Of a stretch of 34,773 nucleotides of DNA, positions 1 to 34,773 are shown piece by piece. Position 1 is the stretch's first letter. Every line of letters begins with the position of its first letter. The notes beneath the pieces were generated by a model. It saw only the letters and a list, made by a program, of their open reading frames with translations, searched no databases and had not been told where the DNA came from. Made by a program: the position numbers and the translations under genes. Origin of the DNA: an uncultured Clostridia bacterium (GTDB lineage Bacteria; Bacillota; Clostridia; Oscillospirales; Butyricicoccaceae); NCBI GenBank assembly GCA_945872165.1, contig CAMBYS010000003.1, positions 1 through 34,773 of the forward strand. Direction: 5' to 3'.

Positions 1-16
1 TTCCTCCTGTCAGCTA

Positions 17-177
17 GGGCGTATCTGAAAAGTCGAAAATTTTGACTATTTCTACCAATGCGGATCGCTTCTTCGTTAAAACCACTTGGAATCCGGAAGG
101 ATTCCTGCGTGTTTTTGCCTCGAATCGCCCTCGCCTTTGGGAAATATTCGTCATTTTCTTTGTTTTCAGATAGCGCC
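17..177. mobile_element. Candidate non-autonomous MITE-like element (about 161 bp)
   Basis: Imperfect terminal inverted repeats GGGCGTATCTGAAAA (17-31) and TTTTCAGATAGCGCC (163-177), 12/15 matching, flanked by TA on both sides (15-16, 178-179). Internal perfect hairpin GGAATCC-GGAA-GGATTCC (88-105). No transposase ORF. Confidence 0.5.
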
Positions 178-269
178 TAAAAATACTCTCCAAAATCTCT
201 TATATACTCTCTAAAAACGCTCTAAAATTCTCTCAATTTCTCTTTCAAACTCTCTCACATACGCAGATC

Positions 270-1202
270 TCAGATCTGATAACCAACCGACTTCAGGTAA
301 TCCACACTGCGCTTGACGTCACGCAGGGAGGTGTCGGAATTGCGCGGGTCACGCTCCTGTTCGATGGTGATATAACCGCTGTAACCGATTTCCTCCAGCG
401 CAGCCTTGATTGCCGGATAATCCAGTGCACCGGTGCCGATGGGGCACATAGCACCCTTGCCGCAGCCATCAAAGAACCGGATTTTCTCGCCCAGAACCTC
501 TTCGTAAACCTTCTGGTTCACATCCTTGAAATGCACATAATCCAGCTTGTCCTGATACTTCTTCAGGTACTCCACCGGATCCATGCCGGAGTAGTACAGA
601 TGACCGGTATCCAGGCAAAGACCGCAGACCTCATAGGGAATGTCGTTGGTGATGCGCTCGATTTCGTCGGCAAATTCAATGTAGGTGCCTGCATGGGGAT
701 GGATCACCGGACGAACCCCCCAGCTGTTGGCACGGTCGCATACCGCACGGACATTTTTTACAAAAGCAGCCCATTCCTCATCGTTCATGCGGGGTGCCCG
801 GTCAGAGTGGCCTGCATTGAAATCACGCTCATCATGACCCCAGTCCATGACGGTCAGATACGGTGTGGGCCACTTCTGTCCCTCATGTACCGGCAGCTTC
901 GGCATCTTCGGGTCAGTAATCAGCTTGCAGATGTCATCCACAGCCTTCAGAACACTGGGCTGGTTTTCCGGTGTCACCAGGTCATGGAAGATGGTGCCTA
1001 CTACAATACCCAGGCCATTTTTCTCCAGCTCAGCGGCAACGGTGTCCACATCATTGGGAATGTATCCCCAGGGACCCAGCTCAATGGCACGGTAGCCTGC
1101 CTGACTTGCTTCAGACAGCACCCGGGTCCATGGCGGGAGATACGGATTTTTCGGGTCATCTACACCCCAGCAGCTGGGTGCGCCGCAAATATTCATGCTC
1201 AT
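270..1202 (-). CDS. Sugar phosphate isomerase/epimerase family TIM-barrel protein (IolE-like)
   Basis: MSMNICGAPSCWGVDDP...; motifs HPHAGTYIEF, CLDTGHLYYSGMDP, YVHFKDVN, TIEQERDPRN typical of xylose isomerase-like TIM barrels. AGGAG RBS 8 nt upstream of the ATG at 1202. Confidence 0.85.
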   Translation of the reverse strand: MSMNICGAPSCWGVDDPKNPYLPPWTRVLSEASQAGYRAIELGPWGYIPNDVDTVAAELEKNGLGIVVGTIFHDLVTPENQPSVLKAVDDICKLITDPKMPKLPVHEGQKWPTPYLTVMDWGHDERDFNAGHSDRAPRMNDEEWAAFVKNVRAVCDRANSWGVRPVIHPHAGTYIEFADEIERITNDIPYEVCGLCLDTGHLYYSGMDPVEYLKKYQDKLDYVHFKDVNQKVYEEVLGEKIRFFDGCGKGAMCPIGTGALDYPAIKAALEEIGYSGYITIEQERDPRNSDTSLRDVKRSVDYLKSVGYQI

Positions 1203-1470
1203 TGTTTGTTCTCCTTTCCATATGCATCCATACATCACAATCTTGTTTGCTTTTCCATCATTCCTTCCGCCGGAACATCGGCAGAAGGTTTTCTTTGACG
1301 GTTGTCTGTACCTGTGTTATGATTTTATTATAAGAAATTCCCGTATTTTTACCTTCATTATCTGGTTTTATTTCAAACCCATTTTCAGCGTGATTGTGCA
1401 CAAATTTTCCCCGTATTTTTTGGACACTACACTATCTTGTTGTGGACACGGCAGAAAGGAGTCTGTTCCC

Positions 1471-2343
1471 ATGATGGACATTCCCACACTTACCCATACC
1501 GTATTTGAAACCGGTCAGTTTCCCGTGCTGGTCAATGCCAACCGGCAGGATTACGGCAGGAAACGGCTTGACCGTCCCATGCATGGGCATGATTCCATGT
1601 GTGAGCTGCTGTTGTGCTATCGGGGATTTGGCGTATATCATGTCAACCAGCTGTCCTATGTCATCCAGGAAGGGGATTTGATCTATTATAACTGCGGCGA
1701 GCTGCATGAGGTGATCTCAAGCACGGATGTGGAAATCGGTACTTACTGCTTCGGCTTTTCCAACATCCATTTCCGCGGTTTGCCGGTGAACCATTTCATC
1801 CCCCAGGACAGTCCCCATGTGCGTGCCTCCCATGGCATGTTCCCTTTCCTGTGCAGTCTTGCGGAACAGATTCTGACTTGCAGCGCAGGCTCTCCCGCTG
1901 ACCAGCTCACCGCCCAGACTCTGGGAATTTCCCTGCTGATGATGGCGGCACAGATGCCGGTAACCCAGCTGGCAGAACCGGTCTCCAGCCCGGCTTCCCG
2001 GCTCACCGAACAGATCAAGGCCTATATTGATGCCCATTACACCGAGCCCATCCGGCTGGAGGAAATTGCCGCAGCCTTGAACTGCAGCGTACCCTATCTT
2101 GCCCATACCTTCAAGGATGCCACCGGTTATTCCCCCATCCAGTACGCGATACGCAGGCGCATTGGCCTTGCCCAGACCCTGCTGATTTCCACCGATTATT
2201 CCGCCACCCATATTGCCACACTGGTGGGCTATGACAACACCAACTATTTCAATTCCCTGTTCCGGAAAATTGTGGGCACCACCCCCATCCAGTACCGCAG
2301 GAACTATCTGGAGGCCCTTCGAGGGGAACGGAACCAGCTGTAA
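1471..2343 (+). CDS. AraC family transcriptional regulator
   Basis: N-terminal cupin-like region (HGHDSMCELLLCYRGFGVYHVN) and C-terminal double HTH (AYIDAHYTEPIRLEEIAAALNCSVPYLAHTFKDATGYSPIQYAIRRRI...GYDNTNYFNSLFRKIVGTTPIQYRR). Divergent from the isomerase gene. Confidence 0.9.
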   Translation: MMDIPTLTHTVFETGQFPVLVNANRQDYGRKRLDRPMHGHDSMCELLLCYRGFGVYHVNQLSYVIQEGDLIYYNCGELHEVISSTDVEIGTYCFGFSNIHFRGLPVNHFIPQDSPHVRASHGMFPFLCSLAEQILTCSAGSPADQLTAQTLGISLLMMAAQMPVTQLAEPVSSPASRLTEQIKAYIDAHYTEPIRLEEIAAALNCSVPYLAHTFKDATGYSPIQYAIRRRIGLAQTLLISTDYSATHIATLVGYDNTNYFNSLFRKIVGTTPIQYRRNYLEALRGERNQL

Positions 2344-2360
2344 GGTGTTTTCTCCACGTT

Positions 2361-2387
2361 TTAGCACTCATTTGTAAAGAGTGCTAA
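2361..2387. promoter_or_regulatory. CIRCE element (HrcA operator), perfect
   Basis: TTAGCACTC-ATTTGTAAA-GAGTGCTAA matches the CIRCE consensus TTAGCACTC-N9-GAGTGCTAA exactly. Confidence 0.95.
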
Positions 2388-2526
2388 ATTCACAAATCAT
2401 TCACATTTTTTGCGAATTTTATTCACAATCCCTGTATATACTATAGTCAAACAAAAGAAGTACAGCAAAACAGGCTGTACCAAAGAAAGAAGGCATTCCG
2501 ATGCAGAAAGCTTTTTATGCCGCCTG

Positions 2527-2553
2527 TTAGCACTCAGGCAATCAAAGTGCTAA
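2527..2553. promoter_or_regulatory. Second CIRCE element, one mismatch
   Basis: TTAGCACTC-AGGCAATCA-AAGTGCTAA; one mismatch in the right half-site. Confidence 0.9.
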
Positions 2554-2607
2554 ATTTTTTCACTTTCCCCATTCCATATTTTTTCATCATAGAAAGGACG
2601 ATTGATT

Positions 2608-3036
2608 ATGTTTGGTATGGTTCCATTTGAGTATCGTGATCGCAATTTGTTTGACGCTTTTGATAAATTTGAACGCAGCTTCTTCCAGAACAGCAGTGTT
2701 GATCTGCCGGCCTTCCGTACGGATATCCGTGATACCGGCGATAAATATGTACTGGAAGCAGAGCTTCCTGGCTTCAGCAAAGAGGATATCAGCCTTGACC
2801 TGAAGGATGGTATTCTGACCATCTCCGCTGAGCACACGGAAAACAATGACCAGAAGGACGACAATGGCTCATACATCCGCCGCGAGCGCCGCTATGGCTC
2901 TTTCCGCCGCAGCTTTGATGTGACCGGCATTGATGAAAACGCCATTACCGCAGCTTACCAGAATGGTGTGCTGGAGCTGTCCCTGCCGAAGGCACAGCAG
3001 GTCATTCCGGAAGCCAGAAAAATTCTGATTGAGTAA
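2608..3036 (+). CDS. Hsp20/alpha-crystallin family small heat shock protein
   Basis: MFGMVPFEYRDRNLFDAFDKFERSFF...DIRDTGDKYVLEAELPGFSKEDISLDLKDGILTISAEH...RRERRYGSFRRSFDV...NGVLELSLPK; alpha-crystallin domain. Confidence 0.95.
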   Translation: MFGMVPFEYRDRNLFDAFDKFERSFFQNSSVDLPAFRTDIRDTGDKYVLEAELPGFSKEDISLDLKDGILTISAEHTENNDQKDDNGSYIRRERRYGSFRRSFDVTGIDENAITAAYQNGVLELSLPKAQQVIPEARKILIE

Positions 3037-3068
3037 TACCGCTGATTCGCGACCTCCATACAAAAAAT

Positions 3069-3102
3069 GATAACGCCGGGAGTTTTTTCTTCCGGCGTTA
3101 TC
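3069..3102. terminator. Bidirectional intrinsic terminator between Hsp20 and MFS genes
   Basis: GATAACGCCGG ... CCGGCGTTATC inverted repeat between convergent genes, T-rich on both sides. Confidence 0.8.
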
Positions 3103-3104
3103 TT

Positions 3105-4286
3105 TTATTCTCTGTTCTGTTTGTTGTGGTACCGCAGGAATAAAGCAGTGGAAAAAATCAGGATGGCAAGCAGTACATACAAAAAATACATGCCGCCGCG
3201 AATGCCTACCTGATCTGCCAGCGTGCCAATAGCGCTCTGGGTGACCGCAGAGCCAATGCCTGGAATGACAATGAACATCCCCATGCACATGGGATACTGT
3301 CCGATCAGATTGTCACTGCCGCCCAATGTGGTGCCATACATACCTGCCATAAACAGACCCAGACCAAATGTGGCTGCTGCCATAGGCACAAAGGTATGGC
3401 TGAACATCATAACACTGAAGCAGACCACAACACCAGCCGTCATCACCAGCATCATATGCTCCGGACGGAACCGTGTGGCAAACCATGCACTGGCAAACCG
3501 TCCAATCAGCACGGCAACCCATAACGCAGTTGCCAAAAGCTGGGCAGCTGTCTCAGCCGCTGCGCCGGAATCCACGAAAAAAGTGACAAGCCATCCCATG
3601 ACCGATGCTTCAAAGGCAAGATAACACATCAGCAGCAGGCAGCAAATCCAGAAAATGCTCTTTTTGAAAAATCCCAGATCCGGTTTTCCCACATTGGTTT
3701 CCTGCCGGAAGGCCTCCGGTCCGATTTCTATTCTGAGACCGTGCAGAAAGGTCAGGACACCCATAGCAATGGTGATGACAAAGGCTGTCCGCCAGGATGC
3801 ACCGCACAGTACGGTGATGATGGGTGCCAGACAGGTGCCAATGGCAAAAAATGCCTGTGCCAGATTCAGCAGGCTGCTGTCATTGTTGGATAGGGTACTG
3901 GTGATCTGATTGCCGAAATTTGCTGTGCAGCCCTTACACAGACCGGTCAGCAGCATGGCAAACAACAGTACTGCCGGATTCCCGGTGACGATCATCAGCG
4001 CAAGTCCGATAAAGGCAAGGGTGCCGAAGGTCAGATAGGTTACCTTCACACCAATCCGGCTGGCAATCAGGCTGGCCGCAATACCCGACACCAGATATCC
4101 GATCTGCTGGGCTGACATCATCCATCCGCCCACCTGATAGCTGATCTGATATTCCGCTTTAATCCCAGGCAGCACAGATCCAATCAAGGTCAAATAGGTT
4201 CCCATTGCCAGATAGGCAATAAAAATATCCTCCATCAGATACCGATGCTTCCGGCTCATGGATTGTAATGCGGACTTTCGCTCCAT
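3105..4286 (-). CDS. MFS transporter
   Basis: About 12 hydrophobic segments; MERKSALQSMSRKHRYLMEDIFIAYLAMGTYLTLIGSVLPGIKAEYQISYQVGGWM. AGGAGG RBS upstream of the ATG at 4286. Confidence 0.85.
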   Translation of the reverse strand: MERKSALQSMSRKHRYLMEDIFIAYLAMGTYLTLIGSVLPGIKAEYQISYQVGGWMMSAQQIGYLVSGIAASLIASRIGVKVTYLTFGTLAFIGLALMIVTGNPAVLLFAMLLTGLCKGCTANFGNQITSTLSNNDSSLLNLAQAFFAIGTCLAPIITVLCGASWRTAFVITIAMGVLTFLHGLRIEIGPEAFRQETNVGKPDLGFFKKSIFWICCLLLMCYLAFEASVMGWLVTFFVDSGAAAETAAQLLATALWVAVLIGRFASAWFATRFRPEHMMLVMTAGVVVCFSVMMFSHTFVPMAAATFGLGLFMAGMYGTTLGGSDNLIGQYPMCMGMFIVIPGIGSAVTQSAIGTLADQVGIRGGMYFLYVLLAILIFSTALFLRYHNKQNRE

Positions 4287-4486
4287 AAAATCCCTCCTGT
4301 CAGCCTGTATTCCGGCAATACGGAATGATTTCATCCCGCTTTGCCTGTCAACGGCTGTTTTTTGTTGTCCTATTATATCACGGCAATTCAGGCGAAAGCT
4401 TCCACAATCGCGCCATCTAATGGTACAAAATCGCAAAAAAACAGCAGAGCCATCTCCCTGCGGAAATTTCTCTGCTGCATACTTGG

Positions 4487-5296
4487 TTAATTCAAATACT
4501 GGTCTACCAGCCACTGACAGCGCTCACCGGTACTCCTGGCCAGAGAACCGTTGTATACCGCCGCATACCCGGTACCGCCTGTCCAGTCTGCTGCATCCCG
4601 GTCTGCTGTGATATCCCGCTGTGCAATCCAGGCTGTTTCTGAATCCTTCAGCGATGCAAACGCACTGCTGGAAAGCTCGGATTTGATGTCCTGATAAATC
4701 TCATTGAGCAGGGAATCCCAATGCTGGTAATTGTCATAGGACAGCTGGTTCAAATCCGCCTGACTGCGTGCATTCTGGTCAATGGCATGCATTTCCGCCC
4801 AAAGCCCGTCAATCCGGGACTGATATTCCTCACGCAGAGCCGCATGCCGGTCATTTGACACAGGAGTCTCTGCTGTGACGGCAGGCACTTCCTGTTCCTC
4901 TGTCTCCAGAGTTTCCGTATCGGCAGACGTCTGCGGTGTTTCCGTCTGTCCCACAGACTGGGTATCCTGCCGGGCCAGCGCCGCTTCACGGTTCTGGCTG
5001 TTGAGTTTCAGAACGGTGACGGAAACAATCCCCACAACGAGTACCACTGCCGCACAGCAGATCAAGGCAAGCCGGATGCCGTTCCCTTTGCCTGCCGGCT
5101 GTTCCGGCTGCGGCGGAAATGGCACCTCCATGGTATCCTGCTGTTGGGCAGATTTCCCACACATGGGGCAGAATACTGCCTCATCCCGCATTGCTGCACC
5201 GCAGTGCGGACAGATTTTTTTCTCGATCTTTGTACCGCATTCCGGACAGAATGCCGCCTCCGGCTGTAACATCTGACCACAATTGGGACATTTCAT
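4487..5296 (-). CDS. Double zinc-ribbon membrane protein with LprI-like (DUF1311) C-terminal domain
   Basis: Two CxxC zinc ribbons (CPNCGQMLQPEAAFCPECG; CPHCGAAMRDEAVFCPMCG), one TM segment, C-terminal LNEIYQDIKSEL...LKDSETAWIAQRD...GTGYAAVYNGSLARSTGERCQWLVDQYL. Confidence 0.75.
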   Translation of the reverse strand: MKCPNCGQMLQPEAAFCPECGTKIEKKICPHCGAAMRDEAVFCPMCGKSAQQQDTMEVPFPPQPEQPAGKGNGIRLALICCAAVVLVVGIVSVTVLKLNSQNREAALARQDTQSVGQTETPQTSADTETLETEEQEVPAVTAETPVSNDRHAALREEYQSRIDGLWAEMHAIDQNARSQADLNQLSYDNYQHWDSLLNEIYQDIKSELSSSAFASLKDSETAWIAQRDITADRDAADWTGGTGYAAVYNGSLARSTGERCQWLVDQYLN

Positions 5297-5319
5297 CTTG
5301 TTACCCCTCTCCCCTATGG

Positions 5320-5922
5320 TTACCGGATATTCTGTCTGCCGTTCAGGGCACGCATCAGCGTCACCTCGTCAATATATTCCAGCTGTCCGCCCACCGGAAT
5401 ACCGTAGGCCAGACGGCTCACACGAATATTGAAGGGTTTGAGCAGGCGTGCCAGATACATGGCAGTGGCTTCACCCTCCGTATCCGGATTGGTTGCCAGA
5501 ATGATTTCCTGTACATCCTCCTCTGCCACACGGTGCAGCAGTTCCCGGATATGCAGGTCATCCGGTCCCACATGATTCAGGGGGGAAATGGTACCATGCA
5601 GGACATGATACAGCCCATGATATTCCCGGGTTTTTTCAAATGCCAGTACATCCTTCGGGTCTGCCACCACACAAATGGTGGATGGATCCCGGGTTTCATC
5701 CGCACAGATGGGACAAAGCTCCTCATCCGTCAGATTCTGGCATTTCGGGCACAGATGAATGGTCTGCTTTGCGGCAGTAATCGCCTGCGCCAGCCGGTCC
5801 GCATCCTCCTTCGGCAGATTTAACACATGGAACGCCAGACGCTGTGCGGTTTTGCGGCCGATGCCCGGCAGCTTGGCAAATTCGTCTATCAGCGTTTCCA
5901 CCGATGGTGCAAAATATTTCAT
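5320..5922 (-). CDS. recR: Recombination mediator protein RecR
   Basis: LPGIGRKTAQRLAFHVL, CPKCQNLTDEELCPICADETRD zinc finger, TOPRIM region ATNPDTEGEATAMYLARLLKPFNIRVSRLAYGIPVGGQLEY. Confidence 0.97.
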   Translation of the reverse strand: MKYFAPSVETLIDEFAKLPGIGRKTAQRLAFHVLNLPKEDADRLAQAITAAKQTIHLCPKCQNLTDEELCPICADETRDPSTICVVADPKDVLAFEKTREYHGLYHVLHGTISPLNHVGPDDLHIRELLHRVAEEDVQEIILATNPDTEGEATAMYLARLLKPFNIRVSRLAYGIPVGGQLEYIDEVTLMRALNGRQNIR

Positions 5923-5928
5923 GGACAA

Positions 5929-6294
5929 TTAAAACAGTCCCGGCATTCCGCCGCCGGTTGCCTGACGCATGATGGAAGCACTCTCCTCATCTGCCTGCTT
6001 CAGTGCCTGATTGACTGCGGTGACAATCAGATCCTCCAGCATTTCGATGTCATCCGGGTCTACAACCTCCGGATTCAGCTTGAGGCTGAGCAGCTGGTTG
6101 GAGCCCTTGACAACAGCGGTCACTGCACCGCCGCCGGAGGTTGCGGTATATTCCTTATTGCCCAGCTCCTCCTGTGCCTTGACCATTTCTTCCTGCATCT
6201 TCTGTGCCTTTTTAATCATGGCGTTCATGTTCATACCGCCCATGCCGCCCATGCCGGCACCGCCTCTGCCATATCCACCAAACTTTCTAGCCAT
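5929..6294 (-). CDS. YbaB/EbfC family nucleoid-associated protein
   Basis: MNMNAMIKKAQKMQEEMVKAQEELGNKEYTATSGGGAVTAVVKGSNQLLSLKLNPEVVDPDDIEMLEDLIVTAVNQAL; position between dnaX and recR. Confidence 0.95.
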   Translation of the reverse strand: MARKFGGYGRGGAGMGGMGGMNMNAMIKKAQKMQEEMVKAQEELGNKEYTATSGGGAVTAVVKGSNQLLSLKLNPEVVDPDDIEMLEDLIVTAVNQALKQADEESASIMRQATGGGMPGLF

Positions 6295-6310
6295 TGTACT
6301 ATTCCTCCTG

Positions 6311-7942
6311 TTAATCGTTAATCTCTAATGTGATATCCAATTCGCCGGCTCTGCGGATGATATCATCCACAGGATTTGCCTTTGTAGAAAGGGTTCCGAC
6401 GTTGCTTTCTTCCATAACCTTGACACGGTAGGGCTTTCCGGTTACCTGCTGCACTGCTTTGGACAGCGCATCTTTTACCTTGGTCTCGCTGCACAGCTCA
6501 TAGGTAAAGGGATCCTCACAGACCACATACAAATCCTTGCCATGCAGGATGCCCTTGGCAAACGTCAGCTGGGCAAAGGTGCTCATAGGCAGCAGTTTTT
6601 TCGCCGCCAGCGTGATGTCATTCCATTGCGGGCTGCATTCCAGCTTTTTCGGCTGTACCGGTTCCGGCTTTTTCCGTGGTGCCGCTTCAAAGGGCGGCAT
6701 GTCCTCATTCTCCGGTGGCGGTGCATCCTGATCGGAGGGAAATCCGTCATCATATGTCTGCGGTGCCGGTGCGGGAGCCGGTGCAGCAGCAACCACGCCA
6801 TGGGCCAGCTTTTCCTCCAGCGCATCCATCCGGCCGCTGAGGGTATCATAATCCTCCGCCTGCAAACGGCACAGCCGAACCATGCACAGCTCCGCTTCAA
6901 TCCGCCGGTTTGCCGCTCTGGGCATACGGATAAGTGCCTCCTGCAGAATGCCGGTATAGGCCAGCAGCCGGGATGCAGGCACCTGCTCACACAGCTGTGC
7001 CACTGTTTTGGCGGAATATGCCGGGGACAACAGCCCGGAAACATCGCCCTTGCTGGTTTTTACCAGCAGCATATCACGGATCAATCCCAGCAGCTGATCC
7101 AGTACAGCGCCCAACTCCCGTCCTGCCGTGTAGCTCTCTCCCAATTGGGCGATTGCCGCCGTCAGGTCACCCTGTAAAATATGGCGCATCAGCTCCACAG
7201 CGGTATCTCCCGCCAGAATGCCTACGCCGGATGCCACAAGCTCTTCATCAATCGGTCCGCTGCTGCCCGCTGCGGTACGATCCAGAATGGACAGGGCATC
7301 ACGCAGGGCACCATCTGCCAGACGGGCAATCATCCGGGCACCGCCTTCGGTCAGCGGAATGTGTTCCTCCTCCGCGATTTCCAGCAGCCTCTGGGCAATG
7401 TCATGGGGTGCAATGCGGCGGAAGTCAAACCGCTGGCAGCGGGACAAAATGGTGGCAGGCACCTTATTGATTTCCGTGGTTGCCAGAATAAACAGCACAT
7501 GCTCCGGCGGTTCCTCCAGCGTCTTGAGCAGCGCATTGAAAGCACCCTGTGACAGCATATGTACCTCGTCGATGATGTACACACGTTTTTTCACGCTGGC
7601 TGGGATATACCGCACCTCCTCCCGGATATCACGGATGTTATCCACGCCGTTGTTGGATGCTGCGTCGATTTCCACCACATCCAGCACACTGCCGTCCAGA
7701 ATGCCCCGGCATGCCGGGCATGTACCACAGGGATCACCGCTCTGCAGATTGGTACAGTTCACCGCCCGGGCCAGAATTTTGGCGCAGGTTGTCTTGCCGG
7801 TACCCCGTGTTCCGGTAAACAGATAGGCATGGGACAAACGCCCGCTTTCCAGCTGTGCCCGCAGCGTATCGGTAATATGCCGCTGCCCCACAACATCCGC
7901 AAACCGGTTTGGACGCCATTTGCGGTACAAAGCCTGATACAT
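6311..7942 (-). CDS. dnaX: DNA polymerase III subunit gamma/tau
   Basis: MYQALYRKWRPNRFADVVGQRHITDTLRAQL...LFTGTRGTGKTTCAKILARAVNC...EIDAASNNGVDNIRDIREEV...IIDEVHMLSQGAFNALLKTLEEPPEHV. Confidence 0.97.
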   Translation of the reverse strand: MYQALYRKWRPNRFADVVGQRHITDTLRAQLESGRLSHAYLFTGTRGTGKTTCAKILARAVNCTNLQSGDPCGTCPACRGILDGSVLDVVEIDAASNNGVDNIRDIREEVRYIPASVKKRVYIIDEVHMLSQGAFNALLKTLEEPPEHVLFILATTEINKVPATILSRCQRFDFRRIAPHDIAQRLLEIAEEEHIPLTEGGARMIARLADGALRDALSILDRTAAGSSGPIDEELVASGVGILAGDTAVELMRHILQGDLTAAIAQLGESYTAGRELGAVLDQLLGLIRDMLLVKTSKGDVSGLLSPAYSAKTVAQLCEQVPASRLLAYTGILQEALIRMPRAANRRIEAELCMVRLCRLQAEDYDTLSGRMDALEEKLAHGVVAAAPAPAPAPQTYDDGFPSDQDAPPPENEDMPPFEAAPRKKPEPVQPKKLECSPQWNDITLAAKKLLPMSTFAQLTFAKGILHGKDLYVVCEDPFTYELCSETKVKDALSKAVQQVTGKPYRVKVMEESNVGTLSTKANPVDDIIRRAGELDITLEIND

Positions 7943-8011
7943 GCCTGTCCCCTCCCTGACAAAAAAACATTTCTGTCCCCAGCCGCAGCCGGTGCAGCGG
8001 TACAGAATCTG

Positions 8012-8037
8012 AAAAACGGGCAATCGAAATTGCCCGT
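8012..8037 (-). terminator. Intrinsic terminator of the SRP RNA
   Basis: On the minus strand ACGGGCAAT-TTCG-ATTGCCCGT followed by TTTTC. Confidence 0.85.
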
Positions 8038-8055
8038 TTCCTTACGACTTATATA

Positions 8056-8370
8056 CTGTGGGAACGATGCTCCGCACGACCGCGCACCGGCCGTTGAACG
8101 GGGCGTCATACCTGGTACCCGTGCCGTCCTGCTCAGACTCGGCATTCCTGCGGCACACAATGGGTTCTGCTTAATGCTGCTCGGTTCCCCGCCTGACATG
8201 GTTCACAGTCCACTGTTGCGAAGGACCGAATCTTCATCGCCCTCCGGCAAAGGTCAAACAATACACGCACCGCCCGCGGGCCGGGATTCACTCCTGCTAT
8301 AGCGGATTGCAGGTGCAGGACACCGCTGCCGTCCCAGCTAGCGCAGCCATGCGGAACATCGTTTCCCCAA
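8056..8370 (-). ncRNA. ffs: Signal recognition particle RNA, long form with Alu domain
   Basis: Minus strand contains GGCAGCGGTGTCCTGCACCTGCAATCCGCTATAGCAGGAGTGAATCCC (Alu domain) and GAACCATGTCAGGCGGGGAACCGAGCAGCATTAAG (domain IV). 5' and 3' ends are complementary (GGGAAACGATGTTCCGCA / TGCGGAGCATCGTTCCC). Located upstream of dnaX, as in Bacillus. Ends approximate. Confidence 0.96.
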
Positions 8371-8379
8371 TACAAAATT

Positions 8380-8408
8380 ATTATACTATATTATGCACAG
8401 TAATGCAA
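8380..8408 (-). promoter_or_regulatory. Promoter of SRP RNA
   Basis: Minus strand -35 TTGCAT (8403-8408), 17-nt spacer, -10 TATAAT (8380-8385). Confidence 0.85.
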
Positions 8409-8423
8409 TCAAATTATTTTATA

Positions 8424-10346
8424 TCAGTCGGAATCTTTTTTCTCCTCTTCTGCATAGGAATCACATTTTAACAGCAAATTGCCCACATTGACATATTTTT
8501 CTGCCAGTTCACTCATGGCTTCTGTGTCCACATCCGCCGAAGCGCCGTCATACATTTCCTTGACAATTTTACCGTCCCGATACAGCACTTCCTTTGTCAG
8601 CCAGTCACCGCTGGGGAAAATCACATAGCCCGGATATTTTTCATTGAAAATATCATTGCCCAGATAGGACGCATCGGTCTCCATGCCGAACAGATTGAGT
8701 ATGGTGGGCAGAATGTCCGAGGTATTCACCGTCTTATCCACAACCTGAGGCTCCAGATCCTCTGCCCAGATAAAGAAGGGGGTCTTTTCCACCAGCAGTT
8801 CATTGTCGATGCCGGATTCCTCCCACAGCCGTTCTTTATCCGTCATGCCATAGGTATAATGGTCCGTAAATGCGATAATCGCCGTATTTTCCAGCTGTCC
8901 CTTTGCCTCCAGCTGCTGCATCAGCTCACCGAACATATCATCCACCAGTTTTGCCTTTGCCTTGAGACAATCCACCTCTTCATGGCCGGTCATACCCTTG
9001 TACTCCGGATATTTTTCCAGTGCATAGGCGCTCAGCACATCATCATAGGTATAGGGCATATGTGCCGACCGGGTGATATAAAACGTGAAAAACGGCTTGT
9101 CCGGATTGTCCCCGCCAAAGAACCGGGAACAAAGGGCCTCCTTTTCAAACATGTAATTCTCATCCAGCAGTACATCGTAATCCTGTACATATTCATCATA
9201 AAAGCTCACATGCTGCTCATAGCCCATGGCTGGATGCATAATATTGCGGTTATAAAATATGGAAGCATTATAATGGAAGGATTCCGCCGAATAGCCCGCA
9301 TCCCGGAACAGATTCGGCATGCTTTCGGAAAAATCATTGGTACAGTAGGAGAAGGCCAGATTGCCGTCGGTGGGCAGGAACATGCCGGTATTCACACAAA
9401 ATTCCGTATTAAAGGTACGCACGCCCCCATAGCCCGGAGTATACATGTTGGTAAAATTCAGGCCCTCCTCTATCAGGGCACAGATGTTGGGTGTGGTTTC
9501 CTCATCAATCAGCCAGTCATCCATGCTCTCCATCAGAATCAGGATGACATTTTTGCCCTCAAGCACGCCGGTCATATCATTTTCGGATTCCGCCGGATGG
9601 TATTGGTCAAAATATTCGTTGATTTCCTCTTGATTCTGTTCCAGCTCTGCCTGATATGCCGGCAGATGCTTGTATATGATATGCTTATACAAATCCCGTT
9701 CCAGTGTATGGTAAACGCCGCAAATGCGGTATACCTTCCGGGCATCATACATGGTTTCATATGTACCCTCCAGGGACGAGGAACGGCGCCATTCCTGCTG
9801 TGCACCCCACAGGTCCTTGTCACCGATTTCAAATACCTTCGCCGGCAGGAAATACAGCGCTACACAGCACAGTACACATACCGCCACACTGATGAGCCGA
9901 TGATACCACCGGCATTTTCCCTTGGGCAGCAGCAGGATGCCGCCAATGCCAATCGCCAGCATGAGCACAATGGAGATGCAGAAGCCTTTGGTCAGGAATC
10001 CGAAAATAGAAGACGCAAATTCCGCGCCGTCTCCGGCATATCCCAGATCCGTCAGCCACATCATTTTATTGAAAATCAGATAATAGCCGGACTGTGCCAC
10101 GGCATAAACCACAAAGAAAAAATAAATCAGACCATAGACCAGCCTTCCCAGCCAGCGGGGGAACAGCCAGACCAGCGCCGTCAGCAATACTGCCCAGACC
10201 GCTGAAAAAAGCCATGGAAAAATCAGTTCCTGGCACACATAATGGCGCATAAAAACTTCAATTCCCATAAAGGATGCCAGCATCCAGGCCATGCTGACCA
10301 ATACACGCAGCTTTCCCTGCTTCAGGGATCCTGCCACTTTCTGCAT
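8424..10346 (-). CDS. LTA synthase family protein (phosphoglycerol transferase, alkaline phosphatase superfamily)
   Basis: N-terminal TM helices, then NVILILMESMDDWLIDEETTPNICALIEEGLNFTNMYTPGYGGVRTFNTEFCVNTGMF...AFTDHYTYGM...LLVEKTPFFIWAEDL...SDILPTILNLFGMET. Confidence 0.92.
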   Translation of the reverse strand: MQKVAGSLKQGKLRVLVSMAWMLASFMGIEVFMRHYVCQELIFPWLFSAVWAVLLTALVWLFPRWLGRLVYGLIYFFFVVYAVAQSGYYLIFNKMMWLTDLGYAGDGAEFASSIFGFLTKGFCISIVLMLAIGIGGILLLPKGKCRWYHRLISVAVCVLCCVALYFLPAKVFEIGDKDLWGAQQEWRRSSSLEGTYETMYDARKVYRICGVYHTLERDLYKHIIYKHLPAYQAELEQNQEEINEYFDQYHPAESENDMTGVLEGKNVILILMESMDDWLIDEETTPNICALIEEGLNFTNMYTPGYGGVRTFNTEFCVNTGMFLPTDGNLAFSYCTNDFSESMPNLFRDAGYSAESFHYNASIFYNRNIMHPAMGYEQHVSFYDEYVQDYDVLLDENYMFEKEALCSRFFGGDNPDKPFFTFYITRSAHMPYTYDDVLSAYALEKYPEYKGMTGHEEVDCLKAKAKLVDDMFGELMQQLEAKGQLENTAIIAFTDHYTYGMTDKERLWEESGIDNELLVEKTPFFIWAEDLEPQVVDKTVNTSDILPTILNLFGMETDASYLGNDIFNEKYPGYVIFPSGDWLTKEVLYRDGKIVKEMYDGASADVDTEAMSELAEKYVNVGNLLLKCDSYAEEEKKDSD

Positions 10347-10380
10347 AAAGGTATCTCCTTCCATTTCCTTTGAAAACCAC

Positions 10381-10412
10381 AAAAGATGCTGCCGGTTTTG
10401 CACGGCAGCATC
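10381..10412 (-). terminator. Intrinsic terminator of the PBP gene
   Basis: Minus strand GATGCTGCCG-TGCAAAAC-CGGCAGCATC followed by TTTT. Confidence 0.75.
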
Positions 10413-10430
10413 CCTTGCTGTACTTATTTT

Positions 10431-12875
10431 TTATCCGGCAAGCGCCGTATGCCACCAGTCGGAAATCCGGCTGAACATCACGCCAACCTGTGTCGTCTCC
10501 GGTACCGTTGTGTCCGGCGTTGTGGGCGTTGTTGGCGTATCCGGCGTGGTATCATCATCTGTTGTGGTATCATCATCCGTATCCGCAGGCTCTGTGACCT
10601 CCGGCTTTGGCTTTGGCCTTGGCTTTGGCTTCGGCGGTGAATAATGTCCTCTCGGACTGGTAACACGGTCACCCTCGCCAATCGGGTCATTGTCACCCTC
10701 ATAGCAATAATACTCGTCGGTTACCTCCACATACAGCGGGAACAGACGGGTCAGATCCAGCATGGAAGCACTGCTGTACCGCCATTTATGCAGATCACAT
10801 TCCTCCTCCGGCACATCATCCACATAGAACATACCGGTTTCAATCCGGCTGCCGCGCACATCGCCACGGCATGCCCGTGCCGGTGAGAGACCGCTGTCCA
10901 GACAGTATTCTGCCTCCACAAAGGTATCTTCCTCCGGCTCCTCAAAATGTTTGTCCGGTTTGTCCTCATGCAGCTGATCCATGACAGCGGACCAGGCCTG
11001 TACCGCCGGGTTCGGAGACAAATCGGGCAGACCATACTGCTCATCATAGCCAAACCAGCAGACACCTACATAATAGGGCGTATAGCCCGCAAACCAGCGG
11101 TCCTTGTTATCCGTGGTGGTACCGGTCTTGCCCGCCACGTCAATGCCATAAATCCGTGCCAGCCTGCCGGTGCCGTCTTCTACTGCATTGGTCAGCAAAT
11201 CATTGACATAATATGGTGTGGATTCCGGGTGTTCAAATACCTGCTGCGGCGTATTGTCCTCGTTGGAGAGGATGGTTTCGCCATTGGCATCCACAACCTT
11301 GGTATAGCTGATGGCTTCCGAATAATTGCCATAGTTCGCCAGCGCAGTGTATGCCTGTGCCATTTCACGAACCGTTGCACCTTCGGTCAGCGCGCCCAGC
11401 GCCATCGGCGCATAATTCACATCATTATTGGCGGACAGCGTGGTAAAGCCCAGCTTTTCCGTCATGAAATTATATGACGCCTGGGGTGTCAGCATCTTGA
11501 GCACCTGCACGGCGACGGTATTGGTGGAATCCGCAACACCCTGCATGATGGTGGTCTGTCCGTCATACCGGCGGTTTTCATTACGTGGCCATGCCGAACC
11601 GCTCAGATTGAATACCGGCATATCCGTAACTACGGAATAGGGGGTAATCAGCTTCTGGTCGATTGCCGGGGCATATATGCTCAGCGGCTTGATCGAGGAG
11701 CCCGGAGACCGTTTGGACTGGGTGGCACGGTTGAGCACAAGGCTCTCGGTTTTCTCTCCGCGTCCGCCCACAACGCCCCGGATCTGTCCGTTGGTGGGAT
11801 CCAGCACCATCATGGCGGATTCCGGACGCATGCCGTTTTCCGAAATGCTGGGGAAATTGCTGTTGTCCTCATAAACCGATTCCATGGTTTCCTGCACATC
11901 CATATCCACGGTGGAATAGATGGACAGGCCGCCGCTGTTGACCACAGTGCGTGCATAGGTTTCGGAATAACCCAGCTCCTCCTGCAGATCCTTGACCACA
12001 TCTGAAATCACCATGTCGGTAAAATAAGAATATGCCTTGTTTTTCTTCTGGCCGGAGGTATTCTCCTCATAGGCAAGCTCTTCCGCTACGGCTGCATCAT
12101 ATTCACTCCTGGAAATATAGCCCTGAGAATACATCTCGGAAAGCACAGCTTGCTGGCGTTCCTTTGCCTGCTCAGGATACTTGAAGGGATTATATGCCGC
12201 CGGGTTCTGGGTCAGTCCGGCAATCAGGGCACATTCCGCCAGATCCAGCTCGCTGACCGGCTTGTTGAAATAGGTCTTTGCCGCCGTCTGTACGCCATAG
12301 GCATTCTTGCCGAAGTAAATGATATTCATATACAGCTCAAGGATGGTTTCCTTGCCGTCAACCTTTTTCTCCAGCGTCAGGGCGCGCATGATTTCCGTCA
12401 CCTTGCGCTTGACGGAATAATCGTCATCATCTGTCATGTTTTTGACCAGCTGCTGGGTGATGGTGGAGCCGCCGTAGCTGCTGCCGCTGGGAAGAATCCA
12501 GTTCAGCGCCGCACCCATGGTACGTTTCCAGTCCACGCCCTTGTGCTCATAGAAGCGTTTGTCCTCAATCGCAACAAATGCATCCGACAAATCCTCCGGT
12601 ATGTTATCCATATCGACCCATTCACGGTTTTCCTCGCTGGCAAGCTTCTGCAGAACCTGCTGATTGCCGCTGTCATCGTTGTAATAAATGACGCTGTTGA
12701 ATTTCATCGAAAGACTGCTGATATCCAAATCAGCCTCCGGCATAATTACCAGATTCAAATACGCAACAAATGCGCCAAGGCATATGGTTGCGGTTGTCAG
12801 ACCGATGAGAAACAGCGTTAGTATGGCAAATCCGACTTTTCCGGCTCTGCTTTTTTTCCTGCGTTTTCTGGCCAA
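10431..12875 (-). CDS. Class A penicillin-binding protein (PBP1A-type, transglycosylase/transpeptidase)
   Basis: GT51 region AFVAIEDKRFYEHKGVDWKRTMGAALNW...GGSTITQQLVKN...; transpeptidase motifs RSPGSSIKPLSIYAPA, SDTN-like DSTN, KTGTT. Pro/Lys and Thr/Asp-rich C-terminal tail. Confidence 0.96.
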   Translation of the reverse strand: MARKRRKKSRAGKVGFAILTLFLIGLTTATICLGAFVAYLNLVIMPEADLDISSLSMKFNSVIYYNDDSGNQQVLQKLASEENREWVDMDNIPEDLSDAFVAIEDKRFYEHKGVDWKRTMGAALNWILPSGSSYGGSTITQQLVKNMTDDDDYSVKRKVTEIMRALTLEKKVDGKETILELYMNIIYFGKNAYGVQTAAKTYFNKPVSELDLAECALIAGLTQNPAAYNPFKYPEQAKERQQAVLSEMYSQGYISRSEYDAAVAEELAYEENTSGQKKNKAYSYFTDMVISDVVKDLQEELGYSETYARTVVNSGGLSIYSTVDMDVQETMESVYEDNSNFPSISENGMRPESAMMVLDPTNGQIRGVVGGRGEKTESLVLNRATQSKRSPGSSIKPLSIYAPAIDQKLITPYSVVTDMPVFNLSGSAWPRNENRRYDGQTTIMQGVADSTNTVAVQVLKMLTPQASYNFMTEKLGFTTLSANNDVNYAPMALGALTEGATVREMAQAYTALANYGNYSEAISYTKVVDANGETILSNEDNTPQQVFEHPESTPYYVNDLLTNAVEDGTGRLARIYGIDVAGKTGTTTDNKDRWFAGYTPYYVGVCWFGYDEQYGLPDLSPNPAVQAWSAVMDQLHEDKPDKHFEEPEEDTFVEAEYCLDSGLSPARACRGDVRGSRIETGMFYVDDVPEEECDLHKWRYSSASMLDLTRLFPLYVEVTDEYYCYEGDNDPIGEGDRVTSPRGHYSPPKPKPRPKPKPEVTEPADTDDDTTTDDDTTPDTPTTPTTPDTTVPETTQVGVMFSRISDWWHTALAG

Positions 12876-12911
12876 GCCTGTTACCTCCTGCTGTCCTACG
12901 GTAAAGTGATT

Positions 12912-12941
12912 TCATATTCACTAACATCATATTCACTAACA
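12912..12941. repeat. 15-bp perfect tandem duplication in the PBP gene leader
   Basis: TCATATTCACTAACA twice, head to tail (12912-12926, 12927-12941). Confidence 0.9.
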
Positions 12942-13113
12942 TTATACCACATTTTGTCCAAAAATCCATAGCTACTTGGAATCCATGGTATATTCTTCAC
13001 AAATTCGGAGAAAATGTAAGAAATAAGCGATGGATTTTGGGCATTTTTTCACGTTTTTTCGCCCGAAATTCCCAGCATATACACTTTATTTCTGATAGGA
13101 GGCATGCAAAGCC

Positions 13114-13440
13114 ATGAACCGTACCGTTGCTGTATTATCGCTGTGCTGCATCACGCTGTTTTCCTTTCTGATATACCAGCAGCTTTCCTTCCGTTCGGAT
13201 TCCGTACCGGTTTCCGATCCCATTTCCGCAGAGGAGCAGACAGATCCCCAGCCACTGTACCTTGTCCGGGCAGAAAATGGTGTCCTGTGCATCTATCCCT
13301 ACGGCTCGGATACCCCTGCGGAGGTAACCGATATCCGTCTTTCCTCCCTGCGGGAATATGACCAGCAGCTGATGAAGCAGGGCTTTCCCCTGTATTCTGA
13401 AGAGGATCTTGCCAGCTTTCTGGAGGATTTCGGCAGCTGA
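13114..13440 (+). CDS. Small membrane-anchored protein of unknown function (BofC C-terminal-like pattern)
   Basis: One N-terminal TM; LVRAENGVLCIYPYGSDTPAEVTDIRLSSLREYDQQLMKQGFPLYSEEDLASFLEDFGS resembles small clostridial proteins with this C-terminal motif (family recollection only). Confidence 0.7.
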   Translation: MNRTVAVLSLCCITLFSFLIYQQLSFRSDSVPVSDPISAEEQTDPQPLYLVRAENGVLCIYPYGSDTPAEVTDIRLSSLREYDQQLMKQGFPLYSEEDLASFLEDFGS

Positions 13441-13446
13441 GGCATG

Positions 13447-13484
13447 AAAAAAACGGAGAGACCTTGCCATCTCCCCGTTTTTGC
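13447..13484. terminator. Bidirectional terminator between convergent genes
   Basis: AAAAACGGAGAGACC...CATCTCCCCGTTTTT inverted repeat. Confidence 0.7.
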
Positions 13485-13493
13485 CCTGTCCGG

Positions 13494-14057
13494 TCAGCCC
13501 ATGGGAATCTCTGTCTGCGGGCGCACGCCGCAGTACCGCAGCAGATAATCCTGCTGGCACCGGTCAAAATACTGCTCCGCCTGCTCCAGTCCCTGAAATT
13601 CCACCGACGATGCCGGCTGTCCGATGACCTGCTGGTCATACCGCAGATACCGTACCAGTGCCTTGCGGTTTGCCGACGGAATTTCATCCACGGTCAGGCA
13701 TGCGCTCCAGAATTCATCTGCACATGCGGCAGACAGCAGCAGCTTCCGTTCCCCGCCATGGTCCAGATGCACAACAATCAGGCCCACCGGCCGGCAGCGC
13801 ACCAGCGTCATCGCCGGCAGAGGCTGGCTGCACAGCAGCACGGTCTCCATCGGCATGCCCTCCGGCGTGCAGGTGCGGGGCAAAAAGCCGGTATTGTGTG
13901 GTGCACCAATATTGGAATCACTCAGATGATCCAAGCACAGCAGGCCCGCTGCACCGTCAAAGGACAATACCGCTGTACTGCCCATGCTGTTCGCCGTAAA
14001 AATCGTATATTCTTCCCTGCGCATCAGTTCCGGCTGTAAATCATGCCAAATATTCAT
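13494..14057 (-). CDS. Divergent family I inorganic pyrophosphatase paralogue, probably catalytically inactive
   Basis: NIWHDLQPELMRREEYTIF...GLLCLDHL...APHNTGFLPRTCTPEGMPMETVLLCSQPLPAMTLVRCRPVGLI...GERKLLL follows the PPase layout, but the signature DGDPxD is EGMPME. Confidence 0.7.
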   Translation of the reverse strand: MNIWHDLQPELMRREEYTIFTANSMGSTAVLSFDGAAGLLCLDHLSDSNIGAPHNTGFLPRTCTPEGMPMETVLLCSQPLPAMTLVRCRPVGLIVVHLDHGGERKLLLSAACADEFWSACLTVDEIPSANRKALVRYLRYDQQVIGQPASSVEFQGLEQAEQYFDRCQQDYLLRYCGVRPQTEIPMG

Positions 14058-14204
14058 GTACTTCCCTCGCTTTGGATTCTTCGGTTTCTGATTTGTGCCA
14101 GTATCGCACCTCTCCTGTCTGTTTCACCGGCAGGTGCGAAAATATGTTTTGCTGCCGCAAAGGATTTCCTGTGAAATCACACGGCTTGCGCCGCGGCTGC
14201 ATTT

Positions 14205-14232
14205 ATTATAGCATAAACCCTTAAAAATGCAA
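14205..14232 (-). promoter_or_regulatory. Promoter of the PPase-like gene
   Basis: Minus strand -35 TTGCAT (14227-14232), 16-nt spacer, -10 TATAAT (14205-14210). Confidence 0.7.
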
Positions 14233-14252
14233 ATTTGAAACGGTTATCCGGA

Positions 14253-14286
14253 CAAAAAACAGCACCGTCAACAAAAACGGTGCTGT
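14253..14286 (-). terminator. Intrinsic terminator of the SLH/lysozyme gene
   Basis: Minus strand ACAGCACCGT-TTTTGTTG-ACGGTGCTGT followed by TTTTTT. Confidence 0.85.
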
Positions 14287-14306
14287 CAATCTGCGTTTTT
14301 TCGGAA

Positions 14307-15764
14307 TCAGGTAAAATATTCTGTCAGAATATATGCCATTTCCCCACGGGTGCATGCCTTCTTCGGATAGTAATAGCTGGATTTTTCCAAAGCAACATAT
14401 CCCAGCATGCCCTTGTAATTTGCCCACTTGACGGCTTTGAGTGCCCAGGAGGATACACTGGATGCATCCCTGAAGCTCAGCGCCTTGCCGGAGGTAGGCT
14501 TGCCGGCATAATTGTGCATGATTGCCACAGCCTGCTCATGGGTGACATAGTCATTGGGGCCAAATTTCTGGGAAGAATAGCCGGATACATAGCCCTTCTT
14601 ATATGCCCAGAGAACTGCCTTATAATACCATGCGCTCTTGCTGACATCCTTGAATGAAAGTGTGCCGCTGACTGCCGGGCAACCTGCACGGCTGTACAGA
14701 ATCTGGGCTACCTGTGCACGGGTCAGACTGTTATTGGGAGAAAACTTGTTCTCACTGGTGCCAACCATCATGCCATGGTCATAAACATACTGGATGGAAT
14801 CTTTATACCATGCGCTGGAGCTGATATCGCTAAAGATCGCGCTGACGGAAGAATTGTCAGATACTGTTATGCTGCCAAATTCCGGCCAGTAGGTATTTTT
14901 TGCCTGATTGCCCCGGGATACGGCAACGCTGGCACGATTTGCCGGTACTTCATAGTAATAGCACCAGTAATAGCCTGCGTCATATGCACCGGTGGAGGAG
15001 TTGGCATGGGTTTTCATCTTGTTGTTGATGGTCAGGCCATTCCACAGATAGACACTGGTATTGGCAGACAGCTCCTTTTTCAGATAATTGAGCTGTCCGG
15101 TCAGGGAAGTCCAGCTGTAACCATTGCTGCTGCACCAGTTCTTCATCGCATCAAACCGTTCGTTGTGCCACTGGCAGATGCCGTAGCTGGTGCCGTAATC
15201 GCCATAGCAATTGGGATTGAAATTGGATTCTGCCTTGATATTGGCAAGTACGCCGCTGGCTGCCGCTGCATTGTATCCCATCTTCTTGATGAAAAATTCA
15301 AAAATCGTATAGGCATTTGTGCTTGCTGCGGACTGCTGGGAACGAACCGAACCCTCTGGATCCGCTGCAGATTCACTGCGCTGTGCCAGAACATAGGGAA
15401 GCTCCGCTGCCGTGTCAGCCAGGACATATGTATTCTCATCCCACTGGGGGATATACTCATAATAGAAATCGTCCGTGGTGCTGTAATCACTGCGGTTCAC
15501 CCAGGTGACCGGAATCTCTGCCACCGTACCGTCAGCCAGAGCTGCCGTTACTGCCTGGGGCATCTGGGCAGTCAGCTCCGCCTCATCCTGTCCCAGTGTA
15601 AATGTGATGGTGCCAATTTCCTGGCCCGCCTGTTCAAAGCCTGTGATTGTCTTTACTGCCGTTGTTTCCGGTGCAATGTCCGAAGCAAAAGCTACTGTCG
15701 GCAGCACCCCGGCAATGAAAGATGCTGTTAAAACCATTGCGCCGATCCGCTTCACTGTCATCAT
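14307..15764 (-). CDS. Secreted protein with phage-tail-lysozyme-like domain and three SLH domains
   Basis: Signal peptide; Ig-like N-terminal region (ITGFEQAGQEIGTITFTLGQDEAEL...VTW); lysozyme-like domain (IFEFFIKKMGYNAAAASGVLANIKAESNFNP...YGICQWHNERFDAM); three SLH repeats (FSDISSSAWYKDSIQYVYDHGMM..., FKDVSKSAWYYKAVLWAYKKGYV..., WALKAVKWANYKGML...). Confidence 0.88.
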   Translation of the reverse strand: MMTVKRIGAMVLTASFIAGVLPTVAFASDIAPETTAVKTITGFEQAGQEIGTITFTLGQDEAELTAQMPQAVTAALADGTVAEIPVTWVNRSDYSTTDDFYYEYIPQWDENTYVLADTAAELPYVLAQRSESAADPEGSVRSQQSAASTNAYTIFEFFIKKMGYNAAAASGVLANIKAESNFNPNCYGDYGTSYGICQWHNERFDAMKNWCSSNGYSWTSLTGQLNYLKKELSANTSVYLWNGLTINNKMKTHANSSTGAYDAGYYWCYYYEVPANRASVAVSRGNQAKNTYWPEFGSITVSDNSSVSAIFSDISSSAWYKDSIQYVYDHGMMVGTSENKFSPNNSLTRAQVAQILYSRAGCPAVSGTLSFKDVSKSAWYYKAVLWAYKKGYVSGYSSQKFGPNDYVTHEQAVAIMHNYAGKPTSGKALSFRDASSVSSWALKAVKWANYKGMLGYVALEKSSYYYPKKACTRGEMAYILTEYFT

Positions 15765-16034
15765 CCAAATACTCCTCTCACCTTTTTTCTCTCTATCTCA
15801 AATCTTCATCATGAATTTTAATCAATGAATTCATGTTAACAAATTTTTCCCATTTTGTAAACGCCCTGTAACCAAATTCTTTGAAAATTTTTGTTTGGAT
15901 TTGAAAATTTTCCCGATTTTCCGTATAAATGTTCGGTTTTTTTGATATAAATTCGAAAGTATCTGCAACAATTCTGTGAACGGATGGAATATGTACCGCC
16001 AGCCTCCCGGTATAACCGGAAGGAGGCAGGAAAT

Positions 16035-16598
16035 TCAGGCAGCCGCAACCAGTTCCAGCAGCGGAATGCCTGTCTCAAACAGCCTCTTGTAGCATGCTGC
16101 ACAACTTCGGTATGCATCAAACTGTTTCTGTGCTTCTTCTGCATCTCCATAGCATTTCCAATGCCCGCAGCAGGTATAATTCCTGCCCTGGTTATGTATG
16201 AACCCAATGACATCCCCCAGCGGATATCCCAGAAAAATTCCGATTTCATGGGGAAAATCCCGCTGGATACACAGCCTCCGTGCCAGCTGGCACAGCACCT
16301 GATCCATGCTCCGGGACATGTCATAGCCCTCTCCGGACAAAAATGCCCGGATTTCCTGCTGCTCCAGTACCTGCTGTACCCATGCCCGGCGGCAGACATA
16401 AATCAGGCAGCTTCCGGTACTCCGGCACCGTTTCAGCACCCGGATCTGCAGTCCGCTGGGCTGAAGCTTCCGGTTCCATGCAAACACGGCGGAAAACAGC
16501 TCCGGTGTTTCCTCACAGCGGAACAGATTTGCCGGCTTGAGTCCGGCGAGCGTGGGGGAACAGGATTCTACCAGCATTGCTTCCAGTGTATGATTCAT
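16035..16598 (-). CDS. DUF3793 family protein
   Basis: FLGYPLGDVIGFIHNQGRNYTCCGHWKCYGDAEEAQKQFDAYRSCAACYKRLFETGIPLLELV, the characteristic DUF3793 C-terminal pattern. Confidence 0.85.
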   Translation of the reverse strand: MNHTLEAMLVESCSPTLAGLKPANLFRCEETPELFSAVFAWNRKLQPSGLQIRVLKRCRSTGSCLIYVCRRAWVQQVLEQQEIRAFLSGEGYDMSRSMDQVLCQLARRLCIQRDFPHEIGIFLGYPLGDVIGFIHNQGRNYTCCGHWKCYGDAEEAQKQFDAYRSCAACYKRLFETGIPLLELVAAA

Positions 16599-16644
16599 TC
16601 GATTTCCTCCCTGTCATGATATCAGGCAGTATGCCCAAATCGCC

Positions 16645-16660
16645 ATTAGTTTAAGCTAAC
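16645..16660. promoter_or_regulatory. Palindromic box A, (A/G)TTAG-N6-CTAA(T/C)
   Basis: ATTAGTTTAAGCTAAC, upstream of the DUF3793 gene. Confidence 0.7.
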
Positions 16661-16693
16661 TTTTTCTGTAAAAAAAAGAAAACTATTTCAATT

Positions 16694-16709
16694 GTTAGTT
16701 ATTGCTAAT
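16694..16709. promoter_or_regulatory. Palindromic box B, (A/G)TTAG-N6-CTAA(T/C)
   Basis: GTTAGTTATTGCTAAT, upstream of the DUF3793 gene, 49 bp from box A. Confidence 0.7.
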
Positions 16710-16742
16710 TTACCAAACATTCCCCCTTCTGTCAAGCCCTCA

Positions 16743-16776
16743 AAAAAATCCCCCTGTCCTGGCATCGGACAGAGGG
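16743..16776 (-). terminator. Intrinsic terminator of the HAD gene
   Basis: Minus strand CCCTCTGTCCGATGCCAGGACAGGGGGATTTTTTT. Confidence 0.7.
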
Positions 16777-16815
16777 AACAGATATTTGCCGCTGTATAAT
16801 CAGCCGGTTCCGCCG

Positions 16816-17400
16816 TTATTTCTTCTTTTTCTTTTCCCACTCTTCCCAGGGAATCAGCTCATCTCCACGGACAATCCAGGCAGTATCTGCCAGCCGTGCC
16901 AGCGGGGTATCCGACAGGGAATCGGAATAAAAGGTTTCAATCGGCACCTTGCCAAATCTCTCATAAAACCGCCGCACCTTTTCTTCTCCCCAGCAGTTGA
17001 TACCGGTATATATACCGGTATGCGGGTCTACACGGGATGCCATCAGATGCTTGATGCCAAGCTGCTCACAGGCTGGCTGCAATAAAAATTCCGGCGAAGC
17101 GGAAATGATGACATCATCCTCCCGCTGAGTCTTTTCGATGTACCACGACTTGATATTCTTCAAATGGCTGCGCCAGAAATCCTGTACCAGCTTGTCCGTA
17201 TCTCCCACAGCCCGCAGAAAATGATACATCTGCTGCTTAAACCGGGTCTTGTCAATCACCTTCGCCTGATACAGGGCAAAGGCAACTGCCGTACCGGGCC
17301 AGCTGTAAATCATCAGCGGCCTGTGCCGCAGGCAATAGAAATAAAAGTCTACGGTGCTGTCACCATGGTAAATTGTCTGGTCAAAATCATATACATTCAT
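16816..17400 (-). CDS. HAD-IB family hydrolase
   Basis: MNVYDFDQTIYHGDSTVDFYFYCL...DDVIISASPEFLLQPACEQLGIKHLMASRVDPHTGIYTGINCWGEEKVRRF...FYSDSLSDTPLARLAD. Confidence 0.9.
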   Translation of the reverse strand: MNVYDFDQTIYHGDSTVDFYFYCLRHRPLMIYSWPGTAVAFALYQAKVIDKTRFKQQMYHFLRAVGDTDKLVQDFWRSHLKNIKSWYIEKTQREDDVIISASPEFLLQPACEQLGIKHLMASRVDPHTGIYTGINCWGEEKVRRFYERFGKVPIETFYSDSLSDTPLARLADTAWIVRGDELIPWEEWEKKKKK

Positions 17401-17427
17401 GCTTTGGTTCTCTCCGTTGCCATACAA

Positions 17428-18321
17428 TCAGTCCTGTGCGCCCGATTCCTCCGGCTCCATCACAGCGGCTTCTTCCCTGCTGAAGCATACGCTGATGGCA
17501 TCCGGGCCGGTATGGGCACCGATGACCTCATTGAGTACAATTAATTCCACATGCTTCAGCCCGGCATGCCGGAGCAGTGCTTTTGCTAATTCCTCTGCCT
17601 CTTCCCGGCAGTCTCCATGGCTGATATATACCTCACCGCCTGCGGGAAGCCGGGCTGTCAACTGGCGTTCCAACAATTCCAGCGCTTTTTTACGCCCACG
17701 AATCTTTTTGCCCGGTACCAATACACCTGCTTCCATCTGCATCAGCTGGCATGCAGTTCCCCGGGCTCCGAACAGGGAATGCTGTGGCTCTATGTCTCCA
17801 TTGCGCTGCAAATATTTAGGGTCATCCACCAGAACATACTGAACAATCTGATTCCGAAAGGCTTCCGCCCACTCTGCCAGCTGTTCTGCTGTCATTCCTT
17901 CCGCCTTATGCCGGACTGCTTCCCGCACCAGCAGGGCCTGTCCGCCGGAAACCGCAAGGGTATCCACACAATAGATTTCATTGTCATATCGTTTCCGCAG
18001 CTCTTCTGCCGCCCCGCAGGCAGTCTGATACTGCGTACTCAGCCGGGAAGACAGTCCAAAATAGACCACATCCCGTCTGGATTTTAAAATCCCCTCAAAA
18101 ACACTGGTAAACGCCGTCTGATCTGCAGGTGCGGTGGTAATAATGGTGCCATTGCGCAGCTGCTGATAAAACTCTGAAAAGGATACAGTTCTGCCGAAAT
18201 CATCCTCCGCGGTATCCCAGCCCTCAACCGTGAATCGGAGCGGTACCGTACAGATACCGTTCTGAAACAGAAATGCCTCTTCCAGATCGGGTACGGAATC
18301 CGTGACAATAACATATCCCAT
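17428..18321 (-). CDS. DegV family protein (fatty-acid-binding fold)
   Basis: MGYVIVTDSVPDLEEAF...TTAPADQTAFTSVFEGILKSRRDVVYFGLSSRLSTQYQTA...CVDTLAVSGGQALLV...KIRGRKKALELL...HGDCREEAEELAK. Confidence 0.92.
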   Translation of the reverse strand: MGYVIVTDSVPDLEEAFLFQNGICTVPLRFTVEGWDTAEDDFGRTVSFSEFYQQLRNGTIITTAPADQTAFTSVFEGILKSRRDVVYFGLSSRLSTQYQTACGAAEELRKRYDNEIYCVDTLAVSGGQALLVREAVRHKAEGMTAEQLAEWAEAFRNQIVQYVLVDDPKYLQRNGDIEPQHSLFGARGTACQLMQMEAGVLVPGKKIRGRKKALELLERQLTARLPAGGEVYISHGDCREEAEELAKALLRHAGLKHVELIVLNEVIGAHTGPDAISVCFSREEAAVMEPEESGAQD

Positions 18322-18339
18322 AATTTTGCTCCCTCCGCG

Positions 18340-18708
18340 TCAGTCTGCCGGAATAATTTCAATCCAGTAATTATCCGGATCATGGATAAAATAGATGCCC
18401 ATTGCCGGGTTTTCAAAGCAGATACAGCCCATCTCCTGATGCTTGGCGTGTGCTGCCTCAAAGTCATCCACCCGCATTGCCAGATGGAATTCATTTTCAC
18501 CCAGATCATATGCCTGGGGATGTTCCTTCAGCCAGGTCAGCTCCAACAGATGCGGTGTCGCTGCATCACCCAGAAAGACAATGGTAAAGTCACCGCTTTC
18601 CGGCTGAATGCGGCGTGTTTCCACCAAACCCAGCGCTTCCTGATAAAATGCGATGGATTGTTCCAGATTGGTGACATTAAAGTTATTATGTGCAAATGTG
18701 AATTTCAT
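18340..18708 (-). CDS. VOC family protein (lactoylglutathione lyase-like)
   Basis: MKFTFAHNNFNVTNLEQSIAFYQEALGLVETRRI...FTIVFLGDAATPHLLELTW...HLAMRVDDFEAAHAKHQEMG...IYFIHDPDNYWIEIIPAD. Confidence 0.93.
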   Translation of the reverse strand: MKFTFAHNNFNVTNLEQSIAFYQEALGLVETRRIQPESGDFTIVFLGDAATPHLLELTWLKEHPQAYDLGENEFHLAMRVDDFEAAHAKHQEMGCICFENPAMGIYFIHDPDNYWIEIIPAD

Positions 18709-18893
18709 TGGATATATCCTCCTTCAACCGTCAGGTTTCGATGATTAATTCTATTATACGTGGAATGGCATACTTTCGCAATGGCTGGAGGGATAAAATA
18801 TTCCGTAAAAAATCCCTCCCACGGCAGCGCTGCAGGAAGGATTGTTGGTTGTTTTGTCATAAACCGCCTTTGTCCGGGAATCTGTGAAGGCAA

Positions 18894-18922
18894 TTGACAA
18901 ATGCATAAAATACGGATATACT
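18894..18922 (+). promoter_or_regulatory. Consensus promoter of the antisense (antitoxin) RNA
   Basis: TTGACA (18894-18899), 17-nt spacer, TATACT (18917-18922). Confidence 0.85.
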
Positions 18923-18928
18923 GAGAAT

Positions 18929-19022
18929 AGAAAAAGGGCACTACCGATAGACGGTTGCCCTAATACGATTTACTTTAAGAAGTAACCGCTAGTTTACCAG
19001 GCTGGGCGGTTACTTCTTTTTT
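18929..19022 (+). ncRNA. Candidate type I antitoxin antisense RNA (about 93 nt)
   Basis: Starts about 7 nt after TATACT and ends in an intrinsic terminator AGAAGTAACCGC (18978-18989) / GCGGTTACTTCT (19006-19017) plus TTTTT. Antisense to the 3' end of the toxin ORF and its 3' UTR. Confidence 0.75.
18931..18961 (-). terminator. Toxin mRNA terminator, also the 5' hairpin of the antisense RNA
   Basis: Minus strand AGGGCA-ACCG-TCTAT-CGGT-AG-TGCCCTTTTT. Confidence 0.75.
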
Positions 19023-19096
19023 ATTAACTCTATAAGTAGGGTAACGATCATACTCATTACCGTCAAAACAATCATGATAATCTCATAATCACTCAT
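19010..19096 (-). CDS. Putative type I toxin, 28-aa holin-like membrane peptide
   Basis: MSDYEIIMIVLTVMSMIVTLLIELIKKK: short hydrophobic helix with basic tail, resembling 'putative holin-like toxin' peptides. SD AAGGAGG 8 nt upstream of ATG. Confidence 0.8.
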   Translation of the reverse strand: MSDYEIIMIVLTVMSMIVTLLIELIKKK

Positions 19097-19189
19097 AGGG
19101 CAGCCCTCCTTCCTGAACGTCAGAGGGCAAAAGAAGCTGCCCTCTGTCAGAAGGGACAACCGCCTACCGTTATTGGTAGTGCCAGGTAC

Positions 19190-19218
19190 AGCATACCATA
19201 TCAAATCCTGCATTTCAA
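19190..19218 (-). promoter_or_regulatory. Promoter of the toxin mRNA
   Basis: Minus strand -35 TTGAAA (19213-19218), 17-nt spacer, -10 TATGCT (19190-19195). Confidence 0.8.
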
Positions 19219-19220
19219 CA

Positions 19221-19253
19221 AAAAATCCCCGAATCCAAACGGAAACGGGGATT
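19221..19253 (-). terminator. Intrinsic terminator of gdhA
   Basis: Minus strand AATCCCCG...CGGGGATT followed by a T-run. Confidence 0.8.
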
Positions 19254-19298
19254 TTATTTATATAGTTGGTATGGTTTTAAAGGCTATTATGAGAATGA

Positions 19299-20669
<1,371 letters not shown>

Positions 20670-21130
20670 TTAATCACATCTTCGGTTAATAATCATACCA
20701 CAAGTTTGGCAATTTGAAAATACAAAAATTGCAAAATTCATAATTTTTTTCTAAATGACTATTTTTTCGAGTTTATTCCTTCTTATTTTTGATTACTATT
20801 TCCTCATTTTTCATGAAAAAAGACGGAATATCCTGCAAAACTCTCTTTTATGCAGTCAATTATGCCCGTTTTATCATTTTTGCACATTTTCCTGCAAAAC
20901 CATAAATTTACCACTTTTTAAGTATAATCATGCTGTTTTTAACCCACACTGTAACATTATTTCCCATACTTTTCCCCTTTTTTAACAACCGTTTTGCAGG
21001 AAATAAACGTTTGTGCTGCAAATCCTTGTTTCGCCCTGTTTCCCGCCCCTTCCCCCTTCATTGACTTTTCCGGCGCAAATGGGTATCATGGAATAGACGA
21101 TACACGTTACGCTGGAAAGGAGGTTTCCGG

Positions 21131-22693
21131 ATGAAAAAAACAGAAATCGCGCAGGAAGCCCGACGCCGTGTGAGAAAATCCCTGTTCAGCTTCCTGTTCA
21201 ACCGTTTGACGATCAGTGCCTTTTTGGTTCTGCTGCAGTTTGCTGTGCTGCTGTATGTCCTGTTAGAACTACAGGGCCGTATGCTCCATATCTATCAGGC
21301 GTTGCAAATCATCAGCATTCTGGTCATTATCTGGCTGATCCGTAAACCGGATAATCCTGCCTATAAAATTCCATGGATTATCATTATCCTTGCCTTTGCC
21401 CCCTTCGGTACATTGTTTTACCTGTTCTGGGGCAATACACCATTTAACCGTGCCCGGCTGGTGAAAATCAAGCCCCTTCATATCGACCGGTTTGAACAGT
21501 TCTGTGCTTCCGATACCCGCAGCCTGTGCACCAGCCTGCCCCGCTTCCGGCGCAACTGTGAATATCTGCAGAATATCGCAGATATGCCCGCCTGGAAAAA
21601 TACTTCCTCAGAATTTTTTTCACTGGGAGAATATATGTTCCACTCCATGCTGCTGGAACTGAAAAAGGCAGAACGCTTTATCTTTATGGAATATTTCATC
21701 ATTGAACCAGGTATGATGTGGGATTCCATTCTGGAAATCCTGAAGGAAAAAGCAGCTGCCGGTGTGGAAGTCCGGGTTATGTATGATGATGTAGGCTGCA
21801 TGTCTACCCTTCCCATGGGATACCATAAAAAACTGGAAGCTATGGGCATTCAGGTTGTCCGCTTCAACCGCTTCCTGCCTACCCTCAACACATATCTGAA
21901 TTATCGTGACCACCGGAAAATCTGTGTGATTGACGGAAATGTGGGATATACCGGCGGTATCAATCTGGCAGATGAATATATCAATGAAAAGGAACGCTTT
22001 GGACATTGGAAAGACAGTGCTGTCAAGCTGACCGGCAGTGGTGTTGTCAATCTGACCGCTCTGTTTTTACAGCTGTGGGATTTCTCCGTTGGCACGGAGA
22101 CCGATGACATTTCCCATTATGCTCCCACGGTACTGGCTCCCAGTGACGGCTATGTACAGGCCTTTGCAGATTCTCCGCTGGATAACTTCAATGTCAGTGA
22201 AATTGTATTCATGAATATCATTTCCAGCGCAACTCGCAGTGTATATATCACTACGCCTTATCTGACACTGGATAATGAAATGATTACCGCACTGTGTACC
22301 GCTGCTCAGTCAGGCATTGATGTGCGTATTGTCACCCCCGGTATTCCGGATAAAAAAACCGTTTTTGCCGTGACCCGTTCCTATTATCGTCAGCTCATTG
22401 AAGCCGGTGTACGGATTTATGAATATACCCCCGGTTTCCTGCATGAAAAAATGATTGTAGCCGATCATGACATTGCCGTTGTGGGTACCATCAACATGGA
22501 TTTCCGCAGCTTTTATCTGCATTTTGAATGCGGCACAGTATTCTACCGTTCCTCTGTGGTAGATAAAGTCCGTGATGATATTTTGGAAACCATCGGCAAA
22601 TCCCATGAAATTGACAAACAATGGCTTGACAGCTATCCCTGGATCAAATCCATCGGTGCCTCTCTGCTGTCCCTATTCGCCCCGCTGTTATAA
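21131..22693 (+). CDS. cls: Cardiolipin synthase
   Basis: PLDNF_C/TM N-terminus and two HKD-type motifs: YRDHRKICVIDGNVGYTGGINLADEYI and LHEKMIVADHDIAVVGTINMDFRSF. Confidence 0.95.
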   Translation: MKKTEIAQEARRRVRKSLFSFLFNRLTISAFLVLLQFAVLLYVLLELQGRMLHIYQALQIISILVIIWLIRKPDNPAYKIPWIIIILAFAPFGTLFYLFWGNTPFNRARLVKIKPLHIDRFEQFCASDTRSLCTSLPRFRRNCEYLQNIADMPAWKNTSSEFFSLGEYMFHSMLLELKKAERFIFMEYFIIEPGMMWDSILEILKEKAAAGVEVRVMYDDVGCMSTLPMGYHKKLEAMGIQVVRFNRFLPTLNTYLNYRDHRKICVIDGNVGYTGGINLADEYINEKERFGHWKDSAVKLTGSGVVNLTALFLQLWDFSVGTETDDISHYAPTVLAPSDGYVQAFADSPLDNFNVSEIVFMNIISSATRSVYITTPYLTLDNEMITALCTAAQSGIDVRIVTPGIPDKKTVFAVTRSYYRQLIEAGVRIYEYTPGFLHEKMIVADHDIAVVGTINMDFRSFYLHFECGTVFYRSSVVDKVRDDILETIGKSHEIDKQWLDSYPWIKSIGASLLSLFAPLL

Positions 22694-22707
22694 CACAGCA
22701 ATCCGGC

Positions 22708-22740
22708 AGTGAAAGGAAATGTATCCTTTCACTGCTTTTT
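22708..22740 (+). terminator. Intrinsic terminator of cls
   Basis: CAGTGAAAGGA-AATGTA-TCCTTTCACTG followed by CTTTTT. Confidence 0.85.
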
Positions 22741-22962
22741 GGTTGGGTTCCTGTCGGGTTCATCCTCTTCAAACCGGAACAGTTCATTTGGTGTACATTC
22801 CAACAGCTGGCAAATCGCTTCAATGTTCTCATACCGGATGGAAGCAGTCTGATTGTTGACCATTTTATTAAAATTCTGATAGCTCATTCCCAGCTGCTTA
22901 TACAGCCAGTATTTCGTATGTCCCCGCTGCTGCAGCAGCTCCAGTACATTCAGCCGGACCAT
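22729..22962 (-). CDS. XRE/Cro-CI family helix-turn-helix regulator
   Basis: MVRLNVLELLQQRGHTKYWLYKQLGMSYQNFNKMVNNQTASIRYENIEAICQLLECTPNELFRFEEDE; GGGAGG RBS. Confidence 0.9.
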   Translation of the reverse strand: MVRLNVLELLQQRGHTKYWLYKQLGMSYQNFNKMVNNQTASIRYENIEAICQLLECTPNELFRFEEDEPDRNPTKKQ

Positions 22963-22977
22963 AGAACAATCCCTCCC

Positions 22978-23003
22978 ACTATCTAATGTTTCCATTAGAT
23001 AGT
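22978..23003. promoter_or_regulatory. Perfect inverted repeat upstream of the XRE gene, candidate operator
   Basis: ACTATCTAATG-TTTC-CATTAGATAGT, 11-bp perfect arms. Confidence 0.75.
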
Positions 23004-23018
23004 AAAGGAATCCCTTCA

Positions 23019-23047
23019 TTGACATATAGATTTTCGCATTATATAAT
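23019..23047 (+). promoter_or_regulatory. Consensus plus-strand promoter with no recognised downstream gene
   Basis: TTGACA (23019-23024), 17-nt spacer, TATAAT (23042-23047). Confidence 0.75.
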
Positions 23048-23143
23048 GTAAACATGAGATATGCTTCATTCTGTCATAATGGCAGAAATGATGCAGCAAT
23101 TGGGGATGCCGCACATCGGTTATATGAGACAGCCTTTTGGGGA

Positions 23144-23190
23144 CAAAAAAACAGCAGCGAGAGGAACATGCTTTCACCCGCTGCTGTTCT
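23144..23190 (-). terminator. Terminator of the KPVIYLYP protein gene
   Basis: ACAGCAGCG (23151-23159) / CGCTGCTGT (23179-23187); minus side followed by TTTTTTT, plus side by a weaker TCTGTTTT. Confidence 0.75.
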
Positions 23191-23193
23191 GTT

Positions 23194-23841
23194 TTATCTT
23201 ACCTCTGTGCCGCCCCATTCCACAACAGTAAAGCCTGTGCGCTCTACATATTCCAGCTCCGGCGCTTCCACCTCCACCGGTTCCTCCAGAGCCTGATATG
23301 CCATAAACACCCGCAGAATGCTGTCCGGTTCCGGTGTGATGTCCAGTCTGGCACTGCTGGTATAGGCATCCGTCTGGAAGGTAATCAGGTTGTATGGATT
23401 GTCCTGCATTTTGGGCAGCCAGTACACAATGAACTCATTGTATTCCCTGGGTTTCAGTCCCATCCGGCTGAGTGTTGTCTGCAAAAAGTCTGCTGTATCG
23501 GTTCCCTTTACCACAAATCCCCTGCTCATGTCATAATCGGAATCGCTTTTACCTTCCCAGAACAGGTAGGAATAGATTTTCCCATCCCCAGCCACCAGCG
23601 TACCATCCGGCTGTGCGGTTACCAGCCAGCCGTTATCATAGGCAGGATAGGTACAGGTCAGTTCGCCGTCATACTCCAGCTTTACATTGACCTCGGTTTC
23701 TTCCTCTGGATACAGGTAAATAACAGGTTTGGCGGAAACAGATGCTTCCTCTATGCTGCTGTTCTGTAACGTCAGAATCAAATATATAACCGCAATGCAG
23801 GCTATAATGAGTGCAATCACTTTCATGATTTTCTTTTTCAC
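23194..23841 (-). CDS. Conserved membrane-anchored protein of unknown function (KPVIYLYP...WGGTE family)
   Basis: N-terminal TM then AKPVIYLYPEEETEVNVKLEYDGELTCTYPAYDNGW...LFWEG...EYNEFIVYWLPKMQDNPYNLITFQ...TVVEWGGTEVR; complete ORF with terminator. Confidence 0.8.
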   Translation of the reverse strand: MKKKIMKVIALIIACIAVIYLILTLQNSSIEEASVSAKPVIYLYPEEETEVNVKLEYDGELTCTYPAYDNGWLVTAQPDGTLVAGDGKIYSYLFWEGKSDSDYDMSRGFVVKGTDTADFLQTTLSRMGLKPREYNEFIVYWLPKMQDNPYNLITFQTDAYTSSARLDITPEPDSILRVFMAYQALEEPVEVEAPELEYVERTGFTVVEWGGTEVR

Positions 23842-23932
23842 AGATATCGCCTCCCTGTTATGGATGTTTTCATTATATCATGTTACAAACAAAATCAACA
23901 GCAACAGTATGGAAACAATCAGATAACAGAAA

Positions 23933-23962
23933 AAGCGTGCCGGAACGATACCGACACGCTTT
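23933..23962 (-). terminator. Intrinsic terminator of the malic enzyme gene
   Basis: Minus strand AAAGCGTGTCGGTATCGTTCCGGCACGCTTTTTC. Confidence 0.75.
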
Positions 23963-23984
23963 CTCTATCCTAATTCAGCTAAAA

Positions 23985-25157
23985 TCAGATTCTTGCAACG
24001 CCGCTCTTGCGTGCAGCCTCTGCCACAGCAGTTGCAACCGCATCGCGTACACGGGGATCAAACGGCTTGGGCATGATGTTCTCCGCGCTCAACTCCTCAT
24101 CCGAAATCAGATTTGCCAGTGCATAAGCAGCTGCAATCTTCATGTCCTCATTGATATCAGAGGCACGAACATCCAGTGCACCGCGGAATACGCCCGGGAA
24201 TGCCAGCACATTGTTGATCTGGTTCGGATAATCCGAACGGCCGGTACCAACAACAGCTGCACCGCCGCGCTTTGCTTCCTCCGGCATGATTTCCGGAACC
24301 GGATTTGCCATAGCAAATACCATCGGATCCTTTGCCATGGTACGAACCATATCTGCTGTCAGGACATTCGGCGCAGACATGCCAAAGAAGATATCTGCCC
24401 CCGGCAGAACCTCTGCCAATGTACCCTGTTTGTTTTCCGGATTGGTAATGGTAGCCATGTATGCCTGTTCAGAATTCATCTGCTCACATCCTTCATACAG
24501 TGCGCCGAATTTGTCACACATGATGACATTCTTCAGGCCCATGCTAACCAGCAGCTTGGTCACTGCAATAGCAGCTGCACCGGCGCCATTGACAACCATT
24601 TTGATTTCCGACAGTTTGCGTCCGGTCAGACGGCAGGCATTAATCATAGCAGCTGCACAGCAAATTGCTGTACCATGCTGGTCATCATGGAATACCGGAA
24701 TATCACAGCGTTCCTTCAGCTTGCGTTCAATTTCAAAACAGCGCGGAGCGGAAATATCCTCCAGATTGATACCGCCAAAGGAACCGGCAATCAGGGCAAC
24801 GGTATTGACAAATTCATCTACATCCTTGGTACGGACACAGAGCGGGAATGCATCCACATCACCAAATTCCTTGAACAGGGCACACTTGCCTTCCATAACC
24901 GGCATGCCTGCCTCCGGTCCGATATCACCCAGACCCAGTACAGCAGAACCATCGGTAATCACGGCTACCAGATTATGCCGACGGGTATATACATAGCTCA
25001 GGTCCACATCATCCTTGATTTTCAGGCACGGCTGTGCAACACCGGGAGTATATGCAATGGACAATGCATCTGCATCCTCTACCTTGCAGCGGGAAATGAC
25101 TTCGATTTTGCCCTTCCAGTCACGGTGGGCCTGTAATGCTCTTTCTTTCTGATCCAT
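23985..25157 (-). CDS. NAD(P)-dependent malic enzyme
   Basis: KGKIEVISRCKVEDADALSIAYTPGVAQPCLKI...RRHNLVAVITDGSAVLGLGDIGPEAGMPVMEGKCALFKEF...VFHDDQHGTAICCAAAMINA. Confidence 0.95.
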   Translation of the reverse strand: MDQKERALQAHRDWKGKIEVISRCKVEDADALSIAYTPGVAQPCLKIKDDVDLSYVYTRRHNLVAVITDGSAVLGLGDIGPEAGMPVMEGKCALFKEFGDVDAFPLCVRTKDVDEFVNTVALIAGSFGGINLEDISAPRCFEIERKLKERCDIPVFHDDQHGTAICCAAAMINACRLTGRKLSEIKMVVNGAGAAAIAVTKLLVSMGLKNVIMCDKFGALYEGCEQMNSEQAYMATITNPENKQGTLAEVLPGADIFFGMSAPNVLTADMVRTMAKDPMVFAMANPVPEIMPEEAKRGGAAVVGTGRSDYPNQINNVLAFPGVFRGALDVRASDINEDMKIAAAYALANLISDEELSAENIMPKPFDPRVRDAVATAVAEAARKSGVARI

Positions 25158-25453
25158 GATGACCTCCACTGATACATATTTTCTAATTCTATTATTGTAC
25201 CACTACACCGTGCTAAACACAAATGCTATTTTTTCAAAGCAGGCAATTTCTCTCCTTTGTCATCTGTTACAGTTTGTTTACAATTCTTTCATAAACTATT
25301 TACGCGAACAGGAATAAATCTTCATATTTTTTCCGTATAATCATATCATCATAAAGGAAAGCAGTTTGATCTGTATTTTCTTTATCCATGAAATCGCACT
25401 TTCTTTTGTTTTTATACCTATCTTTCTACCCCCTTTCTACCGCAGACTCTCCT

Positions 25454-25492
25454 GAGCCGGACAAGCAACCGCTTGTCCGGCTCAACTTTTTT
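25454..25492 (+). terminator. Orphan plus-strand intrinsic terminator
   Basis: GAGCCGGACAAGC-AACC-GCTTGTCCGGCTC (13-bp perfect stem) then AACTTTTTT; no T-run on the minus strand. Confidence 0.85.
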
Positions 25493-25553
25493 ATGCTTTT
25501 CCATGATACGATTGATACGCAAAGCACAAACATTGGATGTTGAAACGCAGCTT

Positions 25554-25803
25554 TTTCGTATCAATTGAAACCGCTGCACGAAAAAGAAAAATAGCTGCTA
25601 CTCCCTCAGTCACCTTCGGTGACAGCTCCCTCCTCTGAGGGAGCCTTTACATCATACCGTCCATTTTGCCGTAAGAGATAACAATGAAACGATCCACACA
25701 AAAAAGCCTCCCTCTTGGAGGGAGGTGGATTTGTCCGAAGGACAAAGACGGAGGGAGTTGAACCGCAAATCTTTCGTATCAATTGAAACCACTGCACGAA
25801 AAA
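25554..25803. repeat. Composite repeat: two palindromic (REP/MITE-like) units between 32-bp direct repeats
   Basis: Direct repeats TTTCGTATCAATTGAAACC[G/A]CTGCACGAAAAA at 25554-25585 and 25772-25803 (one mismatch). Palindromic units at 25601-25643 and 25704-25760. Confidence 0.8.
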
Positions 25804-25832
25804 AAAGCAGCCGATTCTCTCGACTGCTTACA

Positions 25833-25908
25833 TGGAGCGGATGACGAGGCTCGAACTCGCTACCTCCACCTTGGCAAGGTGGCGCTCTACCAGATGAGCT
25901 ACATCCGC
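25833..25908 (-). tRNA. tRNA-Gly (anticodon GCC)
   Basis: Minus strand GCGGATGTAGCTCATCTGGTAGAGCGCCACCTTGCCAAGGTGGAGGTAGCGAGTTCGAGCCTCGTCATCCGCTCCA; cloverleaf arms pair, CCA encoded. Confidence 0.97.
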
Positions 25909-25940
25909 ATTTCGTTGTCTCTGTCCTAACGACGATATTT

Positions 25941-25969
25941 ATTATACGCATCTTACCGCCATTTGTCAA
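25941..25969 (-). promoter_or_regulatory. Promoter of tRNA-Gly
   Basis: Minus strand TTGACA (25964-25969), 17-nt spacer, TATAAT (25941-25946). Confidence 0.9.
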
Positions 25970-26008
25970 CACTATTTTTATGTTTTTTTAAAAAACTTTT
26001 TCCTATAA

Positions 26009-26050
26009 AAAACGCCGGCACAGCTTCCCCACTCCTGAAGCCGTACCGGC
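26009..26050 (-). terminator. Intrinsic terminator of the HAD phosphatase gene
   Basis: Minus strand GCCGGTACGGCTTCAGGAGTGGGGAAGCTGTGCCGGCGTTTTTT. Confidence 0.75.
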
Positions 26051-26068
26051 AGATATAAGCAATTTGTT

Positions 26069-26758
26069 TTACCTGTCCAGCATGTCCAGAATCTGTGCCG
26101 GCTCATCTGCTAAAACATCCGCACCGTTCTGAATCAAATCCTCCCGGTCACGGAATCCCCATGTGACACCCACCGCAGTCAGACCAGCATTGTTTGCCGT
26201 CTGCATATCCACGCCGGAATCTCCTACATATAAAACCTCCTCCGGTTTCACATCCAGCTGTTCCATGACCAGTTTACAGGAAGTCGGGTCCGGCTTGCGC
26301 GGAATGCCTTCATGCTCACCAAAGACCACATCGGTCTGTCCCGGGAAAAAATGCCGGATCAGCTGCTGAGATGCAGCGTCAATTTTATTGGACAGGACAC
26401 CAATCCGTATGCCGCGTCTGCGCAGACTGGACAGCAACTCCGGTATACCGTCATATGGTACCGTGCTGTCATGGATATGTGCCCCATAATACTGCTTGAA
26501 ATCAGCCAGCGCAGCATCAATTTCCGCCTCTTCCGTTCCGGCAGGCAAAGCCCGGCGCATCAGATTGCGAATGCCATTGCCCACAAACTGCCGCACCTCC
26601 TCTGTGGAGCGGGGCGGCAGCCCGCGCAGGCTGAGTGCTGCATTCACTGCACTGCGTAAATCCTCCAGTGTGTTGAGCAGCGTACCATCCAGATCAAAAA
26701 TAACTGCATGTTTCAAACAGAAAGCCTTCTTTCCGACATAATCTTTTTTCTTTCCCAT
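26069..26758 (-). CDS. HAD family phosphatase (phosphoglycolate phosphatase-like)
   Basis: HAVIFDLDGTLLNTLEDLRSAVNAALSLRGLPPRSTEEVRQFVGNG...VLSNKIDAASQQLI...RKPDPTSCKLVMEQLDVKPEEVLYVGDSGVDMQTANNAG. Confidence 0.9.
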   Translation of the reverse strand: MGKKKDYVGKKAFCLKHAVIFDLDGTLLNTLEDLRSAVNAALSLRGLPPRSTEEVRQFVGNGIRNLMRRALPAGTEEAEIDAALADFKQYYGAHIHDSTVPYDGIPELLSSLRRRGIRIGVLSNKIDAASQQLIRHFFPGQTDVVFGEHEGIPRKPDPTSCKLVMEQLDVKPEEVLYVGDSGVDMQTANNAGLTAVGVTWGFRDREDLIQNGADVLADEPAQILDMLDR

Positions 26759-26774
26759 AAGGGAAGCATGTATA

Positions 26775-28277
26775 TTATCTGGTTCGCGGATTGAGCCGCT
26801 TGCCGCCATAGGTAGCCTTGCGCAGGAAACCGGATACATCCTTATTGATTGCCTCACGGCGTACACGCCAACTCCAGTTTCCACCCAAAGTAGAGGGAAT
26901 ATTCATCCGTGCATCCGCACCAAGGGACAGCAGATCCTGCATGGTGGTCATGGCAATGGTACAGGGCGATGCAAAAGCAGTCCGAATTGCACTCCAGCCC
27001 AGCGGTTCCTTATCGGAAACCCGCAGATATTCCTTCATCACATCACGATCCGCATCACTGCACTTGTCGTTAAACTGCTCCACCACGGTTTCGGAATCAT
27101 GGGTGGAGGTATAACCGACACAGTTCTTGGGCCAGTTGAACGGAATATGGTCATTGTTTTCATCCGCACGCATGCCGAAAATCATCACACGCATGCCCGG
27201 ATATCCGCTCTTCTTGAGGAATTTGCGGACATCGTCATCAATATCGCCCAAGTCCTCTGCAATAATCGGCACATCACCAAGGGCTGCCTTGATTGCCTTG
27301 AACAGCTTCATCCGCGGGCCCTTCTTCCATTTGCCATTGATAGCAGTATCTTCTCCCCCCGGAATCTCCCAGTATGCCTGGAAGCCGCGGAAATGGTCAA
27401 TTCTGGTCACATCAAACAGAGCCAGATTGCGGCGTACCCGCCAGATCCACCACTTATAACCATCTGCCTCAATCACCTTCCAGTTATAGGTGGGATTGCC
27501 CCAAAGCTGTCCGGTTGCAGAATAATAATCCGGCGGAACACCTGCCACACCATGGGGCTTGAGTTCCCGGTCTACCTGGAACATTTCCGGATGTGCCCAG
27601 ACATCACAGCTGTCCGGGGAAACATAAATCGGAATGTCACCGATAATCTGGATGCCCTGCTGATTGGCATAGGCATGCAGCTTTTCCCACTGGGTAAAGA
27701 ACAGGTACTGCATAAAGACATAGAAATCAATTTCCGGCTTCAGCTCAAAGGCATACTTCCGCATCGCCTCCGGGTCACGCTGCCGGATGGCTTCGTCATC
27801 CCAGTCCCACAGTGCCTTGTGATCGAAATACTTTTTCAGGGACATAAACATGGCATAATCTTCCACCCAGTCCCGGTTATCCCAACGGAATGCCGCCATT
27901 TTGCCCAGCAGCTTCATATCCGCACGGTCAAATGCACGACGCAGAACCGTAAAACGGGTCTCTGCCAGCTTCTCATAATCCACGCGATCCGGATTTTTTC
28001 CTACATCTGCATTCTCCAGATCCTGCTCGGTCAGCAGACCCATCTCTGCCAGCATATCAAGATCAATAAAATATGGATTGCCTGCTGCCGCCGAGAAGCA
28101 CTGGTACGGGCTGTCACCAAAGCCGGTCTGTCCAAGGGGCAATACCTGCCAGTAGGTCTGGCCGCCATCACGCAGAAAATCAACAAAATCGTAGGCATCC
28201 TTGCCCATGGTGCCAATGCCGTATGGCGATGGCAGGGATGAAATGTGCAGCACTACGCCGCTGGATCGTTCAAACAT
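26775..28277 (-). CDS. malQ: 4-alpha-glucanotransferase (amylomaltase)
   Basis: MFERSSGVVLHISSLPSPYGIGTMGKDAYDFVDFLRDGGQTYWQVLPLGQTGFGDSPYQCFSAAAGNPYFIDLD...DVTRIDHFRGFQAYWEIP...PIIAEDLG. Confidence 0.97.
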   Translation of the reverse strand: MFERSSGVVLHISSLPSPYGIGTMGKDAYDFVDFLRDGGQTYWQVLPLGQTGFGDSPYQCFSAAAGNPYFIDLDMLAEMGLLTEQDLENADVGKNPDRVDYEKLAETRFTVLRRAFDRADMKLLGKMAAFRWDNRDWVEDYAMFMSLKKYFDHKALWDWDDEAIRQRDPEAMRKYAFELKPEIDFYVFMQYLFFTQWEKLHAYANQQGIQIIGDIPIYVSPDSCDVWAHPEMFQVDRELKPHGVAGVPPDYYSATGQLWGNPTYNWKVIEADGYKWWIWRVRRNLALFDVTRIDHFRGFQAYWEIPGGEDTAINGKWKKGPRMKLFKAIKAALGDVPIIAEDLGDIDDDVRKFLKKSGYPGMRVMIFGMRADENNDHIPFNWPKNCVGYTSTHDSETVVEQFNDKCSDADRDVMKEYLRVSDKEPLGWSAIRTAFASPCTIAMTTMQDLLSLGADARMNIPSTLGGNWSWRVRREAINKDVSGFLRKATYGGKRLNPRTR

Positions 28278-28417
28278 CGTAACACCTTATCCTGTTTATT
28301 TATTTTGCAAACGAATTGCATTTACGCGGCATTTCCGTTATAATCAATATCATTGACAGAAATACCGTGATTTTTCATGAATATCAATTATTTTATACGA
28401 CGGAGGAGAGTATCCCC

Positions 28418-29158
28418 ATGCGCATGCGTAAAAAAAAGAATCTGGATTCCCGACTGGCCAATTGTGCGCCGGTACTGGTTGCGGATCCGGAAAACCACAA
28501 GGGAAACTGGCGTGCCCTGTTCAAAAACAGCAATCCGCTGCATCTGGAAATCGGCTGCGGCAAAGGCCGTTTTATCGTGGAAACCGCCCGCCGGAATCCG
28601 GACATCAACTATGTCGCCATAGAACGGGAGCAGGGTGCTCTGGTCATGGCAACCGAAAAGGCAATGGCTCTGGAGCTGCCCAACCTGCAGTTTCTGGATT
28701 TTGATGCTGCCGGGCTGACTGAAATCTTTGCCGACGGCGAAGTGGACCGCATTTATCTGAACTTTTCCGATCCGTGGCCGCCAAACCGCCAGCGCAAACG
28801 CCGCCTGACCCATGCCAATTTCCTGGCACTGTATGACTGCATCCTTTCCAAAAACGGACAGGTACATTTCAAAACCGATAACCAGCATCTCTTCGAGTTC
28901 ACACTGGAAGAAATGTGCGGCTATGGCTGGCTGATTCAGAACATCTGCCTGGATCTGCACAACAGCGGTCTGGATAACATCATGACGGAGTATGAAGAAA
29001 AATTCTCCAAGGAAGGCTTCCGTATTTACCGTCTGGAGGCCTGCCGCCGGGATGAAGATACCCTAAAGCGTGCACACACGCCGCCGAGAACAGCAGAACA
29101 GCTTGCCCGGAAAGCCCGTGGTTCCGTGGCTCCCTCCTTCTGTGCACCGAAGGAATAA
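28418..29158 (+). CDS. trmB: tRNA (guanosine(46)-N7)-methyltransferase
   Basis: LHLEIGCGKGRFIVETARRNPDINYVAIEREQGALVMA...VDRIYLNFSDPWPPNRQRKRRLTHANFLALYDCILSKNGQVHFKTDNQHLFEF. Confidence 0.97.
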   Translation: MRMRKKKNLDSRLANCAPVLVADPENHKGNWRALFKNSNPLHLEIGCGKGRFIVETARRNPDINYVAIEREQGALVMATEKAMALELPNLQFLDFDAAGLTEIFADGEVDRIYLNFSDPWPPNRQRKRRLTHANFLALYDCILSKNGQVHFKTDNQHLFEFTLEEMCGYGWLIQNICLDLHNSGLDNIMTEYEEKFSKEGFRIYRLEACRRDEDTLKRAHTPPRTAEQLARKARGSVAPSFCAPKE

Positions 29159-29327
29159 GCCTTTCTTCCGCTTTTTCCAGCGCTTTTTTATCGCAGGACT
29201 TATTATATCACTTTTGACCAATTATATCAAGTTTATCTTTGTATTTTTGTACGATACGCCCAGTGCGCTCCATTTGCCGCTCTGGGCGTTTATTTTACTG
29301 TCCATCTCCTATCCTTATATACCCAAA

Positions 29328-29363
29328 AAACGGTACAGGAGAATCCTCTCCCATACCGTTTGC
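29328..29363. terminator. Bidirectional terminator between trmB and the feo cluster
   Basis: AAACGGTACAGGAGAATCCTCTCCCATACCGTTT inverted repeat. Confidence 0.6.
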
Positions 29364-29379
29364 TTGTACCTGTAAGGTT

Positions 29380-29589
29380 TTATTTCTGCTGCGGACTGCA
29401 GGGCGTACAGTTTCCTGCACAGCCTCCCCGGCTATTGCAGCCGGGACAGCCTCCGCCGCAATGTCCGCCGCAGGAGTGAATGCCCTTTTTCCTGTCTGTA
29501 TACAGCTTCCGCACAATGGCTCCTACGATTGCCGCCAATACCAACAATACCACAATGGTGCCGATATTGGCTGTCAGCCATGTAAGCAT
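29380..29589 (-). CDS. FeoB-associated Cys-rich membrane protein
   Basis: MLTWLTANIGTIVVLLVLAAIVGAIVRKLYTDRKKGIHSCGGHCGGGCPGCNSRGGCAGNCTPC; directly downstream of feoB. Confidence 0.9.
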   Translation of the reverse strand: MLTWLTANIGTIVVLLVLAAIVGAIVRKLYTDRKKGIHSCGGHCGGGCPGCNSRGGCAGNCTPCSPQQK

Positions 29590-29627
29590 ATTCCATTCCT
29601 CCTTTGGTCAGACTTCTCTTTTTTTGA

Positions 29628-32135
29628 TTATTTTACAGCTGCCAGCTTCTCCTTTGCTGCCTTCTGCTCTTTGGATGGGCGGAACAGCAGGTAGAAGAAC
29701 AGGACGATCACTGCCAGTGCAGCGATGGTTCCGAAACCAAAGCCGCCGCCACCAAGCACCTTCGCTGCCTGGTAGATGACCAGCGCTGCCAGATACGCAA
29801 AGCCGCACTGGTATGCAATGGCAAAGGCAAACCACTTACCGCTGTTCATTTCCCGGCGGATTGCGCCCATTGCCGCAAAGCAGGGTGCGCACAGCAGGTT
29901 GAATGCCAGGAATGCATAACCGCTTGCCAGCGTAAAGGTAGCTGCCATGGTCTGATAAACCGTACCTTCTCCCGCACCGTACAGAATGCCCATGGTACCG
30001 ACAATGTTTTCCTTAGCGATCAGACCGGTAATAGATGCAACTGTTGCCTGCCAGTTGCCAAAGCCAAGAGGTGCAAAGATCCAGCAGATGGTATTGCCCA
30101 CCGTTGCCAGAATAGAATGATCCAGCTGATCCTCTGCCAGCATGGTAAAGCTGCCGTCTACCCAGCCGAAGAACGACAGGAACCATACCAGAATGGTGGA
30201 CAGAAGGATAATGGTGCCAGCCTTCTTGATGAAGGACCAGCCACGCTCCCACATGCTGCGCAGAACTGTGCCTGCCGTGGGCATATGGTATGCCGGCAGT
30301 TCCATGACGAAGGGTGCCGGATCGCCTTCAAACAGTTTGGTTTTCTTCAGAATGACACCGGAGCAGATGATTGCTGCGATGCCAAGGAAATACGCAGAGG
30401 TTGCTACCCATGCCGCGCCGCCAAAAATCGCACCGGCAACCATGGCGATAAACGGAGTCTTGGCACCGCAGGGGATAAAGGTTGTGGTCATAATGGTCAT
30501 ACGGCGGTCACGTTCGTTCTCAATGGTTCGGGATGCCATAATACCCGGTACACCACAGCCGGTACCAATCAGAATCGGAATGAACGACTTACCGGACAGA
30601 CCAAAGCGCCGGAAAATCCGGTCCATAATAAAGGCAACACGTGCCATATAACCGCATGCTTCCAAAAATGCCAGGAAGATAAACAAGACAAGCATCTGCG
30701 GAACAAAGCCCAGAACCGCACCAACACCGGCTACAATACCATCCAGAATCAAACCGGACAGCCAGTCCGCACAATGCAGGCTGGTCAGTGCCTGTTCTAC
30801 AAATACCGGGATGCCCGGAATCCAGATGCCATAGTCAGCCGGGTCCGGCTCCTCATAGCCATACGACGAGAGCACAGTCAGTGCATCCTGCAGGTCTGCA
30901 CCGGTAGAGGTCACTGTTTCCGTTGCAAGATTTTCCTCATCCTCCACCAGATAAGACGCGGTATCGGTATCCGAGAACTGTGCGGCAAATTCCGTCATGG
31001 CAGCTTCTGCTGCTTCCGGATCATACTCTTCCGCTTCTGTATCCAGTGCCAGTTCTACTGCTTCCGTATCCACGCCGTTATCAGCTGCAAATTCGATGAA
31101 GCCCTTTGCCACGGTCGCTGCATCGCCGTACTCCTCAGCTACCTCATTATAGGAGGAGGAGCCAATGCCAAACAGATGCCAGCCATCACCAAACACGCCG
31201 TCATTTGCCCAGTCGGTTGCGATGGTGCCCACCGTGGTTACCGATACATAATAGACAATGAACATGACCACTGCAAAAATCGGCAGTGCCAGAATCCGGT
31301 TGGTGACAATCCGGTCAATTTTATCCGAAATGGACAGCTTACCGGCAGACACTTTGTGGTAGCAGCCCCGGATGATGGACGCAATGTACAGATACCGCTC
31401 ATTGGTGATAATGGACTCGGCATCATCATCTTCCTCTGCTTCCGCAGCAGCAATATCCTTTTCAATATGTGCCAGCTTATCCGGTGCAATATTCAGCTGT
31501 TCCAGCACCTTGCTGTCACGCTCAAAGATTTTAATGGCATACCATCTCTGCTGGTTTTCCGGCAGATCATGCAGCACAGCCTCTTCAATATGGGCAATGG
31601 CATGCTCTACCGGACCGGAAAAGGTATGCTGGGGAATGGTTTCGGTATGCTTTGCCGCTTCCATTGCCGCCTCAGCGGCTTCCATGATTCCCTTGCCCTT
31701 GAGCGCCGAGATGGGCACAACCTTGCAGCCCAGTTCACGGGACAGCTCCTCAATCCGAATGATATCGCCGTTTTTCTCTACAATATCCATCATATTGACA
31801 GCCACAACCACCGGAATACCCAGCTCAGTCAGCTGCGTGGTCAGATACAGGTTGCGTTCCAGATTGGTGCCGTCAATAATATTCAGTATAACATCCGGCC
31901 GTTCACCCAGCAAGTAGTTTCTCGCCACAACTTCCTCCAGCGTATAGGGGGACAGGGAATAAATACCCGGAAGGTCTGTGATGGTTACCTCCGGATGCTT
32001 TTTCAATTTTCCTTCTTTTTTCTCTACCGTTACGCCGGGCCAGTTGCCGACGAACTGATTGGAACCGGTCAGACCATTAAACAGGGTTGTTTTGCCGCTG
32101 TTGGGGTTGCCGGCCAAGGCAATTTTCAAATTCAT
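29628..32135 (-). CDS. feoB: Ferrous iron transport protein B
   Basis: G domain ALAGNPNSGKTTLFNGLTGSNQFVGNWPGVTVEKKEG...DLPGIYSLSPYTLEE; transporter core GTGCGVPGIMASRTIENERDRRMTIMTTTFIPCGAKTPFIA. Confidence 0.97.
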   Translation of the reverse strand: MNLKIALAGNPNSGKTTLFNGLTGSNQFVGNWPGVTVEKKEGKLKKHPEVTITDLPGIYSLSPYTLEEVVARNYLLGERPDVILNIIDGTNLERNLYLTTQLTELGIPVVVAVNMMDIVEKNGDIIRIEELSRELGCKVVPISALKGKGIMEAAEAAMEAAKHTETIPQHTFSGPVEHAIAHIEEAVLHDLPENQQRWYAIKIFERDSKVLEQLNIAPDKLAHIEKDIAAAEAEEDDDAESIITNERYLYIASIIRGCYHKVSAGKLSISDKIDRIVTNRILALPIFAVVMFIVYYVSVTTVGTIATDWANDGVFGDGWHLFGIGSSSYNEVAEEYGDAATVAKGFIEFAADNGVDTEAVELALDTEAEEYDPEAAEAAMTEFAAQFSDTDTASYLVEDEENLATETVTSTGADLQDALTVLSSYGYEEPDPADYGIWIPGIPVFVEQALTSLHCADWLSGLILDGIVAGVGAVLGFVPQMLVLFIFLAFLEACGYMARVAFIMDRIFRRFGLSGKSFIPILIGTGCGVPGIMASRTIENERDRRMTIMTTTFIPCGAKTPFIAMVAGAIFGGAAWVATSAYFLGIAAIICSGVILKKTKLFEGDPAPFVMELPAYHMPTAGTVLRSMWERGWSFIKKAGTIILLSTILVWFLSFFGWVDGSFTMLAEDQLDHSILATVGNTICWIFAPLGFGNWQATVASITGLIAKENIVGTMGILYGAGEGTVYQTMAATFTLASGYAFLAFNLLCAPCFAAMGAIRREMNSGKWFAFAIAYQCGFAYLAALVIYQAAKVLGGGGFGFGTIAALAVIVLFFYLLFRPSKEQKAAKEKLAAVK

Positions 32136-32170
32136 TCTATCGTTCCTTTCTGCAGGCTGATGCTTTAGAT

Positions 32171-32186
32171 ATTAGCTTATGCTAAT
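32171..32186. promoter_or_regulatory. Palindromic box C, (A/G)TTAG-N6-CTAA(T/C), upstream of feoB
   Basis: ATTAGCTTATGCTAAT, 36-51 bp upstream of the feoB ATG. Confidence 0.75.
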
Positions 32187-32248
32187 TCCGTGTCAAAAAA
32201 GAAAGACCGCTGCAAAACGATCTGTGAAACACCGGGAAACCATCGGTT

Positions 32249-32473
32249 TCACTGCACCTCAATCATGGCTGCGTCTTCCTTTCGCAGGGATAACTGATAC
32301 CCGCGCACCGTAACCTCCACCGGATCTCCCAGAGGTGCTACCTTGCGGATGTGGATTTCTACGCCCTTGGTAATGCCCATATCCATAATCCGCCGCTTAA
32401 CCGCACCGGTACCGGTCAGCCTGGTCACTGTCACTGTGCTGCCCACACGCGCTTCCTTTAAAGTCATTCTCAT
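32249..32473 (-). CDS. feoA: FeoA family protein (copy 2, feoB-proximal)
   Basis: MRMTLKEARVGSTVTVTRLTGTGAVKRRIMDMGITKGVEIHIRKVAPLGDPVEVTVRGYQLSLRKEDAAMIEV. Confidence 0.95.
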   Translation of the reverse strand: MRMTLKEARVGSTVTVTRLTGTGAVKRRIMDMGITKGVEIHIRKVAPLGDPVEVTVRGYQLSLRKEDAAMIEVQ

Positions 32474-32501
32474 TACTCCTTTCCCGATCGTCAAATGAAG
32501 G

Positions 32502-32714
32502 TCAGACCATGATTTTTTGTGCCATTTCCCGACTGATTCCCACACGGGTTTCTTTCACATTGACAATCAGATTTCCGCCCATTGTTGTGACAACCCTTAC
32601 GTTCCCGCCGACGACAAAGCCCAGATTTTCCAGATGCTTTTTCACCTCCGGCTTCCCGCCGATTTTCATGATGGTGCAGTCCTCGCCCACTGCGGCAAAT
32701 GTCAATGGCATCAT
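32502..32714 (-). CDS. feoA: FeoA family protein (copy 1)
   Basis: MMPLTFAAVGEDCTIMKIGGKPEVKKHLENLGFVVGGNVRVVTTMGGNLIVNVKETRVGISREMAQKIMV. Confidence 0.93.
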   Translation of the reverse strand: MMPLTFAAVGEDCTIMKIGGKPEVKKHLENLGFVVGGNVRVVTTMGGNLIVNVKETRVGISREMAQKIMV

Positions 32715-32742
32715 GCATCTTCCTCCTTTACATTCGTATGCG

Positions 32743-32758
32743 ATTAGTCTTATCTAAC
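32743..32758. promoter_or_regulatory. Palindromic box D, (A/G)TTAG-N6-CTAA(T/C)
   Basis: ATTAGTCTTATCTAAC, upstream of feoA. Confidence 0.7.
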
Positions 32759-32778
32759 ACAATACTGTGTTATTCTGG

Positions 32779-32794
32779 ATTAGTTCTTGCTAAC
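32779..32794. promoter_or_regulatory. Palindromic box E, (A/G)TTAG-N6-CTAA(T/C)
   Basis: ATTAGTTCTTGCTAAC, 36 bp from box D. Confidence 0.7.
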
Positions 32795-32886
32795 TACATG
32801 ATAGTTTACCCCCTGTTTCCTGTTTTGTCAATTGTTTTTTCGGATAATTTTATATATTCCCAACGTTTTGTCATCTGCATGCATGC

Positions 32887-32902
32887 ATTAGGTTATGCTA
32901 AT
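32887..32902. promoter_or_regulatory. Palindromic box F, (A/G)TTAG-N6-CTAA(T/C)
   Basis: ATTAGGTTATGCTAAT. Confidence 0.7.
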
Positions 32903-32962
32903 TCTTATTTTTGTACAGGATATACAGTACACCCTATGCCCCTTCCCACCGGAATATACGGA

Positions 32963-33003
32963 CAAAAAAACTTTCCCACGCCTGGCTTGCGCGCGGGAAA
33001 GTT
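32963..33003 (-). terminator. Intrinsic terminator of the unknown gene at 33021-33575
   Basis: Minus strand AACTTTCCCGCGCGCAAGCCAGGCGTGGGAAAGTTTTTTTG. Confidence 0.8.
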
Positions 33004-33020
33004 ACTCCATGCTTCTTCTG

Positions 33021-33575
33021 TTATGCCTCCGGTATGCAGATATGGAAACAGGTGGCTTCCCCATCTGCCGGTTCCACGCTGCACAGCAAATCACAGAACA
33101 GCTGTACCACCCCCGGCAGCAGGTTCATCAGATATACCGACTGGGACATGCGGGAAACCGGATCGGTCTGTCCTGCCTGATCCAGACAGTTTTCCACCAA
33201 TTGCTTCATGGTTTCGTCATTTCTCCCATACCATCCGGCAAAGGCGGCGGAACGTTTGAGGGAATACAGGATATACGGGGCCTCCATGCCCTCCGGTGCA
33301 TCCTCCGGCAGAATGCGCCGGAACACCTGTGCCCGTACCCGGGAAACCAGTTCACTGGCTGCTGCTTCCGGCAGTCTGCTGTCCGGCACCACATCCTCCA
33401 GCAGATATAATGCCGCACTGAGGTATTCTACCAGAAACGGCGCCGTAGCGGCATCCGCCAATCCCAGATCCTGCCGCAGCTCTGCATGCTGGAACAGATT
33501 GTCATATTCCGCCAGAATGATATGCTCAAACAGGCGGCTGTATTCTTCCATGGTCAGTGTTTTCTGTTCGCTCAT
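33021..33575 (-). CDS. Hypothetical alpha-helical protein
   Basis: 184-aa ORF MSEQKTLTMEEYSRLFEHIILAEYDNLFQHAELRQDLG...; terminator downstream, translationally close to the upstream methyltransferase gene. Confidence 0.75.
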   Translation of the reverse strand: MSEQKTLTMEEYSRLFEHIILAEYDNLFQHAELRQDLGLADAATAPFLVEYLSAALYLLEDVVPDSRLPEAAASELVSRVRAQVFRRILPEDAPEGMEAPYILYSLKRSAAFAGWYGRNDETMKQLVENCLDQAGQTDPVSRMSQSVYLMNLLPGVVQLFCDLLCSVEPADGEATCFHICIPEA

Positions 33576-33585
33576 TGTTGTCACC

Positions 33586-34143
33586 TCACGTTGCCTTCCA
33601 GATCAGTACCGGAATCGGCGGGTCTCCTGCCCGGTTGGCAAACTGGGTCACCAGTACTGTATAGCGATCCGGGTCAATGGTTTTCACATATTCCAGCAGG
33701 GTATCCCGTTCCTCATAGCCGCTGGCACCGCCATAATAAATGCTGACACACATCAGGCCGCCATCCCGAAGCAGTTCCAGCCCTGCTTCGATTGCCGCAA
33801 TGGTGCTGTCCGCATGGGTAAAAATGGCATGGTCTCCGCCGGGCAGCCAGCCCAGATTAAACACAATGCAGTCCACCGTGCCTGGCTTGGCATACTGTGC
33901 CATATTGGCATGGCTGTCCAATACCACAGAGCCGGTCTGCTCCCAGCCTGCTTCCGACAAGCGTTTTTGGGTATTGTCCACTGCCTGCTGCTGGATGTCA
34001 AAGGCAAGCACCTTTCCCTCAGTTCCCACCAGCCCACACAGGAACACCGTATCCCTGCCGTTTCCGGCGGTGGCATCAATGACAAAATTGCCCGGACGGA
34101 TAAATTGTTCCAGCTGCTGGTGTACAAGGCTCAATGTATTCAC
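33586..34143 (-). CDS. YtqB-like class I SAM-dependent (rRNA) methyltransferase, GTG start
   Basis: VNTLSLVHQQLEQFIRPGNFVIDATAGNGRDTVFLCGLVG...VFNLGWLPGGDHAIFTHADSTIAAIEAGLELLRDGGLMCVSIYYGGASGYEERDTLLEYV; GGGAGG RBS upstream of GTG at 34143. Confidence 0.9.
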   Translation of the reverse strand: MNTLSLVHQQLEQFIRPGNFVIDATAGNGRDTVFLCGLVGTEGKVLAFDIQQQAVDNTQKRLSEAGWEQTGSVVLDSHANMAQYAKPGTVDCIVFNLGWLPGGDHAIFTHADSTIAAIEAGLELLRDGGLMCVSIYYGGASGYEERDTLLEYVKTIDPDRYTVLVTQFANRAGDPPIPVLIWKAT

Positions 34144-34293
34144 GTTTTTCCTCCCAATCAAAAAAATCCTGTGTGCATTATATCATACTTTTATGGTTTT
34201 CACAAAAACCATGGAATTTTCCCTGACTTTTTTGCCATCCTGTGGTATACTATTGTATATTCTGTAAAAAACAACGCGAGGAGAGATGCGCTT

Positions 34294-34773
34294 ATGTCAA
34301 AACCACATATCACCAATTTTACCTGTCCCAATTGCGGCCAACAATTCCAGATTGAACAGTGGAATGTCATAAACGCAACGGAAAACCCGGAAGCAAGCGA
34401 AAAGCTGCTGCATGGAAGCCTGTTCCATCAGACCTGTCCCCATTGCGGCAAAGATCTGCATGTGTTATATACCTGTCTGTATACCAATCATGACAAGAAA
34501 TTTGTCATTTCCCTGCAGCCCCAGCGGGACCAGCCGGCTGCCACGCCGTTAATCCCCCATTACACCATGCGTCTGGAACACACGCTGCAGGATTTTGTGG
34601 AGCGTGCCCGGATTCTGGATGCCGGTCTGGATGACATGGCGCTGGAGATGATGCGCATGGTACTGCTGGCACAGATTCAGAAGAAATTCCCGGATAAAAA
34701 TGTCACCTCCCTGCGGTTTGACAGTGTGCAGGATGACGAGATTTATTTCCAGATTGATCCCGCCAATCCCCGT
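34294..34773 (+). CDS. CpXC zinc-ribbon domain protein (partial, runs off window)
   Basis: MSKPHITNFTCPNCGQQFQIEQWNVINATENPEASEKLLHGSLFHQTCPHCGKDLHVLYTCLYTNHDKKFVISLQPQ...; open to the end of the window; GAGGAGAG RBS. Confidence 0.8.
   Translation, partial: MSKPHITNFTCPNCGQQFQIEQWNVINATENPEASEKLLHGSLFHQTCPHCGKDLHVLYTCLYTNHDKKFVISLQPQRDQPAATPLIPHYTMRLEHTLQDFVERARILDAGLDDMALEMMRMVLLAQIQKKFPDKNVTSLRFDSVQDDEIYFQIDPANPR

Follow-up and report, generated by a model that had tools for sequence, protein, structure and literature searches.

The stretch of DNA analysed here (34,773 nucleotides, referred to as the window in its full length) comes from an uncultured Clostridia bacterium of the Butyricicoccaceae, and one of its open reading frames raises the question of what a pyrophosphatase-like protein is kept for once its catalytic residues are gone. 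Few housekeeping enzymes are as conserved as family I pyrophosphatase, and an earlier note on this DNA had read the frame as a divergent inorganic pyrophosphatase (PPase) without most of its catalytic residues, repurposed for sensing or binding. The frame in question is the following:

13494–14057, minus strand: coding sequence of the putative PPase pseudoenzyme (187 aa, ATG start)

Family membership and predicted fold

To establish what the protein is, it was compared with curated profiles and with proteins of solved structure. The Pfam profile PF00719 (inorganic pyrophosphatase) matched it with 52.1 bits (E = 8e−14), above the curated gathering cut-off of 23.5, and a phmmer search of PDB chains gave 37 matches, all of them PPases, the best with an E-value of 4.7e−12. 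These matches place the protein among the homologues of family I inorganic pyrophosphatase and bear out the family I layout that the earlier note had recognized. Moreover, the motifs quoted there were all present, namely EGMPME in place of DGDPxD, NTGFLP in place of NYGFIP, AVLSFD in the KYE(I/L)D region and LDHL in place of (V/L)DRF. The NCBIfam equivalog NF002317 was matched with 39.2 bits against a cut-off of 200, which a canonical relative (L013) also failed to reach with 149.8 bits.

The structure prediction that the earlier note had proposed as a check supported the PPase fold. An AlphaFold model built on an alignment that included canonical PPases from viral contigs reached a pLDDT of 90.2 and a pTM of 0.86, compared with a pLDDT of 34 when only seven proteins of the genus were used; thus, the confident model depends on the canonical PPases in the alignment, yet it agrees with the sequence evidence. 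Its nearest solved structures found by Foldseek were all PPases (TM up to 0.87/0.91), the best match being 6mt1_A (E = 1.9e−14, TMq/TMt 0.87/0.90, rmsd 1.8), and a PPase barrel is therefore the predicted fold. In particular, the plant PPA1 structures 6mt1 (Medicago) and 4lug/5ls0 (Arabidopsis), deposited as inorganic pyrophosphatases, share this fold with the model over about 180 residues (TM 0.82–0.91) at a sequence identity of 18–20%. In these plant structures, the catalytic site is expected to be intact.

Loss of the active site

The protein was aligned (MAFFT) with the E. coli PPase and with 21 canonical ppa proteins from other genera of the same bacterial family, the homologues being drawn from 87 genomes of that family. 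A copy at a viral-contig locus was 99% identical to the E. coli sequence used. Thirteen of the 14 active-site residues of the E. coli enzyme were found to be substituted in the window protein (E20A, K29V, E31S, R43H, Y51A, Y55T, D65E, D67M, D70E, D102R, K104L, Y141D and K142Q), with only D97 retained. At Y141 the register of the alignment is uncertain by one residue, Tyr140 being adjacent, which leaves the conclusion unaffected. In contrast, the 14 residues were intact in all 21 canonical proteins of the bacterial family, these columns being completely invariant among them. Furthermore, out of 74 columns invariant among the canonical proteins, the window protein kept 29, but only one of the 14 belonging to the active site (hypergeometric P = 0.005), so that the loss is concentrated on the active site in this alignment. 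Judged by the conserved metal- and pyrophosphate-binding and catalytic residues, the protein thus falls outside the family I PPase enzymes. The claim that most catalytic residues had been lost was, if anything, understated, and the alignment by eye on which the earlier note had based it proved correct wherever a check was possible.

The same site was lost in the nine proteins of this kind found in the genus, while it was kept in all 21 canonical relatives. Position D67, which we take to be the general base, equivalent to yeast Asp117, was occupied by Met or Leu in all nine. For yeast Asp117, a role in water activation has been described (PMC11210485). Five of the 14 positions had changed to a single new residue common to the nine orthologues (A22, T56, R104, D141 and Q142), and two cysteines, C112 and C120, were also invariant among them. 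Compared with the canonical Ppa of the same bacterial family (e.g. L013, G026), the window protein is alike in length, in its MNIWHD(I/L) N-terminus and (Y/F)CGxRP C-terminus, in its predicted barrel fold and in the NxGFxPRT framework, but it is only 24–31% identical, and 18 positions invariant among the canonical proteins carry another, equally invariant residue in the putative pseudoenzyme clade.

Distribution and selection

An uninterrupted orthologue was found in nine of the 12 genomes of a Butyricicoccus-like genus, whose organisms include 'Candidatus Butyricicoccus stercorigallinarum' and 'uncultured Butyricicoccus sp.'. These copies were 71–88% identical, had no internal stops and formed a single clade (support 100/100), throughout which the active site had been lost in a like manner. 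Regarding the remaining three genomes, any PF00719 gene was absent from G035 and G038, which are well assembled, and the gene was not detected in G041, which is 65% complete. Beyond the genus, searches of 394 genomes of the order and 391 genomes of the class showed the same gap: the proteins of the genus scored 330–398 bits, and the next matches about 100 bits or less. In these two sets of roughly 390 genomes each, the lineage was seen only within the genus. Below the gap, the active sites inspected were those of the aligned members of the bacterial family, all canonical ppa, and independent degenerations of the PPase site may have occurred elsewhere. No member of the lineage was found in viral contigs, and a search of plasmids gave only distant matches (22–27% identical).

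Most pairwise dS values were saturated, and the estimates of dN/dS therefore rest on five unsaturated pairs, for which values of 0.085–0.34 (NG86) and 0.08–0.17 (YN00) were obtained, indicating purifying selection on the gene. Moreover, 84 of the 176 shared columns were invariant among the nine orthologues, and their identity to the window copy (72–86%) resembled that of the adjacent PBP1A (76–83%). The low dN/dS, the lack of stops and the conserved locus are those of a gene under purifying selection and not of a pseudogene.

The locus and its neighbours

The gene lies among the following features of the window:

10431–12875, minus strand: class A penicillin-binding protein with transglycosylase and transpeptidase (pbp1A), a conserved neighbour
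13114–13440, plus strand: small exported-looking protein of 108 aa, convergent with the putative pseudoenzyme gene
14061–14068, minus strand: Shine-Dalgarno-like GAGGGAAG, three bases before the ATG, as read from the sequence
14205–14233, minus strand: promoter-like TTTGCA-17-TATAAT, its −10 preceded by TG, some 150 bases upstream of the ATG, a consensus match only
14258–14287, minus strand: terminator-like hairpin (12 pairs) of the upstream lysozyme/SLH gene
14307–15764, minus strand: phage-tail-type lysozyme and SLH cell-wall protein, a conserved neighbour in all carriers

The gene order was the same in all carriers, with pbp1A and the convergent small gene, the putative pseudoenzyme gene and the lysozyme/SLH gene, the last of which encodes an N-terminal Big_4-like region, a lysozyme domain (PF18013) and three SLH repeats. 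The gene for the 108-aa protein adjoined the putative pseudoenzyme gene in every carrier and stood beside pbp1A in both well-assembled non-carriers; in these two genomes, pbp1A and the small gene were kept and the putative pseudoenzyme and lysozyme genes were both absent, an FtsH-like gene standing there instead in G038. A gene for a DUF3793 protein (E = 3e−53) was also seen near the locus (window 16035–16598, minus strand).

Despite these conserved neighbours, an operon link with the cell-wall genes was rejected, as the terminator-like hairpin and the convergent gene make co-transcription unlikely, and the arrangement suggests that the gene is transcribed alone. It should be considered that terminator-like sites were as frequent in the region as expected by chance (two seen vs. 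2.1 expected), and promoter-like sites nearly so (three seen vs. 2.2 expected). Among the relatives, conservation in the upstream alignment was limited to the promoter and the ribosome-binding site, the latter with an AGGGA/AGGAG-type motif. An upstream RNA element was also sought and rejected, neither that alignment nor the Rfam search showing one; the latter gave, for the whole window, only one tRNA and the bacterial large SRP RNA (RF01854, 174 bits, window 8080–8346, minus strand).

Other pyrophosphatases in the carrier genomes

The earlier note had proposed to look for a canonical ppa or ppaC elsewhere in the genome. No canonical ppa was found in any of the nine carriers, the gene under study being the sole PF00719 gene in each of them, and a family II enzyme was present. 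This was a CBS-domain pyrophosphatase (CBS-PPase, PF02833), unrelated in sequence and fold to the family I protein and consisting of DHH/DHHA2 domains with a CBS and DRTGG insert. The copy of the window's own genome lies on contig C86 (G000:C86:6043-7734), and all nine carriers had this enzyme, the orthologues being 77–88% identical to that copy, with the motifs NPDTD, DHN, DHH and SRKKQ intact. The carriers' CBS-PPases formed a clade of their own (support 100/99), to which the other CBS-PPases of the bacterial family were mostly 36–46% identical, one (G065) reaching 57%. CBS-PPases are controlled by adenine nucleotides (PMC10742508). The CBS-PPase probably supplies the pyrophosphate (PPi) hydrolysis that the family I protein has lost.

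As for the other genomes of the genus, G035 had only a different CBS-PPase and G038 had none, a membrane H+-PPase being present in both, while the incomplete G041 had a member of the carriers' CBS-PPase clade. Across the 11 better genomes, this clade was found in nine of nine carriers and in neither of the two non-carriers (exact P = 0.018, uncorrected for ancestry). An anti-correlation with the membrane H+-PPase inside the genus was also considered and dismissed as not significant (two of nine carriers vs. two of two non-carriers, P about 0.11).

Two further observations concern pyrophosphatases in general. The window's own genome has another CBS-PPase (L003, G000:C90:5572-8165), in which SRKKQ reads SRKEQ and which has a long branch; it is possibly a second, partly degenerate pyrophosphatase. 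Furthermore, searches with the PPase protein P0001, PF02833 and PF03030 found no pyrophosphatase in the near-complete genomes G044 and G049 (genus g4) and G012, a gap due either to divergent forms or to missing contigs.

Proposed role and alternatives

Overall, the window protein is very probably a PPase-fold pseudoenzyme, a reading to which the sequence comparisons and the predicted structure both point. A specific non-catalytic binding or structural role appears somewhat better than an even bet; it is from conservation only that we infer such a function. According to this explanation, the hydrolysis of PPi would have passed to a CBS-PPase in an ancestor of the carrier species, so that Ppa would no longer have been needed as a catalyst. 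The PPase barrel would then have been kept while the whole metal and pyrophosphate site was lost, and selection would maintain the old protein for binding a partner or as a structural or oligomeric component, the retained function presumably residing on parts of the surface distant from the old pocket. Conservation was strongest in residues 79–92 (PLPAMTLVRCRPVG), 15–29 (EEYTIFTANSMGSTA) and 112–121 (CADEFWSACL), and the 128–143 helix bore several invariant lineage-specific residues. In the E. coli PPase, this helix carries Y141 and K142 together with inter-subunit contacts, and it lies next to the active site as well as to the interface between subunits. Given this pattern, and a pocket no better conserved than the rest of the protein, protein–protein binding or a structural oligomer is favoured over PPi sensing.

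A narrower version, in which the inactive Ppa would have become a specific partner, regulatory or structural, for the carriers' CBS-PPase clade, is quite improbable: this clade is common to the nine carriers and absent from the two well-assembled non-carriers, a distribution for which common ancestry could suffice. If it were true, a displaced enzyme would now help to control the unrelated enzyme that succeeded it.

Among the alternatives, a sensor is unlikely, although it fares best. The degenerated pocket would bind PPi, a nucleotide or a metal without hydrolysis and signal by conformational change, in line with the retained fold (AlphaFold, Foldseek) and with the retention, in most of the nine orthologues, of D97 and of an acidic side chain at D70; moreover, pseudoenzymes often retain ligand binding. 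However, the phosphate-binding residues R43, Y55, K104, Y141 and K142 were lost in all nine, and in place of K29 the orthologues had V, I, A or, in three cases, R. In addition, the mean entropy of the 14 old active-site columns was 0.66, compared with a protein average of 0.56 (P = 0.73), and a pocket conserved no better than average weakens the PPi sensor. Hence, from the proposal of a pseudoenzyme repurposed for sensing or binding, the pseudoenzyme stands on profile, fold, residues, conservation, selection and the alternative pyrophosphatase, while sensing at the old site has become less likely on the entropy.

That the same cleft now catalyses a different reaction on another substrate, by means of the lineage-specific invariant residues, is very unlikely. 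The five new residues fixed at old active-site slots and the invariant C112 and C120 would agree with it, but the pocket columns corresponding to E. coli 29, 65 and 104 vary freely among the orthologues, unlike a catalytic site, and the operon context points to no pathway. The absence of any PF00719 gene from the well-assembled G035 and G038 might suggest a functionless ppa relic on its way to being lost; such a decaying pseudogene was rejected as highly improbable because of the purifying selection, with all nine copies free of stops, dN/dS well below 1, 84 of 176 columns invariant and both the ribosome-binding site and the locus conserved. Finally, an active but divergent pyrophosphatase with alternative ligands is barely credible, since the kept fold and the D65E and D70E substitutions of the window protein, which could in principle bind metal, are set against Met or Leu at D67 in all nine orthologues, Arg at D102, Ala at E20 and a replacement pyrophosphatase in every carrier.

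Precedents and significance

Pseudoenzymes in general are a known kind of protein, and no description of a family I PPase pseudoenzyme was found in the literature searched, which comprised a few searches of open-licence papers. A plant FAD synthetase is fused to an inactivated FAD pyrophosphatase (PMC9678776). It is similar in that a pyrophosphatase-type domain has been retained after catalysis was lost, but differs in its substrate, whereas the protein described here is a stand-alone family I PPase homologue. The fold of FAD pyrophosphatase is, besides, unrelated to that of family I PPase.

In practical terms, the PF00719 match in the carrier genomes would lead to the annotation of an active inorganic pyrophosphatase. 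A whole lineage appears to have retained the protein and dropped its chemistry, with the CBS-PPase as a clear candidate successor. It would thus offer a clean natural example in which to ask why a housekeeping enzyme is retained after its catalysis has become dispensable.
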